A stretch of DNA of 64,000 nucleotides from the NCBI GenBank assembly GCA_947453335.1, contig CANGFP010000001.1, positions 248,001 to 312,000 on the forward strand, given 5' to 3'. Under the pieces are notes generated by a model, which saw nothing but the letters and a program-made list of their open reading frames with translations, was not told where the DNA came from and ran no database searches. Made by a program: the position numbers and the translations under genes. The DNA comes from Opitutia bacterium (GTDB taxonomy: Bacteria > Verrucomicrobiota > Verrucomicrobiia > Opitutales > UBA953). Positions 1-64,000 of this stretch are shown one piece after another. Numbering within the stretch: position 1 is the first letter of the stretch; each line of letters begins with the position of its first letter.

Positions 1-835
1 GCTGGTCGACGAGGTAAGGGGCTTGGCTCTGGATTTTTTGGCCAAGGTCGATGCCGACGAGGACGGTGGGATGCGCAGCGTCGAAATCCTCCGCCTTGAT
101 GAACTCGTCCTTGAGGCCGTCGATGTGGCGGGAGACTTCGCGCAGGGGCACGAGGGTGGGCCGGGTCAGGCCCGTCATGGCGGCTAGTTGGGCGGTCTGC
201 GGATCCTGTCCGGCGCTGAGATACGCCTGCTCGGTGCCGGCCATGATCTGTTCGGAGAAGTCGGCCAGCGTGCCATGGTCGAGCGAGGCGAGCAGGCCGT
301 TGGCGGCCTCGGCGTACTTGCCCTCCGAGAACGAGAGGTGTGCGCTGAGGTAGTCTCCCAGCGCGTTGTCGGGGCTGACGACCTTGAAGGCTTCGAGGGC
401 GGCGCGGCGGTCTTCCGGCGAGGCGCTGGGGCTGAGCGCGACCTCCAGTTGGACCAGCGGGTTCTCCGGGTAGAGCAGGGCCGCCTCCTTCAGGAAGTCG
501 ATGTCGAAGGACAGCCGCGCAGCCACGATGAGGCTTTGCGCGTCGCGTCCGCAGGAGTCTGCATAGTCGTTGAGTTGAGCCAGCGTGAGTTTGGGCGCGC
601 CGCCCTGCATGAAGTCGCCCCACGCTTCGGCGAGGGTCTTGCCGTTAGGCAGGGGCGCCTTCGCGTCGAGCTTGCGCGCGGGTCGGGCCGCGGCCGGCTT
701 GGCCGGCGCCATCGGCTTCGTCCGCCAGCCGGCGCGCTCGGGCCAGTCCTGGCGGACGGCCCAGTCGAAGAGCAGCAGCGCCCCCGCGGCGACCGCGAGG
801 GCGAGGAGGACGGGCTTGGGCGAACGCGGGCTCAA
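1..835 (-). CDS. hypothetical membrane-anchored protein with tetratricopeptide-like helical content (C-terminus runs off the window)
   Basis: Open minus-strand frame from a TTG at 833-835 (overlapping the upstream TGA as TTGA) to the window edge; translation LSPRSPKPVLLALAVAAGALLLFDWAVRQDWPERAGW... has one N-terminal hydrophobic helix. Not in the ORF track because it is open at the edge. Confidence 0.65.
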   Translation of the reverse strand, partial: MSPRSPKPVLLALAVAAGALLLFDWAVRQDWPERAGWRTKPMAPAKPAAARPARKLDAKAPLPNGKTLAEAWGDFMQGGAPKLTLAQLNDYADSCGRDAQSLIVAARLSFDIDFLKEAALLYPENPLVQLEVALSPSASPEDRRAALEAFKVVSPDNALGDYLSAHLSFSEGKYAEAANGLLASLDHGTLADFSEQIMAGTEQAYLSAGQDPQTAQLAAMTGLTRPTLVPLREVSRHIDGLKDEFIKAEDFDAAHPTVLVGIDLGQKIQSQAPYLVDQ

Positions 836-2124
836 AGCTTCTCCAGCGACCAGGGCTTGCGCAGCTCGCGCGAGAGCATGCCCGTGGCGGTGTCGTCGTT
901 GAATCTGCCGGTGGCGGCGTCGAACTTGAGCTTCCGGCCGGTGAAGATGGCGGCGTTGCCGAAGTGGCCGATCGCGGTCGCGTGGTGCGCGGCGAGGGCG
1001 TGCGAGATCGGCTTGCGGCGCGATTGGCAGCAGTCGACGAACTCCTGGTAGTGGTCGGTCGTGCCGGGGCAGCGCCAGGCGTCGGGTCCGAGGTCCTTTT
1101 CCCAGAGGCCTTTGATGCTGCATTCCTGCGCGCCGCGGCGCACGAACAGCGTGCCTTTCTCGCCGGTGAACTTCACGCCTTCGAATTTGCTGTTCACGTT
1201 GAGCTGCGCGCCGTCGGCGTAGGTCAGCGTGTAGTCGTAGGTGCGGTGGGTGTTCCACGGCGCCTCGCGGAGCTCGCCGGAGCCCTCGACGGCCACCGCG
1301 AACTCGCCGTCCTTGCCCATCGCCCAGGCCGCGATGTCGCCGTGGTGGCAGACCCAGTCGAGCACCATGCCGCCGCCGAAGTTGGTGTGCCAGCGCCAAT
1401 GGAAGTGGAAGACGCGCGGGTCGTACTCCATCCATGCGGACGGGCCGACCCAGAGGTCGTAGTCTACCTCAACGGGCGGCTTCTCGCCGGGCTTCGGGGC
1501 GTCGGGGACCTTGTGGTTGTTGGTCGTCGTGCCGGCTTCGACACGCAGGATCTTGCCGAGCTCGCCGTTGCGGACGATCTCGACGGCGCGGCGGAAGTTG
1601 CCGGTGGAGCGCTGCCACATGCCGGTCTGCCAGACGCGGCCGTTGGCCTTGACCGTGTCGACGATGGCCTTGCCTTCGGCCCAGGTCTTCGCGAGGGGCT
1701 TCTCGCCGTAGACGTCGATGCCGGCGCGGAGGACGGCGCAGCTCAGCACGCCGTGCCAATGGTCGGGCAGGCCCATGACGGCGGCGTCGGGCTTCTCCTT
1801 CGCGAGGAGTTCGCGAAAATCCTGGTACTGCTTCGGGGCGGCCTGGCCGGCCTTGACGACGGTTTCGGAGGCGGACTTGAGGACGCGCTTGTCGATGTCG
1901 CAGACGGCGATGACCTGGACACCTTTCTTCGACAGGAGGTTGCGCATGTCGCCGCCGCCTTGGCTCTTGAGGCCGATGCCGACGAGCTGCAGGCGGTTAG
2001 AGGGCGCGACGGTGCCGTCCTTGCCGAGCGCGGAGGCGGGGATGATGGAGGGGAAGCCGAGCGCGAAACCGGCGAGGGCGGATTGGCGGAGGAACGCGCG
2101 GCGATCGAGGCGAGGGGTAGGCAT
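832..2124 (-). CDS. Gfo/Idh/MocA family oxidoreductase with Tat-like signal (DRRAFLRQSALAGFALG)
   Basis: NAD-binding N-terminus and EKP motif (GIDVYGEKPLAKTWAEG), WVCHHGDIAAWAMG; start moved to MPTPRLDRR because the upstream part is repeat sequence. Confidence 0.9.
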   Translation of the reverse strand: MPTPRLDRRAFLRQSALAGFALGFPSIIPASALGKDGTVAPSNRLQLVGIGLKSQGGGDMRNLLSKKGVQVIAVCDIDKRVLKSASETVVKAGQAAPKQYQDFRELLAKEKPDAAVMGLPDHWHGVLSCAVLRAGIDVYGEKPLAKTWAEGKAIVDTVKANGRVWQTGMWQRSTGNFRRAVEIVRNGELGKILRVEAGTTTNNHKVPDAPKPGEKPPVEVDYDLWVGPSAWMEYDPRVFHFHWRWHTNFGGGMVLDWVCHHGDIAAWAMGKDGEFAVAVEGSGELREAPWNTHRTYDYTLTYADGAQLNVNSKFEGVKFTGEKGTLFVRRGAQECSIKGLWEKDLGPDAWRCPGTTDHYQEFVDCCQSRRKPISHALAAHHATAIGHFGNAAIFTGRKLKFDAATGRFNDDTATGMLSRELRKPWSLEKL

Positions 2125-2125
2125 C

Positions 2126-2169
2126 GGGGACGGGGGATAGGGGGGAGGGGATAGGGGATAGGGGATAGG
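2126..2169 (+). repeat. G-rich (GGGGATA)n-like array
   Basis: GGGGACGGGGGATAGGGGGGAGGGGATAGGGGATAGGGGATAGG; directly upstream of the minus-strand oxidoreductase start. Confidence 0.9.
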
Positions 2170-2242
2170 CAAGGAGGCCTGATGGGGTGAGGGGATTCAA
2201 AGCGATTTGCGGAAGGAGGGAAGAGCAGAGAGGCAGAGGCGC

Positions 2243-2333
2243 GTGCAAAGGTGCAAAAGTGGAAAGGCCTACGAGGGACAAGGGGTAGTGCCATGGCCTT
2301 TGGCCGATTTGCACCGTTGCACTGTTTTGTGCC
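2243..2333. repeat. octamer TTTGCACC units in both orientations flanking a GACAAGGGGTAGTGC + hairpin box
   Basis: GTGCAAAGGTGCAAAAGTGG ... GGGACAAGGGGTAGTGCCATGGCCTTTGGCCGAT ... TTTGCACCGTTGCACTGTTTTGTGCC. Confidence 0.8.
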
Positions 2334-2374
2334 ATCCCCTATCCCCTTGCTTCAATCCCCTAGCCCCCGTCCCC
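2334..2374 (+). repeat. C-rich ATCCCCTATCCCC array ending at the thuA start codon
   Basis: ATCCCCTATCCCCTTGCTTCAATCCCCTAGCCCCCGTCCCC-ATG. Confidence 0.85.
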
Positions 2375-3157
2375 ATGCGTTCCCTCCTCGTCCTGCTCTT
2401 CGCCGCGCTCGTCGCCACCGCGGCCGAGCCGACCCGCGCCCTCGTCTTCTCCCGGACGGCGGGCTTCCGCCACGGCGATTCCATCCCGCTGGGCAACAAG
2501 ATGCTCGCTTCGCAGTACAAGGCCGCCGGTCTCGAGGTCGATTTCTCCGAGGACCCTGCGGTCTTCACCGCCGAGAACCTCGCCCGCTACCGTTCGGTGG
2601 CGTTCATGAGCACGACGGGTGACGTGATGACCCCCGCTTTGGCCAAGGATGCGACGCCCGAGCAGAAGGCCGCCGCCGCCAAGCAAGGCGAGGCCGCGCG
2701 CGAGGCTTTCCAGAAGTGGCTCGAGGCCGGCGGCTCGTTCGTCGGGATCCACGCCGCGACTGACGCCGGCGGCGACGTCCTCAAGAAGTGGCCGTGGTAC
2801 GCCAAGATGGTCGGCGGTCTCTTCGCCGGCCACCCGGCCCAGCAGGTCGCGGTGCTCCACGTCGTCGACAAGGACCATGGCGCCACGAAGCACCTGCCGG
2901 CCGATTGGAAGCGCAAGGACGAGTGGTACAACTTCAAGAACCTCGAGTCCGAGAACCATGTGCTCCTCGCGATCGACGAGACGACCTACAAGGGCGGCAA
3001 CACCAAGCCCGGCGAGACCCACCCGATGTCCTGGTCCAAGGCCGTCGGCAAGGGCCGGATGTTCTACACGGCGCTCGGCCATACGAAGGAATCCTACGCC
3101 GAGGCGGAGTTCATCCAGCACGTCAACGGCGGCCTGCTCTGGACGTTGGGGAAGTGA
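2375..3157 (+). CDS. ThuA domain-containing protein, secreted
   Basis: RALVFSRTAGFRHGDSIP..., GGSFVGIHAATD, HPMSWSKAVGKGRMFYTALGHT motifs; signal peptide. Confidence 0.9.
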   Translation: MRSLLVLLFAALVATAAEPTRALVFSRTAGFRHGDSIPLGNKMLASQYKAAGLEVDFSEDPAVFTAENLARYRSVAFMSTTGDVMTPALAKDATPEQKAAAAKQGEAAREAFQKWLEAGGSFVGIHAATDAGGDVLKKWPWYAKMVGGLFAGHPAQQVAVLHVVDKDHGATKHLPADWKRKDEWYNFKNLESENHVLLAIDETTYKGGNTKPGETHPMSWSKAVGKGRMFYTALGHTKESYAEAEFIQHVNGGLLWTLGK

Positions 3158-3165
3158 GCAAGTAG

Positions 3166-3220
3166 GGACGAGGGGACAAGGTGACTAGGGGGCAAGGGGT
3201 TGTGCAGCGGCTATAGCCGC
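3166..3220 (+). repeat. period-8 GGKGACNA array + CAAGGGGTTGTGC + hairpin (copy A)
   Basis: GGGACGA|GGGGACAA|GGTGACTA|GGGGGCAA|GGGGTTGTGC then AGCGGCTATAGCCGC. Confidence 0.88.
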
Positions 3221-3262
3221 TTCTCATGTTCTGTTTCCCAGTCCCCTTTGTTTTGGCTTGGG

Positions 3263-3293
3263 TCCCCCATCCCCCATCCCCCATCCCCTCCCT
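3263..3293 (+). repeat. (CCCCCAT)n array
   Basis: TCCCCCATCCCCCATCCCCCATCCCCTCCC. Confidence 0.88.
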
Positions 3294-4878
3294 ACGCCTT
3301 CTTCCCGTTCAGCAAGGCGCCCAACCAGGTGCGCCGCACGAGGTAGTGGTCGGCGAGCAGCAGCGTGCCGAGGGTGAGTCCGCAGATGAGGCCGCATTTG
3401 ACGACGGGCCAGAGTCGCCAGCCGGCCATGAGCCACTGCAGGGCGACGACAAGCGGCAGGTGCAGCAGGTAGACCCAGAGCGAGGCGTCGGCTAGTCGCC
3501 GCACCACGGCGACGGGGCGCGCAAGGTGCCAGGTGAAGAGGTCCATCAGGGTGAAGGTCATGCCCCATGCGAAGGCCGCCTGCAGCATGCAGCCGAAGAG
3601 GTGGGCGACGGGATGGTCCCAGTTGCTCAGGCCGAAGGCGATCGGGAGCACGAGGAAGGTGAGGAACGGGAGCTGGATCCAGGCCAACCAAGGCAGGCGC
3701 GCGGGCTCGTTGCCGCGGAGGCGGAGGGCGGCGCCGAAGGCGAAGAAGAGCCCGTAGGTGACGATCGCCGCCGGTTTCTCCGCCAGCGACATCTCGCCGG
3801 CGATGCCGAAGCCCGTCTCCGCCGTCGACCACCAGAAGAGCAGCGTGGTCGCGGGCAGCAGCCAGAGCAGGCGCGTCCATTCCGCGAGCATCCAGCGCGG
3901 CGGCGCCGGGAGGTCGAGGCGTTCGTCCAGCCATGCCCACGCGCCGAAGGCCAACGTGAGGAGGATGAGCACCCACATGAACCACAGATGGCCGAGGAGC
4001 GGTTGGTGCAGGAGCGCCGCCAGGCGCAGGCCGCCGGTCCGTTTCCCCGGATCCAGCAGGCGCGCCGCCTCGGCGCGGCCTTGCGCTTCGTCCGGCCCGG
4101 GCGTCACGCCGAGGATGCGCGCGATCCGCTGGTGCTCGAGCTCGTCCCGCGCGGTCAGGTCCGCGGCCGTCTGCCCGGCTTCGTTCTGCGCCGCCAAGAG
4201 CTCTGCCTTCCAGGCATGGCCGCCCGCGCCCTCGAGGATCAGCGCGACGGCCGCCGGCTGGCCGAAGCGCGCGGCGGCGTGCAGCGCGTTCTCGCCGTGC
4301 AGGCGCGCCAGCAGCGTGTCGGCCGGGCGGTCGTCGTTCCGCCTGAGCAGGGTCTTGAGCGCCTCGGTCCGCCCCAGCGCGGCCGCGAGGTACTGGGCGT
4401 TGCCGAGCTCCGGGTCGTCGGGCGCGGTTTTCTTCAGTTCGGCGATGTCGTCGCGCCGGACGGCCTGGTGGATGGGCTCGTTCAGCTGGGCGTTCGGGAC
4501 GCCGCGGACCGCCATGCTCCGGCGGGCTTGGCCTTCGATCCACATCGTGAAGGGCAGCACGGTCGCCACGCCCAGCAGGAAGGGCGCGACGAGCCGCCGG
4601 AGGCGCCGCCGCAGCATCCCGCCGGCGCCCGCGCGCCGCAGGACCATCGCGGTGAAGTAGCCGGCGAGGACGAAGAAGAGCTCCATGCGCCAGCCATGGA
4701 TGAAGGCCCAGGCGAAGGTGAGCAGGAAGCTCTCGCTGCGGTCCTGCACGGGCCAACGCGTCGGGCCCAGGTAGGCCAGGCAGGCGTGCAGCACGACGCC
4801 GAGCAGCATCGCGCAGCCTCGCAGCGCGTCGAAATCGTGCCGGCGTTCGTCCGGCAGGGGCGGGGGAGACTTCGTCAC
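3292..4878 (-). CDS. acyltransferase-3 family membrane protein with inserted ankyrin-like repeats
   Basis: DALRGCAMLLGVVLHACLAY and C-terminal TM segments typical of acyltransferase family 3; middle section GENALHAAARFGQPAAVALILEGAGG resembles an ankyrin repeat. Confidence 0.8.
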   Translation of the reverse strand: MTKSPPPLPDERRHDFDALRGCAMLLGVVLHACLAYLGPTRWPVQDRSESFLLTFAWAFIHGWRMELFFVLAGYFTAMVLRRAGAGGMLRRRLRRLVAPFLLGVATVLPFTMWIEGQARRSMAVRGVPNAQLNEPIHQAVRRDDIAELKKTAPDDPELGNAQYLAAALGRTEALKTLLRRNDDRPADTLLARLHGENALHAAARFGQPAAVALILEGAGGHAWKAELLAAQNEAGQTAADLTARDELEHQRIARILGVTPGPDEAQGRAEAARLLDPGKRTGGLRLAALLHQPLLGHLWFMWVLILLTLAFGAWAWLDERLDLPAPPRWMLAEWTRLLWLLPATTLLFWWSTAETGFGIAGEMSLAEKPAAIVTYGLFFAFGAALRLRGNEPARLPWLAWIQLPFLTFLVLPIAFGLSNWDHPVAHLFGCMLQAAFAWGMTFTLMDLFTWHLARPVAVVRRLADASLWVYLLHLPLVVALQWLMAGWRLWPVVKCGLICGLTLGTLLLADHYLVRRTWLGALLNGKKA

Positions 4879-4884
4879 CCGGGC

Positions 4885-5661
4885 TTACCTGTCGGAGGGT
4901 TTCCCGAGCTTCGCGACAAGGCGCTCCAAGGCGGCCTTGGTCGCGGCGTTCTTCGTCGCGGCGGCGGCCTGCTGGAGCGCGGGGACGTCCTCCGGGCGCG
5001 CGAGCTTGAGCAGGGCCTTCTGCGCCTCGAGGCGCAGCGGCTCCTCGGCGAGCGCGGCGCAGAGCGCGGGCGCGACGGCGCGGTTGTTACGCGCGATCGC
5101 GGCCTTGATCAGCGCGGTGCGTCCCGCGGGGTCGAGGCGCGCGTCGCGGATGCCGGCGCTGAAGGCGTCGGTCACGCCGGGGCCGGACGCCTTGGCCAGC
5201 GCGGCGACGACGTCCTCGGCGAGCGCTTCGTCCTTCGCGAGTTCGGCGAGGATGGGTACGGCCTTGGCCCCGCCGACCTCGGCCAGCGCGAGCGCGGCTT
5301 CGGCCTGGAGAGGCGAGTCCTTCTTCGCGGCGAGCGCGGCGACCTGCCCGGCCGTGCCGGTGGCCTTCGCTTCGGCGAGCGCGGCGAGCAGCAGCCGCGC
5401 GGTCCCGACGTCCACGGTGGCGAGCGCGGCGCCGACCTGGCCGGCCAAGGGCGCGGTGGGTTCGTCCACGAGGCGTTCGCGCAGGTCGTCGACGGCGGCG
5501 CGGCGCACCTCGGGCGCGGCGTCCGTGAGCGCATCGAGGGCCTTGGACTGTCCCAGACGGAACGACTTCAGGGCGGCGGTGTACTTCGCGTGGTCGAGGC
5601 TGGGCGTCTCCGCCGCGAGGGCCGCGACGAGGGAGCAGAGCAGGGCGGGGAGCAGGCGCAT
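4885..5661 (-). CDS. secreted HEAT-repeat-like protein
   Basis: signal peptide MRLLPALLCSLVAALAAE and repeated alanine-rich helical units (PLQAEAALALAEVGGAKAVPILAELAKDEA). Confidence 0.75.
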   Translation of the reverse strand: MRLLPALLCSLVAALAAETPSLDHAKYTAALKSFRLGQSKALDALTDAAPEVRRAAVDDLRERLVDEPTAPLAGQVGAALATVDVGTARLLLAALAEAKATGTAGQVAALAAKKDSPLQAEAALALAEVGGAKAVPILAELAKDEALAEDVVAALAKASGPGVTDAFSAGIRDARLDPAGRTALIKAAIARNNRAVAPALCAALAEEPLRLEAQKALLKLARPEDVPALQQAAAATKNAATKAALERLVAKLGKPSDR

Positions 5662-5788
5662 CGGGGTATGGACCTCAACTTAGCCAAGCGCCTTCCGGGT
5701 GTAAAGGATGGCGTCCGGCGCGCGCAATCCCTCGCCGCCGCCCTCTTTTTCGCTTTCTCCGCCCTGTTTCTGCGTCCAACCTCCCCGC

Positions 5789-6781
5789 ATGTCCGAGCCG
5801 CTCCAGACCCTCCGCGAAAGCAAAGCCCTCCCCGTCGGTTCCCGCTTCCAGGCCATCTGCTCCATGGGAGAGGTGTCCGCCAAGACGGCCAAGACCGGCA
5901 CGACCTACCATGAGGTGACGCTCGCCGACGCGACCGACGACTTCAAGGCGCGCGTCTTCAGCGATTCCCCGAACAAGCCCATCCTTCTCGCGCTCAAGCC
6001 GGGCTCCATCCTCCGCGTCACCGGCCTGGTCGGCGAATACATGGGCCGACCTGACCTGAAGCTCGAGTCGCTCGCCGCTCTGACCGACGCCGAGAAGTCC
6101 GATCCGGCCGTCATGGGTCGTCTGACGCCGGTCTCCCAGCAGGACCCTGTGAAGATGCGCGCCGAGCTCGCGGCCATCATCGCCCGTATCCCGCACGAGG
6201 GCCTGCGCGCCACCGTGGAATCGGTCCTCGAGGAGCACGGTGAGCGCTTCTACGAGGCCGTCGCCGCCCTCGGCATGCACCATGCCTACCGCCATGGCCT
6301 CCTGGAGCACACCCTGCGCATGGCGAAGTGCGCCGAGGCCCTGCTTCCGCTCTACCAGAAGGTCGACCCGTCCCTCGCCGTCGCCGGCACCATCCTGCAC
6401 GACCTCGGCAAGGTCCAGGAGTACTCCCGCCTCGAACCCGGCATGGCCAAGGCCGGCTTCACGCGCGCGGGCAACCTCCACGGCCACCTCGTCCTCGGCG
6501 CCTTCATCGTGCGCGCCCACGGCACCAAGGTCGGGCTGGAGGCTTCGCTCCTCGAGCGCCTGGAGCACATCCTGCTCTCCCACCACACGTTGCGCGAATA
6601 CGGCGCGGCCGCGATCCCGTCGACCCCCGAGGCCGTCTTCGTGGCCCGCATCGACGACCTCGACGCCAAGCTGTCGGCGATCGAGGAGGAGCTCCGCAAG
6701 GCGCCTCCGGGCGTGGAGTTCACGCAGCTGCGCGCCATCGACGGCCAGCTCCTCATCACGCCGCCCAAGACGGGTCGCTGA
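5789..6781 (+). CDS. 3'-5' exoribonuclease YhaM-family protein (OB-fold plus HD domain)
   Basis: N-terminal OB-like TYHEVTLADATDDFKARVFS; HD domain HHAYRHGLLEHTLRMAKCAEAL...VAGTILHDLGKVQEY. Confidence 0.88.
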   Translation: MSEPLQTLRESKALPVGSRFQAICSMGEVSAKTAKTGTTYHEVTLADATDDFKARVFSDSPNKPILLALKPGSILRVTGLVGEYMGRPDLKLESLAALTDAEKSDPAVMGRLTPVSQQDPVKMRAELAAIIARIPHEGLRATVESVLEEHGERFYEAVAALGMHHAYRHGLLEHTLRMAKCAEALLPLYQKVDPSLAVAGTILHDLGKVQEYSRLEPGMAKAGFTRAGNLHGHLVLGAFIVRAHGTKVGLEASLLERLEHILLSHHTLREYGAAAIPSTPEAVFVARIDDLDAKLSAIEEELRKAPPGVEFTQLRAIDGQLLITPPKTGR

Positions 6782-6784
6782 GCG

Positions 6785-7861
6785 ATGGACGTCGCGGAGC
6801 TGGATTTCGACCTGCCTCCGGAACGCATCGCGGCCGCGCCCGCCGACCGCCGCGACGGTTCGCGTCTGCTCGTCGTCCGCCGCGCGGGCCGGACGGTCGA
6901 GCACCGCGTCTTCGCCGATCTGCCCGACCTCCTGCCCGCGGGGACGACGCTCTTCCGCAACAACGTCCGCGTCCTCAAGGCGCGCCTCGCCGGCGTCCGG
7001 CCTACTGGCGGCAAGGTCGAATGCCTCCTGCTCAACCCCGCGGGTGGTCCGCACGAATGGCGCTGCATGCTGCGTCCCGGCAAGCGCGCCGCCGACCCCG
7101 CGGGCTTCCTCGTCGACGGCCATCCCGCCGTGGTGACGCGCGTCGAAGAGGGCGGCTCCTACGTCGTGCGCTTCGCCTTGCCGCCGGGCGATTCCGTCGT
7201 CGCGCTGGCCGACCGCGTCGGCGAGCTGCCCCTGCCGCCCTACATCGTCGAGGCCCGCAAAGACCGCGGGCTCGGCCCGACCGACGACGCCGCGCGCTAC
7301 CAGACGGTCTATGCCGACGCCGGCGCGACGCGCGCCGTGGCCGCGCCGACGGCGGGGCTGCACTTCACGCCGGAGCTGCTCGCTCGGCTGCAGGCGCGCG
7401 GCCATGAGTCCTTCGACCTCGCGCTCGACGTCGGCGCCGGGACTTTCCAGCCGATCCAGGTCCAGGACCTCGCCCAGCACGTCATGCACCGCGAGACCTA
7501 CGCCATCCCGGCCCGCACCCTCGCCGCCCTCCGCGACCGCCGCCCGCGCCTCGCCGTCGGCACGACCACCATCCGTTCCGCCGAGGACTGTCTGCGCAAG
7601 TGCGGCGCTTTCGATGCGGCCCCCGCCGGCGAGTGGCGGTCCGAGTCCGGGCTGTTCCTGCGGCCCGGGGACACCATCGGCTGCGCGGAGATGCTCCTGA
7701 CGAACTTCCATCTCCCGCGGTCCACGCTGCTGTGCCTGGTCGCGGCCTTCCTGGCTCCGGGGGACGCCGGCGGCCTGGCGTGGCTGAAGGAGATCTACGC
7801 CGAGGCCATCCGCGAAAAGTACCGCTTCTTCAGCTACGGCGACGCCATGCTCATCCTCTGA
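6785..7861 (+). CDS. queA: S-adenosylmethionine:tRNA ribosyltransferase-isomerase
   Basis: [58 protein letters not shown] are QueA signatures. Confidence 0.97.
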
Positions 7862-7910
7862 GCCGACGGTCGCCCTTGCCCTGCCGGACCGGTCCGTCTA
7901 GGGTGTCCGC

Positions 7911-8645
7911 ATGTCCAAGCTGCACGATGAACTCAAGGTCCGCCTGAACGGCTGGGATTGGTTCGTCTTCGTCGTCGCCTTGGGCGCGCTGCTCCTGGTG
8001 CTGGTCGAGACCTTCCTGAGCTTCAGCGCGCCGACGATGGTGGTCTTCCGGTGGATCGACAACACCGCCTGCGGCGTCTTCTTCGTCGACGTCATGGTGC
8101 GTTGGCGCCGCACGGGCTGGTCCGCCGAGTTCTGGCGCTGGGGCTGGGTGGACCTTCTGGCCGCGATCCCCTTCGACGCCGCCTTCCGCACGCTCCAGAT
8201 CATCCGCGTCTACCGCATCATCCGCGTCCTGCGCGTCCTCTACAAGCTGCAGGAGCTCACCACCGGCACGAGCCTGAACGAACGCCTGCTCGCCCTGCCC
8301 GGCATGGCCGTCGTGATGATCATCTTCAGCACGGCGCTGATGGTCGAGGCCGAGCGGCACGCCGTCGGGGCCACCATCAAGAGCGGTGGCGACGCGCTCT
8401 GGTGGGCGCTCACCACGGTGACAACCGTCGGCTACGGCGACATGTACCCCGTGACCACCGAAGGCCGCATCATCGCCGCCGGCCTCATGCTCGTCGGCAT
8501 CGCCCTCTTCGGCTCCATCTCGGCCATCGTCACCTCTAAGCTCATCCTTCCCAAGGAGACCAAGGACCACGAGGAGCTCCGCCGCGAGATCCGTTCCCTG
8601 CACGCCGACATCCGCGACCTCCGCGAGGAGCTGCGGAAGAAGTAG
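7911..8645 (+). CDS. voltage-gated K+ channel-like ion transporter
   Basis: selectivity filter TTVTTVGYGDMYPVT, preceding basic S4-like helix IIRVYRIIRVLRVLYKL, C-terminal coiled coil. Confidence 0.93.
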   Translation: MSKLHDELKVRLNGWDWFVFVVALGALLLVLVETFLSFSAPTMVVFRWIDNTACGVFFVDVMVRWRRTGWSAEFWRWGWVDLLAAIPFDAAFRTLQIIRVYRIIRVLRVLYKLQELTTGTSLNERLLALPGMAVVMIIFSTALMVEAERHAVGATIKSGGDALWWALTTVTTVGYGDMYPVTTEGRIIAAGLMLVGIALFGSISAIVTSKLILPKETKDHEELRREIRSLHADIRDLREELRKK

Positions 8646-8653
8646 GCCGGTGT

Positions 8654-10117
8654 TCAGTCGCGCGGGACGACGGAGCGGACCTTGGTCTGGCGTTCGAGGG
8701 CGCGGAACTCGGCGAGGCGGGTCGGGTCCGTGCGGTCGATGAGGACGTAGGTTTCCTTGCCGCGCAGGAAGCGGCGGGGGCTGCAGGGCACCTTGGTGCC
8801 GTCGGGGCCGGGCTTGAACTCCTCCTTGGCGTCGGCGGGGAGCTTCGGCGGGATGACCTGCCACTCGTAGGTGAGCTCGAGCGCGTTGCACGCGGGGTCG
8901 TCCTTGGCTTCGCGATGCGGGGCGCTGTCGCCCAGGTCGGCGGCCGAGAAGGCCGTCCAGGGGGTCGCGAGCACGACGTGCTTCTCCGGCGCCGGGCGCG
9001 GGAGGAAGGCCGCGGCGGCGAGGGGGAGGTAGTCGCCCTGGATGTCGCCGAGCTTCATCGCGGACCGCAGCTCGAGTTCGGCGCCATCCCAGCGCCGCTC
9101 GAAACGTTCGCGGAGTTCGGCCGCGGCTTCGCCCAGGAGGATGGCCGCGCAGGCGACGCCGTTCGCGGCTTCGCGGCCGTAGGGGCGGCCGGCGGCGAGC
9201 CAGGCGCGGTCGTCGGCGATGAGGTAGGGTGCCCCGGCGGCGACGCGGACCTTGAGCCCTGCTGCGAGCAGCTTGCGGAGCAAGGTCGCGTCGGGGGCGC
9301 GGGTCGGCAGCAGCAGGCGGACGTCGGCGGACGGATCCGCCGCCTTCTTCATCGCGGCGTCCAGCAAGGCGGGTTCCGCCTCGGGCGCGGCCAGGGAAAG
9401 CCAGAGGCGCGTCTTGGCTTCGGCGACGAAGGCTTGCCGCGCGTCGGCGACCTCCAGGCGCGGCACGGGCTTGGCCGGCGGTTTGACGACAGGTCGGACG
9501 TCGATGGGGACGGTGGCGATCCTGCGTTGGGCGGGGAAGGCCGCAGGTTGCTCGGCCTTGCCCGCGCCGCCGCGCGACAGGCGGTTCACGCAATGGCGCC
9601 ACCAGCCCAGCGCGAACAGCCGCTGCAGGTGCGGAGCCGCCGTGGGTTCGTCGGCGCACAGGCCTTCGCCGGTCTCGAGGAAGGCGCGCGGAGCGGCGCC
9701 GGCCGCGTCGACCAGCAGGAGGACCGGATGGAAGGTCGACGAGCTCTGCAGCGTCGCGCCGGCCGCGGCGAGGCGATCGAGCGCCGCGAGGTGCGCCTTC
9801 CGTTCGTCGGGTTGCAGGCCAGGGGCCTGTCCGTCGCCCGTGATGACGTAGACGCGCACCTGGCGTTGCTTCGCGGCCGCCGCGAGGGCGTCGAGCAGGG
9901 TCGCGTTCGTCAGCGTCGGCAAGGCGAGGTGCACGGTCGCCTGCGCGGTCCCGACCGCGAGCGTCCAGGCGTGGAGCCAGGCGGCGCGTTGGGTGAAGAC
10001 GCGCGGGCCTTCGGGCATGGCCATGTCCGCGGTCGCTCGGCGCAACCAGACGTCTCCGACCACTCGGTCGTGGTAGCGGAAAGGTTCCGAGCGGCGGATG
10101 AGCGGAGGGAGGCTCAT
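8654..10117 (-). CDS. phospholipase D-like superfamily protein, HKD motifs degenerate
   Basis: two PLD-like lobes: FHPVLLLVD (HxKxxxxD with K->V) and APYLIADDRAWLAAG; start MSLPPLIRRSEPF at 10117, overlapping the upstream gene by 4 bp. Confidence 0.6.
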   Translation of the reverse strand: MSLPPLIRRSEPFRYHDRVVGDVWLRRATADMAMPEGPRVFTQRAAWLHAWTLAVGTAQATVHLALPTLTNATLLDALAAAAKQRQVRVYVITGDGQAPGLQPDERKAHLAALDRLAAAGATLQSSSTFHPVLLLVDAAGAAPRAFLETGEGLCADEPTAAPHLQRLFALGWWRHCVNRLSRGGAGKAEQPAAFPAQRRIATVPIDVRPVVKPPAKPVPRLEVADARQAFVAEAKTRLWLSLAAPEAEPALLDAAMKKAADPSADVRLLLPTRAPDATLLRKLLAAGLKVRVAAGAPYLIADDRAWLAAGRPYGREAANGVACAAILLGEAAAELRERFERRWDGAELELRSAMKLGDIQGDYLPLAAAAFLPRPAPEKHVVLATPWTAFSAADLGDSAPHREAKDDPACNALELTYEWQVIPPKLPADAKEEFKPGPDGTKVPCSPRRFLRGKETYVLIDRTDPTRLAEFRALERQTKVRSVVPRD

Positions 10118-11280
10118 GGGGCATCCTCCCAGAGCAGGAGGTCGTAGGCTTCTAGCAGGGCCGCGCGTCCGGCGTCCGGCGGACCGCTCGCGGGTTGCTG
10201 CGCCAGCGCGGCCGCGAGCTCGTGCAGCGAGCGGGGACGGTAGGCGGGGATCTTCTGGCGCGCGGCCTCGCCGGCCTTCGCGGCGGCGGCGGCGGTGCGT
10301 TCGCCGCCCAGGGCGCGGACCTGCAGCCAAAGGCCCCAGGCGTCCACGTCCTCGGCGCGGGGGACGAGCGCGACGTCGATGGGTTCGATCTCGAAGACGC
10401 CCAGGTCGAACTGACCGGGGACGCGGAGGTGCACGGAGAACGGCTGCTGGTGCCGCAGGCGGAAGCTGAGCCGGGCCTCCGTGGGGAGCGACGCGAACGG
10501 CGCGGAGAGGCCGGCGGAGAGTTCGCGCGGCGCCTCCCCCGACGCCAGCACGAGGGCAAGGAGGTCGGCGTAGCCTTGGTCGGGCCGACGTTGCGTCGGC
10601 GAGGTCAGGCGCACGTCCACGCCGGGCGCGGCCTTGTCGCCTTTGCCTTCCTTGCGCGGCGCGAAAAGCCGGAGGCGGAAGGGGCCCTGGTCGTCGGGCG
10701 CGAGCTCCAGCTCCAGGGTCAGCTCCTGCGTCGCCGGCAGGACGCGCGCCACGTCGGCGGTGCGGGTCACGGCGAACGGGCGGTCCGGCTGCAGGACCGA
10801 GCGGCCGAACGCGCCGGCGTCGTGCGCGAGCCTGGTCTCGAGCGGGGTGGCTTCGCCGGCGCCGGCTTCGCGGCGTTCCTCCACGTGCAGCACGGGGGCG
10901 CTGGCGAGCAACGGTTCGTCCGTGACGGCGAAACGGAAGAGCCCCTGCTTCTCTTCGAGGGCGAGGCCGAGCTTCGCGGCGGCGGCGCCGAGCGGGCTCG
11001 GGACGTAGGTCGGGTTCCGTGGCGTGCCCGTGCGCAGCAGCATTCCGCGCCGCGTGCCCTGTTCCAGCCAGGCCGCGGCCGCCGCATAGGGAAGCGGATG
11101 CAGGTGGCTGGATACGTCCTCCGGCGCGAGGGCGCCGCCGGCGCGGACGCGTTCCGCGGCGAGGCGGAGCAGCGGCGGCCATTCGCCGTGCGCCACGGGC
11201 AGCTGCACGCAGGCGCTGGTCTCGAGCCAACGCAGCGTGAGCGCGCGGCGCAGGCGCAGGGTCGGAAGGCGCGGGGTCAT
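10114..11280 (-). CDS. uncharacterised protein, middle gene of degenerate helicase/PLD operon
   Basis: long ORF with 4-bp overlaps at both ends; no family recognised; possible winged-helix segment near the N-terminus. Confidence 0.75.
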   Translation of the reverse strand: MTPRLPTLRLRRALTLRWLETSACVQLPVAHGEWPPLLRLAAERVRAGGALAPEDVSSHLHPLPYAAAAAWLEQGTRRGMLLRTGTPRNPTYVPSPLGAAAAKLGLALEEKQGLFRFAVTDEPLLASAPVLHVEERREAGAGEATPLETRLAHDAGAFGRSVLQPDRPFAVTRTADVARVLPATQELTLELELAPDDQGPFRLRLFAPRKEGKGDKAAPGVDVRLTSPTQRRPDQGYADLLALVLASGEAPRELSAGLSAPFASLPTEARLSFRLRHQQPFSVHLRVPGQFDLGVFEIEPIDVALVPRAEDVDAWGLWLQVRALGGERTAAAAAKAGEAARQKIPAYRPRSLHELAAALAQQPASGPPDAGRAALLEAYDLLLWEDAP

Positions 11281-13457
11281 CGGAGCACCTCCGTCCGCGA
11301 GGCGAGGCTACCGGGACGCGGCAGACCGGAGTGGTAGGCGAGCTCGGAACGGCCGGCGCCGGTGTCCGCGCGGACGCCGGCCTGCAGCGTCCCGAACGCC
11401 GAGGTGAGGACGCGTTCCTTCAGCTCGAGCAGCGCGCGGGGCTCCCAGAGCGGCTTCTCGAACGGGAAGATCGAACGGAGGTCGAGCAGCAGCGCGCGCG
11501 CATGCTCGCCGCGGGCGCCGTCGTCGTCGCGGTGGACGTGGATGCCGCGGAGGTTGTCGGCCGCGCGCAGCGACCAGCTCAGCGTGATGAGCGGCCGCGG
11601 TTGGGCCGCCTTGCCGCGCGTCTTCGGCGCCTGCATGCGCGCGGCGAGCGGCGCGAGCACGGCGGCGGGCGCGTCCGTCACCACGAGCCGGAAGTCCGTC
11701 GAGAGGCGCGCGAGGAGGTCCGTGCGTTCGACGCAGGCGCGGGTGGTCGCGACGACGTTGACCTCGTCGGCGGGCGCCGCCCACGTCGCCGCGTCGGCGT
11801 CGGCGGCGAGGCAGGTCGCGACGTTGAGCTGGCGTTGGCGCAGGTGCTGCGCGGCGGCCGCGAGCGAGCGCGCCTCGTCGCCGGGGGTCTCGAGGACCAG
11901 CAGCACCTTGCGGCGGCCATGCACGTCGGCGAGGCCGGCGTCCTCGTCTTCGGCCGAGCCGTCCTTGCCGACGCAGGCCTTGTACGCGAGCTCGGCCTGG
12001 AGTTCGGCGAAGCGGCCTGCGCGCTCGGCTTCGTCGGCGGCGAGCGTGGCGAGCTCCGCGCGCGTGGGTTCGCCGGGGGCGCCGTCGGCCGCGCCGACGA
12101 GCGTCCATTTCGCGGCGTGCACGGCGAAGGGCAGGAAGTCGCGGAAGGCGAGGCGGTCGGCCCCGAGCACGATGAGCTGGTCGAAGTCCGCGGCGTCGCG
12201 CGCGAGGTTGGCCGGCCGGAGCATCGGGTGGCGGGCGAGTCCGGCGAACGTGCCGACGACGAGGTTCGCGGCATCCAGCGCCAGGCGTTCGGCTTCGTCG
12301 CGCTTCAGGCTCGCCGCGCCGGCGCGTTGGAGCTCCGCGACGCGGCCGGCGAAGTCCGGCGTCGGGTCGCGCGGTTCGGCGGCCTCGCCCTCGGCGAGCA
12401 GGCGCAGCGGGGCGGCGAGCTGCGCGGCGTCGGGTTGCGCGCGCACCGCGGCGAGCAGCGTCGCGAGCTCGGCGCCGTCGGCCGCCGCGACGAGGACCCG
12501 TTGGTGTCGCCGCAGGCATTGCAGCGCGAGTTCCGCGGCGGCCCGCTGGCGGGCGGGGCCCGGCGGGGCGGCGAGCAGCGCGAAGTCCGGCGAGCCGACC
12601 GCTTTGCGCACGAATTCGCGCGCGGTCGTCTCGGTCGGAGCCAGCACCCGCCATTCGGCGGCCTCGTCGCCGACGTTGAGCGCCTGGGCGTCGCCCCAGC
12701 TGCGGGGTTCGGGGTTGAAGAGGTTGAGCAGCGGGAGCTGGCTGGATTCCCAGCGCAGGAGCAGGCGCCGCAGCGCCGCGATCCGCCGGTGCGCCTGGGC
12801 GCGCGGCGCCCGGGCGGCGAGCAAGACCGGTTCTCCGTCCGCGATCCGGCGCCGGAGGTCTTCGGTGTCAGGTCCTGGGGTCGGGCGGACGACGAGGAGC
12901 AGTTCCGCGCGGAGTCCGGAGAGACGCTCGATCCGCAGTCCGGGGTCGCCGCGGAAGGCGGCGGCGGCGGTCGCATGCAGGGTGTAGGCGTCGGTCTCGG
13001 CGAAGACGGCGCGGTGGACTTCGTTGCGGCTGTCTTCGCTTCCCTCGGCCGAGGGGAAACGGAGGACCAGCAGCCCGGGGTGCTCGCCGTCGGCCGAAGG
13101 CGTGAGGGTTCCCGTCGCTTCGGCGGCCGCGTAAGCCAATTCGGTCTGGCGGATCGTGGCCAAGGAGCAGGGCAGGACCATCAAGACCTCCTCCAGCCGC
13201 TCGGCTTCCCGTTCCGCGGCGGACAACAACTGGGTCAGCTCCAGACCGGCCCGTTCCGTGGCGGCCGGCGCGGGGCGTCGGCGGGGGTCGTCTAGCTTAC
13301 GGAGGTCGAGGCTCGCATGCCGCAGGCGGGCCGACTCGGCCAAGAGCGTCGCCAGGCGGATCCTCGTGGGGTCCGCTTGGGGCGCCGGCTGATGGGTGGG
13401 GTCGGGGGGCAAAGGAAGGCCTGTGGACGGGGTTTGTCCGCGGGGGAGGGCGAACAA
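11277..13457 (-). CDS. DNA2/NAM7-like SF1 helicase homologue with degenerate Walker motifs
   Basis: SPDFALLAAPPGPARQRAAAELALQCLRRHQRVLVAAADG aligns by eye with (S)PDFALIQGPPGTGKT...RVLV; FDQLIVLGADRLAFRDFLPFAVHAAKWTLVGAADGAPG with the Walker B/Q motif. Start (TTG) uncertain. Confidence 0.65.
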   Translation of the reverse strand: MFALPRGQTPSTGLPLPPDPTHQPAPQADPTRIRLATLLAESARLRHASLDLRKLDDPRRRPAPAATERAGLELTQLLSAAEREAERLEEVLMVLPCSLATIRQTELAYAAAEATGTLTPSADGEHPGLLVLRFPSAEGSEDSRNEVHRAVFAETDAYTLHATAAAAFRGDPGLRIERLSGLRAELLLVVRPTPGPDTEDLRRRIADGEPVLLAARAPRAQAHRRIAALRRLLLRWESSQLPLLNLFNPEPRSWGDAQALNVGDEAAEWRVLAPTETTAREFVRKAVGSPDFALLAAPPGPARQRAAAELALQCLRRHQRVLVAAADGAELATLLAAVRAQPDAAQLAAPLRLLAEGEAAEPRDPTPDFAGRVAELQRAGAASLKRDEAERLALDAANLVVGTFAGLARHPMLRPANLARDAADFDQLIVLGADRLAFRDFLPFAVHAAKWTLVGAADGAPGEPTRAELATLAADEAERAGRFAELQAELAYKACVGKDGSAEDEDAGLADVHGRRKVLLVLETPGDEARSLAAAAQHLRQRQLNVATCLAADADAATWAAPADEVNVVATTRACVERTDLLARLSTDFRLVVTDAPAAVLAPLAARMQAPKTRGKAAQPRPLITLSWSLRAADNLRGIHVHRDDDGARGEHARALLLDLRSIFPFEKPLWEPRALLELKERVLTSAFGTLQAGVRADTGAGRSELAYHSGLPRPGSLASRTEVLR

Positions 13458-13511
13458 AAGCCGAGAATCGCAGCCATGGGAAGAGGGAAAACGGCCAAAG
13501 CCGCGCCGGGC

Positions 13512-14843
13512 TTAGCCGCGCACCACGAGCGCAGGGCGCTTGGGGTCGAACTTCCAGCCCGGGATGAGGAACTGCATGGCGACGGCGTCGTCGCGCGAAC
13601 CTGAGGGAAGCTTGAGGTAGAGCTGGTGCGCGGCCTCGAGTTCGACCGTGTCGATCTCGATGCCGAGTCCTGGCCTTTGCGGGACGGCGACCTTGCCGCC
13701 CTTGATCTGGAGCGGGTCCTTGGTGAGCCGGGCGCCTTCCTGCCAGATCCAGTGGGTGTCCATGGCGGTGACGTCGCCCGGGGCGGCCGCGCCGACGTGC
13801 GTGAACATCGCGAGCGAGATGTCGAAGTGGTTGTTGGAGTGCGAGCCCCAGGTCAGGCCGCGTTCCGAGCAGACCTGCGCGACCTGCACGGAGCCCTGCA
13901 TGGTCCAGAAGTGCGGGTCGGCGAGGGGGATGTCGACGGCCTCCAGCTTGAGCGCGTGCTCCAGCTGGCGCCAATCGGTGGCGACCATGTTCGTCGCCGT
14001 GCGCAGCCCCGTGGCCTTGCGGAACTCCGCCATGATCTCGCGTCCGGAGAACCCGGCTTCGGCGCCGCAGGGATCCTCGGCGTAGGCGAGCACGCCCTTC
14101 AGCGCGCAGCCGGTCTCGATGGCTTCCGCGAGCGACCACGCGCCGTTCGGGTCGAGCGTGATGCGGGCCTGCGGGAAACGCGCGGCCAAGGCGCGGACGG
14201 CCGCTGCTTCCTGGGCTGGAGGCAGCACGCCGCCCTTGAGCTTGAAATCCTGGAAGCCGAACCGCTCCTGGGTGGCCTCCGCCTGGCGCACGATGCTCTC
14301 CGGCGTCAGGGCTTCCTCGTTGCGGAGCCGATGCCAAGCCACCGGCGAGGCCGCTTCGTCGCGGTAGGGCAGGGTGGTCTTGCGGCGGTCGCCGACGAAG
14401 AAGAGGTAGCCGAGCATCTCGACTTCAGGACGCTGCTGTCCTTTGCCGAGCAGGGCGGCGACGGGCACCTGGCGGAACTGCCCGACGAGGTCGAGCAGGG
14501 CGGACTCGAGCGCCGTCACCGCGTGGATCGTCACGCGCAGGTCGAACGTCTGCAGCCCGCGGCCGCCCGCGTCGCGGTCGGAGAAGGCCGCGCTGACCTT
14601 GGCGAGCAGCGTCGCGTGGCTTTCGATCGGCTGGCCGAGCAGCAGGGGCGTGGCGTCCTCGAGCGTCTGGCGGATCTTCTCGCCGCCCGGGACCTCGCCG
14701 AGGCCGGTGCGGCCGGAGCTGTCCGTCATGAGCACGATGTTGCGCGTGAAGAACGGTCCGTGTGCGCCGCTGAGGTTGAGCAGCATGCTGTCGTGCCCCG
14801 CCACGGGGACCACGCGGACGGATTTGATCAAAGGTGAGGACAT
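13512..14843 (-). CDS. gudD: glucarate dehydratase (enolase superfamily)
   Basis: [77 protein letters not shown]. Confidence 0.94.
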
Positions 14844-14859
14844 CGGTGGGAAGGAAAGT

Positions 14860-16146
14860 TCAGGCTTTGGGGCGTTCGCGCGCGAGGCAGACGAGACCGG
14901 CCGCGAGGACCGAGCTCAGGGCGAGGGCGTAGAGCCCGCCCTGGATGGAGCCGGTGTGCTCCTTGAGCCAGCCGAAGGCGTAGGGCGCGACGAAGCCGCC
15001 GAGGTTGCCGAGCGAATTGATGAGGGCGATGACCGCGGCCGCGATGCGCGGGTCGAGGTAGCCCTGCGGGAGCGGCCAGAAGAGCGAAGCCGCCGACTTG
15101 AAGCCCAGCGCGGCGAAGCAGATGGCCACGAAGGCGAAGACCGGACCGCCCAGCGTGGCGAGCAGCATGCCGAGCCCCGCGACGAGCAGCGCGCCCGCGA
15201 CCCAGGCCTGCTGGTGCTTCCAGCGCGCGGCGCCGGCGGCGGCGAGGACCATCCCGACGATGGAGATCAGCCACGGCAGGGAATTCAGCCAACCCACCTG
15301 CATGTCCGACAGCCCGCCCATCGAGCGGATGATCGTCGGCAGCCAGAACGTCGCGGCGTAGATGGTCAGCTGGATGGCGAAGTAGACCGCGCAGAAGAGC
15401 AGGATCTGGCCGTCGCGGAGCAGCGTCCAGGCACCCGGGCGGTCGGCGCGGCTGGCCGCGGCCTCCTCCTCGGCGAGCTTGCCGGTCAGCGCGCCGCGTT
15501 CGGCGTCCGTGAGCCAGCGCGCTTCCGCGGGGAGGGAGTCGAGCCAGCACCAGGTGACGACCGCGAGCACGACGGAGAACGCCCCTTCCGCGACGATCAT
15601 GAACTGCCAGCCCTTGAGTCCGTAGGGTTCGTGGCGCAGCAGCGCGCCCGCGAGCGGTCCGGACAGCACGGAGGCGACGGCCGAGCCGCTGAGGAAGATG
15701 GCCACGGCCTGGCCGCGGCGGCTCGCCGGCAGCCAGCGGGTCAGGTAGTAGATCACGCCCGGGAAGAAGCCGGCTTCGGCCGCCCCGAGGAAGAAGCGCA
15801 GCGCGTAGAACTCGTGCGCCGTCCGGACGAACGCCATGCACGCGGCGGCGACGCCCCAGAGCAGCGCGATGAGGGCGAGCCAGCGGCGGGCGCCGAGCCG
15901 CTGCAGGATCACGTTGGAGGGGACTTCGAAGACCGCGTACCCGATGAAGAACAATCCCGCGCCGAAGCCGAACGCCTCGTCGCCCAGCCCGAGGTCCGCG
16001 TGCAGCTGCTCCTTGATGAAGCTGATGTTCACCCGGTCGACGTAGTTCACGATGAACATCACGACGAAGAGCGGCAGCACGCGCCACAGCACCTTCGCGA
16101 CGGCGGCGCGGAGGTGGTCGGGCGGGCTGGCGGCGGGCTCGTGCAA
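14860..16146 (-). CDS. MFS transporter, anion:cation symporter-like (glucarate/galactarate-type)
   Basis: [21 protein letters not shown] and 12-TM pattern, operonic with gudD. Confidence 0.9.
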
Positions 16147-16153
16147 GCGGCGC

Positions 16154-17065
16154 TTACTTCACCCCGGCCTTGGCGATGAGCGCGGCGAGCTGTTCGGCCT
16201 CGGCGGGCTTGAGGTCGGTCAGCGGGGCGCGGACGGGGCCGGCGCCGTGGCCGACGATCGTCGCGCCGGCCTTGATGATGCTCACGGCGTAGCCCGCGCT
16301 CTTGTTGCGGATCTCGAGGTAGGGCAGGAAGAAGGCGTCGAGCAGGCGGTTCTGCGTCGCGACGTCGTCCGCCGCGATGGCGCGGTAGAACTCCATCGCG
16401 GTGCCCGGGATGAAGTTGAAGACGGCCGATGAGTAGACCGGCACGCCCATGGCCTTGTAGGCCGCGGCGTAGACCTCCGCCGTGGGCAGGCCGCCGAGGT
16501 AGCTGAAGCGGTCGCCGAGGCGGCGGCGGATGGACACCATGAGCTCGATGTCGCCGAAGCCGTCCTTGTAGCCGATGAGGTTCGGGTTGGCGGCGGCGAG
16601 CTTCTCGAGGTGGTGCGGCTGCAGGCGGCAGACGTTGCGGTTGTAGACGACCACGCCGATCTTCACGGACTTGCAGACCTGGTCGACGTGCGCGGCGACG
16701 CCGTCCTGGTTGGTCTCGGTGAGGTAGTGCGGGAGGAGCAGGATGCCCTTGGCGCCGAGGCGTTCGGCTTCCTGCGCGTATTGGATGGCCACGCGGGTCG
16801 GGCCGCCGGCGCCGGCGAGGATGGGCACCACTCCGGCGCAGGTGTCGACCGCGGTCTTGATCACCGCGGAGTATTCCTTGGGCTCGAGCGAGAAGAACTC
16901 GCCCGTCCCGCCCGCGGCGAAGAGCGCCGTGGCGCCGTAAGGCGAGAGCCAGCGCAGCCGGCGGGCGTAGCCGGCGGGATCGAAGTCGCCGTTCGCCTGG
17001 AAGTCGGTGATCGGGAAGGAGAGCAGGCCGGAGGACATCACCTGCTTGAGTTCTTGGGGGGACAT
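16154..17065 (-). CDS. kdgD: 5-dehydro-4-deoxyglucarate dehydratase
   Basis: [70 protein letters not shown] (DHDPS/NAL family). Confidence 0.93.
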
Positions 17066-17149
17066 GGCGGAAGGGGGAAGGGAAGGAGGAGTAGTCGGCC
17101 CGGCAGGGGCAGGCAATAGGAAGAGACGAGTGAGGGGGCTGGTTGGCAT

Positions 17150-17259
17150 GGTGACACGGGGACAAGGGGTAGATGCGGAGTGCAGAGGCAAAGGGGAAGC
17201 GGGGAGCGGGCGGCAGGCATGCGGCTCAGCCGCGCACAACCCCTTGCCCCCGTGTCACC
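17150..17259. repeat. inverted repeat of the GGTGACACGGGG(A/G)CAAGGGGT box (copy C plus partial copy)
   Basis: arms 17150-17170 and 17239-17259 match 20/21 in inverted orientation; GCGGCTGAGCCGC hairpin follows the minus-strand box. Confidence 0.88.
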
Positions 17260-17280
17260 GTGTCAACTGGTCCCCTAGTC

Positions 17281-17301
17281 GGACAGCCCGTGGCGCTGTC
17301 C
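17281..17301. repeat. 9-3-9 hairpin element
   Basis: GGACAGCCC-GTG-GCGCTGTCC (8/9 arm pairing). Confidence 0.75.
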
Positions 17302-17353
17302 CGACCTCGACGCCTTCCTCGACTTCGCCTGGGCGCCTGCTTCACTCCTTTCC

Positions 17354-18895
17354 ATGCGCATCCCCTCGCTGCTTTGCTTGTTGGCAGGCCTGGCCTTGTC
17401 CGCGGCCGACCAGCCCAACATCATCGTCATCTTGGCCGACGACCAGGGCATCGGCGACGTCTCCGCCTACAATCCTAAGGGGAAGATCCCGACGCCCAAC
17501 CTCGATCGGCTGGCCGCCGACGGGATGCGCTTCACCGACGCCCATACCACCTCGGGCGTCTGCACCCCGTCCCGCTACAGCCTGCTCACCGGACGCTACC
17601 ATTGGCGCACGCGCCTGCAGAGCGGCGTCCTGGGCGGCTATTCGGCCCCGCTCATCGCCAAGGACCGCCTCACGGTGGCTGGTTTCCTGCGGCAGCAGGG
17701 CTACGGCACGGCCTGCTTCGGCAAGTGGCACCTAGGCATGTCTTTCGCGCTCAAGGGCGGCGGCGTGGCCGATGACCAAGGCGCCTACGACGGCGAGGCC
17801 GTGAAGATCGGCCGCCGCGTCGACTACGCGGCCGACATCAAGGACGGTCCGCTCGACCACGGCTTCGACCGCTTCTTCGGCATCAGCGCGTCGCTCGACA
17901 TGCCTCCGTTCGTCTGGATCAAGGACCGACGCACCACGGAGATCCCTTCGGCCACGAAGACCTGGCTGCGCACCGGTCCGGCCGGACCGAAGTTCGAGGC
18001 CATCGACGTCCTGCCCCGCGTGGTCGACCAGGCGGTCGCCTATCTGACGGAGGCCGCCGCCGCGCCCGCGCGGAAGCCGTTCTTACTCTACGTGCCGCTC
18101 AACGCCCCGCATACCCCGATCGTCCCGACCAAGGAGTTCCAAGGGTCCAGCGGCCTCAATCCCTACGCGGATTTCGTGCGCCAGGTCGACGCGGACGTCG
18201 GACGCCTGCTCGCGAAGCTCGATGCGCTCTGCCTGCGCGACGACACCCTCGTGGTGTTCACTTCGGACAATGGCTGCTCGCCGGCGGCGAAGATCGACGA
18301 GCTGCAGGCCAAGGGCCATGAGCCCAGCTTCATCTACCGTGGCCACAAGGCCGACGTCTTCGAGGGCGGCCATCGCGTGCCGTTCATCGTGCGTTGGCCC
18401 GGCAAGGTGAAGCCGGGCAGCGTCAATCCGCAGCTCGTCGGGCAGATCGATTTCCTCGCCACGTTCGCCGAAGCGCTGGGCGCTCCCGTGCCGGCCGGCG
18501 CCGGGGAGGACAGCGTCTCCTTCCTGCCTGCATTGCTCGGCAAGGATGGTCCGGCCCGTGCTTCCATCGTCAGCCAGTCGATCAACGGCAGCTTCGCGAT
18601 CCGCGATGGGCAGTGGAAACTGGCGCTCTGCCCGGGGTCGGGCGGGTGGAGCGCGCCCAAGCCGGGCTCCAAAGAGGAGAAAGGCCTGCCGGAATTCCAG
18701 CTCTACGACCTCGCGACCGACCCGGGCGAGCAGGTGAACCTCGTCGCCCGGCATCCCGAACGCGTCGCGGCCATGAAGGCCGCGTTGCAGGCGGTGGTCG
18801 ACCGTGGCCGGAGCACCCCGGGGCCGGATCTCGCGAACGACGTCCACGTGGCCTTGGTCAAGAAACCCGGGGCCAAGAAGCTGCAGGACAAGTAG
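17354..18895 (+). CDS. sulfatase (arylsulfatase), secreted
   Basis: QPNIIVILADDQGIGD; sulfatase signature SGVCTPSRYSLLTGRY with catalytic Cys; TACFGKWHLG. Confidence 0.96.
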   Translation: MRIPSLLCLLAGLALSAADQPNIIVILADDQGIGDVSAYNPKGKIPTPNLDRLAADGMRFTDAHTTSGVCTPSRYSLLTGRYHWRTRLQSGVLGGYSAPLIAKDRLTVAGFLRQQGYGTACFGKWHLGMSFALKGGGVADDQGAYDGEAVKIGRRVDYAADIKDGPLDHGFDRFFGISASLDMPPFVWIKDRRTTEIPSATKTWLRTGPAGPKFEAIDVLPRVVDQAVAYLTEAAAAPARKPFLLYVPLNAPHTPIVPTKEFQGSSGLNPYADFVRQVDADVGRLLAKLDALCLRDDTLVVFTSDNGCSPAAKIDELQAKGHEPSFIYRGHKADVFEGGHRVPFIVRWPGKVKPGSVNPQLVGQIDFLATFAEALGAPVPAGAGEDSVSFLPALLGKDGPARASIVSQSINGSFAIRDGQWKLALCPGSGGWSAPKPGSKEEKGLPEFQLYDLATDPGEQVNLVARHPERVAAMKAALQAVVDRGRSTPGPDLANDVHVALVKKPGAKKLQDK

Positions 18896-18952
18896 GCGCG
18901 GGGAACGTTTGCACCCTTCGGGGGACAGGTTCTATTAAGGAACCCTACCCCG

Positions 18953-21499
18953 ATGAAGGCCCACGCCACCACCTGTCTCGCCGTCGGCTGCCTCTTGGCC
19001 GCCTCCTCCGCGCTCGCCCTCAACAAGGGCAACGCCGGCCCCGAGGAGGTCACGCTCAAGTTCCGGCTCCCGCCGCCCCCCGTGCTCACGCCCGAGGAGG
19101 AACTTAAGACCTTCCAGGTCGAGAAGGGCTTCCGCGTCGAGCTCGTCGCGTGCGAGCCGATGGTCCAGTCCCCCGTCGCCATCAGCTTCGACGACCAAGG
19201 ACGGATGTTCGTCGTCGAGATGCGCGGCTACATGCAGGACGTCGAGGGCGCCGGGGAGAAGGAACCCAACGGCCGCGTTTCGCTGCTCGAGGACACCAAG
19301 GGCACGGGGCGCATGGACAAGGCCACCGCGTTCGTCGACGGGCTCGTCATGCCCCGTTCGGTGCTGGCGGTCAACGGCGGCGCGCTCGTCGCGGAACCCC
19401 CGAACCTCTATTTCTGCAAGGACACCAAGGGCACCGGCGTCGCCGATGTGCGCACCCTCGTGGCGACCGACTTCGGCACGCGCGGCGGGCAGCCGGAGCA
19501 CACCGCCAACACGCCGATCTGGGCCTTGGACAACCGCGTCTGGAGCGCCGGCTACGGCACCAGCTTCCGCCTCGTGGGCGGCGCCTGGCAGCGCGGCGCC
19601 GGCCTGGGGCGCGGGCAGTATGGCCTCTGCCAGGACGACGCCGGCCGCCTCTACTACAACTACAACTCCGACCTCCTCCGCGCCGACCTGCTGCCGGCCG
19701 CGGCCTTCGCCCGCAATCCGCTGCTGCGCAACCTCACCAGCGTGAACAGCCGCGTCGTCGCGGACCAGTCGGTGTTCCCGATCCATCCGACGCCCGGCGT
19801 GAACCGCGGCTACGACGCGACCACGCTGCGCGCGGACGGCACCTTGACCAAGGTCACCGCCACCTGCAGCCCGTTGGTCTACCGCGGCGACCTCTTCGGA
19901 CCCGCCTACGTCGGCAACGCCTTCATCCCTGAGCCTGCGGGCAACCTCGTGAAGCGCATCGTGCTGACCGAGCACGCGGGCGTCGTCGCCGGCGCGGCCG
20001 CCGTCCCCGGCAAGGAGTTCCTCGCCTCGACGGACGAACGCTTCCGTCCGGTGCAGGTGGTCAACGGTCCCGATGGCGCGGTCTACGTCGTCGACATGTA
20101 CCGCGGCATCATCCAGCACCAGAGCTTCCTGACCCACTACCTCGTCGCGAACATCAAGGACCGCAAGCTGGAGCAGCCGGTGAACCGCGGCCGTATCTGG
20201 CGCATCGTTCCCGACAAGGCCGCGAAGGTCGCCCCGGTCAAGGTGCCGGCCGCGACGATGGCGCGCGTCGAACTCCTCCGTCATCCTTCGGGCTGGGTCC
20301 GCGACACCGCGCAACGCCTGCTCGTCGAAGCGGCGGACGCCGCGGCCGTTCCGGCCGTCCGCAAACTGCTGGCCGATCCGGCGACGCCCGCCGTGGGCAG
20401 GCTCCATGCGCTGTGGACCCTTGAGGGCCTGAACGCGCTCGATGCGGAGACGCTCCGCCGGGAGCTCAAGGACGCCGACACGCAGGTGCGCGCCGCCGCC
20501 GTCCGTCTCGCCACGCCCGACATGCTTCCGGAACTCGCCGCCATGGGAGCCGAGAAGGAGGCGCTCGTGCAGGCCCATCTCGCCATCCGCCTCGGGGCGA
20601 TCGGTTCTCCCGACGCCGACTCGGCCTTGGCGAAGCTGCTCATCGCCCATGGCCAGGACCTGCTCGTGCGCGAAGGCGCCTTGACGGGCATGCGCGGCAA
20701 GGAGACGGCCATCGCCAAGCTCGTCGCGAAGCAGGCCGACGTCCCGGGGGCGGCTTTCGTCGTGGAAGCCTTGGCCACGCTCGTCTCGCAGGCCGGCAAG
20801 GCCGGCCCGATGGAGGAGATGCTCAACCTGGCGGCCGGACTCGACGACAGGTCGATGCGTACCGCCGTCGTCCGCGGCTTGGACCGCGGCGGCCGTGAGG
20901 CGAAAGGCAAGGCGGGGAAGGCCGCCGCCGCGAAGGTGACGAAGCTGCTGTGGCTGCCGGCCGAGCCGGCGGCGATGGCGAAGCTGCAGGCGCAGCTGAC
21001 CGACAAGGATGGCGCCGCCGCCCTCGCCGGGCTCAACGAACGCGTGGTCTGGGCGGGTAAGCCCGGCGCGCCCAAGCCTCCGGTGGTCACGCCCCTCAAC
21101 CCCGCGCAGCTCGCCGCCTACGAGCGCGGGAAAGGCATCTTCAACGGCCTCTGCGCCGCCTGCCACCAGCCTCACGGCTACGGCCTCGATGGCCTCGCGC
21201 CGCCGCTCGTCGACAGCGAGTGGGTCACGGGCAAGCCCGATGTCCTCGCCCGTATCGTGATGAACGGCCTCGGTGGTCCGGTGAAGGTCGCCGGCCGCAC
21301 CTGGGACCTGACCATGCCGCCGATGGCCCAGCTGAACGACGACGACCTCGCCGCGGTGCTGACGTACGTCCGCCGCGAGTGGGAGCACACCGCTTCGCCG
21401 GTCGACGCCAAGTTCGTCAAGGGCCTGCGCGACCAGTACGCCACGCATCCTTCCTGGACCGCCGACGAACTGAAGCCTGCCGCGCCCGCGAAGAAGTAG
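18953..21499 (+). CDS. PVC-type membrane-bound dehydrogenase/HEAT/cytochrome c protein
   Basis: VISFDDQGRMFVVEMRGYMQD-type beta-propeller, HEAT-like middle, C-terminal GLCAACHQPHGYG heme-binding site. Confidence 0.9.
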   Translation: MKAHATTCLAVGCLLAASSALALNKGNAGPEEVTLKFRLPPPPVLTPEEELKTFQVEKGFRVELVACEPMVQSPVAISFDDQGRMFVVEMRGYMQDVEGAGEKEPNGRVSLLEDTKGTGRMDKATAFVDGLVMPRSVLAVNGGALVAEPPNLYFCKDTKGTGVADVRTLVATDFGTRGGQPEHTANTPIWALDNRVWSAGYGTSFRLVGGAWQRGAGLGRGQYGLCQDDAGRLYYNYNSDLLRADLLPAAAFARNPLLRNLTSVNSRVVADQSVFPIHPTPGVNRGYDATTLRADGTLTKVTATCSPLVYRGDLFGPAYVGNAFIPEPAGNLVKRIVLTEHAGVVAGAAAVPGKEFLASTDERFRPVQVVNGPDGAVYVVDMYRGIIQHQSFLTHYLVANIKDRKLEQPVNRGRIWRIVPDKAAKVAPVKVPAATMARVELLRHPSGWVRDTAQRLLVEAADAAAVPAVRKLLADPATPAVGRLHALWTLEGLNALDAETLRRELKDADTQVRAAAVRLATPDMLPELAAMGAEKEALVQAHLAIRLGAIGSPDADSALAKLLIAHGQDLLVREGALTGMRGKETAIAKLVAKQADVPGAAFVVEALATLVSQAGKAGPMEEMLNLAAGLDDRSMRTAVVRGLDRGGREAKGKAGKAAAAKVTKLLWLPAEPAAMAKLQAQLTDKDGAAALAGLNERVVWAGKPGAPKPPVVTPLNPAQLAAYERGKGIFNGLCAACHQPHGYGLDGLAPPLVDSEWVTGKPDVLARIVMNGLGGPVKVAGRTWDLTMPPMAQLNDDDLAAVLTYVRREWEHTASPVDAKFVKGLRDQYATHPSWTADELKPAAPAKK

Positions 21500-21520
21500 G
21501 CGCGGCCTACGGCCGCGAGG
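21497..21520 (+). repeat. hairpin embedding the stop codon of the upstream CDS
   Basis: TAG-GCGCGGCC-TAC-GGCCGCGAGG; TAG is the stop of the cytochrome c gene. Confidence 0.8.
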
Positions 21521-21580
21521 GGATTGGTTGACCAGGTGACCAGAGGGCAAGGGGTTGTGCAGCGGCTGCGCCGCATGCCT
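21521..21580 (+). repeat. period-8 box + CAAGGGGTTGTGC + hairpin (copy B)
   Basis: GGGGATTG|GTTGACCA|GGTGACCA|GAGGGCAA|GGGGTTGTGC then AGCGGCTGCGCCGCATGCCT, which also ends copy C. Confidence 0.88.
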
Positions 21581-21583
21581 CGA

Positions 21584-21609
21584 GGTAGGGTCGGGACGGC
21601 GTCACGACC
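21584..21609 (+). repeat. 26-bp hairpin element GGTAGGGTCGGGACGGCGTCACGACC
   Basis: exact inverted copy at 30210-30235. Confidence 0.95.
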
Positions 21610-21712
21610 TGGTAGGATCGAGGGAAGAATCGATCACGGCTTCGAGGACGGAGTCGAGGGATGAGTCGAGGAGGGGGCCTTGGTGGTGGTCTGGGTTCCC
21701 AACCCCCAACCG

Positions 21713-21800
21713 CTTACACCTTTCGCGACCTTTCTACGCCTTCCATGCCTCAAACTTTGCACCAGCCGTAGGCGGGTTTGCACCTTTGCACTTTTACACC
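21713..21800 (+). repeat. TTT-N-CC degenerate array ending in tandem octamers
   Basis: TTACACC TTTCGCGACC TTTCTACGCC TTCCATGCC ... TTTGCACC ... TTTGCACC|TTTGCACT|TTTACACC. Confidence 0.85.
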
Positions 21801-21810
21801 TGCCGCTCTC

Positions 21811-21854
21811 CATCCCCTATCCCCTATCCCCCATCCCCTATCCCCTATCCCCAT
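21811..21854 (+). repeat. (CCCCTAT)n array
   Basis: CATCCCCTATCCCCTATCCCCCATCCCCTATCCCCTATCCCC. Confidence 0.92.
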
Positions 21855-21860
21855 TCTGTC

Positions 21861-22313
21861 CTACTCCCTCAGCGCGGCGATGAGCTTCAGGGTGTCGCTC
21901 GGGCTTTCGTGCGTGGCGGCCGCGCCGTGCAGTCCGGGCGGCAGCAGCGCGAGCGCCTGCTGCTGGAAGTCCGCAACGAGTTCTTGGACCTCCTGGAGCG
22001 TCGCGTCCGCCTGGTCGGCGTCGACCCAGACGTCGTAGAGCTTGAGCGTCGTGCCCGGCTGGTCGCCGTCGACCTCGCCCTCGCCGATCGCGTAGCCGCA
22101 GTCTTCGAGCTCGTCCCAAAGCCCGCCGTCGGTCTCGAACTCGTCCTCGAGCTCGTAGGTGCGGATGCCCGTCAGCCAAAGGTCGAGCTCCTTGAACAGC
22201 TTCTCGTGCGAAGGAAGGATCTCGGTGAACGTGAAGTCGAGCCCCACGGCCACGAGCTGCTGGCCCTCAAGGATGTCGCCCAGCTGCGGGCCTTCGGCGT
22301 TGGCGTCGGTCAT
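21861..22313 (-). CDS. hypothetical acidic protein
   Basis: 150-aa ORF, coherent globular composition (DFTFTEILPSHEKLFKELDLWLTGIRTYELEDEFETDGG). Confidence 0.7.
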   Translation of the reverse strand: MTDANAEGPQLGDILEGQQLVAVGLDFTFTEILPSHEKLFKELDLWLTGIRTYELEDEFETDGGLWDELEDCGYAIGEGEVDGDQPGTTLKLYDVWVDADQADATLQEVQELVADFQQQALALLPPGLHGAAATHESPSDTLKLIAALRE

Positions 22314-22362
22314 GGCGAGGAGCGTGCGGACTGTCGGCCCGAAGGCGATGCCGAAGAAGCGC

Positions 22363-23592
22363 CTACTCCGCGGCGGCCTTGCCGGCCAGCCAGCCCGTCG
22401 TCCAGGCGTTCTGGAAGTTGAAGCCGCCCGTCACGCCATCGACGTCGAGCACCTCGCCGGCGAAGTGGAGACCCGGTTGGAGCCGGCTTTCCATGGTGCG
22501 GAAATCGACCTCGGACAGCTTCACGCCGCCGCAGGTGACGAACTCGTCCTTGAAGAGGCTCTTGCCGTCGACCGCGAACTCGCCGGCCGTGAGCTGCGTC
22601 GCCAGCGACTGCAGGGCCGGGTTGCTCACGTGCGCCCACGGCGTGGCGGCCGCGATGCCCGCGGCGGCCACGAAGCGTTCCCAGAGACGCTGCGGCACGG
22701 CCACCGGGCTGAAGGTCGCGAGCTGCTTGCGGGGGTTCTGCTCGCGGACGCGCCCAAGCTCCTTGAGCAGCGTCTCGCGGTTGTGCGGCGGCACCCAGTT
22801 GACCTGAATGGGGAAGCGGTAGCCGCGTTCGGCGAACCCGCGCGCCCCCCAAGCGGAAAGCTTGAGGATCGCCGGGCCGCTGAGGCCCCAGTGCGTGACG
22901 AGGATCGGGCCGTCGGTCTTGAGCTTCGTGCCGGGGGCGGTGACGACGACGTTCTCGACCGACACCCCGGACAGATCCGCGAGCCGCGGGTCCTTGATGT
23001 GGAACGTGAAGAGCGACGGGACCGGCTCGACGATGGCATGCCCGAAGGACGAGGCGATGGCGAGGCCGCCGGAGGCCTTGTTGCCCCCGGTCGCGACGAT
23101 GACCTTCTCCACCGCATGCGTGGTGCCGTCGCCGAGGTGCAACAGGAAGCCCGCGGCGGTCGGCTCGACGCGTTTGACCGCGGTCTGGACGCGGATGCGG
23201 ACGAAGGCGCGGTTGGCGGCGGCCTGGAGGCAGTCGACGATCGTGCCGGAGTCGTCGGTCACGGGGAACATGCGGCCGTCCTCCTCGGTCTTGGTGCCGA
23301 CGCCGCGTTCGGCGAACCAGGCGATGGTGTCGCGCGGCTGGAAGCGGTGGAACGCGCCGAGCAGCTCCCGGCCGCCGCGCGGGTACCTCTTCACGAGCTC
23401 CGCGGGTTCGAAGCAGCTGTGCGTGACGTTGCAGCGCCCGCCGCCGGAGACGCGGACCTTGGCGAGCAGGTGCGGCGTGGCCTCGAAGAGCGTCACGACC
23501 CCGCGGCGGCCGAGCTTCTCGGCGCAGGCGATGGCCGCGAAGAAGCCCGCGGCCCCTCCGCCGATGACGGCGACTTGGCGCGGCTCAGGCAT
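22363..23592 (-). CDS. HI0933-family NAD(P)/FAD-dependent flavoprotein
   Basis: VAVIGGGAAGFFAAIACAEKLG; GGRCNVTHSCFEPAELVKRYPRG; VDGVTGGFNFQNAWTTGWLAG. Confidence 0.94.
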   Translation of the reverse strand: MPEPRQVAVIGGGAAGFFAAIACAEKLGRRGVVTLFEATPHLLAKVRVSGGGRCNVTHSCFEPAELVKRYPRGGRELLGAFHRFQPRDTIAWFAERGVGTKTEEDGRMFPVTDDSGTIVDCLQAAANRAFVRIRVQTAVKRVEPTAAGFLLHLGDGTTHAVEKVIVATGGNKASGGLAIASSFGHAIVEPVPSLFTFHIKDPRLADLSGVSVENVVVTAPGTKLKTDGPILVTHWGLSGPAILKLSAWGARGFAERGYRFPIQVNWVPPHNRETLLKELGRVREQNPRKQLATFSPVAVPQRLWERFVAAAGIAAATPWAHVSNPALQSLATQLTAGEFAVDGKSLFKDEFVTCGGVKLSEVDFRTMESRLQPGLHFAGEVLDVDGVTGGFNFQNAWTTGWLAGKAAAE

Positions 23593-23637
23593 GCCGCCCA
23601 AGTTGGGGCCGCCCACCGCGGAAGGCAAGGCGGGGCC

Positions 23638-24849
23638 TTATTCGTCCTTCACCGCGGCGCAGACGAGCTCCAGGACGCGCGGGATGCTGTAGCCTTCGTA
23701 GGCGCCGTTCTTCGGCGGAGCGACGTAGTCGGCGCGGAGCCCATGGCCGTCCGCGGGCTGGGGCAGGCGCGTGAGGTCGGGGTTCCACTGGCCGTCGGAG
23801 CCGCCGAGCTTGTAGACGACGAGGTCGAGCGACGGGACGACGTAGAGGCAGAAGCCGCCGGCGCCGGTCTTGTAGAAGGCGTCGCGGGGAGCGCCGAGGA
23901 TCTGGCCGGCGGCGTTGTGCTCGAACTGCAGGCTGAAGGGGAAGTGCGGGTCGTAGGGCGACGGCGTGCGGCAGAGGCGCAGGTAGTCGGCCGGCACGAG
24001 CTGCCGCCCGCCCCAGCGTCCGTCGTGGGCGAGGCAGTAGCCGAAGCGGACGGCGTCGGTCGCGTGCAGGGCGATGGAGCCGGCGCCGTTGGCGTGGGCC
24101 ATCGTGACGTCGCCGCGGTAGAGGCAGTAGCCCCAGGCGCCCCAGCCCATCGGACGCGCGAACTTCTCGTCGATGTAGGCCGGCAGCTCCTGGCCGGTCA
24201 CCCGGCGCAGCACCATCGAGGCGATGTGCGGCGCGGGCGAGGAGTAGGAGTAGCCTTCGCCCGGCGCGGCCCACAGCGGCGTGCGCAGCGAGGAGCCGTC
24301 GACGTCGCGGATGTCCTGGCCTTTCGCGGGCTTGAGCGGACGCGTCTCGCCGTGCACCACCGCGGAGGGGCTGCCGCCTTCGCCGTTGTGGCCGGAGGTC
24401 ATGCAGAGCAGGTGGCCGAGGCGGATGTCGGCCTCGCGCGGGTCGCGGAGCGGGAACGCCTCGGGGAGGAGGTCCTTCGTGTAGACCAAGGTGTCGAGGC
24501 CTTGGGGCAGCCGCGCCTTGTGTTCGGCGAGCATGACGCCGCAGGCGATGCTGGTGAACGCCTTGCCGGTCGACGCCATGTCAGGGTTCCCCTCGCGGTG
24601 GGCCTTGCCGTAGTAGCCCTCGAAGACCAGGTAGCCCTTGCGGACGACGACGAGGCCGCCGTTGGGCGAGCCGGAGCGCAGCGTCGCGGCGAAGGCGCGT
24701 TCGAGCTTCGCCACGTCCACCCCGGCGAGGGCGCGGGCCTCCGCGGCGTCCTTCGGCGCGCGCCAGCCGCCTTGGGCGTCGGCGGGCGGGAAGTACTCGG
24801 CGGCGAGGGCGCGGAGGGCGAAGGCGGAGAGCAGCAGGGCGAGGCGCAT
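23638..24849 (-). CDS. serine hydrolase (beta-lactamase class C/AmpC-like), secreted
   Basis: MASTGKAFTSIACGVML (SxxK context), YSYSSPAPHIASMVL; signal peptide MRLALLLSAFALRALA. Confidence 0.88.
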   Translation of the reverse strand: MRLALLLSAFALRALAAEYFPPADAQGGWRAPKDAAEARALAGVDVAKLERAFAATLRSGSPNGGLVVVRKGYLVFEGYYGKAHREGNPDMASTGKAFTSIACGVMLAEHKARLPQGLDTLVYTKDLLPEAFPLRDPREADIRLGHLLCMTSGHNGEGGSPSAVVHGETRPLKPAKGQDIRDVDGSSLRTPLWAAPGEGYSYSSPAPHIASMVLRRVTGQELPAYIDEKFARPMGWGAWGYCLYRGDVTMAHANGAGSIALHATDAVRFGYCLAHDGRWGGRQLVPADYLRLCRTPSPYDPHFPFSLQFEHNAAGQILGAPRDAFYKTGAGGFCLYVVPSLDLVVYKLGGSDGQWNPDLTRLPQPADGHGLRADYVAPPKNGAYEGYSIPRVLELVCAAVKDE

Positions 24850-24949
24850 GGGGGTGGGGATAGAGGAAGGGCGGGGCGGGGGAAGGCAAGGGTTTGGCGA
24901 GGCCCGAGGTTCAGAAGGCTGGCAACCTGCCCGGAAGGCCGTTGTCTCC

Positions 24950-27900
24950 ATGCCTACCCCGATGCGTCTGCTTTGCGCCCTCCTCCTGGCCTGCCTGACC
25001 TTGCCCGCCGCCGACGAGCCGTTCGGCCGCGACCAGCTGGCTGCGTGGTGCCTCGTGCCGTTCGACGCGCAGAAGCGCGGACCCGAGGAGCGGGCGGCCA
25101 TGCTCGAGCGGCTTGGCTTCCGGCGCTTCGTCTACGATTACCGCGCGGAACACGTGAAGCAGTGGGAAGAGGAACTGGTCGCGCTCAGGAAGCACGGGAT
25201 CGAGCTCATGGGTTGGTGGTTCCCGACGACCTTGAACGACGAGGCGAAGTCCGCCTTGGCGCTGTTCCGCAAGCACGACGTCCATCCGCAGCTCTGGGTG
25301 ATGGGCGACGGCGGTCCGGTCGCGGTCAAGGACGCCGCCGACCAGCAGGCGAGGGTCGCGGCTGAGGTCGCGCGGTTGCGGCCGATCTGCGAGGCGGGCG
25401 CCGCGCAGGGTTGCCAGGTCGGCCTCTATAACCACGGCAATTGGTTCGGCCAGCCCGAGAACCTGCTGGCTATCGTCGCGGCGCTGCAGGCGCAAGGCGT
25501 CAAGAACGTCGGCATCGTCTACAACCTCCATCACGGCCATGGCGTGGTCGAGAGGTTCGATAAGTTCCTCCCGCAGTTGGTGCCGCACCTGCTCTGCCTC
25601 AACCTGAACGGCATGGATGCCGATGGCGAAGCCAAGGGGCAGCAGATCAAGCCGCTGGGCGCGGGTCATCTCGACCTGGCCATCCTGAGGCAGATCCGCG
25701 CGAGCGGTTACCGCGGCCCGATCGGCATCCTGAACCACACGAGCGCGGACGCCGAAGGGCGCTTGCAGGACAACCTCGCGGGCTTGGCTTGGCTGGTCGC
25801 TCAGCTGGACAGCCCCATCGCGCCGCCGGCGCCCAAGTACCGCACATGGTCCGAGCCCGCCCCGAAGAAGAAGCGCGCGGCCGCCGAGCCGGTGCCCTCG
25901 TTCGCGCCCGAATTCGGTTACGCTCTGGCCGGCGGCTACGTCACCAAGGGCAAGCCGACCTTCCATGCCTGGCCGATCACGGTCGAAGTCCGCGCGCGCC
26001 TCGACGGCAAGGCCGATTACAACGTCATCGTTGCCTGCAACAACAAGCCCGAGCTTGGCCATTGGGAGCTCAAGACCGACCGCGGCACGGGCGCTTTCGG
26101 CCTCTACATCCCTGGCCGGGGCGGCGAATTCCCGACCGGACGCGTGACGACCGACGGCAAGTGGCACGATTACGTGGCCAGCATCGGCCTGACGCGCGTC
26201 CGCGCCTGGATCGACGGCGAACTGGTCCTCGACAAGCCCATCGCGCCCGAGAAGCCGCGTCCGGCGGCCTCGGAAGAGAAGCTGGCCTTTGGTCGCCTCG
26301 TGGACGGTTCCATCGGCTGCGATGGGGCCGTTGACGATGTGCGCCTTTCGCACGGCGAGCTGGAACCGGAGAAGACGAACCACCCGATGCCGCGTCTGAA
26401 ACGCGACCAGGACACCTTGGGCAATTGGAACTTCGACGACCAGCTGTCTCCGTCGGCCGCCGCGGCGGCGCCGGCTCCCGCTGCGTTCCAGCCGTCGTTG
26501 CCGCCGCTGCATCCGGCGGAGACGCGCCTGTGGACGGCCTTCGTGAACCGCGACCGCATCTACGACTACTACGCGAAGCAGGCCGCGGCCTTCCGCGGTC
26601 AGCCGGCGCCGTTGCTGCCCGAATACCCTGGCCTGGATGGCGGCCGCTATGGTCACCAAGGGAACCAGAACGACCAGGTCACGTGGCGTGACAAGCGCTG
26701 GGAGCAGGCCGACAAAGGCTCCGTTTTCTCGGGCGTGTTCCGCGGTGAGGGCCTGACGATTCCCAAGGCCGTCGCCGTGCACGAGGGCGACCGCAGCGCG
26801 TGCTTCGACCCGGTGACCTTGACGTTCCCCTTGGAGTGGAAGGGAGGCTTCGTGCAGCTGGGCGAGATGCGCCACGGTTTCAACGACGGCGGCCGCATCC
26901 TCGGGACGGTCGTGCGCAAGCAGGCCTTGGGCGAGCCTGCCAAGGGTGCTGTCTACCACGGCTTCTACCGTCACGGTACGCAGACCATCTTCAGCTACTC
27001 CCAGGGCGGGCGCGAGGTCCTCGCGACCGCTTGGAGCGGCCCGCAGGACGCGGCTCAGCTCGCGCACCTGACCAAGGGCGGCCCGGCGCAGTGGCCGCAG
27101 TGGCTCGAGACGAAGGGTTCGGTAGGGTCGGGCAAGCCCTTCGCGACCGACACCGTAGCCGTGCCGTTCCGCAATCCCTATGGCGCGTTGATGTTCCTGA
27201 GCGGCTTGGATTTCTTCCCCGACGGGACCGCGGCGGTCTGCACGATGACCGGAGAGGTCTGGCTCGTGCGCGGCTTGGACGACGACCTCCAGCACGTCCG
27301 CTGGAAGCGTTTCGCCACCGGCCTGCACCAGCCGTTGGGCCTGCGCATCGTGGGCAATCGGCTCTACGTGCTCGGACGCGACCAGGTCACGCGCCTGCAC
27401 GACCTCAACGGAGACGACGAGGCCGACTTCTACGAATGCGTCGCCCATGGCTATGCGACGTCCAACGGCGGGCATGATTACGTGATCGGCCTGGAGGCCG
27501 ACGCGAAGGGGCGCTTCTATACGTCGTCCGGCAACCAAGGAATGCTGCGTCTGACAGGCCTTGACGGCGTCGAAGTGCTCGCCACGGGCCTGCGCAACCC
27601 GAACGGCACGGGCCTCTCGCCGGACGGGCGCTTCTTCACCTCGAGCCTGCAGGAAGGCAACTGGACCCCGGCTTCGGCGATCGTGCAGGTCGAGGTCGGC
27701 AAGGACGCCGGCGTGCATTTCGGCTACGGCGGCCCCAAGGACGGCGCCGCCCCCAAGGCCCCGCTGCTGTACCTCCCGCGCGGCGAGGACAACTCGAGCG
27801 CCGGCCAGGTCTTCTTGTCGGAGTCCGCTTGGCCAGCGCTGCGTGGTTCCGGCAACCTCGTGCACCTGTCCTTTGGCGCCGGTGCGGCGTTGATCGTGAG

Positions 27901-28924
27901 CCGCGAACAGGTGGGCGGGCAGTGGCAGGGCGCCGCGCAGCGCATCGTAGCCGATTTCGTGTCCGGCTCCCAGCACGGCCGCTTCAGCCCGAAGGATGGT
28001 CATCTCTACGTGACCGGCATCGCCGGCTGGCAGACCTACACCACCGACGACGGTTGCCTGCAGCGCGTGCGCCACGTCGGCGGCGCGCCCGTGCTCGTCG
28101 GCCACGAAGTCCACGACAACGGCGTCCTTCTGCGCTTCAACGAGCCGCTCGATGGCGCCGTCGCGGGTCGCGCCGCCGGGCATTTCGCCCAGTGCTGGAA
28201 CTACCGCTACGCCGCGGCCTACGGCTCGCCCGAGTTCTCGCTCGCCCATCCCGGCGTCGTCGGCCACGACGTCTTGGCCGTGCGCGGCGCGCACGTGCTC
28301 GCCGACGGGAAGTCGCTCTTCGTGGAGATCCCGCAGCTGACCGTCGCGCACCAAGTGCACCTGAACCTGCGCCTCGTCGCGGACCGCACGACGGATGTCT
28401 TCCTCACCGCCCACGCCTTGGGCGAACCGTTCAAGGACTTCCCCGGTTATGCGGCGATCCCGAAGGTCGCCCATGCGCATGCCGCGCCTCCTCCGGCCGC
28501 GTCCACGCAGATGCGGCCGGTCCGCTGGGAGACCGAAACCTGCGGCAAGCCTCCGCAGGAAATCACCTTGGAGACCGCCACCGGCCTGCAGTTCGCCCAG
28601 AAGGAACTCCGCGTGAAGGCGGGGCAGGGCGTCGCCTTGACCGTCAGCAATCCCGACAGCATGCCGCATAACTGGGTGCTGACCAAGCCGCAGGCCTTGG
28701 AGGCCGTCGCATTGCTCTCGGCCAAGATGGCCTCGGAGCCCGACGCGTATTTCCGCCACTACGTCCCCGAGACGCCGGACATCCTGTGCCACACGCGTCT
28801 CATCGACGCCGGTAAGAAGACCATCGTCTTCTTCGACGCCCCGAAGGCCCCTGGCCGCTATCCTTACCTCTGCACCTTCCCTGGCCACGCCCAGATCATG
28901 CGCGGGGTGTTGATTGTGGAGTGA
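24950..28924 (+). CDS. large secreted multidomain protein: TIM-barrel-like N-terminus, LamG-like section, soluble dehydrogenase-like beta-propeller, C-terminal azurin-like cupredoxin
   Basis: FDAQKRGPEERAAMLERLGFRRFVYDYR...; KWHDYVASIGLTRVRAWIDGELV; DFFPDGTAAVCTMTGEVWLVRGL; C-terminal VSNPDSMPHNWVLTKP...YLCTFPGHAQIMRGVLIVE. Confidence 0.88.
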   Translation: MPTPMRLLCALLLACLTLPAADEPFGRDQLAAWCLVPFDAQKRGPEERAAMLERLGFRRFVYDYRAEHVKQWEEELVALRKHGIELMGWWFPTTLNDEAKSALALFRKHDVHPQLWVMGDGGPVAVKDAADQQARVAAEVARLRPICEAGAAQGCQVGLYNHGNWFGQPENLLAIVAALQAQGVKNVGIVYNLHHGHGVVERFDKFLPQLVPHLLCLNLNGMDADGEAKGQQIKPLGAGHLDLAILRQIRASGYRGPIGILNHTSADAEGRLQDNLAGLAWLVAQLDSPIAPPAPKYRTWSEPAPKKKRAAAEPVPSFAPEFGYALAGGYVTKGKPTFHAWPITVEVRARLDGKADYNVIVACNNKPELGHWELKTDRGTGAFGLYIPGRGGEFPTGRVTTDGKWHDYVASIGLTRVRAWIDGELVLDKPIAPEKPRPAASEEKLAFGRLVDGSIGCDGAVDDVRLSHGELEPEKTNHPMPRLKRDQDTLGNWNFDDQLSPSAAAAAPAPAAFQPSLPPLHPAETRLWTAFVNRDRIYDYYAKQAAAFRGQPAPLLPEYPGLDGGRYGHQGNQNDQVTWRDKRWEQADKGSVFSGVFRGEGLTIPKAVAVHEGDRSACFDPVTLTFPLEWKGGFVQLGEMRHGFNDGGRILGTVVRKQALGEPAKGAVYHGFYRHGTQTIFSYSQGGREVLATAWSGPQDAAQLAHLTKGGPAQWPQWLETKGSVGSGKPFATDTVAVPFRNPYGALMFLSGLDFFPDGTAAVCTMTGEVWLVRGLDDDLQHVRWKRFATGLHQPLGLRIVGNRLYVLGRDQVTRLHDLNGDDEADFYECVAHGYATSNGGHDYVIGLEADAKGRFYTSSGNQGMLRLTGLDGVEVLATGLRNPNGTGLSPDGRFFTSSLQEGNWTPASAIVQVEVGKDAGVHFGYGGPKDGAAPKAPLLYLPRGEDNSSAGQVFLSESAWPALRGSGNLVHLSFGAGAALIVSREQVGGQWQGAAQRIVADFVSGSQHGRFSPKDGHLYVTGIAGWQTYTTDDGCLQRVRHVGGAPVLVGHEVHDNGVLLRFNEPLDGAVAGRAAGHFAQCWNYRYAAAYGSPEFSLAHPGVVGHDVLAVRGAHVLADGKSLFVEIPQLTVAHQVHLNLRLVADRTTDVFLTAHALGEPFKDFPGYAAIPKVAHAHAAPPPAASTQMRPVRWETETCGKPPQEITLETATGLQFAQKELRVKAGQGVALTVSNPDSMPHNWVLTKPQALEAVALLSAKMASEPDAYFRHYVPETPDILCHTRLIDAGKKTIVFFDAPKAPGRYPYLCTFPGHAQIMRGVLIVE

Positions 28925-28935
28925 ATGTAAAACTA

Positions 28936-28980
28936 GGGTTGAGGGTTGAGGGTTGGGGGTTGTGGGTTGAGGGGTGCGGG
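28936..28980 (+). repeat. (GGGTTGA)n telomere-like array
   Basis: GGGTTGAGGGTTGAGGGTTGGGGGTTGTGGGTTGAGGGGTGCGGG. Confidence 0.92.
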
Positions 28981-29084
28981 AAGTGCGGCGGCAGCGCCGC
29001 CCCACTCCTCGACTCCGCCCTCGACGCTTCCCTCGACTCAGCACTCTGCTTGCTCTTCCTCGGCGGGCTGTACACAGTGCCCGC

Positions 29085-30050
29085 ATGCGATTCACCCCGA
29101 TTGCCAGTCTTCTCCTTGCCGCCGCCTTCGCCGAGGCGGCTCCTGCCGTGGCCCTCAAGCCCGTGGACGGCGCCGTCGAGGTGCAGTTCGACGGCAAGAC
29201 CGTGGCTGCTTACCTGACCGCCAACGACGTCTCCACCCCGACCCGCGCGAACGAGACCTATAAGCCTTATCTCCGGGTCGTCGACCCGACCAACGGCCAA
29301 GCCATCACCAAGGGCCCAGGCGGCACCTACACCCACCACCGTGGCATCTTCTTCGGCTGGATGCGCGTCGGCCTCGAGCAGCAGAGGCTCGACCTTTGGT
29401 CTATGGGTTCGGGTCGGCAGGTCCACACTGGTTTCAAGGAGCAGTCGGCCAAGGATGGCTCGGCCAAGCTCGTTTCGCTCATCAACTGGAACGACAAGAA
29501 GGGCCAGCTGATCATTTCGGAGGAGCGCACGATGGTCCTCAGCCAGCCGGAGGCCCCTGGTTTCCTGCGCGTCGACTTCCTCACCACCGTCAAGGCCGAG
29601 GCCGGTGACCTGCAGCTCGAGGCCGACCCTGAGCACGGCGGCGTGCATTACCGCGCCCCGCAGGAAGTGGACGCCAGCAAGACCGAATACTTCTTCCCCG
29701 TCGCGAAGCCCCTGCCGCACAAGGATGTCGACTACCCGTGGGTCGGCATGAACTACACCCTCGGCGAAAAGAGCTATGGCGTCGTCGAGATCGACCACCC
29801 GGCCAATCCCCGCGGCACCAAGTGGTCGGCTTACCGCGACTACGCGCGCTTCGGCGCCTACCCGCACGCCACGCTGAAGAAGGGCGAGACCCTGTCGCTC
29901 AAGTACCGCTTCCTCGTCTCCCAAGGGGCCGTCGTGTCGACGGACGTCATCCAGTCCGAGCAGGCCACCTTCACGGGCGCGAAGCCCGAAGCCGTCACCG
30001 TCACCAAGCTCAAGGCCGAGGTCACGGCGCCGCCGAAGGCTAAGAAGTAA
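29085..30050 (+). CDS. DUF6807 (PmoA-like) family secreted protein
   Basis: TKGPGGTYTHHRGIFFGWMRVG; start MRFTPIASLLLAAAFAEAA. Confidence 0.82.
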   Translation: MRFTPIASLLLAAAFAEAAPAVALKPVDGAVEVQFDGKTVAAYLTANDVSTPTRANETYKPYLRVVDPTNGQAITKGPGGTYTHHRGIFFGWMRVGLEQQRLDLWSMGSGRQVHTGFKEQSAKDGSAKLVSLINWNDKKGQLIISEERTMVLSQPEAPGFLRVDFLTTVKAEAGDLQLEADPEHGGVHYRAPQEVDASKTEYFFPVAKPLPHKDVDYPWVGMNYTLGEKSYGVVEIDHPANPRGTKWSAYRDYARFGAYPHATLKKGETLSLKYRFLVSQGAVVSTDVIQSEQATFTGAKPEAVTVTKLKAEVTAPPKAKK

Positions 30051-30052
30051 GC

Positions 30053-30331
30053 GGTAGGGACAGCACCACGTGCTGTCCTAGCCTTTCGTAAGGTAGGGAC
30101 GCGACTGCGTCGCGTCCGTTGACCATTGTTTTAAGGTAGGGGCACGATTCATCGTGCCCTCAGAGAGAAGGAGGGCGCGGCGAAGCCACGCCCCTACCCG
30201 ATGCAGGACGGTCGTGACGCCGTCCCGACCCTACCCAAGGAGGAAGGACAGCACGTGGTGCTGTCCCTGCCCGCCGCGCTGACCGCAACCCTCACCCCAC
30301 GACCCGCAACCCTCGCGAGCTTCGCTCGCGC
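30053..30331. repeat. cluster of seven hairpins, most with 9-bp arms, 2-3 nt loops and a GGTAG flank
   Basis: e.g. GGACAGCAC-CAC-GTGCTGTCC (30058-30078), GGACGCGAC-TGC-GTCGCGTCC (30097-30117), GGGCACGAT-TC-ATCGTGCCC (30140-30159), GGTCGTGAC-GCC-GTCCCGACC (30210-30230), GGACAGCAC-GTG-GTGCTGTCC (30246-30266). Confidence 0.92.
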
Positions 30332-30658
30332 CTACTCCGCGAAGCCGTAGTCCTGGAGCATGCGGGCGACGGCTTGCGGGAGCGGCGGGCGCAGGTTGGT
30401 CGCGACGTTCCGGTAACCTTCGTGCGTGCAGGTGAGGTAGCCGAGCTTGCGTTGGGCGTCGGCGGTCCGACCGTGGGCTTCGAGCCAGCGTTGCAGCACG
30501 GCGGCGGCGCGCGCCCATTCGGGCCAATCTTGCTCGGCTTGGTCGGCGGTCTCCACGAGCAGGCAAAGCGCGCAGCCCTCGCCCAGGAAGCGTTCCACCG
30601 CGTCCGCGTCGTCCGCGCCAACGATGGACACGAGCTTCTCGCGTTCGCGCGCGTCCAT
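30332..30658 (-). CDS. hypothetical protein, likely cotranscribed with metH
   Basis: 108 aa MDAREREKLVSIVGADDADAVERFLGEGCALCLLVET..., begins 2 bp after the metH stop. Confidence 0.65.
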   Translation of the reverse strand: MDAREREKLVSIVGADDADAVERFLGEGCALCLLVETADQAEQDWPEWARAAAVLQRWLEAHGRTADAQRKLGYLTCTHEGYRNVATNLRPPLPQAVARMLQDYGFAE

Positions 30659-30660
30659 CT

Positions 30661-34353
<3,693 letters not shown>

Positions 34354-34413
34354 CGACCTTACCGTGCGGTTCCCCGGCCTCGGGTCAAGGCACGGTCGGG
34401 TCATCGGGCCCGT

Positions 34414-35082
34414 TCAGGCGCCCGGGAGGTCGGGCTTCTTGCAGCGCGGCAGGTCCTGGGCGCGGTACAGGACGATCCGCTTGCCCTCGAACTTCTCGTC
34501 GTTCCAGAGCAGGGGGCGGAGTTCGTAGCTGAAATGGGGGGCGATGCCGGCCTTGGCCTTCTCCTCGGCGGGGTCGCCGCCCTGCCAGTAGAGGATGCCG
34601 TTCGGCAGGGAGTGCTTCAGGCCGTGGCGGATGAGCTGCTTGGTCTGGTGGACGAAGAGGCGGAGGTCGGCCACGGCGCGTCCGGTGATGAAGTCGTGCT
34701 CGTGCGTGAGCAGTTCGGCGCGGGCGTTGAGCACCTGGACGTTCTTGAGCTGCAGGCGCTTCACGATGTCCTCGACGACCATGACCTTCTTGCCGACGGA
34801 GTCGACGAGCGTGAAGTCGGCCTTCGGGTAGAGCACGGCGAGGATGAGGCCGGGGAAGCCGCCGCCCGTGCCGACGTCGATGACGCGCGCGCCGACCATG
34901 AGCTTGAGGAACTTCACCGCGGCGATGCACGGCGCGTAGTGGTGGCGTTCGAGGTGCTCGATGTCCTTGCGCGAGACGAGGTTGATCTTCTCGTTCCATT
35001 CGCGGTGCAGGGCCGCCATCTCGATGAGCTTCGCCCACTGGGCTTCTTCGACTTCGGGGAAGAGGGGGATGAGGTCCTGCAT
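34414..35082 (-). CDS. rsmG: 16S rRNA (guanine(527)-N(7))-methyltransferase
   Basis: WNEKINLVSRKDIEHLERHHYAPCI; RVIDVGTGGGFPGLILAV; VSGRAVADL-like TGRAVADLRLFV. Confidence 0.95.
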   Translation of the reverse strand: MQDLIPLFPEVEEAQWAKLIEMAALHREWNEKINLVSRKDIEHLERHHYAPCIAAVKFLKLMVGARVIDVGTGGGFPGLILAVLYPKADFTLVDSVGKKVMVVEDIVKRLQLKNVQVLNARAELLTHEHDFITGRAVADLRLFVHQTKQLIRHGLKHSLPNGILYWQGGDPAEEKAKAGIAPHFSYELRPLLWNDEKFEGKRIVLYRAQDLPRCKKPDLPGA

Positions 35083-35126
35083 GGAAGGCCGTGAGCGTGG
35101 GCGGGACGACCGCCGGTGCAAGCGAC

Positions 35127-35780
35127 TTAAGCGGCGGCGGGGCGCAAGGCCTCGCGCAGGCGGCCGATCTCCTCCAGCCGGGCCTGGACGGCGTCCCGGT
35201 CGGCGGCGCGGACGGCCAGGTGGATGCGGGCGTTCTGGCGGAGGTATTCCTTGGTCAGGTGCGCGAGGGCCTTCTCGAGCTCCCATTCGGGCTTCACGCC
35301 CAGCTCGGCGGCGAGGGCCAGCAGCGGCGGCTCCCAGCCGGCCATGCGGTCCCCGGCGACCTTGGGCGAGCGCTTGCGGCCCTTGGGCTCCGGCCCGGCG
35401 CGGCGCAGGTGGCGCAGGTATTGCGCGAACTGCTTCAGGTGCATGCGCCGGGCGGCGGCGTCGAGCGTCACCGGCGTGCGGCAGGCCGCCGCGACGGCCG
35501 CGGCGAACTCGGCGGGGTCGACCTTGGCCAGCAGGACCTCGAGCGGCGCGTCGAGCGGCACGCGGCGCGGGGGCGTGCCGGTCATCTTGCCGACGATCCA
35601 GGCGAGCCGTTCGACGTCGGTCGAGCCGCCGGGCGCGGCGGGCACCTGGGCGGCGCGGGCGGCCTTGCGGCGGCGCGGAGCGGGCCGGCGGGTGGCGGGC
35701 CGGCGGAAATAGAGCCAGCCCATCGCCGCGACGATGCCGAGCACGCCCATGGCGGCGAAAGTGGCGAACGCGTTGGGCAT
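35127..35780 (-). CDS. hypothetical single-TM protein paired with Hsp70-like gene
   Basis: N-terminal TM ATFAAMGVLGIVAAMGWLYF; 1-bp gap to the upstream Hsp70 gene. Confidence 0.75.
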   Translation of the reverse strand: MPNAFATFAAMGVLGIVAAMGWLYFRRPATRRPAPRRRKAARAAQVPAAPGGSTDVERLAWIVGKMTGTPPRRVPLDAPLEVLLAKVDPAEFAAAVAAACRTPVTLDAAARRMHLKQFAQYLRHLRRAGPEPKGRKRSPKVAGDRMAGWEPPLLALAAELGVKPEWELEKALAHLTKEYLRQNARIHLAVRAADRDAVQARLEEIGRLREALRPAAA

Positions 35781-35781
35781 C

Positions 35782-37278
35782 TCAGCCGAGCGTCACCTGG
35801 GCGACGTTGAGCGAACCCCGGCCGGCGCCTTCGTCGCGCAGCTCGATGACGAGCGGCTGGCCGGTGCCGAGGTCGCGGAACTCCGCGCGCATGATCCCGT
35901 TGAGGTCGTAGGCGAACGTGACCTCGATGGCCTGGTCGGCCGGCCGTCCCGGCGGCAGGGGCATCTCGACCTCGGCGATGCGGAGCACCATGAGCGGGTC
36001 GTTCTCGGGGATGGCCGACTGCGTGACCTCGCAGGTCAGGACGCGCTGGTCGGCCTCCACGGTGTAGTAGGTGCGCGTGCGGGACACCGGCAGCTTCTCG
36101 CCCTTCGAGATGATCACGCTGTTCTCGAGCACGCCGTCCTCGTCCATCGACAGCGTGCCGTAGTAGTGCGGGGCGATGTCCTGGAAGCCGATCTCGGCCG
36201 CGCGGCGGCGCTGGGCGGGCGAGAGCTTCGCGGGGTCGGCCTTGTGGGCGGCGTACAGCGCGGCGCCGAGCGCGACGGCCGTGTCGGGGTCGCGCAGCTG
36301 AGGCTCCTGCCCGAAGACGCGGCGCACCGCCGCCTGCACGCCTGGGACGCGGCAGGTGCCGCCCGCGAGGAAGACCCCGGCGAGCTCGCGGCGGTCGACG
36401 CCGGCGCGCAGCAGCACGCCTTCGCAGGCCATCTCGGCCTGGGCGACGAGACCGGCGATGGCCGCCTCGAACTCCGCGCGCGTCACCTCGACGTGCACGC
36501 GGCCGTGCTTGGCGGAGCGCAGCGGCAGCCGGACGGCTTGGCGCGCCGACAGCCGATGCTTGAGGTCCTCGGCGTCGGCCTTCGAGAACTCGCAGTCGCC
36601 GGGGCGGAGCTCGTCGCCGGTCGCCGCCCGGAACTTCGCCGCCACGAGCGCGGCGAGCTTGGCGTCGAAGTCCTTTCCCCCCAGCCGCTGCACGCCTTCG
36701 GTGAAGACGACCTGGATGGACATCCCCTTGGCCCGCACCAGCGAGACGTCGAACGTCCCGCCGCCGAAGTCGAAGACCGCGTAGAGCCCGTCGAGCGGCT
36801 GCTTCCGGCCGCGCGCGTAGGCGAGGGCCGCCGCGGTCGGCTCGTTGATCATGTGCACCTGCGCGAAGCCCGCGCGACGGGCGGCCTCGAGCGTGGCCTC
36901 GCGGGCGGCGTTGGTGAAGTTCGCCGGGATGGTGATGACCGCGAGGTCGACCGGGCCATGGGCGGCCTCGGCGTGCTCGCGGACCTTGCGCAGGAGCAGC
37001 GCGGAGAGGTCGAGCGGCGTGACGCGGCGGCCGAACGCCGGGTGCGACACGCCGGTGCCCAGGTCGCGCTTGAACTCGAGGAACGCGTGCTCGGCGTCCT
37101 CGGCCATCGCGCGGGCCTCGCGGCCGACGACGACGTGCGTGGCGGTCTCGAAGCAGACCGCGGACGGGGTGATCGGCTCGCCTTCCCAATCGCGGACGAT
37201 CTCCGGGGCGCCGGCGTCGTCGACGCGCGCGACGATGGTCGTCGTGGTGCCGAGGTCGATGCCGAGGAGGTGGGCCAT
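35782..37278 (-). CDS. Hsp70 family protein (DnaK-like, short)
   Basis: LLGIDLGTTTTIVARVDD; INEPTAAALAYARGRKQPLDGLYAVFDFGGGTFDVSLV; VFLAGGTCRVPGVQ. Confidence 0.93.
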   Translation of the reverse strand: MAHLLGIDLGTTTTIVARVDDAGAPEIVRDWEGEPITPSAVCFETATHVVVGREARAMAEDAEHAFLEFKRDLGTGVSHPAFGRRVTPLDLSALLLRKVREHAEAAHGPVDLAVITIPANFTNAAREATLEAARRAGFAQVHMINEPTAAALAYARGRKQPLDGLYAVFDFGGGTFDVSLVRAKGMSIQVVFTEGVQRLGGKDFDAKLAALVAAKFRAATGDELRPGDCEFSKADAEDLKHRLSARQAVRLPLRSAKHGRVHVEVTRAEFEAAIAGLVAQAEMACEGVLLRAGVDRRELAGVFLAGGTCRVPGVQAAVRRVFGQEPQLRDPDTAVALGAALYAAHKADPAKLSPAQRRRAAEIGFQDIAPHYYGTLSMDEDGVLENSVIISKGEKLPVSRTRTYYTVEADQRVLTCEVTQSAIPENDPLMVLRIAEVEMPLPPGRPADQAIEVTFAYDLNGIMRAEFRDLGTGQPLVIELRDEGAGRGSLNVAQVTLG

Positions 37279-37370
37279 TCCGTATGGATGATATGAAACC
37301 AAAGGGCAGGGCGGGGGAAGGCGAAATCCTTTGCGCTTTCCAGCGTCCGGCCGCCGCCTAGAACAGGACC

Positions 37371-38060
37371 ATGCGCCCCTTGCTTGCCCTGCTGTGCCTC
37401 GCCGTCGGCCTCGCCGCCGCGGAACCCGCCCCGCTGGCCCCCGTCGTCCAGGCCCTCGAGCTCAAGTGGCCGAAGAACCATACCGTGCACCTCGTCTGCC
37501 ACGGCCATAGCGTGCCCGCCGGCTACTTCGCCACGCCGGTCGTGCGCGCGAACGAGGCCTACCCCGCCGGACTCCAGAACGGCCTGCGCGAGCGCTTCCC
37601 GCACGCCGTCCTCAACGTCGTCGTCACCGCCATCGGCGGCGAGGCCTCCGACCGCGGCGCCGCGCGCTTCGAGCGGGACGTCCTGGCCCTCCGGCCGGCC
37701 GTCGTGACGATCGACTACTCCCTGAACGACCGTCGGTTGGGCCTCGAGAAGGCCAAGGCGAACTGGACCTCGATGATCGTCGCCGCCAAGGCCGCGGGGA
37801 TCAAAGTCATCCTGCTGACCCCGACGCCGGACCAGTCGGCCAAGCTCGACGACCCGCAGGACCCGCTGAACCAGCATGCCGAGCAGGTGCGGGCCTTGGC
37901 CAAGGAGCACGACGTCCTGCTGGTCGACAGCCTGGCCCTGTTCAAGGCCAAGGTCGCGGCCGGCACGCCGTTGAAGGACCTCATGTCTCAGGTCAACCAC
38001 CCCAACGCCGCCGGCCATGCCTTGGTCACCGCGGCGCTCCTGGACCTCTTCCGGAAGTAA
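37371..38060 (+). CDS. SGNH/GDSL hydrolase, secreted
   Basis: VHLVCHGHSVPAGYF, VVTIDYSLNDRR, VNHPNAAGHALV. Confidence 0.88.
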   Translation: MRPLLALLCLAVGLAAAEPAPLAPVVQALELKWPKNHTVHLVCHGHSVPAGYFATPVVRANEAYPAGLQNGLRERFPHAVLNVVVTAIGGEASDRGAARFERDVLALRPAVVTIDYSLNDRRLGLEKAKANWTSMIVAAKAAGIKVILLTPTPDQSAKLDDPQDPLNQHAEQVRALAKEHDVLLVDSLALFKAKVAAGTPLKDLMSQVNHPNAAGHALVTAALLDLFRK

Positions 38061-38105
38061 TTTGCTGTTTCCTTCCGTCGGACCTTCGCCAAACCTCCCC
38101 TCCCT

Positions 38106-38405
38106 ATGTTCCACCACGTCGTCTTCTTCTACCTGAAAAAGGACCTCACCGCCGCCCAGCGCTCCGAGTTCGAGGCCAAGCTCCGCGGCCTCCTCGCCAT
38201 CAAGTCGATCCACAGCGGCTACGTCGGCGTCCCCAGCAAGCACGCCGTCCGCCCGATCATCGACACCTCGTACGACTTCGCCGAGTTCTTCGTCTTCAAG
38301 AACCACGCCGACCACGACGCCTACCAGGTCGACCCCATCCACCAGGCCTTCATCGCCGACTGCAAGGCCTACTGGGACTCCGTCAAGATCTACGACTTCG
38401 AGTAA
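38106..38405 (+). CDS. Dabb (stress-responsive A/B barrel) family protein
   Basis: MFHHVVFFYLKKDLTAAQRSEFEAKLRGLLAI; HADHDAYQVDPIHQAFI. Confidence 0.92.
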   Translation: MFHHVVFFYLKKDLTAAQRSEFEAKLRGLLAIKSIHSGYVGVPSKHAVRPIIDTSYDFAEFFVFKNHADHDAYQVDPIHQAFIADCKAYWDSVKIYDFE

Positions 38406-38430
38406 GCCGCCACGCTTGCCCGGAAAGACG

Positions 38431-38456
38431 AAGGCCGCCCGATGGGCGGCCTTTTT
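38431..38456 (+). terminator. rho-independent terminator
   Basis: AAGGCCGCCC-GAT-GGGCGGCCTTTTT, 26 bp after the Dabb stop. Confidence 0.85.
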
Positions 38457-38468
38457 CGTGCCTCGATC

Positions 38469-39245
38469 TCAGCGGCCGGTCTCGCGGTAGAGCTCGCCGA
38501 GCTTGGTCGGCTTCTTGGCGTCTCCCTTGCCCTCGAAGAGCGCTCCGGGCTCGGCGTAGAAGCCGTTCATGTAGGCGAAGCGTTCGACGTGGCGATGGTG
38601 CTCGAGCATGCGGAAGGCTTCGCGGGCGAACTTGTCGCGGTCGCCGTCGGTGAACTTGGCGTTGAACTCGGTGACCCAGAGGGGGCGGTTGTAGCGCTTG
38701 TGCAGCCCGTCCAGCCACTCGGAGAACTTGTCGACGTCCGCGCTGCGGTACCAATGGACGGCGATGAAGTCGACGCGGAGCTTCCGCTTCTCCACGCCCT
38801 CCATGAACTTCTCCAGCCAAGCCATGCCTTCCTTGTCCGACGACGGGGCGGGGCTGCCGAGGCGCAGGCCCGTGGCCATCAGGCGCGGCCAGAGGTCGAG
38901 CGCTTCCTCGACCGTCGTGTCGCCCTGCTTCTCGCGTTCGGGTTCGTTGAAGCCGAGGAGGACCTTGGCGCCGCTCTTCTTGACCTGCGTGAACACCTTC
39001 TCGGTCGCACCCTTCTTGCCCTTGATCATCGGCACGAACTCGACCCCGTCCTTCGACTCCCCGTGCGGGCTCCAGTTGTAGAACCAGCCGCAGTTCATCT
39101 CCTTCGCCGTGTCGGGGTGTCCGCCCGCCCAGCCTTTCTTGCTGGGTTCCTTTTCCTTGGCGGGGGCGGCCGGCTCCGCGGCCGAGACGGTGAAGGAAGC
39201 CGCGACGGACAAGGCTGAAACCAGAAGCAAACGAAGGAAACTCAT
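38469..39245 (-). CDS. glycoside hydrolase, Asl1-like (GH128-type)
   Basis: CGWFYNWSPHGESKDGVEFVPMIKG; KVLLGFNEPERE; DFIAVHWYR; PLWVTEFNAKF. Confidence 0.88.
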   Translation of the reverse strand: MSFLRLLLVSALSVAASFTVSAAEPAAPAKEKEPSKKGWAGGHPDTAKEMNCGWFYNWSPHGESKDGVEFVPMIKGKKGATEKVFTQVKKSGAKVLLGFNEPEREKQGDTTVEEALDLWPRLMATGLRLGSPAPSSDKEGMAWLEKFMEGVEKRKLRVDFIAVHWYRSADVDKFSEWLDGLHKRYNRPLWVTEFNAKFTDGDRDKFAREAFRMLEHHRHVERFAYMNGFYAEPGALFEGKGDAKKPTKLGELYRETGR

Positions 39246-39250
39246 CGGAG

Positions 39251-40642
39251 TTACTTGATGGGGCCAAGCTGCAAGATGGGGTGGCTCTTGTCGTAGCGGC
39301 CGTTCTTGTCTTTGAAGAGAATTGCCGGTTTACCCTGTTCATCCTGATCAAGCTGGAGTTTGCTGCCGCAGGGACCGTCCAGCGCGGCGACCTGGGCTGC
39401 GGTCGGCTTTCCGGCTGTTTCCATCGCGAGTTCCAAGCACCGCATCTTTATCCTGGAGTAGAGTAGTCCCTCGTAGTCGCCATACGCGCGGTGGATTATC
39501 CCGATGAAGATGAGCTCCGCCTTTTTGCGGAGGTCAGGAGGAGTCGGGTGTTTGGCTAGCTCGGCCAATTGCTTCTTGTTCAAGCCTTGCGAGGTTTCTT
39601 CTAGGAGCCGCCCCAGCTCTTCGTCGGATAGCGTTAGGAAGGTCAGGAGGAAGCGACTGAAGTCGCTGCGGGCATTGACCTTGCTGGTGAGAAAGCGACG
39701 AAGTTCCACCGGTGAGCTCAGGTGGGCTTCGACGATGAATTGTAACCCGCGAGCTTGCTCGGCCATCAGTATTTCCCATGCTTCATCGGAGCGTTTGGTC
39801 GCTTCCTGTATGGAGACAGGGGTCAGGGGCTCTAATCGCTTGATCAAGGCGTTCTCCTCCGCATCTAATTCGTCCGCACTGATCAGGTTGGAGAACAGGG
39901 CCATCGGCGGGGCGACCCAGTCTGGGTCACGCACACCCCAGCGAACGCAAATGCTCATGGCTTTGGTTCGTCGGTCTTCCAGGGGGGTGGTTGAGAGTTC
40001 CATCAGGGCTGCCTTCGTAACGACGTAATTCCCGTTCTGGGTAGTCAATCCCCGCACGTCAGGAGGAGCCGGGAGTTCCTGGAGTCGTCGCATAAAGGCG
40101 CGACGTTCACCTTCAGGCCAAACAGCCGCGTACCTCCCCGCGACATGGATGATTTGATTGTCGAAACTACAACTGAAGATGTCCTTGGACGCCGACTTTC
40201 TATTGAGTTCCATGGCGCGAAGGAACCACTCGCCCCCTTCCTTGGCCTTGCCGGCTTGGCAGAGCTGATTTCCTCGGGCCAGGTAGATTCTGATGATGTT
40301 CAGTGTCTGGGATGAATCTAGGTCCTGTATGCGGGCGCCACGTTTGGATTTGACCGTCCGAAAGAGCTGATCCGCCATCTCTTCGAGTTGGTATTTGGCG
40401 AAAAAGGCTTGGTCCACTGGCCGTGCGCCGTTGGACATGTCGGCGAACAGGGCGAAATCGTTCTGGTTATCGTCCTCAGGTTTGGCGCCGACCAAGGGAG
40501 TGTTTTCCATTCGCTCCATCAAGCGATGCAGCCTTCTTAGCGAGGCCTCCTCCGGGGTGCTCGGTTGCTGGAGCCACCAGATGGATCCGCCGATGATGAG
40601 GCAGGCGAGCAGCGGTGCGAGGAGCGGGCGAAGGAAACGCAT
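39251..40642 (-). CDS. hypothetical protein, paralogue of the following gene
   Basis: 463 aa, N-terminal TM/signal, ends ...HPILQLGPIK. Confidence 0.8.
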   Translation of the reverse strand: MRFLRPLLAPLLACLIIGGSIWWLQQPSTPEEASLRRLHRLMERMENTPLVGAKPEDDNQNDFALFADMSNGARPVDQAFFAKYQLEEMADQLFRTVKSKRGARIQDLDSSQTLNIIRIYLARGNQLCQAGKAKEGGEWFLRAMELNRKSASKDIFSCSFDNQIIHVAGRYAAVWPEGERRAFMRRLQELPAPPDVRGLTTQNGNYVVTKAALMELSTTPLEDRRTKAMSICVRWGVRDPDWVAPPMALFSNLISADELDAEENALIKRLEPLTPVSIQEATKRSDEAWEILMAEQARGLQFIVEAHLSSPVELRRFLTSKVNARSDFSRFLLTFLTLSDEELGRLLEETSQGLNKKQLAELAKHPTPPDLRKKAELIFIGIIHRAYGDYEGLLYSRIKMRCLELAMETAGKPTAAQVAALDGPCGSKLQLDQDEQGKPAILFKDKNGRYDKSHPILQLGPIK

Positions 40643-40650
40643 GACGAGAT

Positions 40651-41868
40651 CTATTTGATGGGGCCTAGGGTCAGGAAGTCGCCGACGCTCGAGCCAGCCT
40701 TGATGGCCTTGTGGTTGCCGTCTTCGGATTTCCCTAGGTGCAGCGGGTTGCCGGAGGCATCGGTGAGCCCAGCGAGGTCCTTTTCGCTGAAGTCCGCGCC
40801 ACGACGGAGGGCTTGCTTGAGCAGCTGCAGTGTGAGTTCCGTATCTAGGCCCTTGCGGGCGACGAGGGTGAAGTGGCGGGCAAGCAGCACCCGGTAGAGG
40901 GCTTCAGCCCTTCGGGCGGGCGATGCAAATGTTTGGCCGGCCGATTTGGCTTCATCCGCCTGCACCTGCGTCAAGGCTTCGGCGTTGCGTGCCTGGAAAG
41001 CCTGCAGCCGTTCCGGCGTCAATGGCTGCAGCTCCGCGGAGACGGAATCGAGGATGGTCTCCCAGCTTTCCTGGGTCAGGTTTTCCAGCATGGTTTGTAA
41101 CCTGCGTAGATAGGCCTGCTCATCATCCTCGCCCACGATCGTCTTGAAGATCTTCTGGAGCCTTTCTTTGCGTTGCGCTGGCGTGAGTGGCTTGAGCTCC
41201 TCCATCAGTGCCGGAACGCTATGCTTGGGTCCACACGAAGCGTTGTCCTTTCTGATGGCGAGGTCGAGGCGGGCCAAGGGCCCGAGTTGTTCGAGGGAGC
41301 TGACATAGGCCAACCGATCTTTTTCCGGCCATGTCTCGACATGGTATGCGGCGGCCTGCAGGCCGAGGTGTTCATAGGCAAAGGCGAGCATTTGGGTGAG
41401 CATGTTCTGGTCCCCGTCTGCCCGTCGGGCCATGCGGTGCAGCTTGAGCATCCATGCCTGCCCCTCGGCTACTTTACCTTGTTGGCAGAGCAGCTGGGCC
41501 CGAAGCAGGAAGATGCGGCTGACGACGATACTTTCCCGCAATCTTGACCGTTCCTTGTCGAGCATCCGTGGAAAGGGTGCATCCAGGATGGGTTGCAGCC
41601 GGTCGCTGAGGGCTTTCAGCCCGATGCGCTCACAGAACGCTGGATCGACGCGAAGCGCCCCCACCGACATTTCCTCCATGAGGTCGTATTCCGTCATCAC
41701 TTCCGGGGTGGGCTTGGGGAGCTTCCGCGCACTGAGGGTCTCGTCGAAGCGGCGGATTTCAGCGTAGAGTTCGTCGTCCTTCGAGGGACTGTCTGCGGCG
41801 TTCGCCACGGTCAGCCAGCCGAGCAGCAGGCACGGCCAGAATCGTCGCAGGGTCGGGGCGAAGCGCAT
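40651..41868 (-). CDS. hypothetical secreted protein, paralogue of the preceding gene
   Basis: 405 aa, signal peptide, ends ...GDFLTLGPIK; shared LLCQQGKVAEGQAW vs QLCQAGKAKEGGEW motif. Confidence 0.8.
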   Translation of the reverse strand: MRFAPTLRRFWPCLLLGWLTVANAADSPSKDDELYAEIRRFDETLSARKLPKPTPEVMTEYDLMEEMSVGALRVDPAFCERIGLKALSDRLQPILDAPFPRMLDKERSRLRESIVVSRIFLLRAQLLCQQGKVAEGQAWMLKLHRMARRADGDQNMLTQMLAFAYEHLGLQAAAYHVETWPEKDRLAYVSSLEQLGPLARLDLAIRKDNASCGPKHSVPALMEELKPLTPAQRKERLQKIFKTIVGEDDEQAYLRRLQTMLENLTQESWETILDSVSAELQPLTPERLQAFQARNAEALTQVQADEAKSAGQTFASPARRAEALYRVLLARHFTLVARKGLDTELTLQLLKQALRRGADFSEKDLAGLTDASGNPLHLGKSEDGNHKAIKAGSSVGDFLTLGPIK

Positions 41869-41943
41869 TGGGGTGCTTCTTCAATACTGCTTCGAAGATG
41901 GGGGTCAACCGGCCATCGGGCAGGGCGACCCCGGGCCGCGCTT

Positions 41944-41983
41944 CCCATTGTTAACCCATCGCCACTTCTGGCTTAACAATGGG
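41944..41983. promoter_or_regulatory. BirA-like biotin operator
   Basis: perfect 11-bp arms CCCATTGTTAA / TTAACAATGGG; core TTGTTAACC-N14-GCTTAACAA, close to the BirA box TTGTwAACC-N14/15-GGTTwACAA, 25 bp before the bioA start. Confidence 0.88.
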
Positions 41984-42007
41984 CCGGGAGGGGCCTAGGA
42001 CGAGGGG

Positions 42008-43390
42008 GTGCCGACTGCCTCTGCAGCCGTTCCGTCCGGTTTGGACGCCCTCGATGCCGCCGATCGGCGCTTCGGGTGGCACCCGTTTACCCAAATGCGG
42101 GAATACCAGGACAACCCGCGGCTCCACTTGGTGCGGGGCGAGGGTTCTTGGCTGATCGACGGGGAAGGGAAGCGCTACCTGGACGGCAACGCTTCGGTCT
42201 GGACCAACGTCCATGGCCATAACGACCCCGACCTGAACCGCGCGCTACAGGAGCAGTTGGGTCAAGTCGCTCACGTGACGTTGCTGGGCCTGAACCACCC
42301 GGTGGCCACCGGGCTCGCCGAGGACCTCGCGACGCTGACCAACGGGGCGCTGCCCCGTTGCTTCTTCTCCGACAACGGCAGCAACGCCGTCGAGGTGGCG
42401 CTGAAGTTGTCCTTCCAGTATTGGCAGCTCGTCGGGCAGGAAGCCAAGCGCGGCGTCATCGCGATGGATGGCGCCTACCACGGCGACACCTTCGGCACGA
42501 TGTCCGTCGGTGGTCGTTCGGAGTTCCATGATCGCTTCGCGCCGTGGCTCTTCGCCGCGCAGACCTTCCCGGCGCCGGATCACTCGGAGTGCGCCGGTCA
42601 GACCGCCCGCTCCGACGCCTCCGCCTCCTTGGCCGCACTTGAGGCCCTCTTGGTCCGCGACGCCGCCACGACCGCCTGCGTCATCCTGGAGCCGCGCGTG
42701 CAGGGTGCGGCCGGGATGGTCCAGCAGCCCGCGGGTTTCGTGAAGTCCGTCGCCGCGCTGTGCCGGAAGCACGGCGTACACCTTATTCTGGATGAAGTGT
42801 TCACCGGCTTCGGCCGCGTCGGTGCCCTCACGGTCGCCGAGCTGGAAGGCGTCGTGCCCGATTTCCTCTGCCTCGCGAAGGGTCTCGCCGCCGGTTACCT
42901 CCCTCTCGCCGCCACGCTGACGTCGGAGTCGATCTACGAGGCCTTTCTCGGGAAGTTCTCCGAAGGGAAGACCTTCTTCCACGGCCACACCTTCTCCGGC
43001 AACCCGCTCGGTTGCGCCGTCGCGCGCGCTTCGTTGCGCAAGCTCCGCCCGATGCTCGCCTCGGGCCAGGTCGCCGAGCGGGCCGAGCTCCTGGGGCGCG
43101 AGATGGCGGCCGCCTTCGCAGGCCATCCCAACGTACGGACCTTCCGTCAGCTCGGACTCACCGGCTCCGTCGAGTTCAAGCCCGTCAACGCCGACCGCTG
43201 GCCCACCGACGTGCGCGCCGGCTACCGCGTCGCGCTCGCCGCGCGCCGCCACGGCCTCGTCATCCGTCCCCTCGGCGACTCCATCCTGTTCGTCCCGCCC
43301 ATCTCCATCCGCCCCGACGAAGTAAAGCACCTCGTCCGCGCCGTCCGCCTCGCGATGGACGAAACCCTCCCGACTCTGAACGCAGACTAG
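42008..43390 (+). CDS. bioA: adenosylmethionine--8-amino-7-oxononanoate transaminase (GTG start)
   Basis: HPFTQMREY, VHGHNDPDLNRAL, MDGAYHGDTFGTMSVGG, LILDEVFTGFGRVG, CLAKGLAAGYLPLAATL. Confidence 0.97.
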   Translation: MPTASAAVPSGLDALDAADRRFGWHPFTQMREYQDNPRLHLVRGEGSWLIDGEGKRYLDGNASVWTNVHGHNDPDLNRALQEQLGQVAHVTLLGLNHPVATGLAEDLATLTNGALPRCFFSDNGSNAVEVALKLSFQYWQLVGQEAKRGVIAMDGAYHGDTFGTMSVGGRSEFHDRFAPWLFAAQTFPAPDHSECAGQTARSDASASLAALEALLVRDAATTACVILEPRVQGAAGMVQQPAGFVKSVAALCRKHGVHLILDEVFTGFGRVGALTVAELEGVVPDFLCLAKGLAAGYLPLAATLTSESIYEAFLGKFSEGKTFFHGHTFSGNPLGCAVARASLRKLRPMLASGQVAERAELLGREMAAAFAGHPNVRTFRQLGLTGSVEFKPVNADRWPTDVRAGYRVALAARRHGLVIRPLGDSILFVPPISIRPDEVKHLVRAVRLAMDETLPTLNAD

Positions 43391-43459
43391 GGCAGCACGC
43401 GGTGCTGCCCCTGCCTTTACCCATCCCCCATCCCCCATCCCCTTTCACCTATCCCCTTC
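43388..43459 (+). repeat. 9-3-9 hairpin sharing the bioA stop codon, followed by a CCCCCATC array
   Basis: TAG-GGCAGCAC-GCG-GTGCTGCCC then CCATCCCCCATCCCCCATCCCCTTTCACCTATCCCC, ending 7 bp before the bioB ATG. Confidence 0.9.
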
Positions 43460-43465
43460 AACACC

Positions 43466-44536
43466 ATGCCTACCCTCACCGACGCCCGAGCGCTCTACGA
43501 CCTGCCGCTCAACACCCTCATCTTCAAGGCCCAGCAGGTGCACCAGGCCAACCAGGATCCCGCCGGCGTGCAGCTCTGCACGCTCAAGTCGATCAAGACC
43601 GGCGCCTGTCCCGAGGACTGCGCCTACTGCCCGCAGTCGGTCCACAACAACACCGGCCTCGAGAGCGAGGCCCTGATGGAGACGCAGGCCATCCTGGCCG
43701 ACGCCCGTAAGGCCAAGGCCGGCGGCGCGACGCGCTTCTGCATGGGCGCCGCCTGGCGCCGCGTGAACGACGGCAAGCAGTTCGACAGCGTCCTCAACAC
43801 CGTCGCCGGCGTGAAGGAGCTCGGCCTCGAAGTCTGCTGCACCCTCGGCATGGTGTCCGAGCAGCAGGCTACCCGCCTCAAGCAGGCCGGTTGTGACGTC
43901 TACAACCACAACCTCGACACCTCGCGCGAGCACTACTCGAAGATCATCACCACCCGCACGTACGACGACCGCCTCCAGACCCTCTCGAACGTCCGCAAGG
44001 CCGGCCTTGAGGTCTGCTCCGGCGGCATCATCGGCATGGGCGAGACCGTGGACGACCGCCTGAAGATGCTCGTCGAGCTCGCGCAGCTCGACCCCCAGCC
44101 GGACTCCGTGCCGATCAACGCCCTCGTCGCCGTCGAAGGCACGCCGCTCGCCGGCCGCAAGTTCGTGGACACCATCGAGTTCGTCCGCACCATCGCCGTC
44201 GCGCGTATCCTGATGCCCAAGGCCATGGTCCGCCTCTCCGCCGGCCGCGCGAACATGAACGACGAGACCCAGGCCCTTTGCTACCTCGCCGGCGCCAACT
44301 CGATCTTCCTCGGCGAGAAGCTCCTCACCACGGGCAACCCCGACATCGAAGAGGACATGAACCTCATGAAGCGTCTGGGCCTGCACCCGATGCATCCGGA
44401 TGAAGCCCGCCGGATCCACCGCGGCGAGATCGCCCCCACCTCGGCCCAGCCGGCCGCGTGGCCGAGCGTCGCCGAATTCGCGGCCGCGAACGCCGCCGAA
44501 GAGTCCTGCGGTCACGGCGGTTGCGGCTGCAAGTAA
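43466..44536 (+). CDS. bioB: biotin synthase
   Basis: [29 protein letters not shown] radical SAM motif; [47 protein letters not shown]. Confidence 0.99.
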
Positions 44537-44537
44537 C

Positions 44538-45164
44538 GTGCCCGTCCTCTTCGTCACCGGCAGCGACACCGGCGTGGGCAAGACCCACGTCGCGGGCCTG
44601 CTCGCGCGTCGCCTCGCGCGCGACGGCTTCACGCAGGTCATCAAGCCCGTGGAGTCGGGGGCCGCGTCGGGCCGTCCGGTGGACGCGCTCACCGCCGCGG
44701 GCGACTGGGCCGAAGCCCATACGTTGCTGGCGTTGCCGGCGCCCATCGCGCCGCTAGCCGCCGCGCGGAAGGTCCGCAAGACGCTCGACCTCGCCACGCT
44801 CCTGAAGCTCTACCGCGCCGTCCCGTCCGCGCCCTGCCGCGTCGTCGAAGGCGCCGGTGGCGTCGCCGTGCCGATCGACCCTAAGGGCAAGGACTGGTCC
44901 GACTTCGCCGCGGCGATCAAGCCCTTGGTCGCCATCGTCGTGGTCGAGGATCGCTTGGGCGCTATCAACCAGGCCCGCCTGGCCATCGCCTACCTACGTC
45001 GCCGTTACGACGGCCCTGTCGGCGTGTGGCTCAACGCGATCAAGAAGCCCTCCGCCGAGGTCGCCGCCGCCAACCGCGCCGGCTTGGCCGACTCCTGGAT
45101 CCCGCTGCTCGGCGAATCCGGCCCGGGCGCGAAGTCCGTCCGCATCCATTTCCTGCCGCGATGA
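44538..45164 (+). CDS. bioD: dethiobiotin synthase (GTG start)
   Basis: PVLFVTGSDTGVGKTHVAGLLARRL; VIKPVESGA; VVEGAGGVAVPID. Confidence 0.95.
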   Translation: MPVLFVTGSDTGVGKTHVAGLLARRLARDGFTQVIKPVESGAASGRPVDALTAAGDWAEAHTLLALPAPIAPLAAARKVRKTLDLATLLKLYRAVPSAPCRVVEGAGGVAVPIDPKGKDWSDFAAAIKPLVAIVVVEDRLGAINQARLAIAYLRRRYDGPVGVWLNAIKKPSAEVAAANRAGLADSWIPLLGESGPGAKSVRIHFLPR

Positions 45165-46306
45165 ACGACACCCTCGTCCAGCGGCTGCGCCAGTCCTTGG
45201 TCGCTCGGGAAGGCTCGTCGCTGCGCCGTCAGCTCGTCGCCCGCGCGGCGGACGACCCGCGCGTCAACCTCGCGGACAACGATTACCTCGGGCTGGCCCG
45301 CGACCCCGTCGTCATCGAAGCCGGCGTCGCCGCGCTGCGCGAGTGGGGCGCCTCGTCCTCCGCCTCGCCGCTCGTGACCGGTTACACGGAACTCCACCAA
45401 CGACTGGAACGGACCCTGGCCGCGTGGCAGGGCTACGCGCACGGCTTGGTGCTCAACACCGGCTTCGCGGCTAACGCCGCCGTCCTCGGCGGCTTGCCCA
45501 AGGAAGGCGACCTCGTCCTCGCCGACCGCTTGGTCCATGCGAGCATGCTCGACGGCATCCAGGCCTCGGGCGCCCGCCTGCGCCGTTTCCCGCACAACGA
45601 CCTCGACGCGCTCGAGCTCATGCTGCACGAGGAACCCGCGCTCGGCGGCGTCATCTTCGTCGTCACCGAGAGCGTCTACTCCATGGACGGCGACGGCCCC
45701 GACCTTCGCCGACTGGCCGCCCTGCGCAAGCGCTTCGGCTTCTGTTGGGTCCTGGACGAGGCCCATGCCACTGGCTGGTATGGCGAGACCGGCTCGGGCA
45801 TGCAGGAGCACCAAGGCGTCCTCGCCGCGGCCGACATCGTCGTCGGCACGCTTGGCAAAGGCCTGGGCTCGCAGGGCGCCTACGTGCTCTCGCACGCCGC
45901 CGAAGTCCGCGACGCCTTGGTCAACTTCGCCGGCGAGTTCGTCTACTCCACCTACCTCGCGCCCGTGAACGCCGCGACCGCCTTGGCCGCCGTCGGGCGC
46001 GTCCGCGAGCTCGCGGCGGAACGCCCTGGCCTGAGGGCGCTGTCCGTCGAATGGCGCGACGCGCTGTGCGAGGCCGGTTTCGCCGTGCCGACCGGCGACT
46101 CGCCGATCATCCCGCTCATCCTCGGCGATTCGGACGTCACGCTCCGCGTCGCCACCGCCCTCCGCTCCTCCGGTTTCATGGTTTCCGCCATCCGTCCTCC
46201 CACCGTCCCGGCCCGCACCGGCCGCATCCGCATCTCGCTCCGCCGTGGCCTCGCCGCGGGCGCGCTCGAGTCCTTCCTCTCCGTCCTGAAAGGAGCCACC
46301 CGATGA
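45161..46306 (+). CDS. bioF: 8-amino-7-oxononanoate synthase
   Basis: NLADNDYLGLARDP, GASSSASPLVTGYTELHQRLE, VLDEAHATGWYGETGSG, GTLGKGLGSQGAYV. Confidence 0.96.
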   Translation: MNDTLVQRLRQSLVAREGSSLRRQLVARAADDPRVNLADNDYLGLARDPVVIEAGVAALREWGASSSASPLVTGYTELHQRLERTLAAWQGYAHGLVLNTGFAANAAVLGGLPKEGDLVLADRLVHASMLDGIQASGARLRRFPHNDLDALELMLHEEPALGGVIFVVTESVYSMDGDGPDLRRLAALRKRFGFCWVLDEAHATGWYGETGSGMQEHQGVLAAADIVVGTLGKGLGSQGAYVLSHAAEVRDALVNFAGEFVYSTYLAPVNAATALAAVGRVRELAAERPGLRALSVEWRDALCEAGFAVPTGDSPIIPLILGDSDVTLRVATALRSSGFMVSAIRPPTVPARTGRIRISLRRGLAAGALESFLSVLKGATR

Positions 46307-46917
46307 AGATCGGCTGGATCGGCGGTTGGGGCATCTCGCTCGACGAGATGGGGCCGCTCGCGGTGGCGCACGCGCCGGACGCCGAGCACGTCATCTACCC
46401 GCCCGTCGTCGGTGCGGCGGAGAACCTCGTCGGCTGCGACGCGGTCATCGGTTGGTCGCTCGGCGCCCACCTGCTCCTCGAGGCCGCCGCGCGCGGCGTG
46501 CAGCTCCCGACGAAGGCGTTGCTCATCGCGCCTTTCACCTCCTTCTGCTCCGAGCACGGCAAGTGCGGGCGCGTCAGCGAGACGCAGGTCCGTTGGCTCA
46601 AGCGTTGGCTCGAGAAGGAGCCCACCGCCGCCTTGGCCGATTTCCGGGCCCGCGCCGGTCTGGCCCCGGCGCCGAAGCCCGGCTTGCCGTATGAGCTGGA
46701 GCATCTCCTGGCCGGTCTCGACATCCTCGCCGAACCCGCGGGCATCTCGCTCGTCACGTTCGGACGCCAAGGCCTTCCGAAAGGCTGGGAAGCGTACGTC
46801 GGCGCCGACGATAAGCTCCTGAATCCCGAAGGCGTGACCCAGGCCATCGTCGGTGCCCAGATCGTCGAAGACGCCGGCCATGCCCTGACCGATTTCCTGG
46901 GGACCCCTGCCGCCTGA
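46303..46917 (+). CDS. alpha/beta hydrolase, putative pimeloyl-ACP methyl ester esterase (BioG/BioH-like)
   Basis: IGWIGGWGISLDEMG; nucleophile elbow GWSLGAHLL; late D (GADDKLL) and H (EDAGHAL); located inside bio operon. Confidence 0.85.
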   Translation: MKIGWIGGWGISLDEMGPLAVAHAPDAEHVIYPPVVGAAENLVGCDAVIGWSLGAHLLLEAAARGVQLPTKALLIAPFTSFCSEHGKCGRVSETQVRWLKRWLEKEPTAALADFRARAGLAPAPKPGLPYELEHLLAGLDILAEPAGISLVTFGRQGLPKGWEAYVGADDKLLNPEGVTQAIVGAQIVEDAGHALTDFLGTPAA

Positions 46918-47618
46918 TGCGCTTCGACGAACGAGCCGGCAGCTACGAGGCGAACGCCGCGCCCCAGCGACGTTTCGCAGAGGCCTTGGCCGCCTTCGCG
47001 CCGTTCCGCGCCGGCGCGAACGTCACCGAACTCGGCGCCGGCACCGGTTTCCTGACCCGGGCGCTCCTGGCCCAAGGCGTCTCCGTGGAGGCGACCGATG
47101 CTTCGCCGGCGATGCTGGAGCTCGGTCAGGCCGCCGCGCCCAACGCCGTCTGGAAGCTCCGTGAAGCCTTTGGTCCGCAGCCCAAGGCCAAAGCCTTCGC
47201 CTCGTCCGGCCTGCTCCATTGGGCCGCCGACCCCGTGCAGGTCCTCAAGCATTGGTACGCCGCGTTGCCGAAGGACGGCCGCCTGCTTTTGGGCGTCCCG
47301 TGCGACCCGTGCCTGAACGAGCTCCGCGACCTCACCGGCGAAGGCCCGGTCCGTTGGCGCGACGAAGCGCAGTGGCTGCAGATCCTCGACCACGCCGGCT
47401 TCGACGTGCGCGCCCATGGCGTGCTTGAATCCACGGAGACCTATGGCTCGGCCCTCGAACTTCTTCGTTCCCTGCACGATAGCGGCGTCACCGGTTCGCC
47501 GCGCCTCGGCGCCGGCGAACTCCGGTCCCTCATCCGCGACTACGACCGGCTCCACCGCAAGGGTGACGCCGTCGCTGCGACCTGGGCGTGGCTCCTGGTG
47601 GATGCGGTCGCGAGGTAG
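46917..47618 (+). CDS. bioC: malonyl-ACP O-methyltransferase
   Basis: RFDERAGSYEANAAPQRRFAEAL; VTELGAGTGFLTRALL; FASSGLLHWAADP. Confidence 0.93.
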   Translation: MRFDERAGSYEANAAPQRRFAEALAAFAPFRAGANVTELGAGTGFLTRALLAQGVSVEATDASPAMLELGQAAAPNAVWKLREAFGPQPKAKAFASSGLLHWAADPVQVLKHWYAALPKDGRLLLGVPCDPCLNELRDLTGEGPVRWRDEAQWLQILDHAGFDVRAHGVLESTETYGSALELLRSLHDSGVTGSPRLGAGELRSLIRDYDRLHRKGDAVAATWAWLLVDAVAR

Positions 47619-47654
47619 GCTTAGGGTGGGGAGTAAGGAACGGAGTGCAGGATC

Positions 47655-47787
47655 GAGTGCAGAGTGCTGGGTCGAGTGCTGAATCGATGGGATGCAGTGG
47701 TTAAGTTAGTTTAGACGGCCCATTTCGTATTTCTATCGATTCAGCACTCTGTACTCGATTCAGCACTCGACCCAGTACTCTGTACTT
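47655..47787. repeat. long imperfect inverted repeat of AGTGCTGAATCGAG-type units
   Basis: arms 47655-47687 and 47755-47787 match 30/33; lies between convergent bioC and rnhB. Confidence 0.92.
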
Positions 47788-47788
47788 C

Positions 47789-48538
47789 TCACTCAAAACT
47801 GAACTCGCTGTCCAAGGACTCGGGTGGCGGTTCGCCGCCCGCGAGGATGCCGCGGACGAAGAGCTCGCGGTGTTCGGGGCAGGGGCCGAGCCGGCGCAGG
47901 GCCTCGATGTGGTCCGGCGTGCCGTAGCCCTTGTGCCGGGCGAAGCCGTATTCCGGATAGCGGGCGTCGAGCTCGACCAGCAAGCGGTCGCGTTCGACCT
48001 TGGCGACGATGGACGCCAGCGCGATCGCGAGGCTCTTGCCGTCGCCGCCCTTGACCGCCTCGTGCGCCCAGGCGAACGGCCGCAGCGGCAGACCGTCGAC
48101 GAGCACGAGCATGTTGCGTTCCTCCGTCCGGCCGAAGAGCTCGCCTTCCGTGCCGGCGGCGGGGAAGAGCGAGGCCAACGGGCCCTGCGCCAGCTGGGCG
48201 ATGCAACGCGCCATCGCGAGCCGCGTCGCCCCGAGGATGTTGTGGGCGGAGATCTCCAGCACCGACGCCTCGGCCCAGACCGCGCGCAGCTTGCCCTCCG
48301 CGTGCATCTCGGCGATGCGGGAGCGCACCTCGGCGCGCTTCTCCGGCGACAGCTTCTTCGAATCGTTGGCGCCGGATAGGCGCCGCACCCAGGCCGCCTC
48401 GCCGTAGAACCCCGCGTCGAGCAGCACGGCCCCCGCGACGACCGGCCCGCAGAGCGGCCCGCGTCCGGCTTCGTCGACCCCGGCGATGCCCGGACGTCCG
48501 GCGCCACGCTTACGGTCGAAGGCTGCCAGCGAGGCCAT
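47789..48538 (-). CDS. rnhB: ribonuclease HII
   Basis: GIAGVDEAGRGPLCGPVVAGAVLL; LSAHNILGATRLAM; YGFARHKGYGTPDH. Confidence 0.96.
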   Translation of the reverse strand: MASLAAFDRKRGAGRPGIAGVDEAGRGPLCGPVVAGAVLLDAGFYGEAAWVRRLSGANDSKKLSPEKRAEVRSRIAEMHAEGKLRAVWAEASVLEISAHNILGATRLAMARCIAQLAQGPLASLFPAAGTEGELFGRTEERNMLVLVDGLPLRPFAWAHEAVKGGDGKSLAIALASIVAKVERDRLLVELDARYPEYGFARHKGYGTPDHIEALRRLGPCPEHRELFVRGILAGGEPPPESLDSEFSFE

Positions 48539-48542
48539 CGGG

Positions 48543-49553
48543 TTACTCCGCCTTCTTGCGGCGGACGAAAGGTTTGGCTTCCGGCGGTTCCAGCCCGCGG
48601 ACCTCGTAGGCCGTGCGGAAGTGCAGCTTCGCGAAGTTCACCAGGATCGCCGGGCCGAGACGTCCGACGAGCTCGATGCCCGCCTCCTTGGCCTCGCGCC
48701 CGGACCCCTTGGGGAGCGTCACGCCGCCGTCGAGGGAGAGCCGCTCCAGCTCGCGGACGAAGCAGGCGCGCGCCACGATGGAGGCCGCCGCGACGACCGG
48801 GTCCGATTCCGCCTTGGTGCGCATGCGCAGGTCGAAGTCGACCCCCTTGCGGGCCAGCTCCTTCTGGACCAGCGGCTCCTCGGAGAACTGGTCGAGCAGT
48901 CCCCATTTCGGGCGGCGCTGGTGCTGGGCCTCGAAGTCCTTGAGCGCCTCCTCGCACGACGTCGCGTGCATCCAGCCCAGCAGGCGGTTGAGGTTCTTGC
49001 CGAAGCGCGAGTGCAGCTCGTTGTACTTCGCCATCCGCGCGAAGGTCGTCTTCACCGACACGCCTGGCGTCGAGCGGATGACCTGGTCGAGCTCCGCGAT
49101 CTTGGCGTCGGTCAGCTTCTTGGAGTCCTTGATGCCCAGCCGGATCCATTCGCGCGTCATCTCGCCCGTCGCGACGACGCAGGCCGAGACCACCGGTCCG
49201 AAGAGGTCGCCCTTGCCCGATTCGTCCAGACCCGCGTGTTCCTCGAACCAATCCGGGTTCAGCTCCTCCTCGTAGCCCAAGGTCGCCTGGCCGGTGACGT
49301 CGGGCTCGACGCTGAACTTCACGAAATCCTCGGTGCCGCGCCCGGAGATGACGCACTTGCCCGACTTGTAGTGGACGACGTTCACGTCGGGCCCCTTGAA
49401 GGCGAAGGCGGAATGGTCGACGGGGAAGGAGACCCAGCCCTTGCCGACCGCGATCCGGCGCAGCTTCTCGGCCTGGGCCGCGTCGAGCTTCAGGGTGTGC
49501 ATCGCCACCTTCTTGGGCTCGCCGTCGGAGTCCTGCTTTGCCTTTCTTGCCAT
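48543..49553 (-). CDS. rnhC: ribonuclease HIII
   Basis: HAGLDESGKGDLFGPVVSACVVA; IKDSKKLTDAKI; N-terminal TBP-like substrate-binding domain. Confidence 0.92.
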   Translation of the reverse strand: MARKAKQDSDGEPKKVAMHTLKLDAAQAEKLRRIAVGKGWVSFPVDHSAFAFKGPDVNVVHYKSGKCVISGRGTEDFVKFSVEPDVTGQATLGYEEELNPDWFEEHAGLDESGKGDLFGPVVSACVVATGEMTREWIRLGIKDSKKLTDAKIAELDQVIRSTPGVSVKTTFARMAKYNELHSRFGKNLNRLLGWMHATSCEEALKDFEAQHQRRPKWGLLDQFSEEPLVQKELARKGVDFDLRMRTKAESDPVVAAASIVARACFVRELERLSLDGGVTLPKGSGREAKEAGIELVGRLGPAILVNFAKLHFRTAYEVRGLEPPEAKPFVRRKKAE

Positions 49554-49600
49554 GGGACCCAAGGTTTAGCCGAGTTCGCCTCCGAATCCAGCCCCATCCC

Positions 49601-50665
49601 ATGACGCCCCACGAACAAAAGCTGCTGCAGGCCGCTCCGGCGTTCCGGAAGGCCCTGTTGGCGTGGTTCGCCCGGCGGCAACGGCCGCTGCCGTGGCGGA
49701 CGGAGGTCTCGGCCTACCGGACGGTCGTGTCGGAGCTCATGTGCCAGCAGACGCAGGTCGCGACCGTCCTCCCGTATTTCGAGCGCTGGACCGCCCGCTG
49801 GCCGGACTTCGCGGCGTTGGCGGCGGCGCGCGAGGCGGAGGTCCTCGCCGCCTGGGCGGGCTTGGGCTACTACACGCGGGCGCGCAACCTCCTGGCCTTG
49901 GCCCAGCAGGTCGCCGGCCGACCGGAGCCCCGCACCGCGGTCGAATGGCGGACCTTCAAGGGCGTCGGTCCCTACACCGCCGCCGCGATCGCCAGCATCG
50001 CCTTCCGCGAACCCGTGGCCGTCGTCGACGGCAACGTCGTGCGCGTCCTCGCCCGCGTCGGCGGCGTCCGCGAGACCTTCAGGGACGCCGGCGCCGCGGC
50101 GAAGTCGTTCGCGGCCTTGGCGGATGCGCTGGTCGATCCCCGTCGCCCCGGCGACCACAACCAGGCGATGATGGAACTCGGAGCGACCGTGTGCCGCAAG
50201 GCCGCGCCGGACTGCGCCGCCTGCCCCGTCGCGCGCTGGTGCGCGGTGCGCGGTCGGCGCGATGCGGCCGTCTTGCCCCGTTTCGAGCCCAAGGCCCGGA
50301 AGACCGCCACGGTCGTCCGGGCGCTCGTGCGGCACGACGGAAAACTGCTCCTGCGGCGCAACCCGCGCGACGCGAAGCGCCTCGCCGGCATGGCCGAACT
50401 GCCGGAGCTCGCGACCTTGGGCGCCATCGCCCCCGGGCCCGTCGCGCTGGTCCGCCGCCGCACCATCGGCAACGTCACCTACGAGGAGACCCTGCGCGAA
50501 CTCCCGGCGACCGCGGCCTGGGTGCGCGCGTGGACGCGGGCGGACGACCTGGAATGGGTCGCCGTCGACGGGCTGGAGGGCGCCGCGCTGACCGGCCCGC
50601 ACCTCCGTTGGCTGCGCGAATGGCTCAGTCGAGCCGATCGGCCAAGGCGCGGCACACGGCCTTGA
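49601..50665 (+). CDS. mutY: A/G-specific adenine glycosylase
   Basis: LPWRTEVSAYRTVVSELMCQQTQVATVLPYFERW; LGYYTRARNLL; VDGNVVRVLARVGGV; Fe-S cysteines CRKAAPDCAACPVARWC; C-terminal NUDIX-like domain. Confidence 0.96.
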   Translation: MTPHEQKLLQAAPAFRKALLAWFARRQRPLPWRTEVSAYRTVVSELMCQQTQVATVLPYFERWTARWPDFAALAAAREAEVLAAWAGLGYYTRARNLLALAQQVAGRPEPRTAVEWRTFKGVGPYTAAAIASIAFREPVAVVDGNVVRVLARVGGVRETFRDAGAAAKSFAALADALVDPRRPGDHNQAMMELGATVCRKAAPDCAACPVARWCAVRGRRDAAVLPRFEPKARKTATVVRALVRHDGKLLLRRNPRDAKRLAGMAELPELATLGAIAPGPVALVRRRTIGNVTYEETLRELPATAAWVRAWTRADDLEWVAVDGLEGAALTGPHLRWLREWLSRADRPRRGTRP

Positions 50666-52052
50666 GCACCGCCACGCGCGCGAAGCGCTTGTCGTCGCCC
50701 AGCACCACGTGCCAAGGCGCGTGCGGGGTGTCGGTGCGCGCGATCATGTCCTCGGCCGCGCGGAGGTTGTCGTCCCACTTCCGGCGGTTGCGGTAGTCCT
50801 CGGACGTCATCTTGTGGCGTTTGTGCGGAGACTCCTCGCGGGCGCGGAAGCGGCGGAGCTGCTCCTCCTTGGAGATGTTGATCCAGACCTTCAGCACGAC
50901 CATCCCCGTCTCGGCGAGGCGCGCCTCGTAGTCGTTGATCTCGGCGTAGGCGCGGGCCCAGGCCGGTTCCGTCGCGAAGCCCTCGACGCGCTCGACCATC
51001 ACGCGGCCGTACCAGGAACGGTCGAAGACCGCGAGGTGGCCGGGCGCGGGGGTCTTGTTCCAGAAACGCCAGAGGTAATGGCGGGCCTTCTCCTCGGCCG
51101 TCGGCGCCGGCGTGGGGTGCACCTGGTAATGCGCCGCGTCGAGCATCCCGCACAACCTGCGGATGGCGCCGCCCTTGCCGGCGGCGTCGGGTCCTTCGAG
51201 GGCGACGACCGTGCTCAGCCCCTTGGCGGCCGCGAGGCGCGTCAGCCGGCCCAGCCGCGCCTGCAGCTTGGCGATCTGGGCGGAGTAGTCCTTCTTCTCG
51301 AGCGTCGGATGCGCGGCCACGCTTTCGAGCAGCCCGCGCGGACGGCCGCTGGGCTTCCGGTGCTTCTGCGTGGCGCGCCGGCGGGAGGCCTGGCCGAGCT
51401 GCCGGACGATCTCGACGCCGGCGTGGAGGTCGCGGGCCTTGGTCTCGCCTCCGAGGATGACCTTCCACGGGAGGTTCTTGCCCGAGGTCGCCGCGCGCAG
51501 CGCCCGCGCGAGGGCGTGGCCGCGCTTCTTGGTCAGCAGCCAATCGTCCTTGCCCACGACCCAGCCGGCCGCGTCGGAGTCCTCGGCGGTCTGGAGCCGC
51601 TTGCGCAGCGCCTTCTCGGGCGTCTCGATCCAGACCTTCACGACCGAGGTCCCGTCGGCGGCGAGCAGTTCCTCGAACTGCTTGAGCGAACGGGCGCGCT
51701 GCCGGAGCTTCTCGCCGGTCAGCTCGTCGCGGGCCGCCGCCAAGGCCGAGCGCGTGACCCAATCGCCCACCACCACCGTGATGAACCCCTTGGCCGGCAT
51801 CGCCTGCCAGTAGGGCCAGAGGAACGGCCGGCCTTTGAGTTCCGCCGACGCCTCGTCCGGCGCGCAGATGCGCACGCGGCGGGAGTCGAACCATTCCGTG
51901 AGCTGGTTCGCCAGCTCGGATGCGCCCAGACGATCGTTGCCGCCGACGAGGATCACGGCGCCGTGGTGGGCCGCCTCGAGCCGACGTTGCGCCGCCAGCA
52001 GACGGAGATGGAGGGCGGAGCGGGCGCGTTCGAGGGCGGAGCGTGAGACCAT
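50625..52052 (-). CDS. pap: two-domain PPK2-family polyphosphate:AMP phosphotransferase
   Basis: C-terminal domain VVALEGPDAAGKGGAIRRL, FDRSWYGRVMVERVEGF, PHKRHKMTSEDYRNRRKWD; N-terminal duplicate with degenerate P-loop GGNDRLGAS. Confidence 0.9.
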   Translation of the reverse strand: MVSRSALERARSALHLRLLAAQRRLEAAHHGAVILVGGNDRLGASELANQLTEWFDSRRVRICAPDEASAELKGRPFLWPYWQAMPAKGFITVVVGDWVTRSALAAARDELTGEKLRQRARSLKQFEELLAADGTSVVKVWIETPEKALRKRLQTAEDSDAAGWVVGKDDWLLTKKRGHALARALRAATSGKNLPWKVILGGETKARDLHAGVEIVRQLGQASRRRATQKHRKPSGRPRGLLESVAAHPTLEKKDYSAQIAKLQARLGRLTRLAAAKGLSTVVALEGPDAAGKGGAIRRLCGMLDAAHYQVHPTPAPTAEEKARHYLWRFWNKTPAPGHLAVFDRSWYGRVMVERVEGFATEPAWARAYAEINDYEARLAETGMVVLKVWINISKEEQLRRFRAREESPHKRHKMTSEDYRNRRKWDDNLRAAEDMIARTDTPHAPWHVVLGDDKRFARVAVLKAVCRALADRLD

Positions 52053-52130
52053 CGGGGTGGCCGTCACCTTAGCCCTTCCGGGCGGGAAGGGAAGCGAGGA
52101 CTCCGTGACGGACCGGTGACGGCCCGCCGT

Positions 52131-53228
52131 TCAGCGCTCCTCGGGCAGCTCGGCCTTGGGCAGCACGCCCTTGCGCATCGCGTCGAGGGTCTTCTGGACG
52201 GACGCGCGCATGTCCGCGTCGGCGCTCTTGGCGACGGCCTGCTGCTGGAGCTGGACCGCTTCCTCGCGCCGGCCCTGGAGCCAGCGCACGCGCGCGAGCG
52301 TGTCGAGCTTGTCGGCCTCGGCGGACTTCGTCAGCTCGACGGCGCGCAGCGCGCACTTCTCGGCCAAGGCCAGGTCGAGGAACTTCTCGTACTGCGGATT
52401 GGTCACGAGGTCCCAGGCCAGCTCGTTGAGGGACTCCGCGTCGTCGTTCTCGGCCTCGGCCACCTTCGCGAGCATCTTGTAGACCTTGGACGGGTCGCCC
52501 TTCGCGAGGGCGATCGTGGCGCCCACGGAGTCGATGAGATCCTGGCGTTCCTCGGGCGGCAGCACGGCGGCGGCCTCGGGGAGGGCGGCCTCGGCGGCCT
52601 TCCAGTCCTTGCGGGCCATGGCCTCGCCGAGCTTGTTCAGCTTCTCCTGGGCCTTCTCGGCCTCGGGGTCCACGGGCGGGCCCGCGGCGACCTTCTTGGC
52701 GCTCTTCTTCGGGTCGAAAGTGCCCGTCAGGATGTCGCCGAGCATCTCCTCGGTCAGCTCCATCGGATGGCCGGCCCAGGCGAGCTTGCCCTCGCTGACG
52801 ACGAACGCGTGCGGGATGCCGTTGACGCGCGCGGCCTCGAGCCAGTCCTTGATGAAGGCGTCGCCGCCGATGGCGACCGCGTAGGACATCTTCTCGCCCT
52901 GCTGCTTAAGGAAGGCCTTCACGCGGTCGGCGGACTTCTCGTCCTTCTCGCCGTCCCACACGTTGACGCCGGTGAACACGATGCCCTTCGGGCCGAGCTT
53001 CTTGTGCAGCTCGTTCAGGTGGGGGATCGCCGCGATGCACGGACCGCACCACGTCGCCCAGCACTCGAACACGTAGACCTTGCCCTTCTCGAAGTCCTTC
53101 ACCGGTTCGCCTTGGAGCTGCGTGGCCGGGCGGGTCGCCGGGGCCGCGTCGCCGACCTTGAGCCCGGCGGCGGACAGCGTGGCGGTGAGCAGGAGCAGCA
53201 GGAAGGCGCGCAGCATGATGCCAAGCAT
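52131..53228 (-). CDS. TlpA-family thioredoxin with C-terminal TPR-like region, secreted
   Basis: VYVFECWATWCGPCIAAIPHLNELHKK; start could be 53216 or 53228. Confidence 0.9.
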   Translation of the reverse strand: MLGIMLRAFLLLLLTATLSAAGLKVGDAAPATRPATQLQGEPVKDFEKGKVYVFECWATWCGPCIAAIPHLNELHKKLGPKGIVFTGVNVWDGEKDEKSADRVKAFLKQQGEKMSYAVAIGGDAFIKDWLEAARVNGIPHAFVVSEGKLAWAGHPMELTEEMLGDILTGTFDPKKSAKKVAAGPPVDPEAEKAQEKLNKLGEAMARKDWKAAEAALPEAAAVLPPEERQDLIDSVGATIALAKGDPSKVYKMLAKVAEAENDDAESLNELAWDLVTNPQYEKFLDLALAEKCALRAVELTKSAEADKLDTLARVRWLQGRREEAVQLQQQAVAKSADADMRASVQKTLDAMRKGVLPKAELPEER

Positions 53229-53272
53229 CCTTGCCGGTTCCCGGGGGCGCTCAACCCGTAAACGCCGGGGCG

Positions 53273-53300
53273 CGAAAAAGCCCCGGAGGTCCGGGGCTTT
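53273..53300 (-). terminator. rho-independent terminator of the second TlpA gene
   Basis: AAAAAGCCCCGGAGGTCCGGGGCTTT; on the minus strand the hairpin is followed by TTTTT. Confidence 0.85.
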
Positions 53301-53317
53301 CGGTCGGCGAAAAACGC

Positions 53318-53836
53318 TTACTTCTTGGCCGGAGCCTTGGGGTCGGCGGAGGCGCCGGCGGCGATGAGCTCCTTGACCTTGGCGTCGGTCAGGTTGCCCG
53401 GGTGGCCGATGAAGGCCACCTTGCCGTTGACGACGATGAAGGAGCAAGGGATGCCGTTCTGGCCGGCTGCGACGAGCCAGGCCTTCTCGACGGCGCCCGT
53501 GGTGTCCTTGGCGACCGTGTACTCCATCTTCTTGCCCATCTGCTTCACGAAGGCGTCGGCCGCCTCGACGCCGCGCGGGACGTGCACGCCGATGACCGTG
53601 AGGCCCGTGTCCTTGAGGTTGGCCTGCAGCTCGGTGAGGTGCGGGATGGATTCCTTGCAGGGGCCGCACCACGTCGCCCAGAACTCGATCAGGTAGGGCT
53701 TCTTGGGGTCGAGCGCGGCGACCTTCGCGCCCTTGATGTAGGCGGTGGGCAGCTTGGTCGGGGCGGCGTCGTCGACGTTGAGCGAGGCCGCGCAGGCCGC
53801 GGCGGCGGTGAGGAGGAGGGCGAGTAGGGGGCGCAT
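53318..53836 (-). CDS. TlpA-family thioredoxin, secreted
   Basis: YLIEFWATWCGPCKESIPHLTELQANL. Confidence 0.93.
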   Translation of the reverse strand: MRPLLALLLTAAAACAASLNVDDAAPTKLPTAYIKGAKVAALDPKKPYLIEFWATWCGPCKESIPHLTELQANLKDTGLTVIGVHVPRGVEAADAFVKQMGKKMEYTVAKDTTGAVEKAWLVAAGQNGIPCSFIVVNGKVAFIGHPGNLTDAKVKELIAAGASADPKAPAKK

Positions 53837-53855
53837 CGTGGTGTGTTGGTGAGGG

Positions 53856-56000
<2,145 letters not shown>

Positions 56001-56108
56001 GGTCGGGGAAGGGGTGGGGTATTTGAGTGGACGCTCGGAAAAGGACAATCAAAACGCACCCGGGTTCGCCTAAAAGGCCCGTTTTAGACCGAAATACCGC
56101 AATACCGC

Positions 56109-56762
56109 TCAGCCGAGCTCAGCCAGCAACTCCCCGAAGCCATCGACCACGCGGACACCGAGTCCTTCCAGCCGATCGCGGTGCTGGTGGCCGTGCGCGA
56201 CGAGCACGCAATCGACGCCCATGGCGCGCGCGGACTCGGCGTCGTGCGCCGTGTCGCCCACGTAGACGACGTGGTCGGGATCGACGGCGAGGTCGCGCAG
56301 GTGGTGGCGGGCGCGCTCCTCCTTGCTGCCGGCGTGGATGTCGCTGCCGCCGCAGGTCTTGATGAAGTGGCGCGAGAGGTCGTGGTCGCGCAGGGTCGCG
56401 ACGAGCAGGTTCCGTTCGTACGCCGACAGCACGGAATGGGTCAGGCCGGCCTGGGCGAGCCCCTCCAGCAGTTCGCGCGCCTGCGGGTGCAGGGCGCAGG
56501 CCGCCTTGCGCGCCTCGTACGCGGCCATGAAGCGGACGGACATCGCCTTGAACGAGGTTTCGTCGGGCGTGAAGCCGATGGCTTGGTAGACCTTGATGAC
56601 GGGAAACTGGAAGATCTGCCGGTAGCGGACGGGGTCGACCGGTGGGTGGCCATCCTCCGCGAGCAGCTGGTTCAGCGATTCGCAGCAGAGCCACGTGTCG
56701 TCGAGCAGCGTGCCGTTCCAGTCCCACACGGCGTGCCGGTAATCGCGGAGCCGTTTACGCAT
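56109..56762 (-). CDS. HAD-superfamily hydrolase (phosphoglycolate phosphatase-like)
   Basis: AVWDWNGTLLDDTWL; LTHSVLSAYERN; VVYVGDTAHDAESARAMG. Confidence 0.92.
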   Translation of the reverse strand: MRKRLRDYRHAVWDWNGTLLDDTWLCCESLNQLLAEDGHPPVDPVRYRQIFQFPVIKVYQAIGFTPDETSFKAMSVRFMAAYEARKAACALHPQARELLEGLAQAGLTHSVLSAYERNLLVATLRDHDLSRHFIKTCGGSDIHAGSKEERARHHLRDLAVDPDHVVYVGDTAHDAESARAMGVDCVLVAHGHQHRDRLEGLGVRVVDGFGELLAELG

Positions 56763-57495
56763 GGGCGGGGACGAGGGCGAACGCCTCGATGACGACGCCG
56801 GGGCTGGCGTGCGCGAGGTCCGGGGGGCGGTGCGTGACCGGGAAGCCATCCCAGGCCACGGGCGCCTCGCTCCAGGCGAGCACCTCGGTCGGCTGCAGGA
56901 GATAGGGGTCATGGTGCACCTGGCCGCGGAACAGCCGTCCGTGCTTCTCGGTGAAGAAGCTGTAGCGCTCAGCCAGGAAGAACTCGAGCGTGCCCGGGGC
57001 CGCGACCGTCGGCGTGCCCAGCGGACGCCAGGCGAAGCGCGCGGTCTCGGTCGCGCCGCGGCGGCGGCAGTCGAGGATGAAGCCGGCGCCGGCGGGGCGA
57101 TGCCGCATGCGGGCATGCTGGTAGTTGAGGGCGAACCGGGAGCGCGCGATCTCCACCGCGGGCCAGCGGTCGCAGTCGAGCGACAGGAAGAGCACGCCGG
57201 GCTCGCCCGCGGCGTCGCGCACGTAGACGCGGACGTTGAGCTCGCGGAAATAGGACAGCCACGGCAGCGGCGGCAGGTAGGCCGGCCGCACCGCGTTCAT
57301 CTTGAAGCCCACGACGCCGAGGTAGGTCGCGCCGTCGAAGCAGTCGACGGTCAGCCCGCGCGGCAGTCGTCGCTGCACCTCGGCGGCGTCGACGCGCCAA
57401 TGGAAGAAGAAGAGGTCGTCCCAACGCTGGTGCAGCGCCGCGCGGCGGCCGGGGTGCCGGCGGGCGGAGAGGAGACGTTGGGTGGCGGGGTCCAC
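56755..57495 (-). CDS. DUF2071 (YqjF-like) protein
   Basis: HQRWDDLFFFHWRVDAAEVQRRLPRGLTVDCFDGATYLGVVGFKM; FRELNVRVYV. Confidence 0.9.
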   Translation of the reverse strand: MDPATQRLLSARRHPGRRAALHQRWDDLFFFHWRVDAAEVQRRLPRGLTVDCFDGATYLGVVGFKMNAVRPAYLPPLPWLSYFRELNVRVYVRDAAGEPGVLFLSLDCDRWPAVEIARSRFALNYQHARMRHRPAGAGFILDCRRRGATETARFAWRPLGTPTVAAPGTLEFFLAERYSFFTEKHGRLFRGQVHHDPYLLQPTEVLAWSEAPVAWDGFPVTHRPPDLAHASPGVVIEAFALVPAHA

Positions 57496-57542
57496 GCCGC
57501 ACTCTCGCCTCTCCGGGCGGGGCGGTCAAGCAGGCCGCCGGG

Positions 57543-58904
57543 TTACTTCGCGCCCGCGAAGGCCGGTTGCGACAGGTCGACCTGGTAGAGCACCTGGTTG
57601 TAGTCCCAGCGCGGGGTCGGCTGCTTGTTGTTGGTGAACGTCGTCACGTAGGTCCCCTCGAAGTGGATCACCGGCGAGCCGTCGCGGAACGCCTCGGGAT
57701 GCAGGATCGGGTTGTAGAACGTGTAGTTGTCGTGCGACGCCACCTTGCGCGCGCCGGTCCAGGGACCGTGCGGCGACGGTCCGCTCGCCAGCCAGATCTC
57801 GCCGAGGAACGAGGAGTCGCCGCCTTTCTGGGTGAACAGCAGCAGCCAGCGCTTGCTCCAAGGGTGCCAGGCCAGGTCGCCGCCGTGCGGCTCGACCTTC
57901 TTGCCCTCGGGGGTGAGTACCGTGCGGTCGGGCGTCAGGTTCTCCCAGGTCGCGGGATTCTTCCAAGCCTCGTAGGTCGCTGGGCAGCGCAGCGTCGGGC
58001 AAGGGTTGCAGTAGAGCAGCCACTCCTTGCCGGCTTCGTCCTTCCACTTCAGCGCGTGGCCATCGGGCACCTTGGGCGCCTTGGGCTGTTCGGCCGATTT
58101 CGTCCAGAACGTCAGCACGGGCAGGAACTTCTGCGCCGTCGCGTCCCATTCGACGAGGTCCCAGCGGTAGGCCTCCATGTTGCCGCGCACCTTGACCGCG
58201 GAGGCCACGAGGTGGTCGCGCCCTTGCGCGTCCGGGAGCGTCGCCGCGCCCCAGACCCAGGTCGGACCGTCGCCGGGCACGTCGGCCACGCCGCGCGCCG
58301 CGCCGTTCTCCTTGCGGAAATGGTCGAAGCTCACCTGCAGCGGCGGCCGGGCGGGCGGCGTGAAGCCGGTCGTCGTCGCGCCGGACACGTTGAAGATCCC
58401 CAGCGGATAGCCGGAGACGTTCGTGTCGCCCCAGAACCAGTACATCCTGCCGCCAAAGGACACCGGCACGACGCTGTCGCAACCGAGGACCGGTCCGTCG
58501 CGCCAATCGAGGTGCTCGCCGAGCTTCTGGCTTTCCGCGAAGAGTCCCGTACCGGTGAGCCGCCCCAGCCGTTGGGCGAGGATGCGGCGTTCGACCGTGA
58601 CGGTCAGGCGCTTGCCGGGTTCGGGCCGCAGACGCACGCCCTTGTAGCCGAACCCGTCGGCCTTCACCCCGTAACCGTGGCCGGCGACGTCGAACCAGGT
58701 CTCCTGGCCCATGAGCTCCGGGAGGTCGAAGGCGATCACCCCGGCGTTGTCGGAGACGAAACGGACGCCGTGGACCGTGCGCAGCTCGACGCCGGGCACG
58801 GGCCAGCCGGAGCCCTTCTCGACGACCTCGATGCGGCAAGGTTCGGTCGCCGCGGCGGACAGGCGGAGCAGCCCGCAGGCGAGCAGGGCGAGGAAAGGGC
58901 GCAT
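57543..58904 (-). CDS. secreted DUF4185/GH43-like beta-propeller protein
   Basis: LGCDSVVPVSFGGRMYWFWGDTNVSGYPLG; WLLLFTQKGGDSSFLGEIWLASGPSPHGPW. Confidence 0.78.
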   Translation of the reverse strand: MRPFLALLACGLLRLSAAATEPCRIEVVEKGSGWPVPGVELRTVHGVRFVSDNAGVIAFDLPELMGQETWFDVAGHGYGVKADGFGYKGVRLRPEPGKRLTVTVERRILAQRLGRLTGTGLFAESQKLGEHLDWRDGPVLGCDSVVPVSFGGRMYWFWGDTNVSGYPLGIFNVSGATTTGFTPPARPPLQVSFDHFRKENGAARGVADVPGDGPTWVWGAATLPDAQGRDHLVASAVKVRGNMEAYRWDLVEWDATAQKFLPVLTFWTKSAEQPKAPKVPDGHALKWKDEAGKEWLLYCNPCPTLRCPATYEAWKNPATWENLTPDRTVLTPEGKKVEPHGGDLAWHPWSKRWLLLFTQKGGDSSFLGEIWLASGPSPHGPWTGARKVASHDNYTFYNPILHPEAFRDGSPVIHFEGTYVTTFTNNKQPTPRWDYNQVLYQVDLSQPAFAGAK

Positions 58905-58996
58905 GGGCCGACTCTCCGCGGGAACCGGCGGGCCTTCAAGCGCAGCCTTGAGGCTTTTCGCTTGGAGCGGCCGCGCAACGGCCTTAACCCTCACCC

Positions 58997-59770
58997 ATGC
59001 TCTCCGAAGCGCGCCAAGCCGAGTTGCTGAAGTTCGCCGAAGCCTTGGCGGACGTCGCCCGCTCGGTGCTGATCCCGGCGCACGCCGACCCCGAGACGCG
59101 CCTCGAGGTCAAGCCCGACGGCACGCCGGTCACCTGGGCCGACAAGGAAGCCGAGCGCCTCATGCGCCAGCTCATCGCCAAGGCCTATCCGTCGCACGGG
59201 ATCCTCGGCGAGGAGTTCGGTCCGCAGAACGTGGACGCCGAGTTCTGCTGGGTGCTCGATCCCATCGACGGCACGAAGTCCTTCCTCTCCCGCGTCCCGC
59301 TCTACGTCACGCTCATCGGCCTGCGCCACCAAGGCCAGCCGCTGCTCGGCCTCATCGATCAGCCCATCCTCGGCGAACGCATCGTCGGCGACGGCCGCAC
59401 CACGCGCCTCAACGGCAAGGTCGTCCGCGCCAAGGAAGTTCCGCTCAAGGAAGCCGTCGTCGTCTCGACCGACTTCGACAACGTCCGCCGCTTCCACAAG
59501 CGCGCGCGCTGGACGCGCCTCGCCGACTCCGTCGCGCACACCCGCACCTGGGGCGACGGCTACGGCCACCTCCTCGTCGCGAGCGGCCGCGCCCACGTCG
59601 TCGCCGACCCCGTGATGAACCCGTGGGACCTCGTCCCGGTGATCCCCGTGCTGCGGGGCGCCGGCGCCGTCGTCACCGATTGGCAGGGCGGCGACGCCGT
59701 CGCCAGCGGCAACATCATCGCCGCCGCGCCGAAGCTGCACGCGCAGGTGCTGGAAGCCCTCGCCGACTAG
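58997..59770 (+). CDS. hisN: histidinol-phosphatase, inositol-monophosphatase family
   Basis: GILGEEFGPQNVDAEFCWVLDPIDGTKSFLSRVPLYVTLIGL; DPVMNPWDLVPVIPVLRGAGAVVTDWQG. Confidence 0.88.
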   Translation: MLSEARQAELLKFAEALADVARSVLIPAHADPETRLEVKPDGTPVTWADKEAERLMRQLIAKAYPSHGILGEEFGPQNVDAEFCWVLDPIDGTKSFLSRVPLYVTLIGLRHQGQPLLGLIDQPILGERIVGDGRTTRLNGKVVRAKEVPLKEAVVVSTDFDNVRRFHKRARWTRLADSVAHTRTWGDGYGHLLVASGRAHVVADPVMNPWDLVPVIPVLRGAGAVVTDWQGGDAVASGNIIAAAPKLHAQVLEALAD

Positions 59771-61071
59771 CGCTGCTTCGCGAGGCGGACCTGCAGGGAG
59801 CGCCCGTGCGCGTCCAGGCTTTCCATGCCCGCGAAGGCCGCGACCACGCCCGCGGCCTTGGCCAGCGAACGGCGGTCGTAGCGCACGAAGCTCGTGCGGC
59901 GGAGGAAGTCGGCCACGCGCAGGCCGCTGAAGAAGCGGCCCGTGCCGCCGGTGGGCAAGGTGTGGCTCGGGCCGGCGGTGAAGTCGCCGAGCACCGTGGG
60001 CGTCTCATGGCCGAGGAGCAGGGCGCCCGCGGTCGTGATGGCGGCGGACAGCTTCGCCTCGACGGACTTCGCCACCATCAGCTCGAGGTGCTCGGGCGCG
60101 ACGAGGTTGGCCACGCGCGCGGCCTCGGCGATCTTCCGGACGAGGACGACGCAGGTCATCTTGTCGAGCGCCTTGGCGATCTTGGCGCCGTGGGTGAGCG
60201 TGAGCGCCTGGGCGTGCGCCGAGGCGAGGCAGCGGTCGGCGAAGGCCGCCGAATCGCAGACGAGGTAGAGCTTCTCCTTGCCGCTGCCGTGCTCGGCCTG
60301 GGCGCAGAGGTCGGCGCCGACGAAGACCGGGTTGGCGGTGCGGTCGGCGATGATCATCACTTCGCTCGGACCGGGCAGCAGGTCGACGCCGACGAGGCCG
60401 AAGAGCTGGCGCTTGGCCTCGGTGACGAACGCGTTGCCCGGGCCGAAGACCTTGTCGACCGCGGGGATGGACTTCGTGCCCAGCGCGAGCGCGGCGATGG
60501 CTTGGACGCCGCCGACGGCGTAGACCTCCTTCACGCCGCAGAGGTAGAGCGCGGCGAGGATGTCGGGGTTGATCTGGCCGTCCGGGCCGGGCGGCGTGCA
60601 GGCGCAGAGCTCGGGGACGCCCGCGACCTTCGCCGGCAGCGCCGTCATGAGCACCGTCGAGACGAGCGGCACCTGGCCGCCGGGGATGTAGAGGCCGCAG
60701 CGGCGGATGGCGTGGTGGCGTTCGCCGACCGTGGCGCCGTGCGGGTTCTTCGCGGACCAGCCCTTGGGCAACGTTCGGCGATGGAAGTCGGTCACGCAGC
60801 GGGCGGCCTCGTCGAACGCCTTGCGCTTGGCCGGGGCGAGCTGCTTGGCCGCCTGCTTGAGGCGGGCTTCCGGGATGCGGAGCTTGGCGGCGGTCAGCTT
60901 CGCGCGGTCGAACTTCTCGGTGTAGGCCAGCACCGCGGCATCGCCGCGGTCGCGGACGTCGGCGATGATGCCGGCGACGGCGGCGCGGACGTCGGGCGAG
61001 GCTTCGCCGTTGCCGACGAAGGCGCGGAGGCGCGGGAGGAAGTCTTGGGCGTGGGCCTGGAGGACGGGCAT
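59767..61071 (-). CDS. hisD: histidinol dehydrogenase
   Basis: CGLYIPGGQVPLVSTVLMTALPAKVAGV; VFGPGNAFVTEAKRQLFG; LPTGGTGRFFSGL. Confidence 0.97.
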   Translation of the reverse strand: MPVLQAHAQDFLPRLRAFVGNGEASPDVRAAVAGIIADVRDRGDAAVLAYTEKFDRAKLTAAKLRIPEARLKQAAKQLAPAKRKAFDEAARCVTDFHRRTLPKGWSAKNPHGATVGERHHAIRRCGLYIPGGQVPLVSTVLMTALPAKVAGVPELCACTPPGPDGQINPDILAALYLCGVKEVYAVGGVQAIAALALGTKSIPAVDKVFGPGNAFVTEAKRQLFGLVGVDLLPGPSEVMIIADRTANPVFVGADLCAQAEHGSGKEKLYLVCDSAAFADRCLASAHAQALTLTHGAKIAKALDKMTCVVLVRKIAEAARVANLVAPEHLELMVAKSVEAKLSAAITTAGALLLGHETPTVLGDFTAGPSHTLPTGGTGRFFSGLRVADFLRRTSFVRYDRRSLAKAAGVVAAFAGMESLDAHGRSLQVRLAKQR

Positions 61072-61075
61072 GGAC

Positions 61076-61801
61076 TTAGCGGGTAGGGAAGACGAAGCGG
61101 GCGGGAGCCAGCGTGGGGTTCACGACGACCTTCTCGTAGGTCACCTCGGCGACCTTCTTGCCGTCGATGAGCACCAGTTCCTTCTGCGTGAAGACGATTC
61201 CGTCGACCGTGGTCGTCGCGGTCACGCGCTGACGCTGGACCTTGCCGTCGGGCATGGGCTGGTCGGTCGCGGTGAGCCGGAACGTCTCGGCGTCGAAGTG
61301 GCGGATGATGCGGAAGCCGCTCTTGTACGCGTACTCCAGCGAGACCTGCTTGCGGCCGTCGATCTCGGACGCAGGCGCGACCTTCACCGCGCCGGCGCGT
61401 TCGGGCGGCGCCGCGAAGAAGGTCAGGTCGCTGGCGGCCATGTCGCGGAGCACCGCGACGTATTCGGAGCGCAGCACGCCGATCTGGGTCGTCTGCGTGG
61501 ACTTGCGCCAGCCTTCGCGGCCGTTGGTGGCGAGGATCTCCTCGATGGTGCGGTTGGCGTTCAGGCTGAGCTGGTAGCGTTGGTCGGGTGCGTTGACCTC
61601 GAGCTGCGTGTAGCCGGCGGGCTTGCCGTCGGCGTCGACGGACGTCAGCTCGAACCGCAGGCCGCGGACCTGGGCGAGGGCGGCGGGGTCCTGGGCGAGG
61701 GCGGCGCGGGCCTTGGCGATGACCTCGGCGGGCGTGAGGTCGGCGGCCCAGGCGCACGACGCGCAGGCCAGCCAGGCGAGCAGGGTCCGGAAAGATGCCA
61801 T
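61076..61801 (-). CDS. secreted LolA-like hypothetical protein
   Basis: signal peptide, then LRFELTSVDADGKPAGYTQLEVNAPDQRYQLSLNANRTIEEILATNGREGW. Confidence 0.72.
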   Translation of the reverse strand: MASFRTLLAWLACASCAWAADLTPAEVIAKARAALAQDPAALAQVRGLRFELTSVDADGKPAGYTQLEVNAPDQRYQLSLNANRTIEEILATNGREGWRKSTQTTQIGVLRSEYVAVLRDMAASDLTFFAAPPERAGAVKVAPASEIDGRKQVSLEYAYKSGFRIIRHFDAETFRLTATDQPMPDGKVQRQRVTATTTVDGIVFTQKELVLIDGKKVAEVTYEKVVVNPTLAPARFVFPTR

Positions 61802-61903
61802 AAGACCTCCGGGTATGGCTTTGGCCGCGGACCTTGGCAAGCCTCGCCCCGTGGCGCGGGGGTCGGCATTGACCCCGCCGGTCGCCCTGCCTAGGTTCGG
61901 TCC

Positions 61904-62269
61904 ATGCGGATCCTCGCGTTGCTCCTCCTGACCCTGTCCTTCACGGCCTGCCAGAACGCCCAGCCCGAGGACGAATGGCGCAACCACACCGCCACCAAGC
62001 TGCACCTCATCAAGGTCGGCGACACGCGCGCTCAGGTCATCGAGCTCCTCGGCGTCCCCAGCGACGCGTCGGCCGACGGCACGATGGAGACGCTTTACTA
62101 CCGCATGCTCCCGACCACGGCCGAGCTCGAGTACGCCGCGGCGAACAAAGCCTTGGGCGGCTGGAAGAACGCTGCGGAAAAGCGCGCCGTCCCGGCCGTC
62201 ACGCACGAGGTGCGTCTGCTCAACGGCATCGTGAGCGGGTATGGTCCGGCGTTGGCGCCGGTGCGCTGA
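61904..62269 (+). CDS. small lipoprotein, SmpA/BamE-like
   Basis: lipobox LSFTAC; LHLIKVGDTRAQVIELLGVPS. Confidence 0.75.
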   Translation: MRILALLLLTLSFTACQNAQPEDEWRNHTATKLHLIKVGDTRAQVIELLGVPSDASADGTMETLYYRMLPTTAELEYAAANKALGGWKNAAEKRAVPAVTHEVRLLNGIVSGYGPALAPVR

Positions 62270-62272
62270 CGC

Positions 62273-63001
62273 TCAACCGCGGGCCGCGACCAGCAGGCCC
62301 GGGACGTCGCAACGACCCTCGTAGAGGGCCTTGCCGACGATGGCGCCGACGAGGTTCGGGTAGGCCTTGGACATCTGCGCCAGACGACGCACGTCCTCCG
62401 CGCCCGCCACGCCGCCGGAGGCGATGACACCGCAGGAGCAGGCCTTGAGGACCGCTTCCAGCGATTTCCAGTTCGGACCGGTGAGCATGCCGTCGGTCGC
62501 GATGTCGGTGTAGATGACCGTCGAGACCCCGAGGTCGCCCGCCTGCTTGGCGAAGTCGGTGGCCTGCAGGGCCGTCACGGCCGTCCAGCCCTTCACGGCG
62601 ACGAGGCCGTCCTTGGCGTCGATGCCCACCGCGAGGCGCGGGCCGTGGGCCGCGGCCATCTCGCGCAGGAAGGCCGGGTCGGTCGCGGCGCGCGTGCCGA
62701 TGACGACGCGGCTGGCGCCGGCGGCGTAGGCGGATTCGGCGAGGGCGCGGTCGCGCATGCCGCCGCCGAACTGGACCTTCGGTCCGAGCTGGGCGATGCG
62801 CTGCAGCGTCGGGAGGTTGAGCGGGGCGCCGCCGAAGGCGCCGTCGAGGTCGACGACATGGATCCATTCCGCGCCGGCCTGCGCGAACTGCACCGCCGGT
62901 TCGACGGGGTCCTCGTAGTAGTTGGTGCGCGCGTCGTCGCGGCCCTGGCTCAGGCGCACGCAGCGACCGCCGCGGATGTCGATGGCGGGATAGACGATCA
63001 T
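62273..63001 (-). CDS. hisA: phosphoribosylformimino-5-aminoimidazole carboxamide ribotide isomerase
   Basis: MIVYPAIDIRGGRCVRLSQG; WIHVVDLDGAFGG; VQFGGGMRD; VIYTDIATDGMLTGPNW. Confidence 0.97.
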   Translation of the reverse strand: MIVYPAIDIRGGRCVRLSQGRDDARTNYYEDPVEPAVQFAQAGAEWIHVVDLDGAFGGAPLNLPTLQRIAQLGPKVQFGGGMRDRALAESAYAAGASRVVIGTRAATDPAFLREMAAAHGPRLAVGIDAKDGLVAVKGWTAVTALQATDFAKQAGDLGVSTVIYTDIATDGMLTGPNWKSLEAVLKACSCGVIASGGVAGAEDVRRLAQMSKAYPNLVGAIVGKALYEGRCDVPGLLVAARG

Positions 63002-63006
63002 GGAAA

Positions 63007-64000
<994 letters not shown>

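Follow-up and report, generated by a model that had tools for sequence, protein, structure and literature searches.

REPs of the GTAG superfamily, in the available portions of Di Nocera et al. 2013 (PMC3733652), comprise several families in Opitutus terrae (Verrucomicrobiota) and prefer unlike partners, a preference without obvious explanation. Excerpts of Nunvar et al. 2010 (PMC2817692) describe RAYT genes, flanked by inverted REPs, that co-evolve with these REPs, whose stems change in complementary fashion, and the accessible text of Nunvar et al. 2013 (PMC3686654) adds that REP abundance depends on the cognate RAYT and that REPs may remain without one. Biochemically, TnpAREP is reported in the sections seen of Corneloup et al. 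2021 (PMC8266576) to cleave REP DNA in vitro at CT or, in Marinomonas, at CA. The way in which RAYTs recognise REPs and disperse them is still not well understood. Here we examine a window (the whole 64-kb stretch of DNA analysed) with a dense array of six hairpins, which we interpret, at a probability of roughly 93%, as GTAG-type REPs of several related families, that is, non-autonomous mobile DNA linked to RAYTs.

The array (30053-30271) fills most of the 281-bp gap between two convergent genes (stops at 30050 and 30332), and its six hairpins follow one design, a GGTAG or GGCAG tag with a 9-bp stem and a 2-3 nt loop, with h1-h3 in forward (+++) and then h4-h6 in reverse (---) orientation (Table 1). 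The tag is unpaired and sits at one end of the palindrome, reading GGTAG in h1-h5 and GGCAG in h6; the loop has 2 nt in h3 and 3 nt in the other five, the h4 stem carries one T-G wobble and that of h5 one G-A mismatch (stem position 6), and the stem and loop common to h1 and h6 make these two a 27-nt inverted repeat. A preliminary description had listed 9-bp stems with at most one mismatch, 2-3 nt loops and five GGTAG plus one GGCAG tags, all of which check out in sequence and coordinates; its count of seven hairpins of one architecture reduces to six, the seventh (7 bp) being unrelated. The window holds two further REP copies outside the array (21584 and 43415) and perhaps a decayed one, a weak covariance-model match on the minus strand at 17276-17308 (22.5 bits, E 3.2e-4).

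Table 1 Hairpins and neighbouring genes in the window, by position
Feature	Position	Strand	Composition	Remarks
Isolated class A REP	21584-21609	+		TGCCT immediately upstream of tag
Left neighbour, DUF6807 gene	28974-30050	+		2 nt between its stop and h1; coordinates of the listed ORF, the true start being perhaps further in
h1 REP	30053-30078	+	GGTAG + GGACAGCAC-CAC-GTGCTGTCC	Stem and loop as in REPs flanking clade-3 RAYTs (L100, L103)
h2 REP	30092-30117	+	GGTAG + GGACGCGAC-TGC-GTCGCGTCC	1 base off REPs flanking RAYT of L134 (clade 8)
h3 REP	30135-30159	+	GGTAG + GGGCACGAT-TC-ATCGTGCCC	Outer 8 bp as in REPs flanking clade-6 RAYTs (L156); other loop
h4 REP	30173-30198	-	GGTAG + GGGCGTGGC-TTC-GCCGCGCCC	Identical to REPs flanking RAYT of L171 (clade 5); TGCAT immediately upstream of tag
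h5 REP, class A	30210-30235	-	GGTAG + GGTCGGGAC-GGC-GTCACGACC, G-A mismatch	Commonest class in own genome
h6 REP	30246-30271	-	GGCAG + GGACAGCAC-CAC-GTGCTGTCC	Stem and loop as h1
Seventh hairpin	30314-30330	-	CGCGAGC-TTC-GCTCGCG	7-bp stem; directly past stop codon (30332-30334) of minus-strand ORF
Right neighbour, conserved ORF of ~108 aa	30332-30658	-		In 42/55 genus genomes; downstream of metH (30661-34404)
Isolated REP	43390-43415	-	GGCAG + GGGCAGCAC-CGC-GTGCTGCCC	At matching site, in two relatives and missing from three

The seventh hairpin gives no match to the REP covariance model and is not a member of the REP family. Its assignment to a class of post-stop hairpins was tried and dropped, such hairpins following 11 of 285 ORFs versus 4 in a shifted control, with REPs among the 11. 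As separate observations, GC-rich hairpins right after stop codons, often followed by GGG(G) and with no T run, occur in the window (21499-21520, 30314-30340) and in relatives (L229, L231, L233, L245), and G-rich short tandem runs of the GGGTTGN and GGGGATG types often share intergenic gaps with REPs (window 30281-30312; L001 2795-2960; L040 14657-14731). Searches against Rfam returned no family at gathering score anywhere in the window, and the ORF to the right of the array has no Pfam match. At two REPs (window 43388-43392; L034 near 5880) a gene's stop codon is formed by the REP tag or by bases beside the REP tail, so that REPs appear to have redefined gene ends.

A window with 70% GC could form hairpins by chance, an alternative that we regard as exceedingly improbable and that the copy number and the controls refute. 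Ten first-order Markov copies of the 64-kb window, scanned under a looser rule, gave 0-3 tag-plus-hairpin matches each, against six within 220 bp in the real sequence; folding of the array gives z-scores of -11.0 for DNA and, over a slightly longer stretch, -12.3 for RNA; and a reversed control sequence gave few matches. In an alignment of seven members (h1-h6 and the copy at 21584), 96.8% of stem cells pair, a percentage matched by none of 500 shuffles, and six of the nine pairs show double-sided changes. A covariance model built from the same seven copies recovered many further ones, whose absence would have refuted the preliminary description, with at least 75 at E<1e-4 in the own genome (1.13 Mb, 63% complete) and the family present in all 24 genomes of the host genus (Opitutae) searched. 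Across 13 other genera of the order, the same model found the family in none, although REPs with stems beyond its reach are possible there. Only 150 candidates per genome were scored, so copy counts are lower bounds, above all those near 150.

REPs cluster in two regions of the own genome, G000 (C1:108-168 kb and C3:63-136 kb; L033-L040). The GC content in several 20-kb pieces of these regions is 0.59-0.65, versus 0.67-0.70 in most sampled pieces of the genome. One piece, L040, contains a BIME-like composite block, in which a forward class A REP is followed by a spacer of ~60 nt and a reversed class B REP, five times within 13 kb (3520-3700, 4585-4765, 6779-6959, 8078-8258 and 16271-16451), and these blocks also share sequence ~25 nt upstream. 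We considered whether the regularly spaced REP pairs on contig C3 result from tandem-duplicated gene cassettes and rejected this, as the intervening genes look unrelated.

Candidate transposases for these elements come from related genomes, where short RAYTs (open frames of ~140-200 aa) carry an HxH motif and a conserved Tyr (MPDHxH and Tyr in A2), have TnpArep 4er8 as their closest solved structure (E 9.8e-15) and match the NCBIfam model REP_Tyr_transpos (NF047646) in eight of eight members, of which the first scores under the curated threshold (71.6 vs 80 bits). Such genes were found in 33 of 55 genus genomes, most of them bracketed by inverted GGTAG hairpins; the own genome, in its 63% complete assembly, yielded none at E<=1e-8. 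Evolutionarily, the hairpin stem tracks the RAYT clade (66 RAYTs, Mantel r = 0.63, p=0.0002, to which linked inheritance contributes), with identical stems in ~55% of pairs less than 30% apart and in 0-1% of pairs more than 45% apart. Among the window stems, h1/h6 and h4 agree exactly with RAYT-flanking REPs and h2 and h3 closely, and no RAYT flanked by class A (h5) hairpins was found anywhere searched. The array stems thus match several RAYT clades, and their differences reflect a mixture of families rather than compensated mutations accumulating in series at a single site. Additionally, the own genome encodes two long Y1 transposases, at L001 1300-2450 (329 aa frame) and L002 890-2010 (324 aa frame), that lie between GGGGTCAG-type inverted repeats and thereby resemble the TIR-associated tyrosine transposases in the available text of PMC3733652; at 324-329 aa and with GGGGTCAG flanks, they were not regarded as the cognate RAYTs, even though a class A REP is situated ~700 bp past the L001 gene.

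Mechanistically, by analogy with described systems, the REPs would be moved as folded single-stranded DNA by REP-associated tyrosine (HUH) transposases, the RAYTs. The RAYT would recognise tag, stem and loop, would cleave at CT or CA near a TG[CT][CA]T motif, and may join a REP next to an existing one, such that arrays would grow stepwise and build up in gaps such as those between convergent genes, where insertion probably does little harm. Since each RAYT clade is tied to its own stem, a mixed-stem array would record visits by several RAYT/REP families. The data on mobility here are differences in presence and absence between relatives at matching sites, obtained by sequence comparison, as at 43415 (Table 1); a clean empty site was not obtained, and at 21584 the flanks could not be bridged in the relatives.

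From a regulatory perspective, the array could instead be a local RNA element, a bidirectional terminator or 3'-end stabiliser in which each hairpin is kept on site for its RNA structure, as would suit its position between two convergent stop codons, its very stable RNA fold (z -12.3), two terminator-like matches versus a mean of 0.2 in shuffles, and the effects on mRNA reported for REPs elsewhere (PMC3733652, in the part available). However, both terminator-like matches are on the minus strand, their tails are weak and neither has an unbroken T run, the stems match transposase-flanking elements elsewhere, and the site after the small ORF varies among relatives: downstream of this ~108-aa ORF, three relatives (L225-L227) have what is seemingly one inherited REP with one-sided wobble changes, and others show a different array, no array or an entire RAYT unit (L240; cf. 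L106). Single copies also drift one-sidedly. In a sample of 624 REPs in 1.66 Mb of 16 genomes (picked mostly around known hits, so that densities are not genome averages, and from related genomes whose common history makes counts not fully independent), variants that have few copies and are a single step removed from a multi-copy class comprised 40 one-sided versus 18 compensated changes, as counted by a scanner that favours paired stems, and multi-copy classes within two pairs of each other differed mostly on both sides; all 48 class-A-like copies keep the unpaired G-A position identical. With compensation separating families and mostly one-sided drift in single copies, the structure is one that is copied and not maintained locus by locus. 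Thus, of the earlier proposal that structure, not sequence, is selected or copied, copying stands and selection at each locus does not, and its other refuting condition, related stems that mutate uncompensated, is partly borne out, stem change being mostly two-sided between closely related multi-copy classes and mostly one-sided in low-copy variants; on the substitutions compared, compensation distinguishes transposase-linked families rather than acting at each locus. A terminator or RNA-stabiliser role, also suggested at the outset, retains in its favour the location after genes and the two weak terminator-like matches, and we consider local selection for RNA structure very unlikely as the explanation of the array, which may still have a secondary effect on transcripts.

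For the REP/RAYT reading, the arrangement of neighbours in the 624-REP sample bears on how arrays arise. Head-to-tail neighbours (159) are about as frequent as facing ones (149), and 80 of the 159 head-to-tail pairs are spaced 34-41 nt apart, with a peak at 37. These 80 register pairs represent 72 different ordered combinations, a few of which occur in both orders, and their members are almost never alike: by within-genome permutations, 6.8 identical and 8.7 near-identical neighbours are expected, and 0 and 1 were observed. Since single-linkage clustering of stems merged most classes and left a class-level neighbour test uninformative, only exact stems and pair distances were used here. Among unique upstream flanks without a nearby REP, 27% have TG[CT][CA]T beginning 7 or 8 nt ahead of the tag, versus a background of 0.17% per position, and the motif stands there in nearly all loop classes; in the window, it precedes the h4 and 21584 REPs only. 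A universal CT cleavage site was rejected, as CT, ~3-fold enriched at -5/-4, is yet far from universal. Given that CT and CA are the cleavage dinucleotides reported for TnpAREP in the sections available of PMC8266576, TG[CT][CA]T may be a cleavage or target site.

One account of the unlike neighbours is loss, in which slippage or recombination removes one of two identical copies that lie 37 nt from each other, leaving unlike pairs, and the register comes from a preferred target site. The depletion is confined to neighbours with 0 or 1 differing stem pair, a pattern that deletion between near-perfect direct repeats would produce, and facing pairs are likewise short of identical partners (4 vs 12.0 expected). 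Loss explains the same data as self-exclusion by the transposase and is compatible with the REP/RAYT reading as a whole; we consider it reasonably probable. More tentatively, and in our judgement rather doubtfully, arrays may grow by targeted insertion of one family beside another, with RAYTs of different clades using the common TG[CT][CA]T shortly ahead of a tag and each family excluding its own kind. If such targeted stacking with self-exclusion were true, arrays would be records of successive RAYT activity, written in a ~37-nt register and in many combinations.

Set against the GTAG-superfamily REPs, as far as the available text of PMC3733652 describes them, the REPs here agree in the GTAG-type tag, in stem length (6-13 bp reported), in their short loops and in complementary stem changes at family level; they also lie after genes, belong to several families in one genome and prefer unlike partners. 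This likeness is set by description, the published superfamily counting 24 consensus families. They differ in having about as many head-to-tail as facing neighbours and in the ~37-nt register of the former. A limited search of open-access literature, in the portions available, gave PMC3733652 as the sole source on REPs in Verrucomicrobia/Opitutae and no precedent for a fixed register of unlike head-to-tail neighbours or for the common upstream motif, and the head-to-tail stacking of families at fixed spacing is unusual. Many RAYT clades within a single genus, with matching stems distinguished by compensated pairs and with mixed arrays in a fixed register, make up a natural data set from which a recognition code and an insertion rule could be derived. 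Among TnpAREP/REP systems, the window hairpins resemble the S. maltophilia REP in the accessible part of PMC8266576 (an 8-bp perfect palindrome with a 3-nt loop), whose CT/CA cleavage context fits TG[CT][CA]T, and depart from it in that class A keeps a stem mismatch and in that the systems here are known from sequence alone. BIMEs, the mosaic REP blocks, have their like in the own genome, with its composite REP blocks and conserved spacers, whereas the window array mixes several families in a head-to-tail register on each side of a centre. Finally, as in the REPtrons of Stenotrophomonas and Pseudomonas in the excerpts of PMC2817692 and PMC3686654, RAYTs lie between inverted REPs, stems are clade-specific and REPs persist without a detected RAYT. 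With its essentials thus having precedent in the available text of these sources (PMC2817692, PMC3686654, PMC3733652), the window array belongs to a known kind, here in another phylum, where one genus has several RAYT clades whose REPs are mixed within arrays.
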